A stretch of DNA of 64,000 bases from Algisphaera agarilytica (GTDB taxonomy: Bacteria > Planctomycetota > Phycisphaerae > Phycisphaerales > Phycisphaeraceae): assembly GCF_014207595.1 (NCBI RefSeq), contig NZ_JACHGY010000001.1, positions 1,054,001 through 1,118,000 of the forward strand, given 5' to 3'. Position numbers and translations under genes: made by a program. This document shows, piece by piece, positions 1 through 64,000 of the stretch (positions within the stretch are counted from its first letter, which is position 1; each line of letters opens with the position of its first letter). The notes under the pieces were generated by a model, which did not search any database, had not been told where the DNA came from, and saw nothing but the letters and a program-made list of their open reading frames with translations.

Positions 1-1046
1 TGCTTCTCGGATTGGAAGCTGGTCCTTCCTTCGTCCGCCCGGATCTGCATTAATCGTTCGTAACTCTCGACTTCAGGCCACAACACTTTGGTCCCTGTAA
101 GCATGTCTTCTTCGTTGGCCTTGAAGAAGGCGTTGCTTGCCCCCGGCCCCGACTTATCCTCGAAGTCGTCTTCACCAAACCGGATCGCCTCCCACTGATC
201 CCAGAGGTCATGCCGTTCACTGAACTTCTCCACAGCTCGGTAGACCTTTCCGTCCCAACCTCCGGCCTTGCCCCTTTGGGGTGTCTCACGTGTCAGGTTG
301 GCCAACAGCGAGTCGTAGTGCAGGATCGTTCCGATCACCACCACGTTGGTCTGCGGATCACCGGCCTTCAAGAGCGTCTTCTGGAACCAGTCCATGGCCT
401 TACGCCTCTGATCATCCGACAGCGTTGGCTCTAGCTCCTCCAGGTCGTCCGCAATGATCAGACTCGGCCGGTGCTGCCGGTGCTTCATGCCACGCAGCCC
501 CTGCCCCGCACCCAAGACCCGCACGCAAGTGTCGTTGGGAAGCACCAAATGATGCGCCCTCACCTTCACCGCCCCGCCCCCGGAAAGTTCCGAGAGGCTT
601 CCGGGGGTGTTAGTTGATGGCTTTGCCTGCCGGCCCTGGATCAAGGGGATACAGATCTCCGGAAAGTCTTGGATCAGACGAGTGTTGCCTCGCAATTCCC
701 GAGTCAGGTCCTGCAGCAACTGCTTTGCCTGCTCACTTGTCGCCGAGATGATCAGGATGAATGCTTCTTTCCGGTACAGCAAGCACCACAACACATAGGC
801 CAAACTCACGACCGTCGTCTTGGCGTGGCCTCTAGGAGCCGCAATAGCAACCCGGCTCCCACGCTTGTCTACAAGTACTTTCAACTTCCGGAAAAGAGAC
901 GCGTGCATACGTGAACCCTTGGCGCGGAGGTGATGCTCTAGGTACACCGCCGCGAATACACTGGGCGATTCACCGCCACGCTCGCGTCGGCGGAGCGATA
1001 ACGCTCGGAGCAGCCCTCGATGATGGTCTAGTTCGACGCTGCTCAT
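1..1046 (-). CDS. Phage terminase large subunit, N-terminal part (cut by window edge)
   Basis: The frame starting with ATG at 1046 stays open to base 1, giving about 348 residues with no stop, so the gene continues outside the window. A P-loop-like stretch, APRGHAKTT, lies near residue 70, and a Walker B-like stretch, SLIIADDLEE, near residue 190, which is the ATPase layout of phage DNA-packaging motors. The last visible residues, RTSFQSEK, resemble the segment that joins ATPase and nuclease in large terminases; the nuclease domain itself is not visible. The start overlaps the stop of the upstream HTH gene as ATGA, so the two are probably translationally coupled. Expected role: ATP-driven packaging of phage DNA. 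Family call is firm from motifs; whether the prophage is functional cannot be judged here. Confidence 0.85.
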   Translation of the reverse strand, partial: MSSVELDHHRGLLRALSLRRRERGGESPSVFAAVYLEHHLRAKGSRMHASLFRKLKVLVDKRGSRVAIAAPRGHAKTTVVSLAYVLWCLLYRKEAFILIISATSEQAKQLLQDLTRELRGNTRLIQDFPEICIPLIQGRQAKPSTNTPGSLSELSGGGAVKVRAHHLVLPNDTCVRVLGAGQGLRGMKHRQHRPSLIIADDLEELEPTLSDDQRRKAMDWFQKTLLKAGDPQTNVVVIGTILHYDSLLANLTRETPQRGKAGGWDGKVYRAVEKFSERHDLWDQWEAIRFGEDDFEDKSGPGASNAFFKANEEDMLTGTKVLWPEVESYERLMQIRADEGRTSFQSEK

Positions 1047-1708
1047 TTAGCTACCTTTCCGGTAGCAGGCGGAGTGGGCAAGGACTGAACCGAACCAACC
1101 CCCTTCGAAGCCTCCCCGTAACGCCTTTCCTGCATTCCATTCGGTAGCTCAATGCAGCCCACCCGCTTCGCTTCGGCATAGATTTCCTGCAAAGTCAACG
1201 GGTCTTCGAGACGATGGCTCAGCGTCGCCTCGATCTGCTGAGCCGATGAAGGCAGAAAACCCATGATTTGAAGCCGGTGAGCCGTCTTGTCCAGGATCTC
1301 CATAGCCGCCCGCTCGCCGTCGATCCGAACTGCTGGGGGTGTGGACTTGTCCCGCGTCGCCCGACGGATGTGTTCAACACCTACTCGTGCCTGATGCAAC
1401 AGTTCACCCGCGACCTCGCCGGCCAGCTCGGGATCATTCTTCAAAGCCCTGCCTTCAAGGATGGCCTTGCGGTCGCGGGCGATGGTCCGCTCACTGCACG
1501 TCAGTAAGGCGGCCATCTCGGGGACCGACACGCCCTCGCCGCCAAGATGGGCAACGCAGGCTCGGCGTTCTTCTACTGCCAGGTCTTTGGGATTTAAACG
1601 CTTCTGCTTGAGATCACGTAGAAGATCAAGCACGTTCCTGGGATCGGAAATATCTGAGGGTTCACTCTGGGCTTCTAGAGTGGTTTGTTCAAGGGGTTCG
1701 TTGGTCAT
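1043..1708 (-). CDS. Helix-turn-helix protein, probable terminase small subunit
   Basis: A 221-residue soluble protein. Residues about 60-85 (VPEMAALLTCSERTIARDRK) form a clear helix-turn-helix of the kind that recognises DNA. The C-terminal half is helical and charged, with no membrane segment. It ends in an ATGA overlap with the large terminase gene, and small terminase subunits usually precede the large subunit and bind the packaging site, so the context gives the function more than the sequence does. The alternative is a phage transcription regulator. The gene lies 78 bp downstream of the ParB-methyltransferase and on the same strand, so all three may be one transcript. Confidence 0.6.
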   Translation of the reverse strand: MTNEPLEQTTLEAQSEPSDISDPRNVLDLLRDLKQKRLNPKDLAVEERRACVAHLGGEGVSVPEMAALLTCSERTIARDRKAILEGRALKNDPELAGEVAGELLHQARVGVEHIRRATRDKSTPPAVRIDGERAAMEILDKTAHRLQIMGFLPSSAQQIEATLSHRLEDPLTLQEIYAEAKRVGCIELPNGMQERRYGEASKGVGSVQSLPTPPATGKVAK

Positions 1709-1786
1709 GGTGATGTGCTCACTGATGATGGATGTGTTTTAGAAATTCAGGTCTTAGTTGAATGAGTGATTAGTGCAATATGGCCA

Positions 1787-3082
1787 CTAAGCAGCAGAGG
1801 AACCCTGAGTCCACGAATAGGCCTGCGCAACTTCCGGGGGCACGGCTTGAGGGCCGGCCAAAGCGATGTAGCGGCGAACGATGGTGTCGCAGTCACGCGG
1901 ATCGATCTCCATCCCCAGGCAACGACGCCCCAAAGCCGCCGCGGCCAGCAGCGTGGTCCCGCTGCCCAGGAAGGGGTCGAAGACAATCTCGCCTCGTTTC
2001 GAAGAGTTGCGGATCGCTCGCTCGGCCAGCTCCAGGGGTTTCTGGGTAGGGTGCTTGTACTCCCGAGTACGGTCGCGATGAACGTCCCAGAGCGTTGACG
2101 CATTCCGAGGGCCGTACCAACGATGGCGGGCACCGGCTTTGTAGCCATACAGGCAGTACTCCACCTGCTCGTTGTAGTCACCAAACCCCGGGCTAAAGCT
2201 CTCCTTGGCCCAGGTAATCGTCGAAGACACCTTGAACTTCCGTTCCGTGAGCAGGTCGTGCATTAACCCAAAACACTTGTGCGCATTCCAGATGTAGAAC
2301 GCTCCCCCCGGAATTAGGCTCTCATCCAGCGCCTCTAGGACTTTGGGGAACCACCTGGCGTACTGCCTGGGCGTGAGGTTGTCGTTAATGATCCGGTCTT
2401 CAGATGGCTTGCCCGAAGGTCCAGTCTTACCTCGCTTGGCCGACGTTGGGCGTTTATTGCGGTCATAGCTCACGCCGTAAGGCGGATCCGTATGGTTCAT
2501 CGAGGCCCGTTCGTTGCCCAAGAGTCGAGCAACATCCGCGGGGCTGACAACTTCGCCGCACAGTAAGCGGTGCTCGCCGCTTGGCCCAAGGCAAATCAAG
2601 TCACCCGGCTTGGTAATTGGTTCTGCAGGCTCTTCAACCTCATCCAAAGCCTCTAGATCAAGCTCAGTGTCTTTAGCCAGGTCGGCTATGAGATGCTCGA
2701 TCTCTACACCATAGAAACCGGTGACCGTCGCGTCGATATCCGGCTCGACCACGAGCTCGGTGAGGAGTTCGGCGAGCTTACCCTCGTCCCAAGCACCGTC
2801 GATCTTGTTCAGTGCGATGTTGAGGGCTTTTTCGTCAGCGAGGGACAGATCCACCTCGACGACATCGATCTCTGCGTCTCCACGGGCCTTAAGTACCTTG
2901 AATCGCTGATGCCCCCCTACCAAGTGGCCGGTCTGACGATTCCAGACCGGGGGCTCAACGCAGCCGTAGGTTTCGATACTACGCTGGAGTTTCTCGTACT
3001 CGGGATCACCCGGCTTCAAATCCTTCCGGGGGTTGTAGGGGGCAGGGTTGATCTTCTGAACTTCGATACTACGAACTTGCAT
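1787..3082 (-). CDS. ParB-like domain fused to DNA methyltransferase (N6-adenine/N4-cytosine)
   Basis: A 431-residue protein. Residues 1 to about 110 form a ParB/Srx-type N-terminal domain (INPAPYNPRK, VGGHQRFKVLKARG). The methyltransferase follows, with the catalytic motif IV DPPY at residues 199-202, HPTQKP at 344-349, and the AdoMet-binding motif I FDPFLGSGTT at 368-377. Motif IV preceding motif I is the beta-class order for N6-adenine or N4-cytosine enzymes. Such ParB-methylase fusions are common as orphan (restriction-free) methylases in phages and prophages. No restriction endonuclease gene is seen next to it. It sits directly upstream of two terminase-like genes, which supports a phage origin. 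Target sequence cannot be told from the window. Confidence 0.9.
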   Translation of the reverse strand: MQVRSIEVQKINPAPYNPRKDLKPGDPEYEKLQRSIETYGCVEPPVWNRQTGHLVGGHQRFKVLKARGDAEIDVVEVDLSLADEKALNIALNKIDGAWDEGKLAELLTELVVEPDIDATVTGFYGVEIEHLIADLAKDTELDLEALDEVEEPAEPITKPGDLICLGPSGEHRLLCGEVVSPADVARLLGNERASMNHTDPPYGVSYDRNKRPTSAKRGKTGPSGKPSEDRIINDNLTPRQYARWFPKVLEALDESLIPGGAFYIWNAHKCFGLMHDLLTERKFKVSSTITWAKESFSPGFGDYNEQVEYCLYGYKAGARHRWYGPRNASTLWDVHRDRTREYKHPTQKPLELAERAIRNSSKRGEIVFDPFLGSGTTLLAAAALGRRCLGMEIDPRDCDTIVRRYIALAGPQAVPPEVAQAYSWTQGSSAA

Positions 3083-3585
3083 GGCAACGCTCCTTTAGAC
3101 GTGTAACGACCACGCCGTGTCGCCTCTCGGGCCAGTTAATGGCCTATGCAACGTGCACAAGCCACAAAAAAACGAACCAGCCCGAGAGGCAAAAGGTCCG
3201 ATTGATTCGAAGCTACTGTGTTCTGTGATTTGAGGCGGCAAGAGCAATCTCAATGCCGGCTCGTTCAGCATTATCGCCAAAGCAATATGCCTGACAATAG
3301 TTGTGTGCTGACAAGAAGCTGTGAGCAGCTAAACTATTTGGGCTAGATAAACTATTCGGCTTATGCAGGCTACAGCTAAGCCCCAAGCAAGCGAAATCTG
3401 CAGCCACAGCCTACGGGTCATTTGTGAGTTACTGGATTAGCTGCGTAAGGAATGATCTGCCCCTAGGGTTCATTCCATCCCGATCTACCTCAGCTGTACA
3501 TAACCCCCATTCATGGAACGGACTATTGCTTTCGTTGAACGAGAGTTCATATGCCGTACATCCCTGCCGTAACTGCCTGAATACC
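3083..3585. other. Intergenic region with an 11-bp inverted repeat, no convincing gene
   Basis: About 500 bp between the methyltransferase start and the LuxR-type gene end. Short open frames exist but none has a convincing start signal or family resemblance. The notable structure is a perfect 11-bp inverted repeat, GCCTCTCGGGC at 3122-3132 and its complement at 3180-3190, upstream of the methyltransferase; it is listed separately. Confidence 0.5.
3122..3190. repeat. Perfect 11-bp inverted repeat upstream of the methyltransferase gene
   Basis: GCCTCTCGGGC at 3122-3132 pairs exactly with GCCCGAGAGGC at 3180-3190, leaving 47 bases between the arms. It ends 40 bp upstream of the ATG of the ParB-methyltransferase gene, so it lies in that gene's leader or promoter. 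It could form a stem in RNA or be a paired protein-binding site. Which of these is not decided by sequence alone. Confidence 0.6.
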
Positions 3586-4413
3586 TCACGACGAATCGGT
3601 CCCATCGTTTGCCGGCTCGGGCTGGCCCTCCAGAAAACAGCGCATCAATTCGGGCTGCGAGCGGACACCGAACATCTTGAAGATGCGCTGGGTATAGGTG
3701 TTTACGGTGTTGATCGACAAGAGCCTGACATCGGCAATGTCCTGCCGGGAGTAACCTTTCACCAATAACGTCAGCAGCACCATATGGCTGGTTGGCAGTT
3801 CGGCGATCTGATGAACACGCGCGTCCTCGGGCCAACCCGCGGTATGCAGCCACGGCACCCCGCGGATGATGATGTGCAGCATGTCGCGCTGCCGGTCGGT
3901 AAACGGTGGCTCGCCATACGGCCGGAAGAGCGTGACGGTGCTGGACCCGTGGTCTTCGACCGCACAGATCGACGAGACGAACGTACCGATGCCCGCGGCG
4001 GCGGCCAGGGCCGAGGCCTCGCTCTTCTCCCACTCCGCCGCCCCGGCGTGGTCTTCCATACGGATGGTCAGCGGCTCAGGCTGGGTGAAGATGCGTTGGT
4101 AAGTCGGCGCAAAGACGCGATGCGTCGCGGGGTGGTTCACGCAAGTGGCGAGGCACTCGGCCTGCTCCAAGGAGAAGCCGCCCTGCAGCGCTCCGGCATG
4201 GTGCGGCTTGCAGTCCTCGTCGAACACGTTGATGGCCCAGCTCCACTGCGTCGCATCGACCAGCCGGCAGAGGCCGTCGAGCAGAAATCTTTTCTTGGCT
4301 AGGTGGTCGCCCTCGTAGGTCGAGGTCTGCGCCAACAACTCCACCAGACGCACCGCGTCTTCCTGGGAGATCGTCGCGTTTCCGGAATCGGGTTGGCGGA
4401 TCGGGTCTGACAT
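3586..4413 (-). CDS. LuxR-type HTH transcriptional regulator
   Basis: About 275 residues from the ATG at 4413 (MSDPIRQ); the frame extends further upstream to 4530 but that stretch does not look like protein. The last 65 residues hold a LuxR/GerE-type HTH: TLLVKGYSRQDIADVRLLS followed by SINTVNTYTQRIFKMFGV, matching the usual 'self-replicating' helix spacing and the recognition helix. The N-terminal 200 residues look like a sensory domain of unknown ligand, with no receiver aspartate motif and no membrane segment. It is transcribed away from a PEP-CTERM gene at 4730, and the shared upstream region holds a perfect 16-bp palindrome that would suit a dimeric regulator. Regulation of the neighbouring secreted-protein genes is an inference from position. 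Confidence 0.8.
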   Translation of the reverse strand: MSDPIRQPDSGNATISQEDAVRLVELLAQTSTYEGDHLAKKRFLLDGLCRLVDATQWSWAINVFDEDCKPHHAGALQGGFSLEQAECLATCVNHPATHRVFAPTYQRIFTQPEPLTIRMEDHAGAAEWEKSEASALAAAAGIGTFVSSICAVEDHGSSTVTLFRPYGEPPFTDRQRDMLHIIIRGVPWLHTAGWPEDARVHQIAELPTSHMVLLTLLVKGYSRQDIADVRLLSINTVNTYTQRIFKMFGVRSQPELMRCFLEGQPEPANDGTDSS

Positions 4414-4729
4414 CGCATATCTCGTCAGGGTGGTGCGTCGCGAAAGACACCATGGCATGTTAGGCCATAAACAAACAATCTGGGTTGCCGTACGGGAAAT
4501 TAAAGTGCCCAAATTTACGAGCGGTCTCAAATTTGAGACTTACGCCAAGCAAGGCGATCGGGTATCAATTTCACCAGTCAAACTTTTGCAGAGCTGCTCT
4601 TACAGCCTGATCGTATTCAGGCTATCAACCGAAGGGTTTACCCGTATCAAAATTGGGTAACGAGGTACTAAGGTTTTCAAACACGGTGCTGATACGACTG
4701 ATTGAATTTTTGTAAGTAGGAAGACCTCC
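4414..4729. promoter_or_regulatory. Divergent control region between LuxR-type gene and PEP-CTERM gene
   Basis: 316 bp shared upstream sequence. It contains the palindrome at 4524-4539 and, nearer the PEP-CTERM gene, a weak hairpin formed by TTACCC and GGGTAA around 4638-4660. No clear -35/-10 pair was identified by eye. No protein-coding sequence is evident. Confidence 0.5.
4524..4539. promoter_or_regulatory. Perfect 16-bp palindrome, candidate operator
   Basis: GTCTCAAATTTGAGAC is its own reverse complement over all 16 bases. It lies 110 bp upstream of the LuxR-type regulator start and 190 bp upstream of the divergent PEP-CTERM gene. LuxR-family dimers bind palindromes of about this size, so autoregulation or control of the divergent gene is a reasonable inference. 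Confidence 0.55.
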
Positions 4730-5347
4730 ATGCGATTCATAGCAACGGCCGCGGCGCTCGGGCTTGTGTCACTGACCATCCAAGCCCGGGCCGATATCCT
4801 TGCCGGCTCGTCGGCGTTCAACCTCCAAGAGATCGTCGATGCGTTCGGCGACGAACAGGGGCAGACCTTAACGCTCCCGATCGCCGCCGACATCACTTCG
4901 ATCGAGCTGCTCATAGGCCGGGCCAACATCGCGGTGGTGCTCACCGACCCGATTGTGGTGGACCTGTTCGCCACCGCTGAGTCGCCTCTCAACGGGCCGC
5001 AGCCCACGGGCAGCCCAATCGCTACAGGCTCCGTGGCCCCGTTCATGAGTAGCTCTTTCGAGTGGCGTTCGTTTGATTTCGGCGGCGTGGTCGCGCTGGA
5101 GACCGACACCACCTACGCGATTGTCGTTAGCAGCACCGACACCGGCGGCTACGCCTGGGCCGGAACGAACAACGGCGACTACGAGGACGGGAACGAGATC
5201 AGCCGAAACCTGGGGGACACCATCTGGGTGCAGCAACCCCAAGGCGAACAGACCTTCCGCGTCATCGGCACGTTCATTCCCGAGCCGGCTTCGGCGGTAC
5301 TGCTGGCACTGTGTCTCGGTGGATTGACGCTCCGCCGCCGCAGATGA
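4730..5347 (+). CDS. PEP-CTERM sorting domain protein (205 aa)
   Basis: Residues 1-22 (MRFIATAAALGLVSLTIQARA) are a signal peptide. The C-terminus carries the sorting tripartite signal: PEPASA, a hydrophobic stretch (VLLALCLGGLTL) and RRRR. Proteins with this tail are recognised by an exosortase (EpsH-like) and released or anchored at the cell surface. The middle is a beta-rich domain with acidic loops and no enzyme motif that I recognise. ATG is preceded by AGGAAG. It is followed 86 bp downstream by a second PEP-CTERM gene, probably in the same unit. No exosortase gene is in the window. Confidence 0.85.
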   Translation: MRFIATAAALGLVSLTIQARADILAGSSAFNLQEIVDAFGDEQGQTLTLPIAADITSIELLIGRANIAVVLTDPIVVDLFATAESPLNGPQPTGSPIATGSVAPFMSSSFEWRSFDFGGVVALETDTTYAIVVSSTDTGGYAWAGTNNGDYEDGNEISRNLGDTIWVQQPQGEQTFRVIGTFIPEPASAVLLALCLGGLTLRRRR

Positions 5348-5433
5348 CCCCACCGCGCGGCCGATTGCTGGGCTCGAAAAGATAATGCATCACAACGCCA
5401 AAACGGCGGCAAAGAACTTCAGAGCGGAGAACC

Positions 5434-6900
5434 ATGCACGTGAATAACCCTATCGATCTTTCCGAGGCCGGCGGGTGGAACCGAGGGGTGTTGACGTCCC
5501 GTCGTGGACGCCGATTCTTGCGTGCCGGGCGTCTGGCCGTGTTGGCGGCACTCACGCTCGCCGCCCTTTCACACGGCCAGCAGGCCCGCGCACAGAACAT
5601 CACCCCGTTCGTCTCGGGGGTTGAGACCGATTTGAATGTAAACGGCGGCACCATCATCGTTCATTATGGTTACGTCAATGTGCAACCATTTGAGATTTTT
5701 TTGCCCGTCAACCCTGGTACCGGGGTCAATTTCTTTCTCCCTAATTCCGACGATGTCGATGGATTCAGGGGCCAGCCGGACGAGTTTCTCCCAGGCATAC
5801 ACAGAGACGCTTTCCAGGTTCCGGGCACCGCGGCGGAGGCCATCATCTGGCAGATACAGCCCGGCGTTCAGGCGTTAGGGTCCGTGGAAAACTTGAGCGG
5901 GACCATCCCGGTCGTAGACGGTATCGCGTCTATCAGCGGGTACGACGACGGAGGCGTCCGGACACCCTACACCTACTTCCACAACGACGGCCCCGCAGGA
6001 AACCCTTACACCTTCACCAACCCCTCCCAGACCGGGAGGCCGACGCTGAGGGTTGAAGACGACGGGGTCCTGCAGATGCAAAGCAAGACCCTCCGGGCCG
6101 ACGCCATGGTCGTTGGCGACGACGGATTAGTGGTGGCCACCGGCGGGTTGATGGCGATTGATGAGAGCCTGACCGTGGAATCGGGCGGCACCATGCAGAC
6201 CATCGGCGGCGGCTTCAGCGCGGGCACGATGGTCGTCGAAACGGGTGGGCGTTGGACCGGGATCGGCGGCTCACTGGGCGGCGGGGACTCCTACGACGTG
6301 GGCTCGGGCCTGGTTAACTCAGGCCAGATCGATCTCAGCGGCGTCACCATCCAAGGCGACGTGTCCAACAACCAAGACGCGGTGATCAACCTCTTCGGCG
6401 ACGTGGTCTTCAACGGCCTGGTCTCCGGCCCGGGCGGCTTCTTCGGCAGCGGCACGGCGATCTTCAACGGCGGCTACGCCCCCGGCGCCAGCCCCGCGGT
6501 CGTCGAGCACGAGAACAACGTCGTCTTCAGCGACACCAACACCCTCGAGATCGAGCTGGCCGGGCTCGCGCTCGGCGAGTTCGACCGGCTGGAGATCCTT
6601 CAGGACCTGGAAATCGACGGGCTGCTGGATATTAAATTGATCGATGGGTTCACGCTCGACCTGAACCAGGAGTTCGTGATCCTGGACGTCATGGGCACCA
6701 CCACCGGACAATTCCTCGGGCTGGGCGAAGGCGATCTCGTCGACACGTTTGACGGTACCGATTTGTTCATCAGCTACGTCGCCGGCGACGGCAACGATGT
6801 TTCGCTGTTCGCGGTCCCTGAACCAACATCGCTAGTACTGCTTGGCTTGGGCGGGTTCATGTTCGGCCGGCGACGGCCATCCTTCCAAGCGTGCCGCTGA
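5434..6900 (+). CDS. PEP-CTERM protein with beta-repeat body (488 aa)
   Basis: The long N-terminus has arginines (RRGRRFLRAGR) before the hydrophobic core LAVLAALTLAALSHG, ending ARAQ, so it is an exported protein. The C-terminus is VPEPTSLVLLGLGGF followed by an arginine cluster, the PEP-CTERM signal; eight residues follow the RRR cluster, slightly more than usual. The body from about residue 190 has glycine-rich repeats (GGLMAIDESLTVESGG, GGTMQTIGGGFSAGTMVVETGG) typical of a right-handed beta-helix, as in autotransporter-like surface proteins. GGAG lies upstream of the ATG. No catalytic motif recognised; a surface adhesin or glycan-binding role is only a guess. Confidence 0.85.
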   Translation: MHVNNPIDLSEAGGWNRGVLTSRRGRRFLRAGRLAVLAALTLAALSHGQQARAQNITPFVSGVETDLNVNGGTIIVHYGYVNVQPFEIFLPVNPGTGVNFFLPNSDDVDGFRGQPDEFLPGIHRDAFQVPGTAAEAIIWQIQPGVQALGSVENLSGTIPVVDGIASISGYDDGGVRTPYTYFHNDGPAGNPYTFTNPSQTGRPTLRVEDDGVLQMQSKTLRADAMVVGDDGLVVATGGLMAIDESLTVESGGTMQTIGGGFSAGTMVVETGGRWTGIGGSLGGGDSYDVGSGLVNSGQIDLSGVTIQGDVSNNQDAVINLFGDVVFNGLVSGPGGFFGSGTAIFNGGYAPGASPAVVEHENNVVFSDTNTLEIELAGLALGEFDRLEILQDLEIDGLLDIKLIDGFTLDLNQEFVILDVMGTTTGQFLGLGEGDLVDTFDGTDLFISYVAGDGNDVSLFAVPEPTSLVLLGLGGFMFGRRRPSFQACR

Positions 6901-7200
6901 CCCGCATATCTCGTAACCTCGGCCTTTTTCATACCCTCAGACAACTTCGCTGCTGTGCATCGCGATCGGCCTGTTCCGTGGTGCATATACTCGATATTTT
7001 CCACTGGATCGTTTGCGATTTTCAGAAAAATAACCCAATCTTAGACCAGCAGCTCAACCTTTCATCACTCGAACGACGACCTATCAAGCTAAACATATCC
7101 AGGTCTATTCCAATATGTAGGCACCTGATAATTTCTGGTAGAGGTTACGAAAACTGCATCACCTGAATCTATAATCTGGTCCACATGAAAGGGCCAGAAA
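6901..7200. other. Intergenic region with an IS-end fragment
   Basis: No gene is evident. At 7101-7134 the sequence GGTCTATTCCAATATGTAGG matches the right end of the IS element at 46.4-47.8 kb in 18 of 20 bases or better. After it comes a sequence resembling an IS3-family left end (ATCTGGTCC at 7172) leading into the broken orfA. Confidence 0.55.
7101..7134. mobile_element. Isolated IS-end fragment
   Basis: The stretch beginning GGTCTATTCCAATATGTAGG closely matches the terminal repeat of the IS at 46449-47790 (GGTCTATTCCAATTTGTAGG). There is no transposase of that family beside it, so it is a remnant end, probably left after deletion or after interruption by the IS3-type element that follows. 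Confidence 0.6.
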
Positions 7201-7365
7201 ATGAAAGGCAAACGATACACCACCGAGCAGAAGATCCGGATCGTCCGTGAAGGCCAACGTGCCGGCATGGCGATCGCCGATGTCTGCTGAGAACACCAGA
7301 TCAGTGAGCAGAGCTACCATCGCTGGAAAGCGGAGCTGGGGATGCTCGAGGTCGACCAGTTGAGA
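7201..7365 (+). pseudogene. Broken IS3-family orfA (transposase HTH part)
   Basis: Translation from ATG at 7201 reads as a typical IS3 orfA start (KRYTTEQKIRIVREGQ, then AGMAIADVC), an in-frame TGA, then EHQISEQSYHRWKAELGM, and stops resembling transposase at about 7365. It therefore has an internal stop and lacks its C-terminal part and the whole of orfB. The break abuts a dead sulfatase fragment on the other strand. This is a remnant and not a functional gene. Confidence 0.8.
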
Positions 7366-7523
7366 GTCAACACTTTGCCTTGGCACGCTTGCAGAAAATT
7401 AAACATGTGTGGCAACATGTCGTCCGTAATGATGAAGATAAAGTTTGGCTGTGAGCGAACTGCCTCTTACGCGTCAACAGACTGCGTTGCCGTCAGGAGC
7501 AGCAACAAAGCCATCAAGGACAT
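7360..7523 (-). pseudogene. Sulfatase 5' fragment (dead)
   Basis: On the minus strand an ATG at 7523 opens a signal-peptide-like stretch (MSLMALLLLLTATQSVDA), then an in-frame TAA, then QPNFIFIITDDMLPHMFNFL. The last part is nearly the same as the N-terminal metal-binding segment of the intact sulfatase at 15443 (PNVVFIITDDMLPKMFNFL). After about 55 codons it runs straight into the IS3 orfA remnant. So a paralogue of the 15.4-kb sulfatase once stood here and was cut by an insertion. The other 500 residues are missing. Confidence 0.8.
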
Positions 7524-7668
7524 TATCACACGGTATGAGCATATTCTGGACTGAGAATCCATAAAGCTCTAAACCAATCGTTTGAACCGACGTGAAAACG
7601 AATGGCATATTAAGCACATGGAGCTTCCTATTCCTATTATTACGATGTGATTAGAATTCGAAAAGGGA

Positions 7669-8721
7669 TTAGATTGACTCGACATGGCGCGTTTTGGCGT
7701 CAAAAAGCTGTTGGTAAGCGATCGACTTCGATGGGGGATGCATTGAGCTTTCGTCCCCTATGGCGCGGACCATCTCTACCGCAGCCATGCCCACCGCATC
7801 AAAGGGAATGAGGATCGTATCGATGGGCAGGTTGACAGTGGTGTAGGCGAGAGAATCAGCGAAAACTATGATGCGGAATTCGTCGGGTATAGAAAGATTT
7901 TTCCGCATAGCCGCCGCATACAACGCGACCGCATCGGCCAGCTCGTAACAGACCACGCCGTTCACATCGGGGTAGAGGTTCAAATAAGCTTCAGCTTGAT
8001 CGACGCCATTTATATCTTGACCTTGTCGAAATCTCTGATCTCCGAGCACGCATCGATTACTAGGCAGCCCCGCATCGCGCATCGCATCGAGATATCCCTG
8101 ATATCGATCCGACACCGAATAGTGTGATTCATTGCCATCGTCACAGGTTAATCGAAAATAACCTATATGCTTGCGCCCTTGCTGCAACAAATGGTTTGTA
8201 GCTGCCCGCGCACCTCCTATCTCATCTGGATAGATGCTGTTGGTATCGGACTTCCGATTGACCAAGACGCCGGGAACAGGCTGCGACATAAAAAAGCCGA
8301 CCACCTGATCATCGAGCTTGGGGTCGTGGTTGAGCACGATCCCGTCCGTCGCTGATTCTTGAAATAGTCTGGGCACGAACTCCGGATCGCTAAACTTGTC
8401 CGCATCCAGTTCGCTGACGACCAAGCTTTCCCCCTGATCCTCGAGTTGTCTGTGTACCCCCCACAACAAGCGACGCGAAAACCAATCGAAGCCCATCTCG
8501 CCACAAGTCACGAAAGTCATCACACCAAATCGCCCCCGACTCATCGAGCGAGCCGCCGCGTTGGGCCGATACCCCAGCTCCGCTGCTAGTTGCCGTATCC
8601 GGGCACTTCGAGCGGCGATCGCGGGGCGATTTTCTTTGTTTTTCCCGTTCAGGATGCGTGAAACCGTCCCCGCCGAGACGCCTGCTTGCTTGGCGATCTG
8701 ATCTATGGTTGTCCTTGTCAT
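7669..8721 (-). CDS. LacI-family transcriptional regulator
   Basis: 350 residues. The N-terminus is a standard LacI HTH with hinge (TIDQIAKQAGVSAGTVSRIL, then ELGYRPNAAARSM), followed by a periplasmic-binding-protein-like sugar sensor domain (residues about 65-340) containing DGIVLNHDPKL and GARAATNHLLQQGRKHIGYF. It is transcribed away from the PEP-CTERM/pseudopilin/sulfatase/GH1/GH5 cluster at 8.9-17.1 kb. A LacI-like palindrome with central CG, at 8784-8797, lies between them. It is probably the local sugar-responsive repressor of that cluster and of itself; the effector is unknown. Confidence 0.92.
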   Translation of the reverse strand: MTRTTIDQIAKQAGVSAGTVSRILNGKNKENRPAIAARSARIRQLAAELGYRPNAAARSMSRGRFGVMTFVTCGEMGFDWFSRRLLWGVHRQLEDQGESLVVSELDADKFSDPEFVPRLFQESATDGIVLNHDPKLDDQVVGFFMSQPVPGVLVNRKSDTNSIYPDEIGGARAATNHLLQQGRKHIGYFRLTCDDGNESHYSVSDRYQGYLDAMRDAGLPSNRCVLGDQRFRQGQDINGVDQAEAYLNLYPDVNGVVCYELADAVALYAAAMRKNLSIPDEFRIIVFADSLAYTTVNLPIDTILIPFDAVGMAAVEMVRAIGDESSMHPPSKSIAYQQLFDAKTRHVESI

Positions 8722-8783
8722 ACATAAACCTTACTTCTAAGCCCTAATGGCGTCCAAACAAACTAATCTTTCAAAATAATAAA

Positions 8784-8797
8784 TGCAATCGGTTGCA
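8784..8797. promoter_or_regulatory. Candidate LacI operator
   Basis: TGCAATCGGTTGCA is an imperfect palindrome (12 of 14 bases) centred on CG, the typical form of LacI/GalR-family operators. It lies 63 bp upstream of the LacI gene start and 87 bp upstream of the divergent PEP-CTERM gene. A related stretch, ACAACCGTTTTCG, follows at 8801-8813. Assignment to the adjacent regulator is inference from position and form. Confidence 0.5.
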
Positions 8798-8883
8798 AAT
8801 ACAACCGTTTTCGTTTATTGTTCGTGCGGGCGACGTCCCGTCCCTGTTTCTTTCATGTCATTTTCTATGAATTAGGAGGCACT

Positions 8884-9609
8884 ATGTCTTTTTGTGCAAA
8901 ATTTGATTCGAAGCGGTGGTTCGGCTCCTTGCGGGTCGCAGCGGTATGTGGGCTGATGGGGCTGAGTGCTACTGCAGTAGCCCAAGAGTTCGTCCTCTAC
9001 GACTTCGAAGGTACCGATGTAAACACCTTTGGCCCCAATGGTGCGCCTCAGCCGTATAGTGGGGTAATTGGAACTACTGGCGCCACATCGGGTACGCAGG
9101 CGCTGGCGGTCACCCGGGATGTGGGTGACTCCTTCTTTGGTTTTTTGTTTGGCATTACGGATGCTGGTTCCCGTGCAGCGCTGCTTGAATCCTTTGATAA
9201 CGGCGGTAGTCTGTTGTTTGACATCTCGTCGGCGCCCGGAAGTTTTACTGATATCAATTTCTTTCAGTTCAACGTCGTTCTGAACATCGACGGTAACTTT
9301 TCGCAGATTCCTGGTAACGAAGCGGCCCTTCAGAATTTGGGGTACTTTGGCCCCGATGGAACGGGTGTTGATCTTACCTCGACAATCGAAGTCCCCTTGA
9401 GTGCATTCCCCGGAGTTACCTCGGGCTCTCTGGGCAGCTCTCCTTTCGCTGAGATTATTCTGAGCCACAACCATGAGGGTTCGGGTAGTTCGACGATATA
9501 TTTTGACAACATTCGTCTGACCAACGTGCCTGAGCCGGGCAGTTTGGCGCTGATGGGCTTAGGGGGAGTAGCTTTGTTGTGTCGATCTAAGCGGAGAGGC
9601 GGCCGCTGA
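8884..9609 (+). CDS. PEP-CTERM protein, binding-domain-like (241 aa)
   Basis: The start at 8884 is chosen because AGGAGG sits just upstream; the frame is open further up. A signal peptide covers residues 1 to about 34 (LRVAAVCGLMGLSATAVAQ). The body begins VLYDFEGTDVNTFG and ends STIYFDNIRLTNV, a jelly-roll pattern common in carbohydrate-binding modules where the final strand reads YFDNI. The C-terminus is VPEPGSLALMGLGGVALL with a basic tail, the PEP-CTERM sorting signal. It heads the cluster behind the LacI regulator, so a surface glycan-binding role is plausible but not proven. Confidence 0.82.
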   Translation: MSFCAKFDSKRWFGSLRVAAVCGLMGLSATAVAQEFVLYDFEGTDVNTFGPNGAPQPYSGVIGTTGATSGTQALAVTRDVGDSFFGFLFGITDAGSRAALLESFDNGGSLLFDISSAPGSFTDINFFQFNVVLNIDGNFSQIPGNEAALQNLGYFGPDGTGVDLTSTIEVPLSAFPGVTSGSLGSSPFAEIILSHNHEGSGSSTIYFDNIRLTNVPEPGSLALMGLGGVALLCRSKRRGGR

Positions 9610-9657
9610 TTCTGCGGGAAATTTGCTAGTGCTCGGATCGTATCGCTCTGGGCTCTG

Positions 9658-9695
9658 AATCAATCGGCCTTAGGTTACCGCCTGAGGTTGATTTT
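9658..9695 (+). terminator. Terminator-like hairpin after the PEP-CTERM gene
   Basis: CCTTAGG (9668-9674) can pair with CCTGAGG (9681-9687) across a 6-base loop, extended by AATCAA with TTGATT after a bulge, and followed by a short T run. The stem is imperfect, so this could be a weak terminator or a processing structure. Confidence 0.4.
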
Positions 9696-9790
9696 AGACA
9701 GAACGCTTGGTTCATCTGGCCAGTGTGTAGCTTCGATGCATATTGCAATAGGTTTCATGAATTAAATAGAAACAGACAAGGTCTCCCATA

Positions 9791-10615
9791 ATGCGTAAAA
9801 TAAAAGCATTTACTCTAATCGAACTTCTCGTGGTGATCTCGATCATCGCTTTGCTAATCGGCATTTTGCTTCCTGCACTCGGGGCCGCTCGTGAGACTGC
9901 ACGTCAGTTAAAAAACTCGACACAGGTCCGGGGGATACATCAGGGGATGGTGACTTTTGCGCAATCGAATATGGGCTTTTATCCTGGTGTATCCGACCCG
10001 AGAGCAAGTGGCACTACGGCATTTACCAGTAGCGCGGATATCGATACTTACAGCGGTGGTGGTTTGGCGGCGGGCACACATAACGGGGCTCGCTTCGCCA
10101 TCATGCTTGAAAACAACCTATTCACTTCGGAGTATGCGATATCCCCCGCAGAAACCGATTCTCGAATTGATTTATGGGATTCTACGATAACCAATTACAA
10201 CGATTTCTTTGGCGACCGGTATATAGCTTCTTATGCACTCAACACCATTGCTAACGGCGCGAATGCTCCCAATGGAGATCGCTTCCTGGAGTGGAGCGAT
10301 ACAAACCTTGGATCGCAAACCATTATTTTAGGTGACCGTCTCATAATTACCCCCACGTTTGCTCGTGACAACCCAGACACATTTCAAAGTCTGTGGACAG
10401 ACGATGCGGGCGAATGGGGTGGGTCTTTGACTTTTAACGATGGACACGTGATTTATAGCCCTTCCGCGGTCATCGAAAATACACGATACAACATGGTGAC
10501 CAATCCCTCTGACAATATTTATCAGGAAGGGGCAGATGACCCCTCCGTTGTTTCCAATGACCAATCGAACTGTTCGCTGACATTTCGTGGCCGAGGGACT
10601 CCAGTCCTTCCTTAA
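9791..10615 (+). CDS. Pseudopilin with prepilin-type N-terminal methylation motif
   Basis: 274 residues. The N-terminus MRKIKAFTLIELLVVISIIA is a type IV prepilin signal: cleavage before F and a Glu at position +5 (FTLIE), followed by a hydrophobic helix to about residue 28. The rest is a globular domain with GIHQGMVTFAQSN and a C-terminal FNDGHVIY, a pattern found in planctomycete DUF1559-type pseudopilins. Paralogues are at 48880 (very similar up to FAQSN) and 38356. These proteins are inner-membrane anchored after processing by a prepilin peptidase. Its place between a PEP-CTERM gene and a sulfatase suggests a role with secreted glycan enzymes; no secretion machinery gene is nearby. Confidence 0.85.
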   Translation: MRKIKAFTLIELLVVISIIALLIGILLPALGAARETARQLKNSTQVRGIHQGMVTFAQSNMGFYPGVSDPRASGTTAFTSSADIDTYSGGGLAAGTHNGARFAIMLENNLFTSEYAISPAETDSRIDLWDSTITNYNDFFGDRYIASYALNTIANGANAPNGDRFLEWSDTNLGSQTIILGDRLIITPTFARDNPDTFQSLWTDDAGEWGGSLTFNDGHVIYSPSAVIENTRYNMVTNPSDNIYQEGADDPSVVSNDQSNCSLTFRGRGTPVLP

Positions 10616-10815
10616 CTCTTTTTGTATGGGCCTGGGTGGTGTAGAAGTCGTGTTTGGCAAATAATAGATCGTCAACAAACGATTGAAGCCTTTGGCCGGC
10701 ATAATGCAGCCCCGCTAATTTGCGTCGAGTTTTTTAAGATGGCTGCATTTAGTTTGAAGTTAAAGATGCGGTGCGAGAGGTGAGGGTTAAGGGCTGTAGT
10801 TGAGTAAATTTTCCT

Positions 10816-12333
10816 GTGCGTATTCTTTACATTGATTTAGACGCGTTGAATCCCAGCCATCTCGGTTGCTACGGGTATCACCGAGCAACGTCGCCGACGG
10901 TTGATCAGATTGCTCAAGGCGGAATTGTTTTTAACAACGTGTATTGCTCCGACGCCCCTTGCCTACCTTCGCGAACGGCTTTTTACCAAAGCCGCTTTGG
11001 GATCAAGACCGGAGTGGTCGGTCATGGGGGCACCGCTGCCGACCCCAAGCGCCAGGGTGTTTCCCGAAATTTTCGCTCAGACCTGGAAGAAGACAGCTTT
11101 CCGCGTCAATTGCAGAAGCTCGGCTACCACACCGCGATGATCTCCCCGTTCGGTCAGCGTCATGCGGCGCACCATTTCTATGCAGGCTTCCACGAGATAT
11201 ATAACACCGGCCAAGGAGGCGGGGAATCCGTAGCGAGAGTTCAACCGGTGGTTGAGCGTTGGCTCCAAGATCAGCAAGGCGAAGATAACTGGTACCTCCA
11301 CCTGAACTACTGGGACATCCACACGCCCTACCGCACGCCGTTGGATTATGGAAATCCGTTTAAAGATACTCCGCTAGCGGATTGGTACACCGACGAGGTG
11401 ATAGCAGAACACGTGAAACGCGGAGGACCGCATTCCGCGCAAGACTTGGATATGTACCAAGACGCCGACTCGGCGTCTTTCCCACGGATGCCAGTACGCA
11501 TCCTCGACTGGTCGTCTTTGGAGCAGTGGATCGATGGCTACGATGTGGCCATACGTTACGTTGATGATGCGTTAGCGAAAATCTGCGAACTGCTTAAGAA
11601 GCAGGGCGTTTACGAAGATACCGCGATTATCATCTCTGCTGACCACGGCGAAAACCAGGGCGATCTCGGCATATACGGCGAGCACGGTACGGCAGACCAC
11701 GGTACCTGCCATATACCGTTCATCGTCAAATGGCCCGGTGCCCGGTCGGGTGTTTGTCGAGAGGCGTTGCATTATCACCTCGACTGGGCTCCCACGTGTC
11801 TAGATCTCTTAGATGCCGATTCTTCGAATCTGAAAGCGCCCGAAGCCTGGGACGGCCAGAGCTTTGCCACTTCCATAGTGGGTGATTGTGATCGCGGACG
11901 TAACGAATTGGTCCTGTCCCAGTGCGCTCACGTGTGCCAGCGCTCGGTGCGTTTTAATTATGGCAAATATCAATGGCTGTACATGAGGACCTACCACGAC
12001 GGCTTTCATCCTTTCTCGAAACACATGCTGTTTGATCTTGCCCAAGATCCACACGAGCAGCGCGATGTCGCCAGGCTATATCCGCAGGTTCTCAAGGAAG
12101 CGACCTGGCGGCTCTTGAATTGGCATGACGAGGCGATGGCATCCAATGTATCAGCGGGATCAGACGTCACCGACCCCATGTACACGGTTTTACATGAGGG
12201 TGGGCCTTTCCATGCCCGTGCTTACGAGGGCGGACGACGAACGGACAGCTTTAGCGGTTATCTCGAAAGGTTGCGTCAATCTGGACGTGAGGTTTATGCG
12301 CGCGGTTTAGACGCGAGGTACCCGTCTCTATAG
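10816..12333 (+). CDS. Sulfatase (type I, formylglycine)
   Basis: 505 residues from a GTG start. The N-terminus MRILYIDLDALNPSHLGCYG holds the first metal-binding aspartates; C49-L-P-S-R is the sulfatase signature in which Cys is turned into formylglycine. A later HGENQGDLGIYGEHG stretch supplies metal/sulfate ligands. No signal peptide, so unlike the 15.4-kb sulfatase it may act in the cytoplasm, or a longer start was lost. It hydrolyses sulfate esters, probably on algal oligosaccharides. GH1 follows 84 bp downstream in the same direction. No formylglycine-generating enzyme or maturase gene is in the window. Confidence 0.9.
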   Translation: MRILYIDLDALNPSHLGCYGYHRATSPTVDQIAQGGIVFNNVYCSDAPCLPSRTAFYQSRFGIKTGVVGHGGTAADPKRQGVSRNFRSDLEEDSFPRQLQKLGYHTAMISPFGQRHAAHHFYAGFHEIYNTGQGGGESVARVQPVVERWLQDQQGEDNWYLHLNYWDIHTPYRTPLDYGNPFKDTPLADWYTDEVIAEHVKRGGPHSAQDLDMYQDADSASFPRMPVRILDWSSLEQWIDGYDVAIRYVDDALAKICELLKKQGVYEDTAIIISADHGENQGDLGIYGEHGTADHGTCHIPFIVKWPGARSGVCREALHYHLDWAPTCLDLLDADSSNLKAPEAWDGQSFATSIVGDCDRGRNELVLSQCAHVCQRSVRFNYGKYQWLYMRTYHDGFHPFSKHMLFDLAQDPHEQRDVARLYPQVLKEATWRLLNWHDEAMASNVSAGSDVTDPMYTVLHEGGPFHARAYEGGRRTDSFSGYLERLRQSGREVYARGLDARYPSL

Positions 12334-12417
12334 TAAGAAGTGTTTTTTAAGGTATTGCGAGTATCAGATATTGCTGGGTGCGCTGTACGGCTTTGAATCG
12401 TTGAAGGCTATAAACCG

Positions 12418-13827
12418 ATGAGCATCGAATTTCCTGATGATTTTGTATGGGGTGTCGCCGCGTCTTCTTACCAGATTGAAGGCGATAGCGCGGGCAGAGG
12501 GCGTAGCATCTGGGATAGCTTTGCGCGGTGGCCGGGCAAAGTGGTGTCGGGGCATAGCGGAGAATCGGCTTGTGAACACGTAAAACACTACGAAGCGGAC
12601 GTCGACCTCATCTCGGACCTCGGTGCGCAAGCCTATCGGCTGTCTATCTCCTGGCCGCGTCTGCTCCCGTCCGGCACGGGTGCTGTCAACAAAGAGGGGC
12701 TAGAGTTTTACGACCGGCTCATCGACCGGCTTCTGAATCAGAATATACAGCCTTGGGTCACGCTGTTTCACTGGGACTTGCCATCGGACCTGCAGCGGCA
12801 AGGCGGCTTTAGCAACCCCGCTATGGTGGATTGGTTCGCCCAATACACCGAAATCATTGCTGACCGCTACGGCGACCGTGTTCAGCACTGGATGACGCTC
12901 AACGAGCTAGCCTGTTTCATCGGTCTGGGCTTGAGCAGCGGGGTCCACGCACCGGGGCTCAAACTCCCCGATGAAGAAGTCTTTGTGGCTCAACACCATG
13001 CGCTGATGGCCCACGGGCGATCGGTCCAGCTCCTTCGCGAGAAATGCACCCTCCCGCCACAGATCGGGTGTGCCCCCACCGGCGTGCTTGGCATCCCAAG
13101 CACTAGTCGCCAAGAAGACATCGACGCAGCGTACAATTGGACATTCAAGCTTGACTTCTCCGCTGATCCGAACTTCTTTTCGTATCTGTGGACGACCGAG
13201 CCTACGGTCCTGGGGCGATACCCCGAAGGGTTCGATGACAAATACGGCCACGCCATGCCCAGGGGCTACGAAGATGATTTGTCGCTTATTAAACAGCCCC
13301 TCGATTTCCTGGGGATGAACATCTACAACGGAAAAACGATACGGGCCGGCGAAGACGGCAAGCCGATCGAAGTGCCGCACGCCCTGGGCCATGGGCAAAC
13401 TGCGATCGGGTGGCCCGTGACCCCATCGTGTCTGGCTTGGGGCGCGCGGCATGCGTTTCGTCGCTATGGGCTACCCATCTACATCACCGAAAATGGTCTT
13501 GCGGGAACGGATTGGGTATCACTGTACGGCGGAGTCCACGATACGCCGAGGATTGATTTTATGGCCCAGCACCTCTTACCTCTGCAGGAGGCTATCGCTG
13601 AGGGGGTAGATTGCCGGGGCTATTTTCATTGGTCTTTGATGGATAATTTTGAGTGGGCCGAAGGATATCAGAAGCGCTTTGGGATTGTTTATGTCGACTT
13701 CCAGACCCAACAGCGCATCCCCAAAGACTCGTTCTGGTTCTACCGTGACCTCATCAATAGTAATGGAGGCAATTTAGATGAAGTTCATCAGCACTATGGT
13801 CAATGGGCTATATCTTCATCGGGCTGA
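12418..13827 (+). CDS. GH1 beta-glucosidase/beta-galactosidase
   Basis: 469 residues, the normal length of GH1. The N-terminal signature FVWGVAASSYQIEG is present; acid/base E163 lies in TLNE and nucleophile E358 in YITENG; the C-terminal GYFHWSLMDNFEWAEGY is the substrate-binding block. No signal peptide, so it should act in the cytoplasm on beta-linked disaccharides or short oligosaccharides. Substrate (glucoside, galactoside or fucoside) cannot be fixed from the sequence. It sits between a sulfatase and a GH5, suggesting stepwise processing of a sulfated beta-glycan. Confidence 0.95.
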   Translation: MSIEFPDDFVWGVAASSYQIEGDSAGRGRSIWDSFARWPGKVVSGHSGESACEHVKHYEADVDLISDLGAQAYRLSISWPRLLPSGTGAVNKEGLEFYDRLIDRLLNQNIQPWVTLFHWDLPSDLQRQGGFSNPAMVDWFAQYTEIIADRYGDRVQHWMTLNELACFIGLGLSSGVHAPGLKLPDEEVFVAQHHALMAHGRSVQLLREKCTLPPQIGCAPTGVLGIPSTSRQEDIDAAYNWTFKLDFSADPNFFSYLWTTEPTVLGRYPEGFDDKYGHAMPRGYEDDLSLIKQPLDFLGMNIYNGKTIRAGEDGKPIEVPHALGHGQTAIGWPVTPSCLAWGARHAFRRYGLPIYITENGLAGTDWVSLYGGVHDTPRIDFMAQHLLPLQEAIAEGVDCRGYFHWSLMDNFEWAEGYQKRFGIVYVDFQTQQRIPKDSFWFYRDLINSNGGNLDEVHQHYGQWAISSSG

Positions 13828-14187
13828 AATGGAGCGATTTACTGCAATTTATATCGGTGTGTTCTCGTGTATATAAACAACCGTTTCTGAATCGGCAGGT
13901 TGAGCCCCTATATAAGTACCCCGGCCCGTTGATCGGAAGTGAGTCTACAAGTCGTGGGTGGGACACCAGGCCGTTATCCGACTTTCCTACACCAAAACAC
14001 AAAAATCGATCGAGACAGATGGAAACCCTACAGTCGCATTCGACCATCGAATAATTAATTAAGGATCCTCGCCAATGTTCGCAACTAAGAATTCCTCCTT
14101 TATATCGTTCTGTTTCAGACTGTGAGACTACACATTCTTCATCACCAGTATGTGAAGAAATGGCGATTTGCTCGAAGGTACTTACGC
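13828..14187. other. Intergenic region, no gene seen
   Basis: About 360 bp between the GH1 stop and the chosen GH5 start. Moderately AT-rich, with a TTAATTAATTAA stretch at about 14050. No clear promoter pair, hairpin terminator or protein-coding frame found by eye. Confidence 0.4.
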
Positions 14188-15165
14188 ATGTCTACTTACG
14201 CTGTATATCTAATGATTGGTGTCCTCCTCATGAGTTGTGTCGGAGTGGTTGCTCAGGAAACCCTCCGAGATGCAACCCCCGTTTCGGTCCATGGCCCTTT
14301 AGGAATCCATGGGAATCAAATTGTGGATAAGAATGGTGAAGTTGTCGTGCTTCGAGGGATGTCGCTATTCCACAGTCAATGGGGAGGGGAGTACTTCAAA
14401 CCAGAGGTGGTCGCCTGGCTGGTTGATGACTGGAAGTGCCAGATTATTCGCGTTCCTTTGGGAGTACACTTTGGCGGTTATCTTGAGAACCCCCAACGCG
14501 AGATGGAAAAAATTGAACGTGTCGTGGACGCTGCACTTCAAGAGGGGGTTTACGTAATCGTCGACTGGCACGCGCACAAGCCCGAAATTGAGGCCGCCGT
14601 GGGCTTTTTTACTGGGATCGCACAGAAATACGGCCACCACCCTAATCTAATTTACGAAACATGGAACGAGCCGCTTGAACATCACGACTGGGCTACCGTC
14701 GTGAAGCCGTATCACGAGCGTGTGGTCGAAGCTATTCGCCACCATGATCCAGATAACCTGATCGTACTCGGAACACCGTTTTGGTCGCAGCATGTTGACG
14801 TCGCGGCCGATGATCCCGTGACAGGACACAACTTGGCATACACGCTGCATTTCTACAGCGGCTCTCATGGGGAGCAGCTACGGGAGCGTGCTGATGCAGC
14901 GATGCGGGCCGGCGTGGCTCTCTTCGTGACCGAATGGGGTACCAGCAAGGCCAACGGCGACGATGGCGTATTTATCGATGAGTCTGAAGTGTGGCTGGAC
15001 TATCTCAGTGCCCACAGCATTAGTTGGTGTAACTGGTCGCTGTTCGATAAACAGGAAAGCTCGGCGGCTTTGAAACCAGACGCATCGACACAAGGCGGGT
15101 GGGACGAAAGTGAGCTTACACAATCTGGCCGATTTGTCCGCGATGTGCTTATGGGGACCAGATGA
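14188..15165 (+). CDS. GH5 endo-glycanase (cellulase-like), secreted
   Basis: I choose ATG at 14188 (AAGG upstream), giving 325 residues with a clean signal peptide (MSTYAVYLMIGVLLMSCVG, cleaved after VVAQ); an upstream GTG at 14122 would add 22 residues. The GH5 core shows RGMSLFHSQWG, IRVPLG, VIVDWHAHKPE, ETWNEP with acid/base E161, and FVTEWGT with nucleophile E249. This arrangement matches bacterial GH5 endoglucanases (subfamily 2-like), acting on beta-1,4-glucan or mannan. Exported to the periplasm or outside. Together with GH1 it could yield glucose or mannose from a beta-glycan. Confidence 0.9.
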   Translation: MSTYAVYLMIGVLLMSCVGVVAQETLRDATPVSVHGPLGIHGNQIVDKNGEVVVLRGMSLFHSQWGGEYFKPEVVAWLVDDWKCQIIRVPLGVHFGGYLENPQREMEKIERVVDAALQEGVYVIVDWHAHKPEIEAAVGFFTGIAQKYGHHPNLIYETWNEPLEHHDWATVVKPYHERVVEAIRHHDPDNLIVLGTPFWSQHVDVAADDPVTGHNLAYTLHFYSGSHGEQLRERADAAMRAGVALFVTEWGTSKANGDDGVFIDESEVWLDYLSAHSISWCNWSLFDKQESSAALKPDASTQGGWDESELTQSGRFVRDVLMGTR

Positions 15166-15442
15166 CACCCTGGTTGGTTTGGTTTGAATCGATCAAGTAA
15201 GGCACCAACCCGGAGCGACAAGCAGTTCTCTTCGGATCTGCGGATGTTTGAACCAATCGTGATTATGGCTTATCTGCAAGCGTCGAAACTTCGATTGCGC
15301 GCCCTTGGTGTAGGAGATAGCTGTAGTCGAATTGCCTGGACATGCCGGAGCATTTTTAGTTGTGTTGGTGAAATCAAAATTCGTATTCGTTTCTTCTTCA
15401 CTTATCTCTCACCCCTATTCCCCTTCGACAAAGGACATCCGA

Positions 15443-17131
15443 ATGCAACCTGTGGCACAAACAACGACTCGCCGGTACATCTACCGCCGATCCATTTTCG
15501 CGTGGCTAAATAGTTTGCTGCTAGCGGTAGCCACTGGTTGCCTGCTGACCACGTCGCCCGTAGCGCATGCACAGCCGAAAGCAGACCGCCCCCCCAACGT
15601 GGTGTTCATCATCACTGATGACATGCTGCCGAAAATGTTTAACTTCCTCCCGGAAGCCCAGGGCAGGTACCTCACGCCCAACCTTGACCGTCTGGCCGCG
15701 GAAGGCACGGTCATGATGGGCCAGCACGTGGTCTCGCCCGTCTGCACCCCCAGCCGCTACAACTGCTTGACCGGGGAGTACGCCAGTCGCGCCCAGAGTC
15801 AGTGGTTCCTGAACCATCTGCGCGACAACGGCCAGACCGTGGTTCAATGGACCACCTTCATCGTGTCCGGCCAGGAAACGCTGCCTCGGCGGCTTCAGCG
15901 TGCCGGCTACGTGACCGGCATGGTCGGGAAAAACCATGTGATCGAAGTGATGGGCATCAACAAGCCGAAGTGGAAAGATAACCCCCGCGACCCCGAGGTG
16001 CTCGAACTCCTGCGTAAGAACGCGCAGCTTGTTGAAGCCGCGGCCAAGACGGCTGGCTTCGATTACGCCGAGAGCTTGTACCATAACAATCCCAACCATA
16101 ACGGAATCGAGGCGTTGGCGGTGCATAACGTTGACTGGATCACCAAGGCGGGGCTGGACTTCATCGACCAGAACGCCGACCGCCCATTCTTCCTTTACTT
16201 CGCGACCACGCTGCCCCACGGTCCAGCGGACAGCCCGCGTTCGTGGAACGCCAACCCAGCCGCGACCGCCGAGGGCTACCTCGACCAGCCGCTCGACGTG
16301 CAGCCCGCCCGGGAGACGATCCCCCAACGCCTTGCGGAGGCAGGCTTGAACCCGGAGCATAACGTCGGCAACATGCTCTGGCTGGACGACGCGGTGGGTG
16401 CGTTGATGGATAGTCTCGAAGCGCATAGCCTCGACGACAATACCATTGTCGTCTTCTTCAACGATCACGGCCAGACCGCCAAAGGCACCGTCTATCAGGG
16501 CGGCGTACACAACCCCAGCGTCGTGTGGCGCAAGGGCGGATTCCCCTCCGGCGGCGTCAACCACGCGATGGTATCGAATATCGATTTCGCCCCGACGATC
16601 CTGGACTGGGTCGGCGTCGATTACGACGAGGCGGCCTTCGATGGCCGCAGCTTCGCGCCGGTCCTGGAAGGCCAGAGCGATGAAATTCATGAATCGCTCT
16701 ACTTCGAGATGGGCTACACCCGTGGCGTCCGCAAGGGTGATTGGAAGTACCTTGCGTTACGCTACCCGACGCACATCGCCAACATGACGATCGAAGAGCG
16801 TCAGCGTCGCCTCGATAAGTTCAACAACGACTTGGCCGCGCGGGGTTCCAAAGGGTGGACCACCGACCCCAGTGCCCCGTTCAGCCACATCCAGATCGTC
16901 CCTGGTGGTGGGAGTGCGGAGCGTGCGTCTATCGGCAAGTACCCCGCATACTACGAGCCTGACCAGCTCTACAACCTGGCGTTGGACCCCAACGAACAGG
17001 TGAACCTCGCCGGCAATCCGGAGTACGCCCAACAGTTGGTCGAGATGAAAGCTGAACTAAAGCTGTACCTGAACGACCTGCCCGGCGATTTTGCCGAACT
17101 CGCTTCGCCGCAGATCGATAGCGCTGAGTAA
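15443..17131 (+). CDS. Secreted sulfatase (type I)
   Basis: 562 residues from ATG 15443; the frame is open upstream, but this start gives a proper signal peptide (hydrophobic SLLLAVATGCLLTT, cleaved near AHAQ). Metal-binding PNVVFIITDD follows, then C101-T-P-S-R, the formylglycine site, and VVFFNDHGQTAKGTVYQGG further on. The C-terminus has the usual sulfatase ending with YEPDQLYNLALDPNEQVNLA. It removes sulfate from polysaccharides outside the cytoplasm. A dead fragment of a close paralogue is at 7360-7523, so the cluster once held more than one copy. An IS relic begins 48 bp after the stop. Confidence 0.93.
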   Translation: MQPVAQTTTRRYIYRRSIFAWLNSLLLAVATGCLLTTSPVAHAQPKADRPPNVVFIITDDMLPKMFNFLPEAQGRYLTPNLDRLAAEGTVMMGQHVVSPVCTPSRYNCLTGEYASRAQSQWFLNHLRDNGQTVVQWTTFIVSGQETLPRRLQRAGYVTGMVGKNHVIEVMGINKPKWKDNPRDPEVLELLRKNAQLVEAAAKTAGFDYAESLYHNNPNHNGIEALAVHNVDWITKAGLDFIDQNADRPFFLYFATTLPHGPADSPRSWNANPAATAEGYLDQPLDVQPARETIPQRLAEAGLNPEHNVGNMLWLDDAVGALMDSLEAHSLDDNTIVVFFNDHGQTAKGTVYQGGVHNPSVVWRKGGFPSGGVNHAMVSNIDFAPTILDWVGVDYDEAAFDGRSFAPVLEGQSDEIHESLYFEMGYTRGVRKGDWKYLALRYPTHIANMTIEERQRRLDKFNNDLAARGSKGWTTDPSAPFSHIQIVPGGGSAERASIGKYPAYYEPDQLYNLALDPNEQVNLAGNPEYAQQLVEMKAELKLYLNDLPGDFAELASPQIDSAE

Positions 17132-17178
17132 AGGATTATAACAGTTGACGGATTCGATCCTGAGACGCAGCACTGGGT

Positions 17179-17899
17179 CGGTCTATTCCAATTTGTAGGT
17201 GCTCGATGAATCTCGCCGAATGACCCGAAGCTTGTGATCGATCCATGAATTTCGTGATGATCCTTCAGGGAAGGATACAGGATTAAGCCGCAACATCGGC
17301 TCGTCACGCAGGCAATTCAGGTTAATCCTTGAAATGTGAGGAGAAGAGGTCGGCAAGTGAGTTCAAGCGGCCGACCGGTAGTAGTGCTTGAGCAAACCGC
17401 CCAATTCCGATCGACAACCGATCTTACCAACGACCGCTTGTTCTTGAGCTAGACCCAATGATGGCATATCCGACGCGTCGAGCGTTCGATTCCCTAGGCT
17501 TTGGTGCGGCCGATGATCATTGTAGAACCCACCGAAAGTCTGCACGAGGAAATCTGAATGCTTGAGGCTGAAGCACGCGAAGTAGTCCAAGCACTCTCGC
17601 TTGATGGTTGAGATCCATGACTCTGCATATGCGTTGGCATTGGGCGCTCTTACCGGCGACTTCACAACGTCGATACCGGATGAATTCTCGAACAATGCGC
17701 CAAACGTATCCGTGAACTTCGTGTCCCGGTCGTGAATTAGATGCGTTGCTCTAAGGCGGCCTGTTCCATAATGTAGGCGATCGATGAGTTTTACCAGATC
17801 GCTAACGACATGCTGCATATTAGTCTGATCTTCAAAGATCAGGCCATAAGCGAAGTAAACATAACCCCGGTTCTCGCTAGCAATACATAGATAACTCAT
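17179..17899 (-). mobile_element. Truncated IS element (right end and transposase 3' part)
   Basis: At 17180 the sequence GGTCTATTCCAATTTGTAGG matches the right end of the complete IS at 46.4-47.8 kb, and the following region encodes the C-terminal half of the same transposase type. The left half is missing, and the remnant stops against the ABC exporter gene. A second copy of the end motif (GGCCTGTTCCATAATGTAGG) lies inside at about 17758-17788, exactly where resemblance to the complete transposase begins. Confidence 0.75.
17363..17899 (-). pseudogene. Transposase C-terminal fragment (rve/DDE integrase core)
   Basis: 178 codons open. From residue about 50 on, the sequence (ATHLIHDRDTKF, AYAESWISTIKRECLDYF, FYNDHRPHQSLGNRTLD, CRSELGGLLKHYYRSAA) is closely alike to the end of the 365-residue transposase at 46632, including the second Asp and the catalytic Glu. 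The HTH region and first catalytic Asp are missing. The first 48 residues do not match that transposase and may be foreign sequence. The ATG overlaps the ABC gene stop as ATGA, probably by chance after truncation. It cannot be an active transposase. Confidence 0.8.
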
Positions 17900-19746
17900 G
17901 ACCGCAACACCTGCACCTCATGCTCCTCGGTGAACTGATTCGTATACAGCTCAAAATAACATTCACGACGAGCAATTAATTCTTGGTGTGTCCCTTGTTC
18001 GACAATCTGGCCCTGATCGATAAACAGGATCTGATCCGCATTCTTGATAGTCGATAGACGGTGGGCGATCACGAACGCGATACGGCCTTCCATTACACGG
18101 TCGAGCGCAGCTTGGATCAGGCCTTCGGTCTCGGTATCAACACTCGATGTAGCTTCGTCCATGACAAACACCTGCGGGTCGGACAAGACCGCACGAGCTA
18201 GCGCAATGAGCTGCTTCTGGCCGGTCGAGAGCTGGTTACCGCCTTCGCCGACCTTAGTGCCGTAGCCCTCGGCCAACCCCTCGATGAAGCCGTGAGCGTT
18301 GACCCACTGAGCCGCCTCGACCACCTGTTCGTCGCTGGCGTCGAGGTTACCGTAGCGGATGTTCTCGCGAATCGTGTCATTGAACAGCTGCGGCACCTGA
18401 AGCACGATGCCGAGCTGAGACTGATACCAGGCCAGCGAACGGTCTCGGTATTCGGTGCCGTCAAGCAGAATGTCTCCTTGCTGCGGCTCGTAGAAACGGC
18501 AGAGCAGCGAGACGATCGTCGACTTGCCGCCGCCGGTGGGGCCGACCAAAGCGATCGTTTGGCCCGCCTTGGCCGTGAGTGAACAGCCCCGGAGGATCGG
18601 CTCGTCGGAGGTGTAGGCAAACTCGACGTCTTGGAAGCTCACCTCGCGAATGGTGGAACGTAAGCCGTCGTCCGCCGTGCCGCTGTCCACATCAAGGTTC
18701 GTCTCGATTCGCCGCGATACTTCTTCGGAGTCTTGAATCGCGGGCTCAACTTCGAGGACTTGCTGGATCCGCTCAGCGGACGCCTGCGCACTCAAGATCA
18801 TGGTCACGGTCCGCGACATCTCCTGGATCGGGTTGGAGAACTGGGTCGCCAGGCCGATGAACATCACCAGCTGACCGACGGTGAGCGTACCCTCGAGCAC
18901 GTTCAGCCCGCCGTACCACAGTACGACCCCTGTAGCCGCAGAACATAACGTCAGCAATACCGGCCAGAACGCCGCGGTGTACACCGCGTTGCGCATCGAG
19001 TCTAGGTACATCGCGTCGGTCAACTGCTGGAACTCCTCGAGGTTGCGTTCCTCACGGACCAGAGACTTGGTCGTCCGCACCCCCTGAATCGATTCGTTGA
19101 ACCCGGCGGTGAGGTGGGAGTTGGCCTTACGGACCTTGCGCGATGCACCGAGCAGCCGCCACTGGAACCACCGAGCGACCAGCACCAACGGCGGCACAAC
19201 CGCCAGGACCAGCAACGCTAGCTTCCAATTAAGGATAAGCATGGCCACACTGATGCCGGCCAGCATGCACACGCCCCAGACCACGTCCAACAACGACCAA
19301 CCCATGATCCGCGACAGCAGGTTGCAGTCGCTCGTCAGCCGGGCCATCAACCAACCCACCGGGCGCTGGTCGAAGTAGCCGAAGTGCAGCTCTTGGAGGT
19401 GGCGGAAAGACCCCTCGCGGATGTCGTAGCAGATCGCAATCGACAGCTTCCCGGCCAGCGCAATAAAGCCGAAGATCAAACCGGCGAACACCACCGACAA
19501 CACCGCGAAACCGGCAGCGTAAGGCCAGAGCGTGGAATCCACGCCGTGCTGGGTCACGTGGTCGATGACGGCTCCTACTAACAACGGCATCGTGACCTCA
19601 CAAGCTGCAACCAGCACCGCCACTACAGCCAGCGCCGCAAACAGCTTCAGGTAAGGTCGTCCAAACATCAGGATCTTCCGCCACAACACCCAATCGAAAT
19701 GGGTATGTACAGCGTGTTCGTCTTCTGCAAACGTTGAATGAGACAT
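17896..19746 (-). CDS. ABC exporter half-transporter (canonical ATPase site subunit)
   Basis: 616 residues: six predicted membrane helices (residues about 25-330) then an ATP-binding domain. Walker A is GPTGGGKST, signature LSTGQKQ (Gly replaced by Thr), Walker B VFVMDEATSSVD with the catalytic Glu present, and H-loop IAHRLST. The neighbouring gene encodes the partner with the opposite set of deviations, so they should form a heterodimeric exporter of the TM287/288 or BmrCD kind, moving lipids, drugs or peptides out. Genes are 34 bp apart. Substrate unknown. Confidence 0.92.
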   Translation of the reverse strand: MSHSTFAEDEHAVHTHFDWVLWRKILMFGRPYLKLFAALAVVAVLVAACEVTMPLLVGAVIDHVTQHGVDSTLWPYAAGFAVLSVVFAGLIFGFIALAGKLSIAICYDIREGSFRHLQELHFGYFDQRPVGWLMARLTSDCNLLSRIMGWSLLDVVWGVCMLAGISVAMLILNWKLALLVLAVVPPLVLVARWFQWRLLGASRKVRKANSHLTAGFNESIQGVRTTKSLVREERNLEEFQQLTDAMYLDSMRNAVYTAAFWPVLLTLCSAATGVVLWYGGLNVLEGTLTVGQLVMFIGLATQFSNPIQEMSRTVTMILSAQASAERIQQVLEVEPAIQDSEEVSRRIETNLDVDSGTADDGLRSTIREVSFQDVEFAYTSDEPILRGCSLTAKAGQTIALVGPTGGGKSTIVSLLCRFYEPQQGDILLDGTEYRDRSLAWYQSQLGIVLQVPQLFNDTIRENIRYGNLDASDEQVVEAAQWVNAHGFIEGLAEGYGTKVGEGGNQLSTGQKQLIALARAVLSDPQVFVMDEATSSVDTETEGLIQAALDRVMEGRIAFVIAHRLSTIKNADQILFIDQGQIVEQGTHQELIARRECYFELYTNQFTEEHEVQVLRS

Positions 19747-19780
19747 CGAATCGTTCCTATCGTTTCGGCCGTCAATGAAA

Positions 19781-21592
19781 TCAGACGGCAGTCATTTCTT
19801 GTTTCAAGTCCTCTTCGAGCGCCGTCTGGATGTGCCAGAGCCGGCGGTACAAGCCATCGGCCTGCAAGAGCTGATCGTGGGTGCCTTGCTGCATCACCCG
19901 GCCACGTTCCAATACCAGGATGCGATCGGCGTGCATCAGCGTGGACAGCCGGTGCGCGATCAGGATCGTCGTGGCTCGGCCCTGGCGCTGCCGCAAAAAG
20001 TTCACGATCATCGCTTCGGTCTTTGTGTCCACCGCCGAGAAGGCGTCGTCGAGGATAATGACCGGTTTGTCCTGCAGCAACGCCCGTGCGATGGCAACAC
20101 GCTGCCGTTGGCCACCGGACAGCGTGACGCCTCGCTCGCCGACCATTGTGTCGTAGCCCTCGTCGAACCGCTCGATGGCGTCATGCACCGCCGCGCAATT
20201 CGCAACGTCGATCATGTCTTCGTCCGGCGCTTCATGTTGGCCGAGCTTCAAGTTGTCGCGCAACGATTTGGTGTACAGGAACGGCTCCTGCATCACTGCT
20301 CCGATTTGTGAACGGACGTACTTCCGGGGCAACTGGCCAAGGTCGTAGCCGTCAATCTCGATAACTCCAGAGTCGGGATCGTAGAATCGAAGTAGCAAGT
20401 TCACGATCGTGGACTTCCCGCTACCCGACGGACCGAGTAACGCCAGCGTCTGACCTGGTTCGACCTCGAACGACAAGCCGTCCAAGACTGATTGGTCATC
20501 CTGGTGGCCGAACACGACGTCACGCAGGGTGATACGGCCGGCCAGCCGATCGGTCAGCGAAGCAGGAGAGTCTGCCGCGTCCAGTTCCACCGGAGCGGAG
20601 AGCACCTCGTCGATCCGCTGCAGCGCGACCAATGCTTTGCCCAGCTCTGACAGCGTTCTCCCCATCTGCCGGGCCGGCCAAACCACCAAGCCCACGTAAA
20701 GCCAGAACGTCACCAATTCGCCGACCGGCATCTTCCCCGAGGCCACAAAAGCCGCCCCTGCGAACAACGCCAGCCCCATCTGCACAAACACCAGAAAGTC
20801 CGACACCGACCAATACACCGCAAACACCCGGTAGAGCGTCCAGTGCTTGGCCCGGTGGTCGGCGTTGCGCTTATCGAACTTCTCTTGCTCAAACGCCTGC
20901 CGGGCGAACGCTCGGACCACGCGGATGTTCGTGAGGTTTTCCTGCAGCCGGGCGGTCAAAGCGCCCTCGGCCTCGTCCATGTTCTTGAACGTGAACTGCA
21001 CCACCCGGAAGAACACTAACGCAAAGCCGACGAGGATCGGCAGCACACACGTCGAAATCAGGGCGAGCCGCCAGTCCAGCCAAAACAACACGGGCAACGC
21101 AATGAACAAGTTCGCCAGCGCCCGAACGACCTCAACCACCTGCGTCGCGAGGAACTCGCGCGTCGTGTCGACATCGGAAGTGCACCTTTGCACGAGATCG
21201 CCGGCCTCGGCCTCGTCGTGGTACGCGCAGGTCAGGTGTTGGAGCCGGTCAAACAGCCGATCGCGCAACCGACGCACGATCGACTCCGACGCCTGGTTGG
21301 CCAGGGCGCCTTCCAAAAACATGAAAAATGAAGCAAAAACCGTCAGCCCAACGATGAGCAGGCCGATCCACCCAAGCCCGTCGCGCAGCGTTTCCGCTGA
21401 AATGATCTTGGCCAGCCAAGCCTCATTGATCGGCTCCCCACCGAGGCCGTGGTCGATGGTGATGCCGATGACCAGTGGCACCAGAAACGTGAGCCCGATC
21501 GCAAACGCCAAGGCGACCAGCGCCGCGGTGTAGCGCAGCCGCTGTCCCGCCATCTGCCGCCAAAGCATGAGGTATTTGTGAGTCCAACGCAT
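19781..21592 (-). CDS. ABC exporter half-transporter (degenerate ATPase site subunit)
   Basis: 603 residues from ATG 21592 (MRWTHKYLMLW); an upstream ATG at 21703 would add 37 unlikely residues and lies inside a terminator hairpin. Six membrane helices, then Walker A GPSGSGKST, signature LSGGQRQ, Walker B VIILDDAFSAVDT and H-loop IAHRLST. The catalytic Glu after Walker B is Asp here, the mark of the degenerate site in heterodimeric ABC exporters. First gene of a two-gene unit with the 17896 partner. A small open frame and a terminator-like hairpin precede it. Confidence 0.92.
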   Translation of the reverse strand: MRWTHKYLMLWRQMAGQRLRYTAALVALAFAIGLTFLVPLVIGITIDHGLGGEPINEAWLAKIISAETLRDGLGWIGLLIVGLTVFASFFMFLEGALANQASESIVRRLRDRLFDRLQHLTCAYHDEAEAGDLVQRCTSDVDTTREFLATQVVEVVRALANLFIALPVLFWLDWRLALISTCVLPILVGFALVFFRVVQFTFKNMDEAEGALTARLQENLTNIRVVRAFARQAFEQEKFDKRNADHRAKHWTLYRVFAVYWSVSDFLVFVQMGLALFAGAAFVASGKMPVGELVTFWLYVGLVVWPARQMGRTLSELGKALVALQRIDEVLSAPVELDAADSPASLTDRLAGRITLRDVVFGHQDDQSVLDGLSFEVEPGQTLALLGPSGSGKSTIVNLLLRFYDPDSGVIEIDGYDLGQLPRKYVRSQIGAVMQEPFLYTKSLRDNLKLGQHEAPDEDMIDVANCAAVHDAIERFDEGYDTMVGERGVTLSGGQRQRVAIARALLQDKPVIILDDAFSAVDTKTEAMIVNFLRQRQGRATTILIAHRLSTLMHADRILVLERGRVMQQGTHDQLLQADGLYRRLWHIQTALEEDLKQEMTAV

Positions 21593-21671
21593 AGAAATAG
21601 CCCAAAAGAAAGCATTGTTCAGGAAGAGGTTTTCCGAACGGCTTGCTGTCGGGCCACGGATACGCGTGGCG

Positions 21672-21709
21672 AACAACCAACAAAACAACCCGCTCGGGGA
21701 CAAGCGGGT
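21672..21709 (-). terminator. Rho-independent terminator or attenuator before the ABC exporter
   Basis: Read on the minus strand: ACCCGCT, loop of 8, AGCGGGT (perfect 7-bp stem, 21688-21709), then TGTTTTGTTGGTTG. The T-rich tail makes this a good intrinsic terminator. It lies after the 35-codon frame at 21740-21847 and 96 bp before the ABC exporter start, so it either ends the small gene's transcript or attenuates the exporter. Confidence 0.6.
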
Positions 21710-21739
21710 GTGGTCGTGATCCTCGATAGAGACTCGGAA

Positions 21740-21847
21740 TTATCCGTAGTTGAGGAGTACATCACCCGCGACCGGCTCGTTGATGCCGGCGATGAAGCCG
21801 AATGCGATCGGCTTGATCATCCAGATGTAGGTTTCGCGGGTGTGCAT
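21740..21847 (-). CDS. Possible 35-aa small protein or leader peptide
   Basis: ATG at 21847 preceded by GAGGAA at good spacing; the frame reads MHTRETYIWMIKPIAFGFIA and on to VLLNYG, then TAA. The middle is hydrophobic and could span or touch the membrane. A terminator-like hairpin follows 30 bp downstream, then the ABC exporter genes. This is the layout of a leader peptide with attenuator, but an independent small membrane protein is equally possible. I know no family for it. Confidence 0.35.
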   Translation of the reverse strand: MHTRETYIWMIKPIAFGFIAGINEPVAGDVLLNYG

Positions 21848-21941
21848 AGAGTATTTCCTCGTTGGAAGACACAAGTTAAGGCCAGGGATCGACTGGATCA
21901 AGCATCAATTCTGCGAATCTCAAAAAAATCAAATCGCCTCG

Positions 21942-23159
21942 TCAAAGCGCACGGCAGGCCCGCCGGAGCTCATTGGCCAAACGCACCCGCCGGCCGATCA
22001 CGACCTCGGCAAGGCCCAACCAATCGGCAAGCTCACGTAACGCCTGGGCCAATTCGACGGCGGTCTCGTCGGGGGCAACCGTTTCAACATGTGCCGCTTT
22101 GACCTGAAGGACACCCGATTGGCGATCAGCCTTCAGGTCCACGCGAGCCACAAGCGTCTCGCCCAGCAAAAACGGTAGCACGTAATACCCGTGCACCCGT
22201 TTCGCCTCAGGAACATAGATCTCTAAACGGAAACGCATCCCAAAGAGTCGCTCCGTGCGTTCGCGAGTCCAGATCAACGAATCGAACGGGCAGAGCAGAG
22301 CACGTGAAGCGACCTGTCGCGGAACCCGCAAGCCCGGTGCCGTGTAGGCGGCCGGCCAATCCTCGACAGAGACGGGGACCGCGTCACCTGATTCGATCAG
22401 CTCGGCAAGACGCGCACGGGTGTCCGCCAGAGGCAGCCGCAGATAATCACGGAGGTCTTTTTCGGTCGCCACACCGGAAGCGTCGAGCGCTCCGCGAAGT
22501 AGCTCACGTTGCGCCTCTTCGCGAGACGGCGCAGGCGCTTGCGTCACATTCCTAGGCAAGACTCTATCGGTGAGGTCGTAGACCCGTTCAAACGTACCGC
22601 GTCGAGTCGCGGTACTCACAAGGCCCGCCCAGAACAGCCATTCGATGGCTCGCTTCCCTTTAGACCATCCACACCAAGAGCCGCGGGAACGCCCCCCTTC
22701 CGTCAGCTCCCCCGCCGATAGTGGCCCCCTCATTTCGATCTCAGCCAAGACCGAATCGATGAACTTCGCATTGTCTTTTCGGAAACGTACGAGACCGCTG
22801 TAGATGCCTACCCCCGCGCGAGCATCGTCCATACGCCACCGCCACAGCGGATAAGACTCGACAGGAAGTAAAGACGCCTCGTGTCCCCAATACTCAAACA
22901 ATCGACGATCTTTCCCCGAATACGCGGCTTGATGTAGAGCTTGGGGCTTGGAGGCACCAACTCGCGCGTACAAAGTCAAGCAATGAGCACGCGCCAGAAC
23001 ATTCACGGAGTCGATCTGTATTATCCCCAACCGACGGACGACATTGCTAATCTTAGGAGCCGTGACAGGCCGAGTTGAGGTAGCGGGAGGCTTACTCAAG
23101 CCTTGAGCGACGATGGCGACTCGACGAGCTTCTGAGATTGAAAGACGGCTACGCGGCAT
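21942..23159 (-). CDS. Winged-helix DNA glycosylase of the AlkX/YcaQ type (crosslink repair)
   Basis: 405 residues, the usual length for this family. The N-terminus ISEARRVAIVAQGLS and IIQIDSVNVLARAHCLTLYARVG are typical. The catalytic motif appears as Q48-I-D50, the Q-hydrophobic-D form of AlkX/YcaQ, in contrast to Q-hydrophobic-Q in AlkZ. Other conserved parts include YWGHEASLLPVE and AYYVLPFLLGE-like segments (GYYVLPFLLGETLVARVDLK). These enzymes unhook alkylated bases and interstrand crosslinks by base excision. It stands alone, between the ABC exporter and the sugar importer. Confidence 0.85.
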   Translation of the reverse strand: MPRSRLSISEARRVAIVAQGLSKPPATSTRPVTAPKISNVVRRLGIIQIDSVNVLARAHCLTLYARVGASKPQALHQAAYSGKDRRLFEYWGHEASLLPVESYPLWRWRMDDARAGVGIYSGLVRFRKDNAKFIDSVLAEIEMRGPLSAGELTEGGRSRGSWCGWSKGKRAIEWLFWAGLVSTATRRGTFERVYDLTDRVLPRNVTQAPAPSREEAQRELLRGALDASGVATEKDLRDYLRLPLADTRARLAELIESGDAVPVSVEDWPAAYTAPGLRVPRQVASRALLCPFDSLIWTRERTERLFGMRFRLEIYVPEAKRVHGYYVLPFLLGETLVARVDLKADRQSGVLQVKAAHVETVAPDETAVELAQALRELADWLGLAEVVIGRRVRLANELRRACRAL

Positions 23160-23279
23160 AGCCTATAGATTAGGCCTTTGACAATTCAGTTGCTTTCAGC
23201 ATAGCTTTACACAACCCCCACTAGAGGAACATAGCAAGACTAGCTTCCAGATTAAAAAGATCACCGTCGAGCAGTAACC

Positions 23280-24629
23280 TCAGCCCTTAAGTCCCGACAT
23301 CGAGACTCCCTCGACAAAAGTTCGCTGGGCCATAAAGAATAAGATCAAGACGGGCATTACGATCAAACAGCTTGCAGCCATCAGGAGGTGCCACTGCGTT
23401 CCCCCGTGCTGGCTTTGGAAAAACTGCAGGCCTAAAGCAAGAGTAAAATCACTTTGATCCGTCAAGTAAATCAATGGACCCAGGTAGTCGTTCCACGTAG
23501 CAAGGAACTGGAAAAGCGCCACAACCGTTAATGCGGGCTTCGCTAAGGGGAGGATGATCTGCCAAAAGATCCGCCATTCATTGCAACCGTCGATGCGCGC
23601 CGCCTCGGATAGCTCTTTGGGAATCGTTCGAAAAAACTGCCTCAGCAGAAACACGTTGAAAGCCGATGCGAAAAACGCAGGCACCCACAATGGTTTGAGC
23701 GTTCCGATCCAACCAAGCTCGCGGAACAACCCGTACAGCGGGACCATGGTGACCGGGAACGGTATCATCATGGTGGCTAACACGATCACAAATATTTTGT
23801 CTCGGCCAGGCCAATCGATCCTTGAGAACCCATAGGCCACCACGGCGCTCGAAAAAACCGTGCCTCCGACCGTTAGCACACAGAGGATTAGCGTGTTGGA
23901 TAGATAGCGAGGAAACTGCCCCATCTCTTCTACTGCCTGACCGAAGTTGCCCCAGCGCACGTCTGCGCTAGATCGCAGTGATTCCAACGAAACAAAACGG
24001 GCCTCCGTCTCCGTATGGGCTAAGCGTTTACGATCATCCCAAGCGATGTATCGTTTTTCCAACGTCTCCATACCGACTTCGATTTCTCGGGCAAAGCTAT
24101 AAGAACGCTGTGTGGCACGCTGAGTTTGGTCGTAGTGCAGCACAAGGTCTTTCCGCATCACTTTATGTGGGAAGCCCATGACCTCTGATTCGTAGATGTA
24201 CACCCGGACCAAGTCTTCGTCGGCTATACCTTCGATAGGCTCCAAAATGCGGACAGGACGATCGTCGTGCGCAATACTCCGCCAGTGTGCGTTGATCTTA
24301 TGAGTTGAGTTCAGGACCTTGTCCGAAACAAGCACGGGAACCGCATCGCCACCACGATCAACCACCCACTGGTATGCAAAGTTGACCTCGACAGAATCGT
24401 CGCCTGCCGAAACCGCGGCGTCGTAACTCTGCTGATCGACATGGACAAAAACTGTCTGGCCCGACTCTGCCACATCCCAACTCACCGGAATCCACTGAGG
24501 CGGCATTGTCATGGTTTGCTCGGCTGGTTTCACCGCGGTCACAAACATCCAAGCCAACGGCATCAAGAACACCAATGCGCCGATTGTGAGCAAGACGAAT
24601 CTCAGGAGTTGTAAGCCTTTAAATCGCAT
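23280..24629 (-). CDS. Sugar ABC importer permease, MalG-like, with large insertion
   Basis: 449 residues, against about 280 for ordinary MalG-type permeases. A first membrane helix (residues about 8-30) is followed by roughly 190 residues of soluble, charged sequence (from PAEQTMTMPP to about VEEMGQFPRY), then the normal five-helix permease core with the EAA loop EAARIDGCNEWRIFWQIILP and C-terminal GLKG. The soluble part should lie on the outer face of the inner membrane, since it sits in the first loop. It is read one base after the stop of the partner permease, so coupled. No ATPase gene is adjacent; a shared MsmX-type ATPase elsewhere is likely. Confidence 0.9.
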   Translation of the reverse strand: MRFKGLQLLRFVLLTIGALVFLMPLAWMFVTAVKPAEQTMTMPPQWIPVSWDVAESGQTVFVHVDQQSYDAAVSAGDDSVEVNFAYQWVVDRGGDAVPVLVSDKVLNSTHKINAHWRSIAHDDRPVRILEPIEGIADEDLVRVYIYESEVMGFPHKVMRKDLVLHYDQTQRATQRSYSFAREIEVGMETLEKRYIAWDDRKRLAHTETEARFVSLESLRSSADVRWGNFGQAVEEMGQFPRYLSNTLILCVLTVGGTVFSSAVVAYGFSRIDWPGRDKIFVIVLATMMIPFPVTMVPLYGLFRELGWIGTLKPLWVPAFFASAFNVFLLRQFFRTIPKELSEAARIDGCNEWRIFWQIILPLAKPALTVVALFQFLATWNDYLGPLIYLTDQSDFTLALGLQFFQSQHGGTQWHLLMAASCLIVMPVLILFFMAQRTFVEGVSMSGLKG

Positions 24630-24630
24630 A

Positions 24631-25515
24631 TTATTCGCCTGCGTAATACACGTGGCGGCTTACGAGACGATTTGCCGCCCACGTTAATCCCAAGATGATG
24701 AGAAAGAGAACAACGGCCATCGCGCAGGCGTACCCCATGTTGCTGTACTGAAAAGCATTTTGATAGATGTAGACCGCGTAGAACAACGCCGAGCGATCCG
24801 GGCCGCCGTCAGGCATCATGACGAAGGGCTTCACAAATTCTTGTACCCCAGCAATGATGCCCATGATCAGGTTGAAGTAGAGGACCGGCGAAACCACCGG
24901 AACCGTGATGTGCCAAAACTGGTTAAACGGCCCCGCCCCATCAATGTCCGCCGACTCGTACAAGGAACGTGGCACATCCTGAAGGCCGGCGAGGAACAAG
25001 ACCATCGATCCGCCGATCTGCCAGACGGAAGACATAATCAGCATCGGCTTGGTCCATGCGGGGTCGCCGGTCCACTGCGGCCCCTCAATACCCACCAAAG
25101 TCAACGCATGGTTGATTAATCCCAAGTCGCCATTGAAGAGCCAGATCCAGATCATGCCCACCGCCACCAGCGGCACGATTGCCGGGATGTAGTAGCAGGT
25201 GCGGAATACAGAACGGCCCAAGATCGGACGGTTCAATAGCACCGCCACAACCAACGACAAGCCCAGCGACATCGGAACCGCGAATAACGAGTAGACCATG
25301 GTGTTCCACAAGGCCCGCCAGAACACGCCGTCGACCACCATCTCGCGGTAATTCATACTGCCGACCCAGACGGGCTTACGTAGGACGTCGTAATCGGTGA
25401 ACGAGTAGTAGACTGCCATGCCGATCGGGTAAAGGCTGAAAACCAGCGCGCCGATGACCCAAGGGCTCACGAATAGCAGGCCGGAGGTCAAGCGCCGGCG
25501 GGTATCGCGTGTCAT
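24631..25515 (-). CDS. Sugar ABC importer permease, MalF/UgpA-like
   Basis: 294 residues from ATG 25515 (MTRDTRRRLTSGLLFVSPW); this start overlaps the binding-protein stop as ATGA. Six membrane helices, with an EAA-type loop, YESADIDGAGPFNQFWHITVP, before the last two. It forms the importer channel with the 449-residue permease, fed by the lipoprotein encoded just upstream. Family is firm; sugar specificity is not visible but the cluster contains a beta-mannosidase, so manno-oligosaccharides are a candidate. Confidence 0.93.
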   Translation of the reverse strand: MTRDTRRRLTSGLLFVSPWVIGALVFSLYPIGMAVYYSFTDYDVLRKPVWVGSMNYREMVVDGVFWRALWNTMVYSLFAVPMSLGLSLVVAVLLNRPILGRSVFRTCYYIPAIVPLVAVGMIWIWLFNGDLGLINHALTLVGIEGPQWTGDPAWTKPMLIMSSVWQIGGSMVLFLAGLQDVPRSLYESADIDGAGPFNQFWHITVPVVSPVLYFNLIMGIIAGVQEFVKPFVMMPDGGPDRSALFYAVYIYQNAFQYSNMGYACAMAVVLFLIILGLTWAANRLVSRHVYYAGE

Positions 25516-26915
25516 TGCTCCGCCCACTCTTTCATCCGCTGTTCGCCAGTCAGGGCCCACCTCTGGCATTCCCGGTCGAACTTGCGCTGGATGCGCCGAC
25601 CGGCATCCGACAAAGCCTCTTCCGGCTCAGCCAACCCCGTATACACACGATTCGCCGCCAGAGCCAACTCGTCGCGGTACTCGCTCCAGATCGACAGCTT
25701 TGGAATCGGTTCGGCGTGCGGGCTGCTAGCAAGTTCGATAAACACACCGATTGCTGGATTTGGGTGATCTTCAATAAAGCTGTCAGAATATGCTGCGAGT
25801 GGACTGAACTTGCGGTGGCCAAGGCAAAGCTTTTCGATAGCGGGCCGACTTGCAAGGTATTTCATGAACTCAAACGCTTCGTCGATGTTCTTGGCTCCGC
25901 GTGGAATGACCACAACATCGCTGCTAATCAGGCTAATGTTTTGACCAATCAGATCACCTTTAGCCGGAAACGGCGCGGCGCCCCAATCCAAGGCCGGGGC
26001 GTATTGATCGATGAAGTTGTACATCCACACCCCCTGCATCACCATGGCGACCCGGCCATCCAAAAATGGGTTCTGCGGCGAAGCAAATTCGCCTGTCGAG
26101 TCGCCGAAGCGTTGGTAGTTCACGATGCCGTACTTCTCGGTGTAGCTCCCAAACCAGCTCATTGCTTCGATGTTTGCTGGGTGTGTGGCGGTGACCACAT
26201 CACCACCGTCCCAAAGCTCGGCCCCAAACCAAGCCCCCCACTGCTCGTTCCACCAGCCCGGCTCGTTTGGATTGAAGCCCACACGCAATAACCGAAAATC
26301 TTTTGCAGCTTTTTCTTGCTCGGTGAGCTCGGGGTAGTAAAGCTGAACCGGCTCGCCCCCACGGATCACCTCCACGTAAGTGAGTCGCTCGGCCATTTCG
26401 TCGAGCTCAGCCAAAGTGACAGGTGGAATCTCGGGGTCCAGTCCCGCTTCACGGAACATGGCTTTGTTCCAATGCAAAGCAGTGGTAGCCGGGGTGGTGG
26501 GCAAAGCCCACATGAATCCACGGTGCTCGCAAAGGCTCCATAGCGATGGAAGGTAATCTTGCTTTTGAATCCCGCCTTGTTCCAGTCGGCGGTTGAGCGG
26601 TGTCAGCGCTCCTTTTTCTGCCAGGGTCGCGACGTTGCGGTCCCACAAGCCTGCAAGATCGGGTGGGTTTCCTCCTGCCGTCGCCAAGAGCAGTTTGTGC
26701 TCGATCTGACTTACTGTAAGGCGTTGGACGAAGATGCGGTCTTGCGAGACATTGAAATCGTCGATGACCGATTGGATGGCGTCTCCCTCAAATCCTGCCC
26801 ACTTCTCCCAATACGTCACAATGATCCGTCCGTCGGGCGTGTATTCGGGGTCTGAGCCACTGCAACCGGTCATAAAACAAGACAGGAAAAGGATATGTGT
26901 CAAAATCAAGCGCAT
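25512..26915 (-). CDS. Sugar ABC importer substrate-binding lipoprotein
   Basis: 467 residues from ATG 26915, preceded by AGGA; the frame extends upstream to 27035 but this start gives a lipoprotein signal (LILTHILFLSCFMTGC, lipid-attached Cys). The mature part (IIVTYWEKWAGFEGDAIQSV) is a family 1 extracellular solute-binding protein with the WNKAMFREAGLDP block. It would be anchored to a membrane and deliver oligosaccharides to the two downstream permeases. First gene of the three-gene unit; the promoter region at 26916-27047 is shared with a divergent secreted-protein gene. Confidence 0.93.
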   Translation of the reverse strand: MRLILTHILFLSCFMTGCSGSDPEYTPDGRIIVTYWEKWAGFEGDAIQSVIDDFNVSQDRIFVQRLTVSQIEHKLLLATAGGNPPDLAGLWDRNVATLAEKGALTPLNRRLEQGGIQKQDYLPSLWSLCEHRGFMWALPTTPATTALHWNKAMFREAGLDPEIPPVTLAELDEMAERLTYVEVIRGGEPVQLYYPELTEQEKAAKDFRLLRVGFNPNEPGWWNEQWGAWFGAELWDGGDVVTATHPANIEAMSWFGSYTEKYGIVNYQRFGDSTGEFASPQNPFLDGRVAMVMQGVWMYNFIDQYAPALDWGAAPFPAKGDLIGQNISLISSDVVVIPRGAKNIDEAFEFMKYLASRPAIEKLCLGHRKFSPLAAYSDSFIEDHPNPAIGVFIELASSPHAEPIPKLSIWSEYRDELALAANRVYTGLAEPEEALSDAGRRIQRKFDRECQRWALTGEQRMKEWAEQ

Positions 26916-27007
26916 GATTGATTCCTGCGTCTTGAATTCGGGATGGAGATCTACGGCTTGAAACACTTTACAGATGATAAAATACCACTTAACTAAAGTA
27001 AACCGAT

Positions 27008-27035
27008 ACAGTATAATTTTAGCATCCTGTGTCAA
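27008..27035 (-). promoter_or_regulatory. Candidate promoter of the sugar importer operon
   Basis: On the minus strand TTGACA (27035-27030) is followed after 16 bases by TACTGT (27013-27008), a good -35 with a weak -10. ATTTTAG and ACTAAAG elements, recurring at other promoters of this window, flank or overlap it. It lies about 95 bp before the binding-protein ATG. Confidence 0.45.
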
Positions 27036-27047
27036 CCCCTTCTCTTT

Positions 27048-29177
27048 TTGATTGGCAAGCCCTTGCGCCGACTCAGATTCAAGCTAGCAGTACTGGCCGC
27101 CTCTTTGGCCTGCCTACTTACAGTCAACAGCAGATCAAGCGAAGTACCCGCGCCGTTGTCGACAGATACCCAGGACTGGTTTGGCTGGAATGGAGAGAAG
27201 CTGGCCGAGCCCCACGCAAAGAAATCCGACGCTAATCGTGGTTTGCACATCAGATCAGGAGGGCTCAAGAATCATGCAGTCTTCCTGAAGCAGCCACTCG
27301 AAGGAGCTTTCGATTTATCGATCTCACTCGAGCCCTTTGATGGCACAGCAACCCATGGCGTCATCCTCGCGGAGAATCGCTCAGGCATGCCGGATCCAAG
27401 CAACTGGGTAGCCATCGAACGCCTGCCGTCTGATGGCCACGTCGCAGTGCGAATCCACGGGGTTCGCGATGGGCAACCAATCGAAATTCAGCCGCCGCGG
27501 CTGGCCCTCATTGAAGATGGATCGAGCGAGGACACCCTTCGTGATTCGATAGCACGCGGAATCCTATTCCCGCCTGACGATCCACCACGGTTGCGGGTCA
27601 TGCGAAACACCCTGGGGGGGGTGTTTCATTTTTTGTTTTCAGACCACCGTCTAATTGATGGGGAGATGGCTCGTGGCTGGTCGGAGCTTCCCACCCTTAG
27701 CGACCGCGATGGAGCTGCGTATTTCTTTGGTGTATACGCAAGCGATCTCTCGCCAAACCAATACGCGGTGTTCTCTTCTCCAACATCTTCGCCGATGCCG
27801 GCTACCGATAACCATCCATCCGACCAATATTTTGGAGCCAATCGCCGCGGCTATACCTGGGCCGGCTACCACGGCGACGCGGTTGTGGTGAGTTTCGACG
27901 AACGGGCCGATTGGCCAGACGCAAAGTTCGTATTCTGGTCCGAAGCGAACTATATCCCGTGGTGGCATATCAACGATCACGTATCACTGACTTACGAATT
28001 TGTTGAAATTTGGGGAGGGGGTACGGTCGGCTGTAACGAGCCTATGTCAGACCACCTCCTGCGGTGGACCCGGGCTAAGATCATTGAATCTAATCCCGCC
28101 CGCGTGGTGGTTCAGTGGGACTACACCCTTATTACCAGCAACTACCAGTGGTGGAACAGCCACCCCAGCATCCGCCCCACAGTCCGGGAAACGTTCACGT
28201 TCTATCCCGATGGCGTAGGGGTGCGCAAGGTGACCTATCGGCCGCCTCTCGAAGACAAGGACACGCATCACAAGTGGGGCCACGAACTCGGCGAGATCAT
28301 CGTCAGCTTCGGCGGAGGCAAGTTCAGTCACGATTTTCTCACCACCCCCTCGCTTTCGGTTTTCGACCTTAAAGACGAACGCCACGACTACAGTTGGGAC
28401 ACCAGCAAACCAACCGGAAATACTTGGACCCACCAGACCGAGGGGTGGCCCGCGGTCATCATCCAGAGCAACTTCAAGAAAGGATTGGCTAGCCCGTTTA
28501 TTGCTTTTGCGCAAGATGAGAGAGTACACGAATTCACTTCACCCACTGTGCCGATTCAATTCGGCAGCGACTGGGAGCTCAACGCCTGGCCAGGCCCGGA
28601 AGAGTTCACCGACGATGCCGGACGCCTTGACCTCGGCGGCTTTTCACATTGGCCGGTCATGAAACAACCCTACGATTCGCGTAGCTGGATCGGCAGTACC
28701 GTCTTACGCGAGCCACGGCACCTCTCGCTTATCTCCGTGCTCAGCGGGCCCGGTGGTTACGAATGGCCTGTCGGCCCAAAGAAACGAACCTTCGCCATGC
28801 TGATCGGCCTGAACAACGATCCACAAAGCGGCGAGGCCAACGCCCGGAAGCTGACTCGATCCTGGATTTACCCCGGCCGCGTCTCAAACGTAACTACAGA
28901 TTTTGAATTTGCCTCATTTGATTATTACGAACGGGCAATACGCTTCCGCGCGACCGGCGAATCCTCCAGGCTACAGTTCACATTGACCCCCGAAGCCGAT
29001 ATCCACCACCCCGTAATCATCGTCGAAGACTGGAAGCTCGCAACCCAAGAGGTCAAGGTTACGATCAATGGCACCTCGCTCTCAAAATCCAAATACGCTG
29101 CGGCCATCGAAAATGGCAGACTGATTCTTTGGCTTGATACGTCCATCCGGCAAGCCACATCGATCCAGATCGAGTAG
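27048..29177 (+). CDS. Large secreted protein of unrecognised family (709 aa)
   Basis: Begins at TTG 27048 or TTG 27063; either gives a signal peptide (RFKLAVLAASLACLLTVNS). The mature protein shows, from about residue 75, a region with beta-strand character (AFDLSISLEPFDGTATHGVI), then YFGANRRGYTWAGYHGDAVV, IPWWHINDHVSLTYEFVEIW, YQWWNSHPSIRPTVRETF and HHKWGHELGEIIVSFGGG, rich in aromatic and His residues as in polysaccharide-degrading or binding proteins. I recognise no named family; I make no enzymatic claim. It is divergent from the sugar importer and convergent with the beta-mannosidase, so it belongs to this glycan cluster by position. No PEP-CTERM tail. Confidence 0.75.
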   Translation: MIGKPLRRLRFKLAVLAASLACLLTVNSRSSEVPAPLSTDTQDWFGWNGEKLAEPHAKKSDANRGLHIRSGGLKNHAVFLKQPLEGAFDLSISLEPFDGTATHGVILAENRSGMPDPSNWVAIERLPSDGHVAVRIHGVRDGQPIEIQPPRLALIEDGSSEDTLRDSIARGILFPPDDPPRLRVMRNTLGGVFHFLFSDHRLIDGEMARGWSELPTLSDRDGAAYFFGVYASDLSPNQYAVFSSPTSSPMPATDNHPSDQYFGANRRGYTWAGYHGDAVVVSFDERADWPDAKFVFWSEANYIPWWHINDHVSLTYEFVEIWGGGTVGCNEPMSDHLLRWTRAKIIESNPARVVVQWDYTLITSNYQWWNSHPSIRPTVRETFTFYPDGVGVRKVTYRPPLEDKDTHHKWGHELGEIIVSFGGGKFSHDFLTTPSLSVFDLKDERHDYSWDTSKPTGNTWTHQTEGWPAVIIQSNFKKGLASPFIAFAQDERVHEFTSPTVPIQFGSDWELNAWPGPEEFTDDAGRLDLGGFSHWPVMKQPYDSRSWIGSTVLREPRHLSLISVLSGPGGYEWPVGPKKRTFAMLIGLNNDPQSGEANARKLTRSWIYPGRVSNVTTDFEFASFDYYERAIRFRATGESSRLQFTLTPEADIHHPVIIVEDWKLATQEVKVTINGTSLSKSKYAAAIENGRLILWLDTSIRQATSIQIE

Positions 29178-29287
29178 TCACTGCCCAGAGAAGTACCAAG
29201 CCCTAGCCTGCTAGAGCCGACCAGCCCCAATAACGTTACAGATGTTCCCCTAATCGGCTCATCCGCTTCGAGCCATGTACACAAGAA

Positions 29288-29334
29288 AACCCTGACTGCA
29301 TCTAAAGCGAACCGCTTCGTAGACAGTCAGGGTT
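29288..29334. terminator. Bidirectional terminator between convergent genes
   Basis: AACCCTGACTG (29288-29298) pairs perfectly with CAGTCAGGGTT (29324-29334); the loop has an inner pairing AAGCG/CGCTT. It sits in the gap between the stops of the secreted-protein gene (plus) and the beta-mannosidase gene (minus), where a two-way terminator is expected. T tracts are short on both sides. Confidence 0.65.
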
Positions 29335-29371
29335 ATCTCGGAGGCCGGGTCCCCACCCGCGATGGCCTTAC

Positions 29372-31900
29372 TCAGTTGGCATAGGTATTAAGAAGATGCT
29401 TAACCTCAAGCTTCTGAATGAATTGCTCATGATCCAAAGGCTGATTTACTTTGACATGAACTGTTTTGGGCTGCCCCCCTCGCAGGTGGAAGAAATTATC
29501 GCTGCATCGCAAATCAACCTCGGGATGCGTCAACCAGACCCAAGCGGCACACCGCTCAGCCTTAATTGTCACATCAAAACCACTCTTGTTTGCTTCACAC
29601 CCGACGACAGCCAACTCCGGATTGCTTAGACCCATGTGCTTGGGGCGCTCAAAGAATAGATTGGCAGACAAGACATCTTGAGCGTCTTCCGGCTCGAATT
29701 CAAGCCAAAGTGCCACAGAACTTTTGCCGTATTCTGCCAGCTGATCCGCGAGATCGATCCAATACACTGGTCGGCCCATCATCGGCTTTGCGGTAATCTC
29801 GGCCTCCCCCGACTTAATGGCTTCGCCAGTCAAAGCTGTGAGTGTCCACGTCAGCCTACCCTTCACCCAACGAGATTCTTCGTGCGTGAGATGAACTTCC
29901 ACGACACCATCTTTTGCGGAAACCACCGAAAGCAGGCGCGGAGCAAAACTCCGCCTCATCACATAATGAAGCCCCTTCCATCTCCCGTAATAGTCGATGG
30001 ACGACCAACTCGGCCCGGGCCACACGTCGTTGAGCTGCCAATACAATGCACCCATGGTTCGTGGAGCACAACGTCGCCAGTGTTCAACAGCAGTTTGGAC
30101 GCAATGAGACTGAAGGATCTGGGTCAACCACAGCGTGTGTTCAAAATCGTGCGGCAGCTTGAACCAACGCGCCAGATCATACATGATCCGCCCCGTGCCA
30201 GCTCCCGCGCGTTGGCGGTGGTCCACCACTTGCGAACACAGATTGCCGTCTCCAAGAGAGTGATCAATCACCGCAGCCATCGTCTTTGGCTCGGGGAAGC
30301 CCTGGAAGCCAAACTCGCTCGCAAAACGCGGTGCGGTTTCGCGATACCAATCGATATCTTCGCCAGAGTGCCATACGCCCCAGACATGGTTATCCCCACT
30401 GCGCTCGTCCATGACGTCGATGCGATCCCCGATGGTCTTGAGCGGACTACAAGGCCAGTACGTCGTATCGGGGGCGTTCTCCTTAACCACGGTTCCCAGC
30501 ATGCCATCAAAATCGAAGAACGGAAGGTACTGCTCCCATGACATCTTGCCGTTACCCGGGGTATCGGCCATATTCAGCCATTCGAGCTCGTTGTTTCCGC
30601 ACCACAGACAAATCGATGCGCGATGGTTTAAACGCTGCGTGGCTTGAATTGCTTCTTGGCGAACGTTCTCGATAAAGCTTGGATCAGTCGTCGGATATGG
30701 CGCACAGGCGAACATAAAGTCCTGCCAAACGCAGAGTCCGAGCTCATCGCAGATATCGTAGAACTCCTCAGACTCGTAAACCCCTCCGCCCCACACCCGG
30801 ATCATGTTCATATTGGCATCGACGGCATCACCCAGAAGTGACCGGATACGGCCTTTAGGGATGCGAGAAGGAATCACATCGGCTGGGATCCAATTGGCAC
30901 CTTTGGCAAAAAAACGCCGTCCGTTGGCTTCAAACGCAAAAGATTCACCCCATTCGTCGGCCTCCCGAACGAGCTTAAACTCACGAAGACCGATATGACG
31001 GCGAGCAACATCGAATACACCGCCCAATTCATCACGCAACTCTATCTCTACGTCATAGAGCGGCTGCTCGCCCATACCCGCCGGCCACCAGAGCTCGGGC
31101 TGCTCGATTAAAAGCTCGGCGTCCAAAACTCCATCTTTAGACTCAACATCACAGGAGGCAACCTCCATACCCAGTCGAGTGATCTTGATCTTCGATCGCA
31201 ACGCTGAATAGCCCTCGAACTGAGACAAAGGCGCCTCAACCCTAACCACTACGCCCTTCTGGCTATGTTGCTGACGGACACCCACTCTTTCCAAACGAGG
31301 AGTATCAAGCGCTACGAGGCGAATCGGTGCGTGTATACCCGAGGTCACGATCATCGGACCCCAATCCCATCCAAACTGCGACTGCTGCTTTCGGATCCAC
31401 GCACGCCCTTTCGCATCGGGCAAGTCCCAGAAAACATGCGGGATTGGAGCCTGCTTAATTTTTTCAAGACTGTAATTCACCGAAGATTCAAAAAAGACCT
31501 GAATCGAGTTTTCTCCAGCTACCAACGCCTGACGGACATCAAAGCGCCACCGACGGAACATGTTATTCGCGGCCCCGCACTCTTCCCCATTGACTACCAC
31601 ACGGGCGAGCGTATCCAAACCCTCGCAATCAAGTGCAACGCAGTTATACGACAGCCAGTCTTTGCTCACATCAAATACACGCTCGTAAACCCAGTCTGTC
31701 TTACCAACCCACTGGACCTGGTGCTCGTTCATGCGGTAATAGGGATCGGGCACCAATCCTGCGGCAAGTAAATCCGCATGTACACACCCAGGGACCTGCC
31801 CAGGGAGGTCGTACTGGCCGTCTTTGCTACGAAGAGACCAAGTGCCGCCCAAGTCAAGCACTTGGGCGGTGTCGGCATGAGACGTTAAGTTGGCTGTCAT
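29372..31900 (-). CDS. GH2 beta-mannosidase
   Basis: 842 residues, typical of GH2 beta-mannosidases. The N-terminal sugar-binding domain has LDLGGTWSLRSKDG and VPGCVHADLLAAGLVPDPYYR, both hallmarks of the mannosidase branch. Acid/base E438 lies in WCGNNELEW and nucleophile E529 in FASEFGFQGFP. No signal peptide: a cytoplasmic exo-enzyme releasing mannose from beta-1,4 manno-oligosaccharides. Its start follows the LacI gene stop by 6 bp, so the two are co-transcribed. The nearby importer probably supplies its substrate. Confidence 0.95.
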   Translation of the reverse strand: MTANLTSHADTAQVLDLGGTWSLRSKDGQYDLPGQVPGCVHADLLAAGLVPDPYYRMNEHQVQWVGKTDWVYERVFDVSKDWLSYNCVALDCEGLDTLARVVVNGEECGAANNMFRRWRFDVRQALVAGENSIQVFFESSVNYSLEKIKQAPIPHVFWDLPDAKGRAWIRKQQSQFGWDWGPMIVTSGIHAPIRLVALDTPRLERVGVRQQHSQKGVVVRVEAPLSQFEGYSALRSKIKITRLGMEVASCDVESKDGVLDAELLIEQPELWWPAGMGEQPLYDVEIELRDELGGVFDVARRHIGLREFKLVREADEWGESFAFEANGRRFFAKGANWIPADVIPSRIPKGRIRSLLGDAVDANMNMIRVWGGGVYESEEFYDICDELGLCVWQDFMFACAPYPTTDPSFIENVRQEAIQATQRLNHRASICLWCGNNELEWLNMADTPGNGKMSWEQYLPFFDFDGMLGTVVKENAPDTTYWPCSPLKTIGDRIDVMDERSGDNHVWGVWHSGEDIDWYRETAPRFASEFGFQGFPEPKTMAAVIDHSLGDGNLCSQVVDHRQRAGAGTGRIMYDLARWFKLPHDFEHTLWLTQILQSHCVQTAVEHWRRCAPRTMGALYWQLNDVWPGPSWSSIDYYGRWKGLHYVMRRSFAPRLLSVVSAKDGVVEVHLTHEESRWVKGRLTWTLTALTGEAIKSGEAEITAKPMMGRPVYWIDLADQLAEYGKSSVALWLEFEPEDAQDVLSANLFFERPKHMGLSNPELAVVGCEANKSGFDVTIKAERCAAWVWLTHPEVDLRCSDNFFHLRGGQPKTVHVKVNQPLDHEQFIQKLEVKHLLNTYAN

Positions 31901-31906
31901 TCTTAC

Positions 31907-32932
31907 TTATTCTTTCACGCGGGTTGAATCCCTCTGAACCAGCTTTCCCGGCACCCGCAGATGGACCAATGGCTGAGGCTTGTCTATGAGCTGCAAAACT
32001 CGATCAAAGGCATGAGCCCCGATTGCATGTAGGTCGATGTGGATAGTAGTCAGAGCCGGACGCAGGTAACGGACCGGCTCAATATCGTCGAAGCCCACGA
32101 TGCTGAGGTCGCCCGGGATTTCAAGCCCCGCGTCATGAGCAGCATCGTAAGCCCCGATCGCCAGATAGTCCCCACCAGCAAACACCGCAGTGACGCCACT
32201 CGATCTCGACAGAACATTCGCTAGTGCGGTGCGGCCTCCGGGCGGTGAGAAGTCTTGGAACTCCACGAGATCTTCGTCCAACTCGATACCGGCTTCTTGC
32301 ACCGCCATGCGATAGCCCAAATACCGTTCCTGAGCATCAACATTGTCAACGTTACCGCCCAAAAAAGCGATCCGGCTGTGCCCTAGTTCAATCAAGTGCC
32401 GGGTCGCCAGCCATGAACCCTCGATGTTCTCCGGGCGGACCGAGTCGGCCACCACGTGTGGCGTCGAGGGAGAAACCATCACCGTAGGCTTGCTCGATTT
32501 GGATATCGAACGCAATATCTCCAAGGAGGGGCGCCCCGTGATCAAGCACCCATCCAACGCATCAAGATTTACTTGAGGCGGCAGCTTCCCGGCTGTGTCG
32601 GGCTCGGGGACCTGGAAAAACGAAAGCCTGGCCCCGAGTTTTTGCGCATGAATCGAAGCCCCAGCCAAGACCTGACCGTAGTAGCTGTGGCTGCTATCCG
32701 CCCAGGCGTCAAACGCTAGAAATCCATATTGACCGATTTCCCCCTGAGAATCCCGTCCACCTAGACGACGAGCAGCGGTATTCGGTCGAAAGCCAAGATC
32801 TTTGATGGCCTTGCGGATCCGGTCACGTGTCTGATCCGAAACCCCCCGGCGGTTGTTGATGACCAACGAGACCGCCGACTTCGAGACACCGCAGCGCTCC
32901 GCAACTTCTTTGATACCTACTTTTTCCGACAT
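31907..32932 (-). CDS. LacI-family transcriptional regulator (mannosidase operon)
   Basis: 341 residues. N-terminal HTH and hinge: IKEVAERCGVSKSAVSLVIN, then LGFRPNTAARRLGG. The sugar-binding core follows, with IAFLGGNVDNVDAQERYLGY and LSIVGFDDIEPVRYLRPALTTI, typical of GalR/LacI proteins. It is the first gene of a two-gene unit with beta-mannosidase, which suggests an autoregulated local repressor. Its promoter at 32991-33019 contains CTAAA elements that could be its operator and that recur near the sugar importer and other genes here. Confidence 0.93.
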   Translation of the reverse strand: MSEKVGIKEVAERCGVSKSAVSLVINNRRGVSDQTRDRIRKAIKDLGFRPNTAARRLGGRDSQGEIGQYGFLAFDAWADSSHSYYGQVLAGASIHAQKLGARLSFFQVPEPDTAGKLPPQVNLDALDGCLITGRPSLEILRSISKSSKPTVMVSPSTPHVVADSVRPENIEGSWLATRHLIELGHSRIAFLGGNVDNVDAQERYLGYRMAVQEAGIELDEDLVEFQDFSPPGGRTALANVLSRSSGVTAVFAGGDYLAIGAYDAAHDAGLEIPGDLSIVGFDDIEPVRYLRPALTTIHIDLHAIGAHAFDRVLQLIDKPQPLVHLRVPGKLVQRDSTRVKE

Positions 32933-32990
32933 ATTGAACTCTAGATTTGTGCTGTGAACGCAAAGAACGCCCGGACCACTAAACCGCTAA

Positions 32991-33019
32991 AGTATGCTTG
33001 ACTAGGACTAAAATGTCAA
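32991..33019 (-). promoter_or_regulatory. Promoter of the LacI/beta-mannosidase unit
   Basis: Minus strand TTGACA (33019-33014), 17-base spacer, CATACT (32996-32991), about 60 bp upstream of the LacI ATG. CTAAA elements are present at 32979, 32987 and 33008 inside and next to it, so a regulator bound there would block RNA polymerase. Confidence 0.6.
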
Positions 33020-33550
33020 GCAAAACATCCCTTCGCCGCATGGGTATTTAGTGTTTTTTTCAATAAATATATATGTTTAAATTATTTATATAACTTTTTG
33101 CTCCCTTTATTCCGCTGAACTGCGCATTCATCATACGCTCTAATCCAAAATCGACTTTCGCCAGGCTGTTTTTTCAACCCCCAGGTTAGCCCATTAGGGA
33201 TTAACTGAACACGAGACACACAGACAAGAGCAAGACCATTAAATGGCAGCCCGCACACTCTTAAGCGACCCCAGCTTGCAGGGCGTCTCGGTGGCCACGG
33301 AATCTTCGCTTATACGAAACAAGGCTGCTCGAGACACGAAAACCCGAAAGACGATCGATGGAATAGGCCTCGCGTACACCGCCATGAAAAGCCGCAGCCG
33401 AAAAACCCCAAGTCGGACGCTTTTGAAAAATACCCACAAAAGCCAGCCAACTAAACTTCATTAAACCGCATAGATTCACTTAAATAAGCATTTTAAGACC
33501 TTTTACACCATCGGCACTAACACATAGTGGGCAAAAACTTAAAATAATAC

Positions 33551-33578
33551 TTGACAGTGCAGTATATTTTAGTAGAAT
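33551..33578 (+). promoter_or_regulatory. Promoter of the PEP-CTERM gene at 33651
   Basis: TTGACA (33551-33556), 16-base spacer, TAGAAT (33573-33578), a near-consensus housekeeping promoter, 73 bp before the ATG. TTTTAG occurs in the spacer and again 21 bases downstream (GTTTTAGTTC), i.e. two helical turns apart. Confidence 0.65.
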
Positions 33579-33650
33579 TTGCGTACGTTTTAGTTCTAGG
33601 CCAACTTAAATTGGCATCATTTCATTTAATCACGAGGAAAGGAAGAGATC

Positions 33651-34544
33651 ATGAACACTAAGTCTTTGCTTGCAGGAGTGGCTGTCGCCGCTGTAACTAC
33701 CAGTGGAGCCTCAGCCGCAGTGCTTAGCGCGTCCAATACCCGCTTGGCGTTTGGCCCCGTCGCCAACGGTCAAAATGCGTACGACGTGAACATCACTACC
33801 GGCCTAGGAGGAGGTCTTACCTACGAAGGTGAAGGCAACATCGAAATGAACGGCATTCCCGATGCCGACGACGTCATGGGCGGTTCTGCAGGCGGCCAAT
33901 ACGTGGTTGACTACGCCTTCTACAACGGAACTCCTGGTTCCGACCGTATCGATAATGGTTCGGGCGGGACTTCGAGTACCTTCCTGTTCCAAGAATGGGC
34001 TGGCGGTGCCGCTAACGTCATTACATTCGATCCTTTAGATTTTGACGAATTGAACGAGAATGGTGAAGGCGGCAGCGACGGCGGCGACAACCGCATGGAC
34101 CTTTTCGTTGATGGCTCCCAAGTACTTCCCCTCGGTTCCGGTGGAAGTCCTGAAGATGGTGCGGATAACACCGCCCGTCTCGCTGAGGGTTCTTTCACCA
34201 TCGATCTTACGGGACTAACCTCCGGCTCGGTGTTCGTTTTCCACGGCGGTTTCAACAACGGAACCAACGACCAAGTAGTCACCGCAACCATTGGTGCGAC
34301 CTCCATGATGTCCACGGTGGACCCGGCCAACGACTTGGAGCGGGCCCAGTACGTGTCCGTGTTCGAGTACGACACCTCGGCTGGCACCACCCTGGACCTG
34401 GACTTCATCATCAACGGAAACAGTGGTAGCCGTAGCCGCTTCGCCGGTATCGTAGTCACCGACGTCGTTCCTGAACCCGGCTCGTTGGCTCTTCTCGGAG
34501 CTGGTAGCGTGTTGATGGCCGTACGTCGCCGTTCGGCTCGCTAA
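33651..34544 (+). CDS. PEP-CTERM sorting domain protein (297 aa)
   Basis: A strong ribosome site (GAGGAAAGGAAGAG) precedes the ATG. Signal peptide MNTKSLLAGVAVAAVTTSGASA. The acidic, glycine-rich body is beta-rich with FVFHGGFNNGTNDQVV and SRFAGIVVTDV; the C-terminus is VPEPGSLALLGAGSVLMAV followed by RRRSAR, the PEP-CTERM signal. With a near-consensus promoter in front and a strong terminator behind, it is a single-gene unit and likely well expressed. Function unknown; the fold resembles secreted planctomycete binding proteins. Confidence 0.88.
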   Translation: MNTKSLLAGVAVAAVTTSGASAAVLSASNTRLAFGPVANGQNAYDVNITTGLGGGLTYEGEGNIEMNGIPDADDVMGGSAGGQYVVDYAFYNGTPGSDRIDNGSGGTSSTFLFQEWAGGAANVITFDPLDFDELNENGEGGSDGGDNRMDLFVDGSQVLPLGSGGSPEDGADNTARLAEGSFTIDLTGLTSGSVFVFHGGFNNGTNDQVVTATIGATSMMSTVDPANDLERAQYVSVFEYDTSAGTTLDLDFIINGNSGSRSRFAGIVVTDVVPEPGSLALLGAGSVLMAVRRRSAR

Positions 34545-34571
34545 TACAAACTTTTGTACCTCCACATAAAT

Positions 34572-34601
34572 ACTCTTGTCGAAAGGCAAGAGTGTTTTTT
34601 T
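34572..34601 (+). terminator. Rho-independent terminator after PEP-CTERM gene
   Basis: ACTCTTGTC, GAAA tetraloop, GGCAAGAGT (9-bp stem with one G-U pair), then GTTTTTTT. It is 28 bp after the stop codon of the 33651 gene. Confidence 0.85.
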
Positions 34602-34735
34602 AGACGACTTACATAAAACTTTTCCTGCAGAGCCTCTGGTCAAGGCAATCAATAGCTTGATTTAGATTAGCCGCACATGATTACCGAAATTGTTTGCGTA
34701 ACTAAGCCCAAAATTTACCCCGCCCTGGATAGTGC

Positions 34736-36139
34736 ATGATGCCTAAAGCCATGAACCGTCGTAAATTCCTCAAAGCCTCTGCCGCTTCCGCGGTCGGCGC
34801 AGGCTTGGCTCCTAACATCGCAATGGGGCAATCCACACAATCCGCGAATGATAAGTTGAATATCGCCATGATCGGGGCGGGCAACATCGCCGGTATGGCC
34901 TACGGCCCTTGCAGCACAGAGAACCTCGTCGCAATCGCGGACGTCGACGAAAAAATGATGTTTCAGAAAGTAGACGAAGCACCCCAAATCAAAAAGGCTA
35001 AGAAATTCAAAGACTTCCGCGTAATGCTTGACAAGATGGGCAAACACATCGATGCGGTCTGTATCAACACTCCTGACCATACTCACTTCGTCGCCACCAT
35101 CGCTGCCATGGAGCGTGGAATCCATGTCATCACTCAAAAGCCATTGACGCACAATATCTGGGAAGCCCAGACTCTCCAGAAAGCAAAGCATAAGTACAAC
35201 GTCGTCACAAACATGGCAGTGCAAGGGCACACCTATCCAGGCATCCGCCAGATGCGTGAGTGGGTAGAAGCCGACGTCTTTGGCCAAATCACCGAAATTC
35301 ACTCCTGGCGAAAAGGACCGCCATGGCGTCCGGACGATGGAGAAAGCAACTATTGGCGTAAGCCTTCAGAGTTTCCACCGCCCGCGACCCCTAAGCCAAG
35401 TAGCCTTGATTGGGACCTGTGGAAAGGTCCGGTCGTCACGGACCTTCCCTACAGCCGCTTCTACCACCCCAGCGGTTGGCGTGGACACTACGCCTTCGGA
35501 AACGGCCTGATCGGCGACTGGATGGTCCATATTGCTGACGGACCGGTTTGGATTTTAGATCTCTACGACCCAGTGGCAGTAGAGCTCGAATGGATCGAAG
35601 GCGGTAATAAATGGATAGCGCCGGATGCAAGCCGTGTCCGCTGGGATTTCGAGCGACGGGGTGACAAGAAACCATGCACCTTCTATTGGCATCACGGCCC
35701 AGATGTTGACAAATTAACGCCGAAGCCCGAAAACTGGAGCTGGGGTGACCATCTACCTGATCACGGCACGCTCTACTTCGGAGACAAGCAAATCGGCTAT
35801 ACGGACGAGCGTTCAAATAAACCTCGACTGGCGAGCCGCGAAGATACTCGCGATTTCAAGAGGTCTGGCTATCCAGACGAGAAATACCCCCGAGTTGAAG
35901 GTGGGCCGTATAAAGAATGGATTCGCGCGATTAAACAGCTTGGCCCAGAGCCAGGCGCCAACTTCGACTATGCAACCCCATTTACTGTTACTGCCCTACT
36001 TGGCGCATTAGTAACACGCTTCGGCGGGCGTATCGAATGGGATCCCGTGAAGGGCATCACCAACCGTCCTGAGCTCAACACTTATATCAAACCTGAAGTT
36101 GTACCCGGATGGGAATACGGCAACGAGTTATGGACGTAG
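34736..36139 (+). CDS. Tat-exported Gfo/Idh/MocA-family oxidoreductase
   Basis: 467 residues; ATG at 34736 or 34739. A twin-arginine leader ([20 protein letters not shown], cleaved near AMG) is followed by the NAD(P)-binding fold ([11 protein letters not shown]) and [11 protein letters not shown], where the family's Glu-Lys-Pro motif is Gln-Lys-Pro, as often in exported planctomycete members. The C-terminal part carries the alpha/beta substrate domain ([22 protein letters not shown]). These enzymes oxidise or reduce sugars, often at C3, with a bound nucleotide cofactor. DUF1080 and isomerase genes follow at 39.9-41.9 kb, which suggests a shared 3-keto sugar route. Confidence 0.9.
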
Positions 36140-36275
36140 CGATATGTGTAATTGACGCTGAGCTCTTGGAGCGATGCAATTTTCACCGCATTGAATTCGC
36201 CCTGCGAGGCAATACTCAATATGACAGTCTGCACATCGTTGATAAACAGATCCACGCCAATCGTACTATACAAGC

Positions 36276-37067
36276 GTGCCAAAGGAGACCTCCAGATTGC
36301 TTTCTTTCAGACTCCAGAATGACACTAGCAAAGACGCGACCGGCCCAAGTGTTGCCTACCTAGCCATATGCTTGGGACTCATCGCCCCGAATGTAACAGC
36401 CGATCCTGTGATTGACGGCACAGTCAAAAGCGAGGAATACTCTTTCTCAATTTCTGGTGTTGGTGACAGCTTTGCGGACTTCTTTGGCCGCAGCTCACAC
36501 CTCCATCTACACAAAAATGAGAAGCTGCTTTTCGTTGCACTTGAATCAGGCGGGAACAATCAGGACCCAAATGCAGGCGTACTCTATCTTGACGTCAGAG
36601 AAGGAGGACCTAGCACGACATCCGAAATAGAGAATATTTCGGGAAACAACGATCAAACGTACATAGCAGGTAACGTCCGAGACTCCACACGCGCTGCAGA
36701 TCTTGAATTTGCTCCAGGATTCAATCCTGACTACGCATTGCTGTTCGAGTTTACTGGATCTACGCGGCTGTACCCAATTATCCACGACGATGGTATCTAC
36801 AAAGTCGGCAAAGCCGAAAGTATTGAGCTATTAGCCAGCGACGACATTCTGTACGTGCGAGAGCTAGCCATACCACTTGACGTTTTAGGTAACCCAGAAG
36901 AGATTAAATTGCTAGGTACGGTCATAAGCAATACCGCATGGCGGTCAAATGAGTTCTTCGGGGTATTCGATTGGAATATCCCTGATGGAAGTATTGGTCG
37001 CGCGGCATTCTCTCTCGAATCCGGTGACTACGAAACTTTTTCACTTTCAATATCTGAACCTGATTAA
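36276..37067 (+). CDS. Small secreted protein, CBM9-like
   Basis: 263 residues. Hydrophobic AYLAICLGLIAPNVTA at about residues 28-43 suggests a signal peptide with an unusually long N-terminal part; the real start may lie later, but no better ATG is seen. The mature protein starts DPVIDGTVKSEEYS, the pattern seen at the beginning of CBM9-like/DOMON-type domains, and continues as beta-strands (LLFVALESGG, GVLYLDVREGG). No PEP-CTERM tail and no catalytic motif. Sequence is more AT-rich than the neighbouring enzymes. Binding of sugars is only suggested by the fold pattern. Confidence 0.6.
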   Translation: MPKETSRLLSFRLQNDTSKDATGPSVAYLAICLGLIAPNVTADPVIDGTVKSEEYSFSISGVGDSFADFFGRSSHLHLHKNEKLLFVALESGGNNQDPNAGVLYLDVREGGPSTTSEIENISGNNDQTYIAGNVRDSTRAADLEFAPGFNPDYALLFEFTGSTRLYPIIHDDGIYKVGKAESIELLASDDILYVRELAIPLDVLGNPEEIKLLGTVISNTAWRSNEFFGVFDWNIPDGSIGRAAFSLESGDYETFSLSISEPD

Positions 37068-37752
37068 GCACTAAAAACTATCTTCAAGAATATCAACCTC
37101 CATTAGATCAGAAAATAGACCGGCATTTCTGAATAGATTGCATTCAATAGAATTGGATTGACAACGAATAGAAAAAGTTCGCAATTGATAACCGTAGTTC
37201 TGCGGCGTTGCAACAGCGCACTTGTAATTTTTTCCTTGCCATATGTACAGTCTGTTCGCAATGAATTTGGGGCAGAGCTAGGTATTGGGGCCATATCTAA
37301 TAACTACATTATCCGGTTGAATCTGCAATCACCGCGCTTACTCAAAATTACAGGTAGAAGCTAATCTCGGTCTATTTCCATCGAATGGATAGGTATACTC
37401 AATCTACAAATGCAGGGAAATCAACGTGCCGCTGCACATTGATACCCGCATAAATCGAGTAAATTATCGATTGGACTGCGTTGGAAAATTACTGACTAAC
37501 AGTGAAGCTGCCAAGTACTTCTGAAGTGTACTTGCATACCGCCTATGGTTTGCACCTGATATGCATGCCGATTTCAGGATATTGCGTAATGTTTCACTAT
37601 ATCTGAATCAACTCAGTCACAGCAGCTAGCTGCTAATCAAGATATCTGAAGCAAGGAAAGAGTGATTAGCGTACATATTTTGCAATCTGGACTGCAGCGA
37701 ATAGGGTAGCTGTCGTTGCTCATTATGCATCTAGATTTCAGATCTTTATTAA
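37068..37752. other. AT-rich intergenic region, no gene seen
   Basis: About 685 bp, AT-rich. Short frames occur but lack ribosome sites and any protein-like pattern. GGTCTATT at about 37371 faintly recalls the IS end, but the rest does not match. Confidence 0.4.
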
Positions 37753-38268
37753 TCACGGGACACAATAAATAGCTTTATCGCCTGATTGACATAGCCCTAG
37801 CCTAGCATCGCTTCTCATCTTGTTTCCTGCACTAGACTCAGCGCCTATCCATACTCCAGATTCAGTGTCAGCAGTAATCAAGTCAAGTTCTTGCGAGCCC
37901 GTACCGAATCGATCTGTCGTTGTAGCAAAATAGACAACGGTAGCATCGACCGACGCCAACTCCTCAATTGACATACCGGCTCTGACATCGCTTGGGTCGC
38001 CGCAGGTATAAACGCCCACCTCGAGGACTGACCCAACAGTACCTAAGCCGACTAAATCGACGGTCGCATTATTTATGTTACTGGGAGATGCTTCCTCAAA
38101 GTCCGCAAGAATCAGACGGTTGGTATTAAGGTCATACATCCACTTGGCCTTAATACCCTCGCGGCCATCATCAGAAAAATGCTGATACACAAACCATCCT
38201 GCAATAATTGTCAAAATTACTGCTACTCCGCTTACGAGCTGTGGTGAATCATTGAGCTTATTTAGCAT
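37753..38268 (-). CDS. Hypothetical single-membrane-helix protein
   Basis: 171 residues. One membrane helix near the N-terminus (VSGVAVILTIIAGWFVYQHF), then a soluble domain with YDLNTNRLILADFEEASPSN and four Cys residues, of which two lie in the C-terminal GLCQSGDKAIYCVP. The N-in, C-out layout resembles small inner-membrane proteins often found next to pseudopilin genes in planctomycetes. It follows the pseudopilin at 38356 by 87 bp, in the same direction, so co-transcription is likely. Function not known. Confidence 0.65.
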   Translation of the reverse strand: MLNKLNDSPQLVSGVAVILTIIAGWFVYQHFSDDGREGIKAKWMYDLNTNRLILADFEEASPSNINNATVDLVGLGTVGSVLEVGVYTCGDPSDVRAGMSIEELASVDATVVYFATTTDRFGTGSQELDLITADTESGVWIGAESSAGNKMRSDARLGLCQSGDKAIYCVP

Positions 38269-38355
38269 GACAAATGTTTCTTCGAAAAACGCGTTGATCG
38301 AGTCAACTACCTAAATTACGACAGACGTTTTCTTTGCCCATTAACTACATTTGTA

Positions 38356-39273
38356 TTACTTGGATGCGTCATACATCGAAGTAAGAAATCCAGCTGCAGC
38401 AGCATCTGATTTCGCATGAGCATCATCGTTGTCTACAAGGGCTACGTGTGAGTCGACAAACAACCAGTTTGTAGAGATTTCCCCGGTAGCCAATAGCGAT
38501 TCACGACCTTGCCGCGAATGGTGGAGGAACGTACGGACCGCCTCCGCGGGATCATTCGTCGAAGCCGCACGAATCTCTGCTCCGGCAAATCCACCGGCCA
38601 CAGACCTAGAAAGTGAACTTGTTGTGTTCTGGAGCCGGATATGTTCACCCGTCATGAATGTATCCGCACCCTGATTGACAAAATCAATCCGGTACGAGAA
38701 ACCTTCAGTCCCCGCAAGGCCCGGCGCATCTGGATTGATGTCTCCCGATATGGTGTTTGTAGTCGTCTCCAAACGATTCATGCCGTACGTGCGACCATGC
38801 ACATCTGGTACTGTTTTCGCAAAATTATCAAGCGGGCACAAGTAGATCGCAGGTTCCGGTAAACGCTCAGGTATCCCATTTGACATGATGATGTTGGTAC
38901 CACCATCATTAAATGCTGATATCCCTCCACGACCGTCATAGCCACCAGCTCCTAGAAGGTCATCAAAAGTTGCATGATTGGGGTTGCCGCCAACATCTCC
39001 TCCTGGCTGTGCTGGCGAGTTGGTCAAGTCGTTATAGCTTCGACTATTAGCCGGAGTAATAAAGCCGTCGTAGTCATTCGTGTATGCCGCCTGAGCACGC
39101 CCAATCTGCTGGAGCTGAGTCGCGCACCGCGTCACATTTGCCGTAAAACGAGCACCGCTCAAGGCCGGCAGCAAGATACTAATCAACAGCGCAATAATAC
39201 TAATAACCACTAGAAGTTCGATCAGAGTAAATGCAGTCTTTCTACGGCGGTAGTTCGCAAAATGGTTTCGCAT
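38356..39273 (-). CDS. Pseudopilin with prepilin-type N-terminal methylation motif
   Basis: 305 residues. The N-terminus RRRKTAFTLIELLVVISIIA carries the prepilin cleavage site (before F, with Glu at +5), then a membrane helix. The globular domain has QLQQIGRAQAAYTNDYDGFI, CPLDNFAKTVPD and the C-terminal NWLFVDSHVALVDND, matching planctomycete DUF1559-like pseudopilins. It is read with the 171-residue membrane protein. A promoter is proposed at 39493-39520. Assembled role unknown; could extend a T2SS-like pseudopilus or act as an anchored surface protein. Confidence 0.87.
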   Translation of the reverse strand: MRNHFANYRRRKTAFTLIELLVVISIIALLISILLPALSGARFTANVTRCATQLQQIGRAQAAYTNDYDGFITPANSRSYNDLTNSPAQPGGDVGGNPNHATFDDLLGAGGYDGRGGISAFNDGGTNIIMSNGIPERLPEPAIYLCPLDNFAKTVPDVHGRTYGMNRLETTTNTISGDINPDAPGLAGTEGFSYRIDFVNQGADTFMTGEHIRLQNTTSSLSRSVAGGFAGAEIRAASTNDPAEAVRTFLHHSRQGRESLLATGEISTNWLFVDSHVALVDNDDAHAKSDAAAAGFLTSMYDASK

Positions 39274-39869
39274 GAGATTGACTCCGTTTATGAATGTGTG
39301 CGAGATGCGTAAGAAGGCAGATTACAAGGATCAACGTGAAGCTAATTGGACTTAAGGTTTAGATACTTCAAGCTATCCACAAATGAGTGTTAAGTTCTGC
39401 TAAGCCGCGACATACCGGCAAGCGACTATATAGCTAGGCATTCATGCGACAAACGAGTGTTTCTACAACAGCACTTACTAGCCATACCCTAAAGTTTAGC
39501 TAAATTTTTAGTTCTGTCAAGTAGTATTTAGATTATTTTAGTGATGACTTCTATAGGGCTTCAACCGCACATCAACACCACCCGCACACGCGCTAGCGGA
39601 CCTTTTGGCCGAAGCGACTAAAGCTTATGTTTGACGGAAACCTCACGGTAATTCGACCGCACCGGGCAAGCGCTCCCCCGTCGCCTTAGTTCTGGCAGTT
39701 CGGAATTTCGAGACGAACCCGATTTACTTCTTACAAGCCAATAGCCCACCCCTTTGCAGGCGCACACCAAGGTAGGCAATTAGCCGAGCACAAGAGGGCT
39801 ACCCCTTACCGGCGGCTAGCCTAGCGACAAGCAGAAGACATCGGGATTACTCCAACAAGGGCACTCAGT
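39274..39869. other. Intergenic region with a pseudopilin promoter
   Basis: About 600 bp between the DUF1080 gene end and the pseudopilin start. The AT-rich left part holds the proposed promoter at 39493-39520 with several TTTAG/CTAAA elements; the right part (39560-39860) is more GC-rich and has no recognisable gene. Confidence 0.45.
39493..39520 (-). promoter_or_regulatory. Candidate promoter of the pseudopilin gene
   Basis: Minus strand TTGACA (39520-39515), 16-base spacer, TAAACT (39498-39493). It lies about 220 bp upstream of the ATG. TTTAG/CTAAA elements occur at 10-11 bp intervals across 39488-39545, including the palindrome TTTAGCTAAA. Confidence 0.5.
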
Positions 39870-40841
39870 TCAGTCACTCAGGCAACTACTTGAATCAACC
39901 ACCGACAAGGGACGCTCGGGAAGACGCCGCACCCAAATATTTCGATACCGCACAGCATCGCCGTGTTCTTGAAACTGAATCGGCTCCTCATCGGCGTGTT
40001 TCCAGTAACGGGCACGCTTCTCAAAACGGGTCTGCCCTTCGAGATGCCAATTGTCTTGAATCAACACGCCGTTGTGCAGTACCGTCAGCGTAGCGGGGCG
40101 CAACACCTCGTCGCCATCGCCGAAAATCGGTCGGCGGAAGATAATGTCGTAGGTCTGCCAACGCCCCAGCCCGAGACCCGGGTTCACCAGCGGCGGGTTC
40201 TGCCCGTAGATCGCCCCTGCCATGCCGTCGGCGTAGGTAGGGTTCGCCAAGCTGTCGAGGATCTGCACCTCGTAACGACTCATCAGCTTAATTCCGGAGT
40301 TACCTCGGCTCTGAAAAAACTTCTCGTCGTAGCGTTCCGGCACCATCCATTCAACGTGAAGCTGAACATCACCAAACGACTCCTTGGTCAGCAGATTACT
40401 GGTGCTGCGTTTGACTTCGAAGTATCCGTCTCTAACAACCCATGAGTCAGTTGGATCCCCCTTCTCGGGCTTCTCAAACCGAAACGCAGAGAGATCCGCA
40501 TCTGGCTGAGTTCCGTCAAAGAGGACGACCGCATCCGAAGGCGTCAACCCTGGGCGCTGCTGTAGGCTGGGGGTGGGTGGCTCGACCACCTCGGGCTGCG
40601 GCCGCTTGGGGTCGTGTACCTTCCATCGGTAGACTTCGTTCGCTCGCTCGCCTTCGGGGAACTTCTGAGACCTATACGGGGGGTGCTTCTTCTCCGGCGG
40701 GTTCGAGCGCACGTGGCCTTCAAGCATGCACACATCCGTTTCGGCGGATGGCTCGACCTCATCGGCCCCACCCGTCTCCACGACAAAGCTTGCGACCAGG
40801 ACCCCAGTCAAAACAAAGCCACAACCCATTGAAGTCTTCAT
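39870..40841 (-). CDS. DUF1080 protein, 3-keto-glycoside hydrolase type, secreted
   Basis: 323 residues from ATG 40841 (MKTSMGCGFVLTGVLVASFVV, a signal peptide). The DUF1080 (3-keto-disaccharide hydrolase) domain runs from about residue 115: DAVVLFDGTQPDADLSAFRF, GDPTDSWVVRDGYFEVKRST, QLHVEWMVPE, SRGNSGIKLMSRYEVQILDS, and the C-terminal QEHGDAVRYRNIWVRRLP. The domain is known to act on 3-keto glycosides made by Gfo/Idh-type dehydrogenases, or to serve as a binding fold. It lies next to a sugar isomerase gene and 3.7 kb from a Gfo/Idh gene, which supports that chemistry. Confidence 0.9.
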   Translation of the reverse strand: MKTSMGCGFVLTGVLVASFVVETGGADEVEPSAETDVCMLEGHVRSNPPEKKHPPYRSQKFPEGERANEVYRWKVHDPKRPQPEVVEPPTPSLQQRPGLTPSDAVVLFDGTQPDADLSAFRFEKPEKGDPTDSWVVRDGYFEVKRSTSNLLTKESFGDVQLHVEWMVPERYDEKFFQSRGNSGIKLMSRYEVQILDSLANPTYADGMAGAIYGQNPPLVNPGLGLGRWQTYDIIFRRPIFGDGDEVLRPATLTVLHNGVLIQDNWHLEGQTRFEKRARYWKHADEEPIQFQEHGDAVRYRNIWVRRLPERPLSVVDSSSCLSD

Positions 40842-40946
40842 CAAACACCTTTTTAAATAGTAGAATTCTGACAATCCCACATCATGATTAGACGACGAAT
40901 CTAAATCACGAACCGTACGAACCCATAGCTTCCAATCAGACCAGAC

Positions 40947-41876
40947 TCACTTGATCACATCGCACCGTCGATAGGCCTCGATGAGTTTGCGCTCGCCCTC
41001 TTTACCATCGATGCTTATACCGTGCTCCATTCCTAAAACACCGGAATACCCCCTGCGATCGAGCTCGGCGAAGATATTGGCGTAGTTGATTTCCCCCGTC
41101 CCGGGTTCGTTTCGCCCAGGACTATCTCCGATCTGAAAATACGCTGTCCGCAACCACGTCTTGTCGATGTTTAACATCAGGCTGCCTTCCATAATCTGGG
41201 CGTGATACAGGTCATTCAGGATCTTGCAGCTCGGCGAATTTACAGCCTCACAAATCAGATAGGCCTGCGGAATGTGAGACAAGAACATCTCCGGATGGTT
41301 GGCCCAACGGTTTAATGGTTCCAGCGCCATGACAAGGCCAGCGGGCTCGCATACTTCTGCCATCGCCCGCAAACAATCGATCGCATTTGCGGTTTGATAG
41401 TCCCACTCCAAATCCTGGACGTACGGCCCGGGCACAATGGTGCACCACCGGGCGTTCACACGCTTAGCCACCTCCACCGCCTCGCGCATTTTCTGCTTAA
41501 GCTTCTCTCTCGCCTCCTTGCCTCCTCGGACGTAGATCGGCTCCCCCCAGAATGTCTTGGCCACAAAGACCCCCATAGTCATCCCAAGATCATCCAAGGC
41601 CGAGGCGATCTTATCCTGCACCGCCACCTCTCGATCCATCAGGTGATTGTCCTCCCAGGCCCGAAAGCCCGCGTCGTGACAGAACTTGATTTGATCCACC
41701 AGATCGTCTCCCGCGTGGTGCTTGAACATGCCATAGTGAGGAGCGAAAAGCATGTTGAATGGCTGTGAAGGCATAGACGGCCGCCCTTCTGTCAATTGAC
41801 CGGCAGACGAGAGCGTAAGTCCAGAGCCAGTAGCGACGCCTGCCACCATGAATTCTCGCCGGCTGATCAAATCCAC
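40947..41876 (-). CDS. Tat-exported sugar phosphate isomerase/epimerase-like (TIM barrel)
   Basis: 309 residues. The leader MDLISRREFMVAGVATGSGLTLSSAGQ has an RR pair and a hydrophobic core, so Tat export is likely. The body is an AP endonuclease 2/hydroxypyruvate isomerase-like TIM barrel: WCTIVPGPYVQDLEWDYQTA, LVMALEPLNRW, LNDLYHAQIMEGSL, YFQIGDSPGRNEPGTGEINY and a C-terminal GMEHGIS. The conserved Glu, His, Asp and Glu metal ligands are visible. It is transcribed with the DUF1080 gene (105 bp apart). Probable substrate: keto sugars released outside the cytoplasm, by inference. Confidence 0.88.
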   Translation of the reverse strand: MDLISRREFMVAGVATGSGLTLSSAGQLTEGRPSMPSQPFNMLFAPHYGMFKHHAGDDLVDQIKFCHDAGFRAWEDNHLMDREVAVQDKIASALDDLGMTMGVFVAKTFWGEPIYVRGGKEAREKLKQKMREAVEVAKRVNARWCTIVPGPYVQDLEWDYQTANAIDCLRAMAEVCEPAGLVMALEPLNRWANHPEMFLSHIPQAYLICEAVNSPSCKILNDLYHAQIMEGSLMLNIDKTWLRTAYFQIGDSPGRNEPGTGEINYANIFAELDRRGYSGVLGMEHGISIDGKEGERKLIEAYRRCDVIK

Positions 41877-42251
41877 CCCCTAAGAAACACGGTAAACCCA
41901 ATACTCGCAGGCGACACGTGATCAACATACATAATTTACTACATCGATCCACTAAAATTTTTCAATATTAAGCTAAATTTTGCTGAAAATACTTATTTTT
42001 GACTTGAAATTTAACTAAATCGTTTTATCATTATCCCGCATATTTGTGACCAGATACACGCTACACAGAATGAATTTATCTCCGTGATTCAACGACAGAA
42101 GCCAGTGGTGGCGTGGATACGACACCAGTTACCAGGGCCCACTTTTACGGCAATCGAATCTTTCACGGCCCATAGATCGCGGTCTATTACAGCCTCATAC
42201 ATGACTTCTTGACCGGCCCCACGCCTCTCCACCTCCATTTCGCGAGCCTCC
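41877..42251. other. Divergent control region, AT-rich
   Basis: 375 bp between the isomerase gene (minus) and the symporter gene (plus). AT-rich around 41935-42040, with CTAAA elements at 41952, 41973 and 42014 and a TTGACT at about 41999 that might be a -35 element. No gene is seen. Confidence 0.45.
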
Positions 42252-44141
42252 ATGACGCTGATCTCGTTTCTCTTCTTCACCGCGTTTGTCGCTGCGATCA
42301 CGTTCGTCCTGACCCGTAAAGACGACCACGGAACCTCTGCGGGCTACTTCCTCGGCGGACGGCAGCTCGGCGGGATCGTCATCGCGGGTTCGCTGCTGCT
42401 GACCAATCTCTCGACCGAGCAGATGGTGGGCCTCAACGGCGCCGCGTTCACCGATGGGCTCGCCGTGATGGTCTGGGAGGTCGTGGCAGTACTCGCATTG
42501 GTGTGCATGGCGCTGTTCTTCCTGCCCCGCTTCCTGCGCAGCGGGATCGCGACCGTGCCCCAGTTCCTCGAGGCTCGCTTCGATGCAGGCACGCGGACGT
42601 TTACCGATCTGATCTTTCTCGCGGCATACGCCGTGATCCTCTTGCCGATCGTGCTCTACACCGGGGCGACCGGGCTAGTGGATATCATCAGTGTCAAAGC
42701 ACTCATCGGGCTGGAAGCCAGCCAGGCCACCGTCTCGCTGCTGGGCGCGGAACTTGACGCCGACACTTTCGTACTCTGGCTGACCGTATGGGTCGTCGGG
42801 ATCATCGGCTCGTGCTACGCCCTGTTCGGCGGCCTCCGCACCGTTGCGGTGTCCGACACGATCAACGGTATCGGTTTGCTCGTCGGCGGCCTGCTCATCA
42901 CCGTGTTCGGCCTCGCCGCTATCAGCCACACCCTCGGCGATGGGTCGGGGGTCCTCGACGGCTGGTCGACCATGAAAGCCAACGGCGTCGAAGATAAAAC
43001 TTTCAACTCCATCGGCACCAGTGACACCAGCGTGCCTTTCAGCACGATCTTCACCGGCATCGCACTGCTCAACCTCTTCTACTGGTGCACCAACCAGCAG
43101 ATTATCCAACGCACGTTCGGCGCCAAAAGCCTGAAAGAAGGGCAAAAAGGCGTGTTGATCTGTGCCTTGCTCAAGCTGCTCGGGCCGCTCTACCTCGTGC
43201 TACCCGGGATCATGGCCTATGTGCTCTATAGCGACGACATCGGGTTTAAGGCCGACAAGGCCTACGGCACCCTCGTGGGCGATGTGCTGCCGCCCTACCT
43301 CGCGGGCTTCTTCGCCGCGGTCCTAGTCGGCGCGATCCTCAGCTCGTTCAACTCGGCCCTCAACGCGACCTGTACCCTCTTCTCGCTTGGCATCTACAAA
43401 AACTTCATCAACAAGCAGGCTGACGAGCAACAGACCGTCCGCTCGGGCAAGACCGTGGGCTGGATCATCGCGGTGGTGGCAATGCTCCTCGCTCCCATGC
43501 TCGCACAGACCTCGAGCATCTTCGGCTACCTGCAGACGATGAACGCTATCTACTTCATCCCGATCCTCGCGGTGGTTTTGGTGGGCATGCTCACCAAACG
43601 CGTGCCGGGCAAAGCCGCCAACATCGCGTTGGTCGTCGGCATCGTATCGCTGATGCTGGGCTATTGGGTTCCGATCGGCGAGAAGCAATCCGAGGGCACG
43701 TTCGTTGTGCCGATCGCCCAGAAAGCAGAGGAATATGCCAAATGGGAAAGCGACCCGCTCGTGGTCAGCGGCAAAGTCAGCGTCACATTTCTTGAAGAAT
43801 TGACGATTGAACGCCGCGTCGTAAAGACCGGCTTCAGCGAACAAGCGCCTGCGGAACCCCCCGAATCGGTGACCTACGCTCAGTTCGCCAAGACCCAAAC
43901 CGTAGCCAAGACATTCGCCCCCGATGTGATGCACCCGTTCCACTTCATGGGGCTGGTCTTCGGCTGCCTGATCGTTCTGATGCTGGCTATTGGCAAGATC
44001 TCACCCCGCCCCGAGGCTTGGGTGCACGAGCACTCGGGCGACGTCGAACTCACCCCGTGGAAGGGCGCCAAGACCATGGCCGTTGTACTTGTCATCCTAG
44101 TAATCGCGATCTACGCCTCGTTCGCGGAATTTGCTACCTAG
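42252..44141 (+). CDS. Sodium/solute symporter (SSS family), sugar type
   Basis: 629 residues with about 14 hydrophobic segments. The start MTLISFLFFTAFVAAITFVLT is the first helix; GYFLGGRQLGGIVIAGSLLLTNLSTEQMVGLNG and FYWCTNQQIIQRTFGAKS are SSS hallmarks also found in SglT-type sugar symporters. A soluble loop of about 80 residues (KQSEGTFVVP to APDVMHP) interrupts the last helices, as in related planctomycete proteins. It should import a monosaccharide or galactoside with sodium. The GH36-like gene starts 69 bp downstream, in the same direction, so galactose-type substrates are plausible. Confidence 0.93.
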   Translation: MTLISFLFFTAFVAAITFVLTRKDDHGTSAGYFLGGRQLGGIVIAGSLLLTNLSTEQMVGLNGAAFTDGLAVMVWEVVAVLALVCMALFFLPRFLRSGIATVPQFLEARFDAGTRTFTDLIFLAAYAVILLPIVLYTGATGLVDIISVKALIGLEASQATVSLLGAELDADTFVLWLTVWVVGIIGSCYALFGGLRTVAVSDTINGIGLLVGGLLITVFGLAAISHTLGDGSGVLDGWSTMKANGVEDKTFNSIGTSDTSVPFSTIFTGIALLNLFYWCTNQQIIQRTFGAKSLKEGQKGVLICALLKLLGPLYLVLPGIMAYVLYSDDIGFKADKAYGTLVGDVLPPYLAGFFAAVLVGAILSSFNSALNATCTLFSLGIYKNFINKQADEQQTVRSGKTVGWIIAVVAMLLAPMLAQTSSIFGYLQTMNAIYFIPILAVVLVGMLTKRVPGKAANIALVVGIVSLMLGYWVPIGEKQSEGTFVVPIAQKAEEYAKWESDPLVVSGKVSVTFLEELTIERRVVKTGFSEQAPAEPPESVTYAQFAKTQTVAKTFAPDVMHPFHFMGLVFGCLIVLMLAIGKISPRPEAWVHEHSGDVELTPWKGAKTMAVVLVILVIAIYASFAEFAT

Positions 44142-44210
44142 GCCAACCCCCATATGTATCCGGAGGGTCAGTGGACCCGCAGCTGTTTGATCCCATAGAG
44201 GTAGTTACCC

Positions 44211-46349
44211 GTGACTGATTTTCTTAAGCGTCGCACTTTCCTGAAGACTTCGGTCGTGACGATGACCGGGGCCGGACTGGCCCCGTCCCATCTCTTGGCC
44301 CAATCCAAACCTCCCTATAGCCTCGACCCACACAAACCCATGAAGCCCCCTCTCTCACATGAACACGTGGTTACAAACCTCACCCTCGATGACGCGGGCT
44401 TTGCGGTGCTCGATGGTTCGACGGAAGCCCTCGAACTGCCCAGCCACGGCCGGATGATGGCGCTACGCCGCAACTCGCCTTACTGGACCGAGCCAGCGAT
44501 GATTGGCCAGGGCGATGAGGTTCCCGAAGACACCATCCTTCTATTGTGGGAACGCCACGACCCCGCTGCACCGTTCGGCGCGATCCTGCCCTTGGCTTCA
44601 GGCAAAAGGCGAGCCTCATTGGCTGGCGGAGATGGTGGATTGCGTATTGTGGTCGATGGCCCAAGCGATGCACCAGCCGAACCAGTTGCAGCTATTGGTG
44701 CAGGCAGTAACCCCCGCAACTTGGTCGCCGAGCTTGCCGCCCGCGCCAGCGCTCGTCTTGGCACATTTAAGCTCCGTTCAGAAAAACCGCAACCCGCTTG
44801 GGCCGATCGTTTGGGTTGGTGCACCTGGAATGCGTTTTACCACGAGGTGACCGCAGAACGCGTGTTCGAAGGCCTGCAGCGGCTGCACGAGCAGGGAATC
44901 CATCCCAGCCTTCTCATCCTCGACGACGGCTGGCTGCAACACACCGACCAAAAGCTCACCCACTTCGAGCCCGATCCGACCAAGTTTCCCGATGGGCTCA
45001 AGCCGATGATAGATCGCTGCAAGTCTGAGTTTGGCGTCGAACAGTTCGGCGTCTGGCATACGCTGCAGGGCTACTGGCACGGCGTCCACCCCGACAGCCC
45101 GTTGGCCGACCACTACCGCATCGTCAACCGCCCCGGCAACACCCTGGACATTGAAAACCCAGGCGACTGGCTTAAGGGCACCCTATCCACGGTCCACCCC
45201 GACGACATCGGCCAGTTCTTCGACGATTGGCACGGCTACCTCGCCGACTCGGGCGTCGATATGGTCAAGGTCGACAACCAAGGCGGCATCATGTACTTCG
45301 GCGGAAACGAAACACAAGGCGGCTACAACCGTGTCCGCCTCGCTCACGCCTACCGTAACGCCCTGCACGCCAGCGGCACCAAACACTTCAACGGCGAAGT
45401 ACTCAACTGCATGAGCATGAACAACACACTTGCCACCGCCGCCTTCCAGGGCAACGCCACCCGTAACAGCGACGACTACTTCCCCGCTCGAGTCCGCTAT
45501 CAGGGCAAGCACATCCACACCAACGCCAAGAACGGCCTCTGGACCGATTGCTTCGCCGTCGCCGATTGGGACATGTTCCAGAGCGATCGGACCGAGGCGC
45601 ACATGCATGCTGTCGCACGGGCGATCAGCGGCGGTCCCGTCTACCTTGCCGACAAGCCCGGCGAACACGACGGCAACCTCGCCCGCACGCTCGCAGACGA
45701 GCGCGGCCACGTCCTTCGCTACAACGCCGGATCGGGCATGCCCACCAACGACCGCTGGTTCGATAATCCAGAAGTAGAAAGCGTATTACTCAAGATCCAA
45801 AATACTCAACGTGACGCGAAGGGAAATGTACTGGTCGGCGCTATCGCGCTATTCCACTGTGGCTGGGAAGGTAATGACAGTACGCCTACCCACGAAATCG
45901 AGGCCGGCCGTGCCGAAATGCCTGCCAACGAAGCGCCTGCAATTACCGATCACTGGTCGCCTCAAGATATTGAAGGCCTAGAAGGCAAACGTTTCGCGGC
46001 GTGGTCCCCAACCAGCCAGAATCTGATAGTTCTACATGTTGACAGTAGTCAGGAAATCACGCTTAAAGGCGACGAGGCGGAACTATTCAATCTTACTCCG
46101 ATACAGAATGGCTTCGCCCCGTTGGGCATCCTTGATCGCTTAAGCGGTGGCGCAGCGATTTTAGACAGAAGTCATCACAGCTGTGTCATCGGTTCCGCTG
46201 GGAGGTTCGGAGCGTACGTAGAGTTTGCGCCAAAGCGAATTGAGGTTGATGGTAAAAACTGGCAGTTCACTTATGACACTAAGACGAAATTGATGATAGT
46301 AGACTTGAATAGCTCACAATCGTTCAGTCTTTCGATCTTTGCTTCATGA
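44211..46349 (+). CDS. GH36/Sip1-related alpha-galactosidase-like protein, exported
   Basis: 712 residues from GTG 44211 (GAGGTAG upstream). A Tat-like leader (FLKRRTFLKTSVVTMTGAGLA) ends near LLAQ. The catalytic half has RLGWCTWNAFYHEVTAERVF, LLILDDGWLQ, the presumed nucleophile in MVKVDNQGG, LNCMSMNN and a second acid in RNSDDYFP, the layout of raffinose synthase/Sip1-type GH36 proteins. It probably releases alpha-galactose from algal or plant oligosaccharides. Its neighbour is a sodium symporter. The C-terminal 100 residues are less conserved; the right end of an IS remnant starts 14 bp after the stop. Confidence 0.88.
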   Translation: MTDFLKRRTFLKTSVVTMTGAGLAPSHLLAQSKPPYSLDPHKPMKPPLSHEHVVTNLTLDDAGFAVLDGSTEALELPSHGRMMALRRNSPYWTEPAMIGQGDEVPEDTILLLWERHDPAAPFGAILPLASGKRRASLAGGDGGLRIVVDGPSDAPAEPVAAIGAGSNPRNLVAELAARASARLGTFKLRSEKPQPAWADRLGWCTWNAFYHEVTAERVFEGLQRLHEQGIHPSLLILDDGWLQHTDQKLTHFEPDPTKFPDGLKPMIDRCKSEFGVEQFGVWHTLQGYWHGVHPDSPLADHYRIVNRPGNTLDIENPGDWLKGTLSTVHPDDIGQFFDDWHGYLADSGVDMVKVDNQGGIMYFGGNETQGGYNRVRLAHAYRNALHASGTKHFNGEVLNCMSMNNTLATAAFQGNATRNSDDYFPARVRYQGKHIHTNAKNGLWTDCFAVADWDMFQSDRTEAHMHAVARAISGGPVYLADKPGEHDGNLARTLADERGHVLRYNAGSGMPTNDRWFDNPEVESVLLKIQNTQRDAKGNVLVGAIALFHCGWEGNDSTPTHEIEAGRAEMPANEAPAITDHWSPQDIEGLEGKRFAAWSPTSQNLIVLHVDSSQEITLKGDEAELFNLTPIQNGFAPLGILDRLSGGAAILDRSHHSCVIGSAGRFGAYVEFAPKRIEVDGKNWQFTYDTKTKLMIVDLNSSQSFSLSIFAS

Positions 46350-46362
46350 TCCGAATTTATAC

Positions 46363-46530
46363 TCGGCCTATCCCGATTTGTAGGCGTTGGATAATTCCAT
46401 CCTAATCACTCTCAATTTACAGCAGACAGTTGAATTTTAGAACGACCCGGTCTATTCCAATTTGTAGGCGCTCAATAATTCCACCCGAGTCACCCTCGAT
46501 TTGTAACAGATGGTTCAATTTTAGAACGAT
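46363..46530. repeat. Tandem 84-bp imperfect repeat of IS right ends
   Basis: 46363-46446 and 46447-46530 align without gaps at an offset of 84 bp: both have the end motif (CCTATCCCGATTTGTAGGCG and TCTATTCCAATTTGTAGGCG), ATAATTCCA, and finish with AATTTTAGAACGA. The second unit belongs to the complete IS; the first is an older end of the same family. Confidence 0.8.
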
Positions 46531-47790
46531 CCTCCAAGTACTGGAGCGGTCTTGAATGACAACATCGATTCGCCGTACAGGCGATTCGATGTGATCTTTG
46601 AAATGCGAAGCCCAAAAGCTGAATAGCGAGTTCAAGCAGCCGACCGGAAGTAGTGCTTGAGTAAGCCACCCAATTCCGAACGACAAGTGATCTTGCCAGC
46701 GATCGGTGGCGTTTGGGCTGAACCTATTGATGGCTTATCCGCTGAGTCGAGCGTTCGATTATCGAGGCTTTGGTGAGGCCTATGGTCGCTGTAGAAAGCC
46801 ACAAATGCCTGAACGATGTGATCGGCATGCCGTAGGCTAAAGCAAGCAAAGTAGTCTAGACATTCTCGCTTCACCGTCGCAATCCACGACTCAGCAAATG
46901 AGTTGGCGTTCGGAGCCTTCACCGGCGACCTCAAGACGTCGATACCCGCTAAATGCTCAAAAAGAGCATCAAAACCGGCCGTGAACTTCGTATCCCGGTC
47001 GTGGATGAGATGCGTCGCTTCAAGGCCCAGTTCTTCGAGCAACATCAATAGGTTCCGACCTTGCTGCAGTACCCACTCACCGTTTGGGTGATACGTAGCT
47101 GGAGACACCCAGACCTTGCGTGATCCCACATGGATAAAGGCTAGAAAATAGGCCTGCCGCTTACCCATCGGGGTCCAGATGCTTTTGCAGAAGAAGTCAC
47201 AAGCCACCAGCGTGTTGAGGTGTAGCTTTAGGAACTGATCCCACGGCTGGAATTCATGTCGCCCCGATCGATCAGGTCTTGGCCGTGGGTTAATGCCTTC
47301 TTGCAGCAAAATCCGCCGCACACTGGTCTTACCGACCGGACACCGCAGCTTGATCAGCTCGCCCACGATCCGCAGATAACCCCAGCCCGGGTTATCCCTG
47401 GCCATCCGAGCAATCAAATCTCGAATCTGTTGCCCAATCTTCCGGGGGCGGCCGACTCGGCCCGGCTTTCGACCGCCCTGCTGCTCCCGAATCCATCGTT
47501 GATAGGTTCGGAACTGGACCACACTGATGAGATCTTTGACCTGATGCCGGAGCTCGGCCCCGATGGCTAAGAGTCGGACTCGCTCCTCTGGAGCCAAGAT
47601 CAGCCGCTGCTGATCCAGACGAGATCGTAGAATCCGGTTCTCCTCACGGAGGAACCGAACCTGGGCGTCGCGGCGACGCTGCAACCACTCCTGAAGGAGG
47701 CCTATTAGCACAAACAAAGCGTGATTCACCCCAAACCCTCAAAACGCGTAACTGTAGAACTGGGAAGGCGCCAACAAATAGGAACACCCC
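46449..47790 (-). mobile_element. Complete-looking IS element with terminal inverted repeats
   Basis: Right end TTCCAATTTGTAGGCGCT at 46455-46472; left end, read inwards on the minus strand, TTCCTATTTGTTGGCGCC at 47784-47767, identical at 15 of 18 positions. Between them lies one intact transposase gene. Total about 1.34 kb. Exact outer borders and target duplication could not be fixed by eye. Related fragments lie at 7101, 17179 and 46363. Confidence 0.75.
46632..47729 (-). CDS. Transposase, rve/DDE integrase core
   Basis: 365 residues from GTG 47729, in one frame without the orfA/orfB frameshift of classic IS3 elements. Residues about 20-150 hold a coiled start and a HTH (IRDLIARMARDNPGWGYLRI, VGKTSVRRILLQEG). 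The catalytic triad is D178 (LVACDFF), D244 or D246 (HDRDTKFT) and E280 (FAESWIATVKRE). HRPHQSLDNRTLD is the usual closing motif. Family placement between IS3- and IS481-like elements is uncertain. It has no visible defect, so the element may still be active. Confidence 0.9.
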   Translation of the reverse strand: MNHALFVLIGLLQEWLQRRRDAQVRFLREENRILRSRLDQQRLILAPEERVRLLAIGAELRHQVKDLISVVQFRTYQRWIREQQGGRKPGRVGRPRKIGQQIRDLIARMARDNPGWGYLRIVGELIKLRCPVGKTSVRRILLQEGINPRPRPDRSGRHEFQPWDQFLKLHLNTLVACDFFCKSIWTPMGKRQAYFLAFIHVGSRKVWVSPATYHPNGEWVLQQGRNLLMLLEELGLEATHLIHDRDTKFTAGFDALFEHLAGIDVLRSPVKAPNANSFAESWIATVKRECLDYFACFSLRHADHIVQAFVAFYSDHRPHQSLDNRTLDSADKPSIGSAQTPPIAGKITCRSELGGLLKHYFRSAA

Positions 47791-47795
47791 TAGAA

Positions 47796-48879
47796 CACGC
47801 CTCAAATGTGCTCGAATTCTACTCCCCTACAGCTCCCCCGATAGCCACGATATCGAGGGATACCCCTGCCCAACATAAGCGCGTCAGGGTCAAGCGGCCT
47901 GACATCACGCAACCTCAGATGGAGCAAATGCTTATCGATAACAACACTCTCTGACACCTGACAAAACAGACATTATTTAGCCGATTTTCGGCTGGTGATC
48001 GTGATATCTCGCAGGATTTACCCTGCCGAGTCAGAGACGGTTGTATGTATTTAAGGGAACACACCGGTGCTGTGTTTGCCAGTCCACATCCCGACCCGCC
48101 TCTATCAGGTGAAGTGATGTCGTTGAGAACGGAAACTCGCCGGCATGTCCCGCTTGTAGACTTCCGGCCCAAGGCATGTAAGCCGCATGAGTGTGAATTC
48201 GCATCCGGCCAACCCCAACCCGGACCGACAGCTCGGTCACCGTGATCCCATCGTCGATCTACGTCTCCCTCGATGAGTAGGCGGTCCCGATCGCTCGCAC
48301 GATATGCGGCGGGGACACCGGCGCTAGCGATTGAACCAGATCACGCCCCTCTGGCGACAACAACACAACCTTACCCGCCAGGCGTCTAATTTGAAGCCAC
48401 CGCTTCAGCCAAACTTACCACGTTTCGAGAGAACCTCTACTGCAGATGTATAGACAGAACATGAAATTGATCTCGCATGGCCCTGTCCCTGCGACAGCAG
48501 CGGCCATTTCATACAAAACACGTCAGATCCCACCAAATCATCTGTGGCAAACAGGCGATAAAACGATTGACGCTTGCCCCGTAAGTGCACAAGTAGATAC
48601 CAAGAACATCAAACCATCGTTCGCAATCACCGCATGACCAGCGTATAGCGAAATCGCCATCTATTAAAGTCAAGTAGACAAGATTGACCTAACGGGTTAG
48701 CGGTAAGATATATGGCCAAACTTATCCTGACCGCATAATTATACAGCAACCATATCTAATACCGTAGCCCGCTTAAGACATTCAAAACATCGGCTACATC
48801 TCAGTATTTGTGTCGTAATACTTTGCCAAATCCACAATACCATTTCTCGGTATATACGCATATCACAAAGGATCTCATC
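47796..48879. other. 1.1-kb region without a clear gene, possible degenerate coding relic
   Basis: No intact gene is evident. On the minus strand about 48421-48259 one frame reads protein-like text (LAGKVVLLSPEGRDLVQSLA, then PPHIVRAIGTAYSS) that ends at a stop and has no start. It might be the tail of a lost regulator or other protein; I give it low weight. The 3' portion (48640-48870) is AT-rich and must carry the promoter of the pseudopilin gene. Confidence 0.35.
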
Positions 48880-49770
48880 ATGCATCTACGCTTCAATACA
48901 CTCGAATCAAAATCTGGATTCACCTTAATTGAATTGTTAGTGGTCATAAGTATTATCGCTCTGCTGATTGGGATACTGCTTCCCGCCTTGGGAGCAGCAC
49001 GACGTTCAGGACGCCAATTGGCGAACTCCACTCAGCTACGAGGCATCCATCAAGGAATGGTCGTATTCGCACAATCAAATAAGAGTGGCGGTAAGGATGG
49101 ATACTTCCCAAGACTCGATGTTGATGGAAAAGTAGCGATTACGCCGGCAGCCGTAGCCGGCCAAAGTTATGGCTTCGCCATCGCTGGTGATAAAGCGGGT
49201 CTACCACAAGCCGTATATGTAGAAATGCTCAATGCGAATGCGATTCCGCCTGAATACTGCCTAAATCCAGCTGATGCAGACGGTGAAGAAGCAACACTGG
49301 ATGCCGCAAGTTCCGGCGGGATCATCACAGGGCGGAACTATTCATACGCCATGCTGGATTTCGGCGCCCCTCCTGGCGTCGGAAGCACACCAACCCGCAA
49401 GGATGTAGCACTCGAGTGGTCCGAGACGCTCAATACCAAAGCCGTGATTATGGCAGACTTCAATACCGGCGTTAATGCAAACAACAAAAGCTCCGTTTGG
49501 ACCGAGCGAAATGACGGCACCGGCATCAACGAATGGATCGGAACGATTGTTCGCAATGACAACTCAACGTCGTTCGAAACTAGCCCAGGGGTTGAGCAAA
49601 CTCAATATGGAGCAGCAAAATCTGTTCCCGTGGACGACATCTTCGCCAATGGCAATGGAGCTGGGGAGGAAGTTTGGACAAGCCCCGCTGATAACCAAAA
49701 CAAAAACGCCTTCATGATCCTTAACCGACTAGCGATCTCCGCCCAAGGCAATTTCACCCGAGATGATTGA
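48880..49770 (+). CDS. Pseudopilin with prepilin-type N-terminal methylation motif
   Basis: 296 residues from ATG 48880, with AAAGGA upstream; the longer frame from 48808 would spoil the prepilin leader. SKSGFTLIELLVVISIIALL carries the cleavage site and methylated Phe, Glu at +5, and the membrane helix. It is a close paralogue of the 9791 protein in the first 70 residues (LLPALGAAR, NSTQLRGIHQGMVVFAQSN). Unlike the other two pseudopilins here it shows no DGHV/DSHV motif near the end. It lies ahead of an SDR gene and the galactan cluster. Confidence 0.87.
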   Translation: MHLRFNTLESKSGFTLIELLVVISIIALLIGILLPALGAARRSGRQLANSTQLRGIHQGMVVFAQSNKSGGKDGYFPRLDVDGKVAITPAAVAGQSYGFAIAGDKAGLPQAVYVEMLNANAIPPEYCLNPADADGEEATLDAASSGGIITGRNYSYAMLDFGAPPGVGSTPTRKDVALEWSETLNTKAVIMADFNTGVNANNKSSVWTERNDGTGINEWIGTIVRNDNSTSFETSPGVEQTQYGAAKSVPVDDIFANGNGAGEEVWTSPADNQNKNAFMILNRLAISAQGNFTRDD

Positions 49771-49869
49771 TTCATTAATCAAATCAGTATCGTAAGACGT
49801 ACACAAATCGTTTTAATCACTAATGGCCCACTTACTGCCGTTTTATTTATACAAGACTGTACCAAAACA

Positions 49870-50847
49870 ATGAACCGTCGCGAATTATTACTTGCCGGTG
49901 CCGCTGCTTGTTTATACTCCCAAACCGCAAGAACCGAGGCGCAACCAGCCAATAAAGCAGACTTAAACAATAAGACAATTTTAATTACCGGAGCCTCGAG
50001 CGGATTCGGCAGGCTTGGCGCTGAGCATTATGCACGGCTAGGAGCCAAGGTGATTGCCAGCATGCGCAACATGCCACGGCCGGAAGCCGAAGCATTGTCA
50101 GCCCTAGCTGCGAAAGACAACCTTGACCTCCACGTAGTCGAGATCGATGTACTCGATGAAGAAAGCGTGACACGAGGCGTAAACGAAGCGATCGAGATCT
50201 GTGGCGGCGTCCCCGATGTGCTGATCAACAACGCGGGCATCGCGATCGTTGGCCCGGTCGAAGCGCAGGACGAGACGGCCACGAAACTCGCCTACGACAC
50301 CAATGTCTTCGGGTATCAACGCATGCAACGGGCGGTGCTGCCGTTGATGCGTCATCGCGGGTCGGGCCACATCATTAATCTGTCTTCGCAATCGGGCCGG
50401 GTGATCTGGCCGGGCCTGGGGCACTATTGTCCGACTAAGTTTGCGATCGAAGCGATGTCGGAATCGCTCGCCTACGAGCTTTCGTCGTTCGGCGTCGAGG
50501 TCACGCTGATTCAGCCGGGCGGCTACCCCACCGAGCTATGGAATACGCGTGAAAAGCTCACGGCAGATTTGAAGGCACGATCCGAAGCGAAGTATCTGGA
50601 AGGGTACGGCGAGATGGCCGACAACATGGGCTCGGGGAACATCCCCAATCTGCAGGGTGACCTGATGGATGTGCCCAAAGCAATCGCTTCCGCCATCGCG
50701 GCGCCTTCAGGCAAGAAGCCGATGCGCGTGATGGTTAGCGCAAGCGGGCATCCCCAGTCATCCATCAATTCTGAGAACCGGGAAACACACCTTAAGCTTT
50801 TAGGGCGCGGTCCCTACAAAGACGCGGTTCGTTCGGTCCAAGACTAA
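49870..50847 (+). CDS. Short-chain dehydrogenase/reductase with Tat-like leader
   Basis: 325 residues. The first 25 (MNRRELLLAGAAACLYSQTA) have RR before a hydrophobic segment, so export by Tat seems likely, unusual for this family. The classical SDR core follows: cofactor site TGASSGFG at 40-47, NNAG at 120-123, catalytic S172/S173, Y186 and K190 (YCPTK). It reduces or oxidises a sugar or alcohol with NAD(P). Located between a pseudopilin and the galactan cluster; a role in handling anhydro-sugars or keto sugars is only an inference. Confidence 0.88.
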   Translation: MNRRELLLAGAAACLYSQTARTEAQPANKADLNNKTILITGASSGFGRLGAEHYARLGAKVIASMRNMPRPEAEALSALAAKDNLDLHVVEIDVLDEESVTRGVNEAIEICGGVPDVLINNAGIAIVGPVEAQDETATKLAYDTNVFGYQRMQRAVLPLMRHRGSGHIINLSSQSGRVIWPGLGHYCPTKFAIEAMSESLAYELSSFGVEVTLIQPGGYPTELWNTREKLTADLKARSEAKYLEGYGEMADNMGSGNIPNLQGDLMDVPKAIASAIAAPSGKKPMRVMVSASGHPQSSINSENRETHLKLLGRGPYKDAVRSVQD

Positions 50848-51013
50848 CGATTGGGCCGCTAGACTTTCTATAACACGTGAAGCAAGCGAATCGAATCCGG
50901 TCACGGGTTCTCTATCGTAATACTATCGTGTTTGATCATCCATCGGTTTGAGATAGCCAAGAGCCGGGAATTCATAATCACAGTGTTTTAATTATTTTCC
51001 TGAAATAAGTGGG

Positions 51014-51039
51014 GCTCCACCGGATCATTTTTGTGGAGC
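51014..51039. terminator. Hairpin between convergent genes
   Basis: GCTCCAC (51014-51020) pairs with GTGGAGC (51033-51039) across a 12-base loop, between the SDR stop (plus) and the GH4 stop (minus). There is no long T run after it on either strand, so terminator function is uncertain. The rest of the 280-bp gap shows no gene. Confidence 0.4.
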
Positions 51040-51127
51040 GATTACAAGTTTATTTCAGCGGTTATACCACTGTGTGGAATTCAAGCCGTTGCCGTTTCAG
51101 CGCCGGACAGGTCGAAGTTCTTGGTGA

Positions 51128-52678
51128 TCAGCTGTACTCCGGCAGGAACTCACGTTCCGCGTCAAACATCTCCATGGTCATCATCTCGATCTCACGCGGT
51201 GTGAGCACCGCGGCACATAGAGGGTCTAACATGAGTGCGTGGGCGGCCGCCTGCTTGCTGCGATGGATGATGGATTGGGCCGCGAGGTCGAACATCGCCA
51301 TGTTGCTTGCGCAGATGTGTGCCATCTGTGGCGGCAGACTACCGTAACGTGTCGGTTGGATGCCGTTCTTGTCGACGTAGCACGCCACTTCGACGCAGCC
51401 ATCGCCCGGGAGGTTGGTGATGAGTTTGCCTGCTTCTCCGCGTGAGGTTTTGCCCAGAGCGGTAGCGTGGTTCATGACGTTGCCGTGGATACGCAAGGGG
51501 GCGTTCTTCTCCATCGCTTCGATGATCCACGAGCCGTACTCCCAAGATCGGTTGAGATCGAACGCCTCTTCGCCCGTCACCCAGCGGTTGCGTTGTTCAT
51601 CCATGTGTTTGCGCCAGCTCGGCCAGTTGCTCGCGTAGAACCGGCTTCCGCCGTGGTACCCCAAACGCAGCAGTTTCTTCCCTTCCTCCGACTTGCGGTA
51701 GTACGGGAGGTATTCCGACAGGTGGCCCGAGCTCTCGGTGATGAAGGCACCGAAATGCACGCACATGTCCTTGCGGATGAGCTCCTCGAATTCATATTGC
51801 TTTTCAGCGGTTTCCCCGTTTGAGTCGCCGCGGTTATCAAACGATGCTTTGCCCGCCTCGGCCTCGGCGATCCCCGCTTCGAGGTCTCGGCGGAACTGTT
51901 CGAAGAGCCGACTCTCGTACAGATCCCGGCCGCGGTGCTCAAGCTTGGTGAACCACGCCAGGTGGTTGATGCCGGCACATTCCCAGTCGAGTTCGTCGTA
52001 GGGCACCTCGGCCAGGTCGGCCAAGAGGTGGCTGGTGCCCTGCACGGAGTGACACAAGCCCACCACCGGCACCTCGGGGATCGCGCGGCCGGCGGCGAGC
52101 ACCATCATGTTCATGGGGTTGGTGTAGTTGAGCATGACCGCGCCCGGACACAACTCACGCATGTCGCGCAGGATGTCAAGAAACACGGGGACGGTCCGCA
52201 GGCCTTTGAACAAGCCGCCGGGGCCGATGGTGTCGCCGATGCATTGATCGACGCCGTACTTGAGCGGGATGTCGTTGTCCCAGGCCACGCAGTCGAGCCC
52301 CGAGACTTCGACACTACACACCGCGTAGTGCGCACCGGGCAATACCGCTCGTCGATCGGTCGTGGATTGAACCGACCATCCGCCTTGCTTTCCCAGATCG
52401 CTTATGATTTTCTCGACGACCTGGGTCGTGAGTGCCAAGCGGTCAGCGTCGATATCGACCAGCCGTAATTCACCCCGATCGGCGGATTCAATGGTCAGGA
52501 TGTCGCGACATATCTTCGGGCAGAAGGTCGAACCCGCGCCAAGAAACACCACATTAATCGGGCGATCGATACGCCCGGGCAACGGAGTCGTGGACTCCGC
52601 CGCCTTGGTGTGTGCGTCGTGTCCTTTTGCGTCATCGTCAACCTCAGAGATCACAGGCGTGTCCAGGCTTGCGGGCAT
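51128..52678 (-). CDS. GH4 glycosidase (alpha-galactosidase-like), NAD and metal dependent
   Basis: 516 residues. The N-terminal Rossmann stretch VVFLGAGSTF (43-52) binds NAD; C209-H210 in GLCHSVQG and N238-H239 in INHLAW supply the metal ligands and catalytic residues of GH4. Such enzymes cleave glycosides through oxidation at C3, elimination and re-addition, so they can act on either anomer. About 35 residues precede the Rossmann fold, more than usual, and the true start may be later. No signal peptide. Last gene of the minus-strand galactan cluster. Alpha-galactosidase is the best guess; other alpha-glycosidases are possible. Confidence 0.9.
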   Translation of the reverse strand: MPASLDTPVISEVDDDAKGHDAHTKAAESTTPLPGRIDRPINVVFLGAGSTFCPKICRDILTIESADRGELRLVDIDADRLALTTQVVEKIISDLGKQGGWSVQSTTDRRAVLPGAHYAVCSVEVSGLDCVAWDNDIPLKYGVDQCIGDTIGPGGLFKGLRTVPVFLDILRDMRELCPGAVMLNYTNPMNMMVLAAGRAIPEVPVVGLCHSVQGTSHLLADLAEVPYDELDWECAGINHLAWFTKLEHRGRDLYESRLFEQFRRDLEAGIAEAEAGKASFDNRGDSNGETAEKQYEFEELIRKDMCVHFGAFITESSGHLSEYLPYYRKSEEGKKLLRLGYHGGSRFYASNWPSWRKHMDEQRNRWVTGEEAFDLNRSWEYGSWIIEAMEKNAPLRIHGNVMNHATALGKTSRGEAGKLITNLPGDGCVEVACYVDKNGIQPTRYGSLPPQMAHICASNMAMFDLAAQSIIHRSKQAAAHALMLDPLCAAVLTPREIEMMTMEMFDAEREFLPEYS

Positions 52679-52763
52679 TGGAGGGCTCCATCTTTGTTTT
52701 GACCAACTTCATTCCAGCCAGCGAGAAGAAGTATGTTGCGCGGCATCCGACAAACCCGCCGCC

Positions 52764-54158
52764 TTAGTCTTTGATTGTGGTCAAATCGATCGACTCGTAA
52801 AGCTCGAACGCATCGGCAAGGGCGCGGTTGGTGCTGGTGTCGTTGGTAAAGAAGATTGTTGCGGTGTCGCTATCGGGGCCGGTCGTAAACTCGAGGCTGC
52901 TCCGGTAGAAGTCCGAGCGGAATAGCGTCCGGCGGATCGGCTCGCCGCCGTAGTCTTTCACGCCCAGCCAGGCGTTTTCCCAGACGTCTTTCCCGTTGGT
53001 TCCGGGCAGGCGTGCCCATGTGCTGAGGATGTACGTCGTGTTCGGCTGAACATTCACGGTCTGCGAAACCGTGCTGCTGCTCTCGCCGAGCGCCACGACC
53101 TTCCGGCCGTCCTGGGCTTTGTTTGAGATCACGCGGGTGTCGCCATCGAGGACCCAGCCGCGCGAGCCGGCTTCGAATGAGGGGTTGGCGAGTAGGTTTT
53201 CGGGGTTGTTCGGGACTGGAACCGTGGCATCCCCGCTACGCTGCCAGATGCGGACATAATCCACATTGAAAATCAGCCCCTCGCCCGGGAAGTCCTCGGC
53301 GGTGACGTCGGCGGGGTTCATCTCCCATGGGAAGAACTCACAGTCGAGCCAAACCTTCATCATCCCGTCTGCGACCCAGTTGTCGCCGATCTCGGTGCGC
53401 GAGATGTGGCGTATGAGTCGGCCGTCGATATAGATGCTGATGAAGTTCGGGTCCCACTCCAGGCCGTAGACGTGGTAGTCCTCGCCGATGCGGAAATCCA
53501 GGAGGTGGTCGTTGGTCCAGACGCGCTGCGACCAAGTCGGTGATTCGGGGTCACGCCAGTCGTGAAACGAGGTGTGGTAGCGCTGGTCCGATTCCGGGTT
53601 CTTGGGGTTTCGTCCGAAGTGTTCGAACACGTCGAGCTCGCCGTTGCCGCCGATCGCCCAGAAAGCGCTCGAGATCGGTCCGTCGGCGGCTTTGCATCGG
53701 GTCTCCATGTAGCCGTAACGAAATTCCGCTTTGGTGATGACCGCGGCGGTGGTGATGTTTTCGTATTTGTTGCCGTTGTTGATCTTGTCGGTGAACGGGA
53801 AGTCGGGTTCCCACTTGGTCACAATCTGCAGCTCCCCGTCGCGGACCCGGGCGTTGCGGGGGACGAACTGGGAAGGTGCTCGGCCCATGAAGTGGTTGTT
53901 GTAATGGTCGTCGGTGCCCTGGACGTGCCATTTCTCGGTATCAAGCGTCGGGCCGTTGAACTCGTCGCTGACCTCCGGGACCAGCACCCAGCCGCCTTTG
54001 TTCTGGGGGTCGGTGTGTGGGGTGAAAGACTGCTGTGGCAGGTCTGAATCCATGGGTTCTCCCGCGATCCCGTGGCAACCCAGCAAGACACAAGGCACCA
54101 CCAACCCCATGATCTTGGCGAACCAGGGCTTCGAATGTGCAGTTTGATTGGCATGCAT
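52764..54158 (-). CDS. GH16 galactanase lipoprotein with C-terminal binding domain
   Basis: 464 residues from ATG 54158; lipoprotein signal with Cys28 in VPCVLLGC. The GH16 domain (residues about 55-320) includes GRAPSQF and the catalytic motif E174-L-D-V-F-E179. GRAPSQF and the WEPDFPF block occur in the two other GH16 enzymes here and are reminiscent of beta-agarases and porphyranases. After the GH16 domain, residues about 330-464 (NLLANPSFEAGSRGWVLDGD) form a CBM4/9-like galactose-binding fold. A surface-anchored endo-enzyme cutting agar-type polymer. Substrate assignment is inferred from family and cluster. Confidence 0.9.
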   Translation of the reverse strand: MHANQTAHSKPWFAKIMGLVVPCVLLGCHGIAGEPMDSDLPQQSFTPHTDPQNKGGWVLVPEVSDEFNGPTLDTEKWHVQGTDDHYNNHFMGRAPSQFVPRNARVRDGELQIVTKWEPDFPFTDKINNGNKYENITTAAVITKAEFRYGYMETRCKAADGPISSAFWAIGGNGELDVFEHFGRNPKNPESDQRYHTSFHDWRDPESPTWSQRVWTNDHLLDFRIGEDYHVYGLEWDPNFISIYIDGRLIRHISRTEIGDNWVADGMMKVWLDCEFFPWEMNPADVTAEDFPGEGLIFNVDYVRIWQRSGDATVPVPNNPENLLANPSFEAGSRGWVLDGDTRVISNKAQDGRKVVALGESSSTVSQTVNVQPNTTYILSTWARLPGTNGKDVWENAWLGVKDYGGEPIRRTLFRSDFYRSSLEFTTGPDSDTATIFFTNDTSTNRALADAFELYESIDLTTIKD

Positions 54159-54222
54159 CGTGTTATCTCCGGGCGCTTTGTTCATCAGTATTTTGATATT
54201 CGTATCAGCCGACACAACAGGT

Positions 54223-56697
54223 TTATTCAACTTCCACCTGGGCCGTGCCGGGCTGAATACGCGGGTCGCTTGCACCCGCGGTGATCTGAAGCGACGAGGG
54301 GGTGTCGGTGGCCTGCAACATCAGCAAGGCCCGGCCGAAGGCGGTCGTAACCTGGTGGCGTTTGAAACTTTCGAGTTTTGAGGTGTCGCCACAATCGGTT
54401 CCGAGGAACGTGTGTTCGCCGTTGATCTCAAAGGTGAGTTCGGCGTCCTCGTATTTCACGTTCCGGCCTTGCTCGTCGATCAGTTGAGCGACAACGTGAG
54501 CCACGTCGGTCTTGTTGGCCGCCATGCGGTCGCGGTCGGGGGTGAGGCGAATGCCGACAGTTTGACCAACGGTTTGCAGAACGGTTTCGGTGCTCGTTCC
54601 GCCGAATTGGCCAACGGCTTTCAGCTCGCCCGCTTCATACGGGACCGCCCACTTGTAGATATGGTCGGCTTGATCCTCGAGGCGCTGCGTGCCACAGGTT
54701 TGCCCATTCAGGAAGAGCTCAACCGATTCGCAGTTGGAGTAGACCTCAACGACCGTGGCTTCGCCTGGTTCATAGTTCCAGTGTGGGTTGACCGCCTGCC
54801 ACTCGCGGGGCGCGTTTTCCCAGGCGCCGGGTTCTTTCTCGACCGCCCTACCCGATTCGTCTCTGCGGAAGATCGATCGCGCTTCGGTCTGGGTGTACAT
54901 CGCCAGCACCGGGATGTCGTCACGCCACAGCGATTGGTACATGTAGAACGAGCCGCGGGGGAAGCCCGCCACGTCGAGCGGGCCTTGCGGCGTGACCTTG
55001 ACGGGCCAGTGTTCCTCACGGCATTCGCCCATGTAATCGACACCGGTCCAGAGGAAGACACCCGCGATGAATTCGCGCTCGGCGGCGGCCTTCCACTCGT
55101 ACCACTGCGGGACGTTCTCGGTGCCCATCATGCAGTAGTCGCCGTAGGTTTCTTTGAAGTAGTCGTACTTGTCGGGCTTGTAGCTGAAGCCGACGACGTC
55201 GAGCACTTCGGTGTAGCCGGTCTCGAAGCTAGACGTGGGCAGGATGCAGTTGGCCGTGACCGGGCGGGTGGTGTCGAGTTCCCGGGTCCAGTCGGCGAGC
55301 TTGCGGGCGGTGTCGCCGATGTTGAATGTCTGCTCGGGGTAGTCGACCCAAAACGCGCGGACCTGTTCGACACTGTGCGGGGGGATGCTGGTACGCCACA
55401 GCGTCCAGTCCATTGTGTCGTTGGCGTCGGTGTTCTTGAAGATCCCCGTCGCTTCGCGGTTCCCGGGGTAGGTCCATTCGATCTCGTTGCCGATACTCCA
55501 TTGGAAGATGCTGGGGTGGTTGCGGCTGGAACGCATGACGTTCTTGAGGTCGGTCTCGGCCCACGTTTGGAAGTGCTGTGAGTGGCCACGGGTAATCGTG
55601 TCCACCTGCTTGTCCTGCATGTTGAATCGCTTGTCTTTCGGCAGGTCCCACTCGTCGTAGAACTCGTTCTGAACAAGCAGGCCCAGCTCGTCGCAGAGGT
55701 CGAGGAACTCGTCGGACGCGGGGTTGTGTGCGCTGCGGATGGCGTTGCAGCCGCCGTCCTTGAGCAGCGCAAGGCGGCGCCGCCAAACATCTTTGGGAAC
55801 GGCGGTTCCGACCACGCCCGCGTCGTGGTGCAGGCAGACGCCCTTGACCTTCAGGCTGCGCCCGTTGAGGAAGAACCCCTGGTCTTTGTCGAAATAGAAA
55901 CGACGGATGCCAAAGCGGGTGACGCGGGTTTCGAGGGGCTGTCCGTCGACCGCGAGGTAGGTGTTCGCGGTGTAGAGGTTGGGGGCGTCAACATCCCAAA
56001 GCATGGGGCTGCTGACCTGGGTTTGCAGGGTGATCGTGGACGTGGCGCCGGCGGCAAGATCAAACGCCGACCGAGCGGTCGCCACCACCGTGCCGTTGGC
56101 GTCCAGGATGTCGGTCACGGCCTGCCCCTCACGTGCCTGGGGGTGGTCGTTCGCAACCTCGACGCGCACTTCGACCGTGGCGAGATCGGTTGAAACATCG
56201 GGCGTCGTGACGAAGGTGCCCCACACCGGGATGTGGAGCTTGTCAGTCACCAGCAGGAGCACGTCGCGGTAGATGCCCGAGCCGGTGTACCACCGCGAAT
56301 CGGCGTATCGGCTGTGGTCGACGCGCACCGAGATCCGGTTGTCGTTGCCCGCGGGTTCGAGCAGGTCGGTGAGGTCGTAATAGGTCGGGGCATAGCCGTA
56401 GGGGTGGTCGCCGAGCTTGATCCCGTTGAGCCAGAACTCGGCGTTGTTGTATACCCCGTCGAAAACGATGTAGCACTTCTCGTGCTTTGTGGTCGGCGTG
56501 GAAAACGTCTTGGTGTACCAGCCGATCCCGCCGGGCAGGAAGGCGGTGCAGCCCTCGAGGTCCGGGTCGAAATCGCTTTCGATCGACCAGTCGTGCGGGA
56601 GCGTGACCGTCCGCCAGCCTTCGGGCTGATAGGTCGTGAGGGTATAGTCGTCGGAGTCACTGAGCGTGAACAGCCAGTCGTCGTTGAACTTGATCAT
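54223..56697 (-). CDS. GH2 beta-galactosidase, cytoplasmic
   Basis: 824 residues, no signal peptide. GH2 sugar-binding domain starts with FNDDWLF, LPHDWSIESDF; VRVDHSRYADSRWYTGSGIYR and GVCLHHDAG are hallmarks. Acid/base E405 lies in WSIGNEIEW and nucleophile E527 in MGTENVPQW. C-terminal Ig-like domains follow, with a DUF4982-like portion from about residue 600. The branch with GCTAFLPGGIGWY is the one used for agar, porphyran and glycan beta-galactosides. It would release galactose from oligosaccharides made by the GH16 enzymes. It ends 65 bp before the GH16 lipoprotein gene. Confidence 0.94.
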   Translation of the reverse strand: MIKFNDDWLFTLSDSDDYTLTTYQPEGWRTVTLPHDWSIESDFDPDLEGCTAFLPGGIGWYTKTFSTPTTKHEKCYIVFDGVYNNAEFWLNGIKLGDHPYGYAPTYYDLTDLLEPAGNDNRISVRVDHSRYADSRWYTGSGIYRDVLLLVTDKLHIPVWGTFVTTPDVSTDLATVEVRVEVANDHPQAREGQAVTDILDANGTVVATARSAFDLAAGATSTITLQTQVSSPMLWDVDAPNLYTANTYLAVDGQPLETRVTRFGIRRFYFDKDQGFFLNGRSLKVKGVCLHHDAGVVGTAVPKDVWRRRLALLKDGGCNAIRSAHNPASDEFLDLCDELGLLVQNEFYDEWDLPKDKRFNMQDKQVDTITRGHSQHFQTWAETDLKNVMRSSRNHPSIFQWSIGNEIEWTYPGNREATGIFKNTDANDTMDWTLWRTSIPPHSVEQVRAFWVDYPEQTFNIGDTARKLADWTRELDTTRPVTANCILPTSSFETGYTEVLDVVGFSYKPDKYDYFKETYGDYCMMGTENVPQWYEWKAAAEREFIAGVFLWTGVDYMGECREEHWPVKVTPQGPLDVAGFPRGSFYMYQSLWRDDIPVLAMYTQTEARSIFRRDESGRAVEKEPGAWENAPREWQAVNPHWNYEPGEATVVEVYSNCESVELFLNGQTCGTQRLEDQADHIYKWAVPYEAGELKAVGQFGGTSTETVLQTVGQTVGIRLTPDRDRMAANKTDVAHVVAQLIDEQGRNVKYEDAELTFEINGEHTFLGTDCGDTSKLESFKRHQVTTAFGRALLMLQATDTPSSLQITAGASDPRIQPGTAQVEVE

Positions 56698-56715
56698 ACT
56701 TCTGAAAGAGGTTGG

Positions 56716-57750
56716 CTATGGGTTGGCGGTAATGGCTGACTGCTTCATCTGTTCGTGGGTCTGCCAAACGCGGACGTATTCAATCTCGTAATCGACCACA
56801 CCATCACCGCGCAGCTCGGGCGGGCTCCCGGCTTCGAGTTCTTCCTTTGAAGTCGGTATCCCGACCCAGGGGAAGATCTCGTTATCGATCCAGAGGTGGA
56901 TCGGCACCGTTGCGACGTAGCCGTCGTAGTCTTCTGGGACTTGGGGCATGCTTCGGTTTTCCAGTGCCCAACGGTGCGCATCCTCGGCGGATACATCTGA
57001 GAACAGCTTCCCGTCGATGAAGTACTTGATGCCGTCTTCGCTCCACTCAACGCCCCAGATGTGAAAGTCGTCCGCCACGTTGAAACCCACATCGCGTTTC
57101 TCGGTGTACGTGGGTTTGCCGTAGGGCTTCACCTTCCAGTCGCGGATGGACCACCACAGCAGGCTGTCGAGGTAGTCGTTCTTCTCGGGGTCGTTGCTGT
57201 GGCCCACGAGCTCGTAGAAATCGAACTCCAAGCCATCGCCCATCGACCAGAACCCCGAGGCGACCTCGGCGGGGGCGGCTTTGCTTTTGATCTCGACGTA
57301 GCCGTACTTGAACTCACGTCGACCGATGAAGCAGGCGGTGGTGATGTTTTCGTAGGGCACCGACGGGCCGAAGTGAGGCTTGGGGACGTCTTCAGAGAAC
57401 GGGAAATCGGGTTCCCATCGCGTCTCCAGGATAAGCTTGCCGTCTTCCAATCGATAGTTACGGCCAGAGAATTGTGAAGGCGCTCGGCCCTTCCACACCT
57501 TCTTGTTTGGATTGTCGGGGTGGATGTATTGGGGGCGGCCGTCTTCGAATTTGCCGACGATAAACCAGCGGTCTTCATCGATGGTGTCGCCGTCGAATTC
57601 GTCACTTACTCGTTCGTTGTAGATCCACGCGCCTTCGTTGGCGGGATCGGAATACGGCAGCGGATGGGTGACGTCTGCTTGAGCCAGTACGCTGAACCCC
57701 ACGAGAAAAACCGTCATGGCCAGATTGAGATGAGAGAGTGGGGTGCGCAC
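56716..57750 (-). CDS. GH16 galactanase (agarase/porphyranase-like)
   Basis: 344 residues with signal peptide (LAMTVFLVGFSVLAQA). GH16 catalytic motif E175-F-D-F-Y-E180, with the outer acids and Asp in the canonical places. WKGRAPSQFSGRNYRLEDGK is shared word for word with the neighbouring GH16 at 57862, and catalytic residues have the same numbers, so they are tandem duplicates. No binding module. Likely cuts beta-1,4 bonds of agar, porphyran or a related galactan outside the cytoplasm. Lies 18 bp before the GH2 start, so co-transcribed. Confidence 0.92.
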   Translation of the reverse strand: MRTPLSHLNLAMTVFLVGFSVLAQADVTHPLPYSDPANEGAWIYNERVSDEFDGDTIDEDRWFIVGKFEDGRPQYIHPDNPNKKVWKGRAPSQFSGRNYRLEDGKLILETRWEPDFPFSEDVPKPHFGPSVPYENITTACFIGRREFKYGYVEIKSKAAPAEVASGFWSMGDGLEFDFYELVGHSNDPEKNDYLDSLLWWSIRDWKVKPYGKPTYTEKRDVGFNVADDFHIWGVEWSEDGIKYFIDGKLFSDVSAEDAHRWALENRSMPQVPEDYDGYVATVPIHLWIDNEIFPWVGIPTSKEELEAGSPPELRGDGVVDYEIEYVRVWQTHEQMKQSAITANP

Positions 57751-57861
57751 AAGGGGCCTGCTTTCAAATGCAATGTGCCTGATGGTTCCGGTGGAATGAC
57801 CAATGGCGGCCGAGCGGGTGAAGATCTATGAAGCCGTTGATCGACAAGGTGTCGGGGCTCT

Positions 57862-58875
57862 TTAGCGATTGCCCTTCATCTGTTCGCGGGTCTGCCAGAC
57901 GCGGACGTATTCGACTTCGAACTCGACTTTTCCGTCGCCCTGCTTATGCGGGGGTTCGTTCTTCTCCAGGTCTTCCTGGCTTTCGGGGAGGCTCGCCCAC
58001 GGGAAGGCCTCTTGGTCGATCCAGAGGTAGACCGGTGCCATCGCGACTTCCCAGCCGTCGTAACCCTCGTCGACTTCCGGTCGGTTTTTCAGAGCCCAGG
58101 CCCGGACCTGATCCGCGGAGACTTCGGAGAACAGCTCGCCGTCGACGAAGTACTTCACGCCGTGCTCGTTCCACTCGAAGCCATAGACGTGGAAGTCGTC
58201 CGCGACCCGGAAGCCCAGGTCTTTCTTCTCGGTGTACACCGGCTTGCCGAGCACCGGCCGTTCCCAGTCGCGGATGGACCACCAGAGCTGGCGCTCGTTC
58301 TGTTTCTTGTGCGGCTCGTCATAAGCGCCGAACAGTTCGAAGAAGTCGATCTCAAGCCCATTGCCCAGCGACCAGAACGCACTGGAGATCTCGGCGTCGG
58401 CGGCCTTGCTCTTGATCTCGATGTAGCCGTACTGGAATGCCCGGCGGCCGATGAAGCAGGCCGTGGTCAGGTTCTCGTAGGGCAGCGCGGGGCCGTGGTG
58501 CGGCTGGTGGATGGTCTTCTCAAACGGGAAATCGGGTTCCCAACGGGTCTCGAGGATCAGCTTGCCGTCTTCCAATCGATAGTTACGCCCCGAAAACTGG
58601 GACGGCGCTCGCCCCTTCCAGACCCGTTTATTGGGGTTGTCGGGATGCCGATAGAAAGGTTTGCCGTCTTCAAATTTGCCGACGATGTACCACTTGTCTT
58701 CATCCACGGCGGGTTCATCAAACTCGTCGCTGACTTCGCCGTTGTAGATCCATTGGCCTTGGTTGTTTGGGTCCGAAAGCGGCAGGAAATCGCCCTCTCC
58801 GGCGGACGCCACGGGGGCCAGGGCCCATGCCGAACAGTAAGTTGCGCTTGCCAATGCGGTCGCGATGAATCTCAT
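57862..58875 (-). CDS. GH16 galactanase (agarase/porphyranase-like), paralogue
   Basis: 337 residues with signal peptide (ALASATYCSAWALAPVASAG). Catalytic motif E175-I-D-F-F-E180. Very similar to the 56716 enzyme through KFEDG, HPDNPNK and WKGRAPSQF, and the WEPDFPF block, but differs in the loops after it (KTIHQPHHGPA) and around DEPHKKQN, so substrate detail may differ. Single domain, secreted. Together with its neighbour and the lipoprotein GH16 it makes three galactanases in one operon. Confidence 0.92.
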   Translation of the reverse strand: MRFIATALASATYCSAWALAPVASAGEGDFLPLSDPNNQGQWIYNGEVSDEFDEPAVDEDKWYIVGKFEDGKPFYRHPDNPNKRVWKGRAPSQFSGRNYRLEDGKLILETRWEPDFPFEKTIHQPHHGPALPYENLTTACFIGRRAFQYGYIEIKSKAADAEISSAFWSLGNGLEIDFFELFGAYDEPHKKQNERQLWWSIRDWERPVLGKPVYTEKKDLGFRVADDFHVYGFEWNEHGVKYFVDGELFSEVSADQVRAWALKNRPEVDEGYDGWEVAMAPVYLWIDQEAFPWASLPESQEDLEKNEPPHKQGDGKVEFEVEYVRVWQTREQMKGNR

Positions 58876-58989
58876 GGAATTGCTTTCTGGTTTCGTGATG
58901 GGCCAACGAGGAATTGAGGCTCAAACCTTGGATGCCGTAGCTGCCGACGAATGGTCACGCCGGTTCAATTGAAATGCTCGTGGAGGAAC

Positions 58990-59697
58990 TCACTCGGGTT
59001 CAGCGCTCGGCGTAGATTCGCCGGGATGGACCTCCAGCCTGACGGCATCGAAACGAGGGAAGATCGAGCGCCCGCCTTCGGGCGATTGAGGGTCGACGAG
59101 TTCAAGCCCCAGGAAAACGGTTTTGCCGATGTCTTGTTCGGTCGTCGTGTAGAAGCCATCGGCAGACACGGTCAGCCAGGTCCCTGTGATCATGAGCTGG
59201 GTCGACGCAACGATCTCGATGTCGGCGACCTCGGTGCTGGTGTTTAGATTTTTGGCCACCGTGAAGAGCACGGCGTTGATGTACTCGTCGCCGTGATAAT
59301 TAGCGGTTCTGCCGAACTGATGCAGAGCCATCTCGATGCTGAAAGACTCCCCCGCCGACTGGATGGTGTAGCCCGTGTCGTTCGCGGCGTAGCGGTCGCC
59401 TTGCGAGCTGTCGTCGTTATCGAACAGGTACGCCGCCTGCCGGTCATTACGGCCGTCGGCCGCGCTGTCGGGGCTGCCGTTTGTTCCCTGGAGCGTGCCA
59501 AACGTGGTCGAGGTTTCATTGCCTCCGATGAGATGCCAATGGCTCACGTTTTTGTACGCCACCGCCTTTGAGCCAAACGCCTCGGCCTCGAAGTTACCGT
59601 TGCCGATCTCGTCGCCAATAATCGTCTCTCCATACATCGAACTGGTAATCGCAAGATTCGCCAGCAAGGCGTATGCAACGGACCGGGTAATTTTCAT
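58990..59697 (-). CDS. Small secreted protein, CBM-like, unknown function
   Basis: 235 residues. Signal peptide VAYALLANLAITSSMYG. The mature part begins IGNGNFEAEAFGSKAV, then HWHLIGGNETS, DRQAAYLFDNDDSSQGDRYA and ends RFDAVRLEVHPGE, an arrangement like CBM4/9 or PEP-CTERM-type jelly-roll proteins (final strand before V..LE). No PEP-CTERM tail is present. It stands at the head of the GH16 genes, in the same direction, so it may capture polysaccharide at the surface. The function is inferred from context alone. Confidence 0.65.
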   Translation of the reverse strand: MKITRSVAYALLANLAITSSMYGETIIGDEIGNGNFEAEAFGSKAVAYKNVSHWHLIGGNETSTTFGTLQGTNGSPDSAADGRNDRQAAYLFDNDDSSQGDRYAANDTGYTIQSAGESFSIEMALHQFGRTANYHGDEYINAVLFTVAKNLNTSTEVADIEIVASTQLMITGTWLTVSADGFYTTTEQDIGKTVFLGLELVDPQSPEGGRSIFPRFDAVRLEVHPGESTPSAEPE

Positions 59698-60000
59698 CTG
59701 AACCTATCCTTAATCGAGCCGTGGAGGGGCAAAGAAACAAAGTGGAGTCGGATGCGATCCGACCTAGATGCGTACAACGCGATGACTGTGCCATCGCGAT
59801 GAACAGGTCGGTATTTCACCATTTGCAAGTTAAGGATTGGGGGCGACCAAGTCTTGGTCTTTTTTACAAAAAACGGGTGCTTTCCGTGTGGATTTACGGC
59901 TTTGGTATGTCGTATTTTCTATTTTTAGGCCTTGGCGGCCCGGCGAATGGCGTTGCCGCAAGGGCCTGCAATGCCTGAGCTTCTGGCGTGATGCGAGACG
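59698..60000. other. Gap inside the galactan cluster, no gene seen
   Basis: About 300 bp between the FAD oxidoreductase stop and the start of the small secreted protein, both on the minus strand. It probably holds the promoter of the downstream GH16/GH2 genes, but I cannot identify a -35/-10 pair or a hairpin with confidence. A plus-strand frame at 59721-59978 looks spurious. Confidence 0.4.
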
Positions 60001-61878
60001 TCAGTCTGAAGCCGGGCCCGTCGAGCCGTAGCACCGGACTTCAAACAACTTGGCTTGGTCGGCCCCGTATGTCCGAAGCACGCATACCCGCAGCGCTTTG
60101 GTTGTGACCGGTTCAAACGAAAGGTGTATCCGCCGAGTCGGGTTCTGTTCGATTGATGCGACCCGCCGCCACTCCCCGTTGTCTTGCTGCACTTCGACTT
60201 CGAGGGCCTCGACCAACTCGATGGGAACCGTGCTGGTATGGTCCGCGTCATCCTTTGGCCGTTTGAGCATCATGATGTTGCGGTGAACGTTGGTGTCCGC
60301 TTTGATCAAGACGGCGTGGAGCTCGACGGGTTCGCTCCAGCTCAAAGTCACGTTTGCGGGCAGCTCTTGAGATTGCCAATGATGGGTCTCGCCGTGCTCG
60401 TCGCGGGGGACGCCGTCAATCAACAACGACGGATCGCCGCTTTGCGTTGAAGAGGCTTCGAAGTGCCTCGCCTGACGGGCCAAGTCCGCGCGATCGTGGG
60501 CCGGCCGTTGGGGTATGTAGGCGTCGTCGCGGAGCAGCTGTTCCTGCAGTTCGTCGATGTGTGCTTCGTAAACGCCGCGGGGATTGACGCCGTGACGTAC
60601 GCAGAGCGCCGCAGCCGTGCCCACCGCTTGCCCCATCGTGGCGCACGTCGCCATCACCCTAGAAGACGACAGGGCGACGTGGGTCTGGCTGACATTCCGC
60701 CCGGCAAAGAGCAGGTTTTCGATATTGCCCGAATACAGACTTCGGAAGGGTATTTGATACACCCGGTCGAAGTGCTCGTGCCAGAAGCTCGGCGGGTCGC
60801 CGATGCGTTCGATGCCGCCGGGGTTGTGTTCGTCCAAGGGCCAGCCGCCGTAGGCCACGGCATCGTCGAAGTGTTTGTGCTCGAGTTGATCGGGCTCGGA
60901 GAGGATGTAATCCCCAATGAAACGGCGTGACTCGCGTCGCCCCGACAGCGATCCGACCCAACCGAGCGCGTAGTTCTCTGCCTCCGGGTACTTCCCCGAG
61001 TTTTTCACGTATTCCCACACGCCGTAGGCGTAGCCCAGCAGTTTGTGTCGAATCACTTCGGCGTCGGCGATGATGTCGTCGTCGCTGCCCACCTCGACCC
61101 ACCAGAACCCCTCGACGAACGGCGTGATCCGGCGGTTGGGGTGGGCGTGATCGACGTCGAACGGGATCGTGAACGAAGGCGCCTTAAACGGAACCGGCTT
61201 GCCCATATCCTCCGACGAGAGAAGAATCGTCGGCCCCATCTGCCAGCCGTCAGCCTGTTCGGGCGCGAACTTCTCGCCGAATTCCGACGAAGCCTCCCGC
61301 CCGGTTCGGTACAACGCGCCGGCGGTTGCCGCTAAGAGGCCGTCGCCAGAACAATCGATGAACTGTTGTGCCCGCACGGTGACGACCGACTCGGTGGTGG
61401 CTTGCCAGCAGACCGCGCTGCGGATGCGGTTCCCCTCCATCTCGGCCCGCAACGCCTGGGTGTTGAGCATCAACTCCAGGTTGGGTTCACGAACGACAAA
61501 ATCATACAGCACGTGGTCCCAGACCGGATAAGAATGCTGGGGGTTGTGGAAGCGGTTGTGCAGCAGGATCTCTTCAATGATGCCGGTTTCGCGCTCGGCC
61601 TTGCCGGTGTTGAGTCGGGTGACCCCGTGAACGATCACGCGGATTTCGCTCGATGCGTTTCCCCCCAGAACCGCCCGGTCCTGGATTAGCAGGACCTTGG
61701 CTCCGTTGCGGGCCGCGGAAACCGCGGCGCAGATCCCCGCCATCCCGCCCCCGAGAACCGCTACGTCAACCGCGTGCGTTTGCGAGCGGTTGGGCAGGCC
61801 CAGCTCCGCGGTGGCGAGCTTGAGCCATTGATCGCCCCGGCGATCCGTCAGCTGTTGAGTTGAAATCCCTTCCGACAC
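60001..61878 (-). CDS. FAD-dependent oxidoreductase with C-terminal discoidin-like domain
   Basis: 625 residues. N-terminal FAD site VDVAVLGGGMAGICAAVSAARNG (around residue 36) followed by VLGGNASSEIRV and FIDCSGDGLLAATAGA, the layout of the PF12831 'FAD_oxidored' family. FAGRNVSQTHVALSSSRVMATCA is the second conserved block. Residues about 480-620 (SGDPSLLIDGV, VTLSWSEPVELHAVLIKAD, LRVCVLRTYG) form an F5/8-type galactose-binding-like domain, not part of the usual enzyme. No signal peptide. The substrate is unknown; a sugar oxidation role fits the cluster. Confidence 0.87.
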   Translation of the reverse strand: MSEGISTQQLTDRRGDQWLKLATAELGLPNRSQTHAVDVAVLGGGMAGICAAVSAARNGAKVLLIQDRAVLGGNASSEIRVIVHGVTRLNTGKAERETGIIEEILLHNRFHNPQHSYPVWDHVLYDFVVREPNLELMLNTQALRAEMEGNRIRSAVCWQATTESVVTVRAQQFIDCSGDGLLAATAGALYRTGREASSEFGEKFAPEQADGWQMGPTILLSSEDMGKPVPFKAPSFTIPFDVDHAHPNRRITPFVEGFWWVEVGSDDDIIADAEVIRHKLLGYAYGVWEYVKNSGKYPEAENYALGWVGSLSGRRESRRFIGDYILSEPDQLEHKHFDDAVAYGGWPLDEHNPGGIERIGDPPSFWHEHFDRVYQIPFRSLYSGNIENLLFAGRNVSQTHVALSSSRVMATCATMGQAVGTAAALCVRHGVNPRGVYEAHIDELQEQLLRDDAYIPQRPAHDRADLARQARHFEASSTQSGDPSLLIDGVPRDEHGETHHWQSQELPANVTLSWSEPVELHAVLIKADTNVHRNIMMLKRPKDDADHTSTVPIELVEALEVEVQQDNGEWRRVASIEQNPTRRIHLSFEPVTTKALRVCVLRTYGADQAKLFEVRCYGSTGPASD

Positions 61879-61979
61879 GTTTGCTCTTTTCCTAATCTGG
61901 CTCGGGTTGATGATGACACGGTCCCGCCCCGCCCCAGCCCTGGCCGGCGGTTCGTTTACGGATGCGAAGGATTCAAGGG

Positions 61980-63428
61980 TCAGTTGCGATAGGGATTGAC
62001 GTGCACCACCTGCCCGGGAGTCGGCCAGGCTTCGACGTGACGGATGGGGTCGTCGATCGCTTCGAGAAATTCGTCGAGTTGCCGAGAAAGAACAGCGAGG
62101 GGTTCGCGGTATCCGGGCGTGTCGATAAGGTTTTTTAGTTCGTGCGGGTCTTGGGTGAGATCGTAAAACTCGTCAACCGCGTTTAAGTTACGAACATACT
62201 TGTGTCGTGCGTCTCGGATAGCGCGGATACCGAACCAATGGCCGTTGTACATGTCGTACACGCCGTGGGCGTAGGTGCTGTCTTGTGGTTGCTGCTTGGT
62301 TTTGCCAAGCTCATCTTCCAAGCGTAAACCCTCTGTGGGTTCGTTGGTCCCGCCAAAAAAGCGGTTGAAGTAGCGTCCCAGATCAATCAGTGAGGCAAAC
62401 TCGGCGTTTTCGCATGGCGCGACGCCGGGCATCGAAATCAAGAGGGGCACCCGCCAGACCTCGTCGTAGAAATAAGGTCCTTTGTCGAAACGGTTGTGAG
62501 CGCCGCACATGTCGCCGTGGTCCGAGGTGAACACGATGAGCGTGTCCTCCTCGAGTCCTGATTGCCGCAAGGCATCCAATAGCTTGCCGATCTGTGCGTC
62601 GACGTATTCGCGGTGACGCAGGGCGTAATCGAAGATGTGCTTCCAGTCGTTATCCGTTAACGTGTCGGTGTCATGGCAGGGCCACCAGTGACCGTTCTGA
62701 AACGCGGGCTTGTTGGAAAAATCATCATCGAAATTCGCGGGGTAAGGCAGGTCGAGCGAATCTCTCTGCGCCAATACATGCGAGGGTAGGTAATGCGGAA
62801 AATGCGGGTCGGCGATGGAAACCGTTAGGAAAAAGGGTTGGTCGTTATGGCTGTCGCGCTGTTGTTGGAGGAACGACAACCCAGAATCGACAGCCATGCC
62901 GCATTTCGAGGGGCCGGCGTCGGGACCGGTCTCGCCCCAAAACGGTGCGGTGCCCTGCTTGAGGATTTGTTGGCCGTGCTTGAGGTAATAGTCTTTGGTG
63001 TTTTCGTAGCTAAAGCCGGGGCGCTCGTCATAAGGCGTATGCACCTCGCCCGGATCATCGAATCCGTCTAAGCCGCGGTCTTTCAAGCCGTCCGTTCCCA
63101 GGTGCCATTTCCCGAAATAGCCGACGCGGTAACCCACTTCCTTGGCGTGGTCGAGCCAGGTGGCCGTTTCGTTGCGCATCCTGGGCTGATTGGAATAGCC
63201 GACGCCGCAGTTGTCGTAGACGCCGGTTTCGTGTGGCCAACGCCCGGTGAGCAAGGCGCCGCGTGCCGGCGTGCAGAGCGGGCAGGTTGTGAATGCGTTG
63301 ACGAAATCTGTGGACCGGGACTTCAGCTGGTCGAGGTTGGGGGTTGCGCAGGAGCTCCCCCTGAATCCAAACGAATCAGCAGGCCATTGATCGACCAGCA
63401 GGAATAGAACGTTTAAGGGTTGGCTCAT
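61980..63428 (-). CDS. Sulfatase (type I), galactan cluster
   Basis: 482 residues. NVLFLLVDQWPADSFGFRG has the first metal ligands and C52-T-P-A-R the formylglycine site, followed by GALLTGRWPHETGV. VFTSDHGDMCGAHNRFDKGP is the second metal-binding block. No signal peptide is visible, so it may work on imported oligosaccharides in the cytoplasm. It differs from the CTPSR and CLPSR sulfatases at 15.4 and 10.8 kb, so the window carries three distinct ones. Porphyran or agar desulfation is inferred from the GH16 and GH2 neighbours. Confidence 0.93.
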   Translation of the reverse strand: MSQPLNVLFLLVDQWPADSFGFRGSSCATPNLDQLKSRSTDFVNAFTTCPLCTPARGALLTGRWPHETGVYDNCGVGYSNQPRMRNETATWLDHAKEVGYRVGYFGKWHLGTDGLKDRGLDGFDDPGEVHTPYDERPGFSYENTKDYYLKHGQQILKQGTAPFWGETGPDAGPSKCGMAVDSGLSFLQQQRDSHNDQPFFLTVSIADPHFPHYLPSHVLAQRDSLDLPYPANFDDDFSNKPAFQNGHWWPCHDTDTLTDNDWKHIFDYALRHREYVDAQIGKLLDALRQSGLEEDTLIVFTSDHGDMCGAHNRFDKGPYFYDEVWRVPLLISMPGVAPCENAEFASLIDLGRYFNRFFGGTNEPTEGLRLEDELGKTKQQPQDSTYAHGVYDMYNGHWFGIRAIRDARHKYVRNLNAVDEFYDLTQDPHELKNLIDTPGYREPLAVLSRQLDEFLEAIDDPIRHVEAWPTPGQVVHVNPYRN

Positions 63429-63507
63429 GGGGGTGATCTAAAATCAAAATCAGATCATCGAATCCGTGTGGCATCGACCGTGTTCGGCCACTTCGGGCAA
63501 GTCCACA

Positions 63508-64000
63508 TCACTCGTGGTACCCGAATTGCACGATGCGGTCCACTTCATCGATGGTGATCGATTGCTGCTCGCCGTTGGTCCAGGTGACGGTCGCGCTATC
63601 GATCTGGTTGATCGGGCCCAGGCCGATATGCTGGTAGGTATTCAGGGGGTGAGAGAACGCCGCGGGTGTGGTGCCCACCGTTCGGGTGTAGGTGTGGCCG
63701 CCCGCTTCGACGACTATCTTGGCGCCCTGAGGTGTTGCTTCTTTCCTGGGCGACCACCCGATGTCGGCGATGAGGTAGTGGCGATCCGCCGCCGCTTCGA
63801 GATGGTTTTCGTAGAGGTACCACCGGCCCTTTTCGTTGTTGTAGACCAAGTCCAGGTCGCCGTCGAGGTCAAAGTCAAACACCTCCGCGCCGCCGCCGGT
63901 CGCCCCTAGTTCTTCGGAGACAATACCGTGGCCTTCAACACGCGTGAACGACTCGCCTTTCTGATTCATAAACAGGACCTGAGCCTGGGCCTTGGTCGGA
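63508..64000 (-). CDS. VCBS/FG-GAP repeat protein with ASPIC/UnbV C-terminal domain (partial)
   Basis: Only the last 163 codons are visible; the frame is open through the window end. An FG-GAP/VCBS motif with calcium-binding loop (DFDLDGDLDLVYNN) is followed by the ASPIC/UnbV-type end: GAKIVVEAGGHTYTRTV, NTYQHIGLGPINQIDSATVTW and NGEQQSITIDEVDR. Such proteins are large, secreted, calcium-binding beta-propellers, common in planctomycetes and often in glycan clusters. It lies 79 bp upstream of the sulfatase start and on the same strand, so is likely part of the cluster. Confidence 0.85.
   Translation of the reverse strand, partial: PTKAQAQVLFMNQKGESFTRVEGHGIVSEELGATGGGAEVFDFDLDGDLDLVYNNEKGRWYLYENHLEAAADRHYLIADIGWSPRKEATPQGAKIVVEAGGHTYTRTVGTTPAAFSHPLNTYQHIGLGPINQIDSATVTWTNGEQQSITIDEVDRIVQFGYHE

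Follow-up and report, generated by a model that had tools for sequence, protein, structure and literature searches.

A predicted supersandwich protein of an unnamed family beside a beta-mannosidase gene of Algisphaera agarilytica

What is the 709-residue protein encoded between a sugar importer and a beta-mannosidase of Algisphaera agarilytica, and what might it do to a glycan? The window, the whole 64,000-nucleotide stretch analyzed here, contains its gene at the place that the sequence-only reading gave (27048-29177), as an intact ORF on the plus strand with a TTG start and no internal stop. It is a single copy in the 4.17-Mb genome. Because homologues align nearly full length at 29 to 33% identity, these alignments place it beyond doubt as a genuine gene. 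The N terminus, MIGKPLRRLRFKLAVLAASLACLLTVNS, looks by eye like a signal peptide, and export is predicted. Relatives in Spartobacteria (L047) and Bacteroidales (L050) have lipoprotein-type leaders, also by eye. The gene and its surroundings are as follows.

23280-24629, minus: MalG-type permease of the ABC sugar importer; a long extra segment precedes the permease domain (Pfam BPD_transp_1 at residues 270-438)
24631-25569, minus: ABC sugar importer permease, MalF type (Pfam BPD_transp_1)
25512-26915, minus: extracellular sugar-binding lipoprotein of the importer (Pfam SBP_bac_1/8)
26916-27047, no strand: intergenic region with divergent promoter-like sites (consensus match only)
27048-27137, plus: signal-peptide-like N terminus, residues 1-30 of the 709-residue protein (by inspection: charged n-region, hydrophobic LAVLAASLACLLTV)
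29284-29338, no strand: inverted repeat between two convergent genes (26 nt, 77% paired)
29372-31900, minus: GH2 beta-mannosidase without an obvious signal peptide, the only one in the genome (Pfam; PDB matches)
31907-32932, minus: LacI-family regulator (Pfam LacI, Peripla_BP_3)

The Pfam-annotated neighbors thus bear out the earlier placement of the gene, with the sugar importer on one side and the beta-mannosidase on the other. The latter matches the PDB beta-mannosidases 6bye (E 6e-152) and 2je8 (E 4e-134). A control region shared by the whole locus had also been proposed, and that holds for one side only. The importer is divergent across a 132-bp gap with promoter-like sites on both strands (plus, 26989-27017; minus, 27002-26974; 2 found versus 0.3 expected), but the beta-mannosidase gene, which precedes the LacI regulator, is convergent with the 709-residue gene. 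A second copy of the candidate operator CTAAAGTAAACCGATA was sought across the window and was not found. The inverted repeat between the convergent genes is a possible bidirectional terminator. The ORF of the binding lipoprotein reaches 27035, and inspection places the lipoprotein start, MRLILTHILFLSCFMTGCSG, at 26915. The MalG-type permease has 449 residues, about 200 of them extra residues after the first hydrophobic segment. The importer (23280-26915) has no adjoining ATPase gene and presumably uses a shared ATPase encoded elsewhere. We read the importer, the cytosolic exo-beta-mannosidase, the LacI regulator, and the secreted glycan protein as a small uptake pathway. Farther off, a fragment resembling a transposase integrase core (17363-17899, minus) adjoins two ABC exporter genes, by eye.

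Direct family assignment by sequence gave nothing significant in Pfam, NCBIfam, or PDB sequences, either with the protein alone or with a 29-member core profile. The protein had been called a member of no recognized family, and by these searches it is one of an unnamed family undescribed in all three collections. Genome searches with a profile gave relatives in 19 of the 248 genomes searched from the class and in 13 of 392 from the phylum, the weakest matches spanning the N-terminal part only. Further relatives are in Spartobacteria and Bacteroidales loci, and the Spartobacteria genome has three family copies. However, a search of 24 other genomes sampled from the same taxonomic family, including two from the same genus, found no homologue. 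The gene is therefore patchy and probably moves horizontally. Plasmids and viral contigs were searched and had no relative. In the tree, one clade (support 100/99) unites the window protein with L047 and L084 of Spartobacteria, L050 of Bacteroidales, and the planctomycete copies L002, L013, and L018; within it, the window protein pairs with L047 (support 95/82). Most planctomycete copies fall in the other clades, and some of them have duplicated cores. The two-core members are L011:256-3600 (minus), L028:742-4092 (plus), L029, L030, and L017; one core is often truncated, and Laminin_G_3 domains precede the cores.

Structure prediction gave the protein an outline. The AF2 models were built on five sequences, and a deeper alignment is likely to raise their confidence. 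The quality of the full-length model is modest (pLDDT 53.6, pTM 0.62), and the core-only model is of moderate confidence (pTM 0.74, pLDDT 63.5). Three domains were delimited.

27186-27800, plus: N-terminal concanavalin-A-like jelly-roll domain, residues about 47-251 (AF2 model; VIA Z 10.2-11.4)
27807-28832, plus: supersandwich (galactose-mutarotase-like) core, residues about 254-595 (AF2, Foldseek, VIA)
28878-29174, plus: C-terminal beta-sandwich, residues about 611-709 (AF2 pLDDT mostly >80)

The modeled N-terminal region has a jelly-roll fold (Z about 11). The best VIA match of this domain (full-length model residues 18-222, window residues 48-252) is 3mep (Z 11.4), which we take to be a DUF1349-type structure, followed by CBM66 and GH43 C-terminal domains. 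The likeness to these concanavalin-A-like domains (residues about 47-251) is one of fold (Z 10.2-11.4); identity is only 10 to 16%, and the 709-residue protein has no Pfam match. The modeled domain also resembles galectins. Other family members have a Pfam Laminin_G_3 domain ahead of the core, and therefore the order of lectin-like domain and then core is conserved in the family. In the moderate-confidence model, the core matches many members of the supersandwich fold group over 208-271 residues (VIA Z 12-13.7). A helix (residues about 596-607) joins it to the C-terminal beta-sandwich. The concanavalin-A-like and supersandwich folds are thus predicted.

The best VIA and Foldseek matches of the core are to the C-terminal domain of GH38 alpha-mannosidases (Z 13.4-13.7, 13.7 at best). 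However, catalysis in GH38 belongs to another domain, which the 709-residue protein lacks. The core and the C-terminal sandwich align together with PL8 hyaluronate/xanthan lyases over about 250 residues (Z about 13; 13.3 for the core). PL8 enzymes have their catalytic residues in an N-terminal helical toroid. This toroid is missing here, where the N-terminal domain is predicted to be all-beta and concanavalin-A-like, and a PL8 Pfam match was sought in the protein and the family members without success. Galactose mutarotase (GalM) shares the core fold (Z 12.4) and is among the Foldseek matches, but the 709-residue protein is predicted to be exported and has extra N- and C-terminal domains. Aldose 1-epimerases have a catalytic Glu/His arrangement; Pfam and NCBIfam scans of the protein and the 29 members gave no aldose-1-epimerase match. 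The fold also occurs in copper amine oxidases.

In the GH186 beta-1,2-glucanases (OpgG/OpgD, MdoG), the catalytic Asp, D388 in EcOpgD numbering, lies in a cleft. Residues 1-348 of the core model align with OpgG (Z 12.7), whereas the N-terminal concanavalin-A-like domain sets the 709-residue protein apart. GH186 membership was considered and rejected: none of the 29 members has PF04349 (MdoG), and hhalign gave probabilities of 0.3% and 0.1% with an MdoG profile of three sequences. The genome has one MdoG (GH186-type) homologue elsewhere (C1:2514807-2516366). In GH186, the supersandwich is itself the catalytic domain, and the best glycoside hydrolase structural match of that family is GH38 2wyh (PMC10514313). 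The top Foldseek matches of the core described here are GH38 2wyi and 2wyh. Because of the GH186 precedent and our reading of the locus, we regard the protein as a probable carbohydrate-active supersandwich enzyme that belongs to no family tested.

Conservation was read from 29 aligned cores that are 18 to 38% identical to the window core.

28005-28052, plus: signature segment E320...C329-x-E331-P-M-S-D335 (E320 in 27/27, E331 in 26/27, D335 in 28/28)
28101-28103, plus: R352, invariant (28/28)
28188-28211, plus: E381...Y386-P387-D388 motif (E381 in 26/29, D388 in 29/29)
28647-28655, plus: H534-W535-P536 motif (H534 in 25/29, P536 in 29/29)
28719-28721, plus: H558, conserved (23/27)

Where aligned, E320, D335, R352, D388, and P536 are invariant, and E331, E381, R393, E416, H534, and H558 are nearly so. 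By their conservation, E320, E331, D335, R352, E381, D388, R393, E416, H534, and H558 resemble the residues of an active site. H534 lies in a stretch of low model confidence (AF2 pLDDT <50 across window residues 489-556). In one relative, L018:751-3054 (plus), E331, E416, H534, and H558 are replaced together with C329 and W535, while E320, D335, R352, and D388 are kept. This joint loss in a single long-branch sequence suggests that the lost residues form one functional unit. It fits the pattern expected of active-site decay, and L018 is possibly a degenerate, noncatalytic member. The sequence-only reading had described stretches rich in Trp, His, and Tyr that looked conserved. Trp (3.7%) and His (3.5%) do exceed the means of 13 window proteins (2.5% and 2.2%), but Tyr (2.7%) does not. 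The stretches are conserved in part: IPWWHIND...YEFVEIW contains the conserved P304 and the invariant E320, and HHKWGHELGEI ends with E416, which is present in 24 of 29 members.

We then asked what the genes beside the family say about its substrate. Glycan genes (GH27, GH31, GH32, sulfatases, SSF transporters, and esterases) are found near many relatives. However, such genes abound in these genomes, and proteins beside the family are sulfatases no more often than those of control regions (3/98 versus 4/98 proteins; for glycosidases, the comparison covers the 25 families listed per tally). General proximity to glycan genes is therefore no evidence, and a broad association of the family with sulfatase or CAZyme clusters was not accepted as such. 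Nor do homologues always lie in CAZyme clusters, a check that the earlier reading had proposed: L049, L051, L064, L068, and L069 are outside them. The window genome itself has 66 sulfatases (E <1e-10) in 4.17 Mb, a count typical of a sulfated-polysaccharide degrader.

The link to beta-mannosidase is specific, more so than this general proximity. The window genome has one PF17753 beta-mannosidase, and it adjoins the 709-residue gene. The Bacteroidales genome has two, and L050 overlaps the end of one by 23 bp, in a locus that is SusC/SusD-like (named by eye). The window and Bacteroidales beta-mannosidases are 33% identical over their full length. PF17753 is absent from 11 of the 17 family-bearing genomes, and a rough post hoc estimate of the joint chance of both adjacencies is about 1e-6. 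The two family proteins fall in the same well-supported clade without being sisters, and the link is present in only two of the seven members of that clade; L048 and L049 are also without it. In another genome (G479), a family member and a beta-mannosidase are 8.5 kb apart; this pair was discounted, as unrelated genes lie between. The locus as a whole is not common to relatives: in one genome of the same taxonomic family (G512), a beta-mannosidase 35% identical to that of the window has neither importer nor homologue beside it. A GH26 mannanase was sought in the window genome and not found. In the Bacteroidales genome, a GH26 mannanase and a GH130 protein share a contig with the other beta-mannosidase, not with that of L050. 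Therefore, with GH26 as the mannanase family searched, no exported protein at the locus other than the 709-residue one is a candidate depolymerase. The two Bacteroidales beta-mannosidase loci, one with GH26 and GH130 and the other with L050 and a gene with a weak DUF4380 match, suggest two different mannose glycans.

The main rival to an enzyme is a protein that only binds, whose supersandwich and jelly-roll domains would capture polysaccharide and pass it to the importer. The supersandwich fold is often noncatalytic, as in the C-terminal domains of GH38 and LacZ, and the folds predicted for the two domains include many proteins that only bind. Several relatives resemble lipoproteins or have multiple domains with repeated Laminin_G_3, and the core is duplicated in some. 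However, the importer comes with a binding protein of its own, the locus has no other depolymerase, and conservation centers on Glu, Asp, Arg, and His rather than on aromatic residues alone. Because the conserved set is acidic/Arg/His, we favor an enzyme and consider a binding-only role rather unlikely.

It is improbable that the protein is an exported one unrelated to sugars that lies between the importer and the beta-mannosidase by chance. The housekeeping surroundings of L049, L051, and L069 and the background level of sulfatases would suit such a protein, but the beta-mannosidase adjacency in two phyla, the lectin-like plus supersandwich architecture, and the absence of both the 709-residue gene and PF17753 from most relatives argue against it. 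Taken literally, the galactose-mutarotase fold would point to a secreted epimerase or mutarotase-like enzyme whose substrates are released sugars. This would account for the GalM matches and for the match beside L050 to DUF4380, a family that we take to be mutarotase-like. Yet GalM is usually cytosolic, a C-terminal sandwich with an N-terminal concanavalin-A-like domain would be unusual for it, and the Pfam result is negative for all 29 members, so we think this reading quite improbable. Of the earlier proposal of a new polysaccharide-active enzyme or binding protein, the glycan role thus gains support from the core fold and the two-phylum adjacency, with the enzyme as the favored half.

We therefore favor an exported enzyme that acts on a beta-mannose-containing glycan taken up by the importer and finished by the GH2 enzyme, at a probability of about 0.5. 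In this model, for which we infer the catalysis, the active-site cleft, the substrate, and the order of the pathway, the signal peptide would place the protein outside the cytoplasm. The jelly-roll N-terminal domain, itself predicted, may bind the glycan. The core, as a glycoside hydrolase or polysaccharide lyase, would cleave or shorten a polysaccharide with beta-linked mannose, with E320, E331, D335, R352, E381, D388, E416, H534, and H558 serving in catalysis. The fragments would enter the cell through the adjoining ABC importer, and the cytosolic beta-mannosidase would complete their breakdown under LacI control. More tentatively, and with some doubt, the protein could represent a new CAZy-level family with a catalytic supersandwich, an endo-depolymerase for a beta-mannose (possibly sulfated or uronic) polysaccharide. 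The genes of such a family would have passed horizontally between Planctomycetota, Verrucomicrobiota, and Bacteroidota.

Sulfatase-rich planctomycetes have many carbohydrate genes without an assigned function. If enzymatic, the 709-residue protein would serve as the depolymerase in a mannose-glycan pathway of these bacteria, and its family would join the small number in which a supersandwich domain is catalytic. Because it is paired with a beta-mannosidase, the list of substrates is short and can be tested directly.
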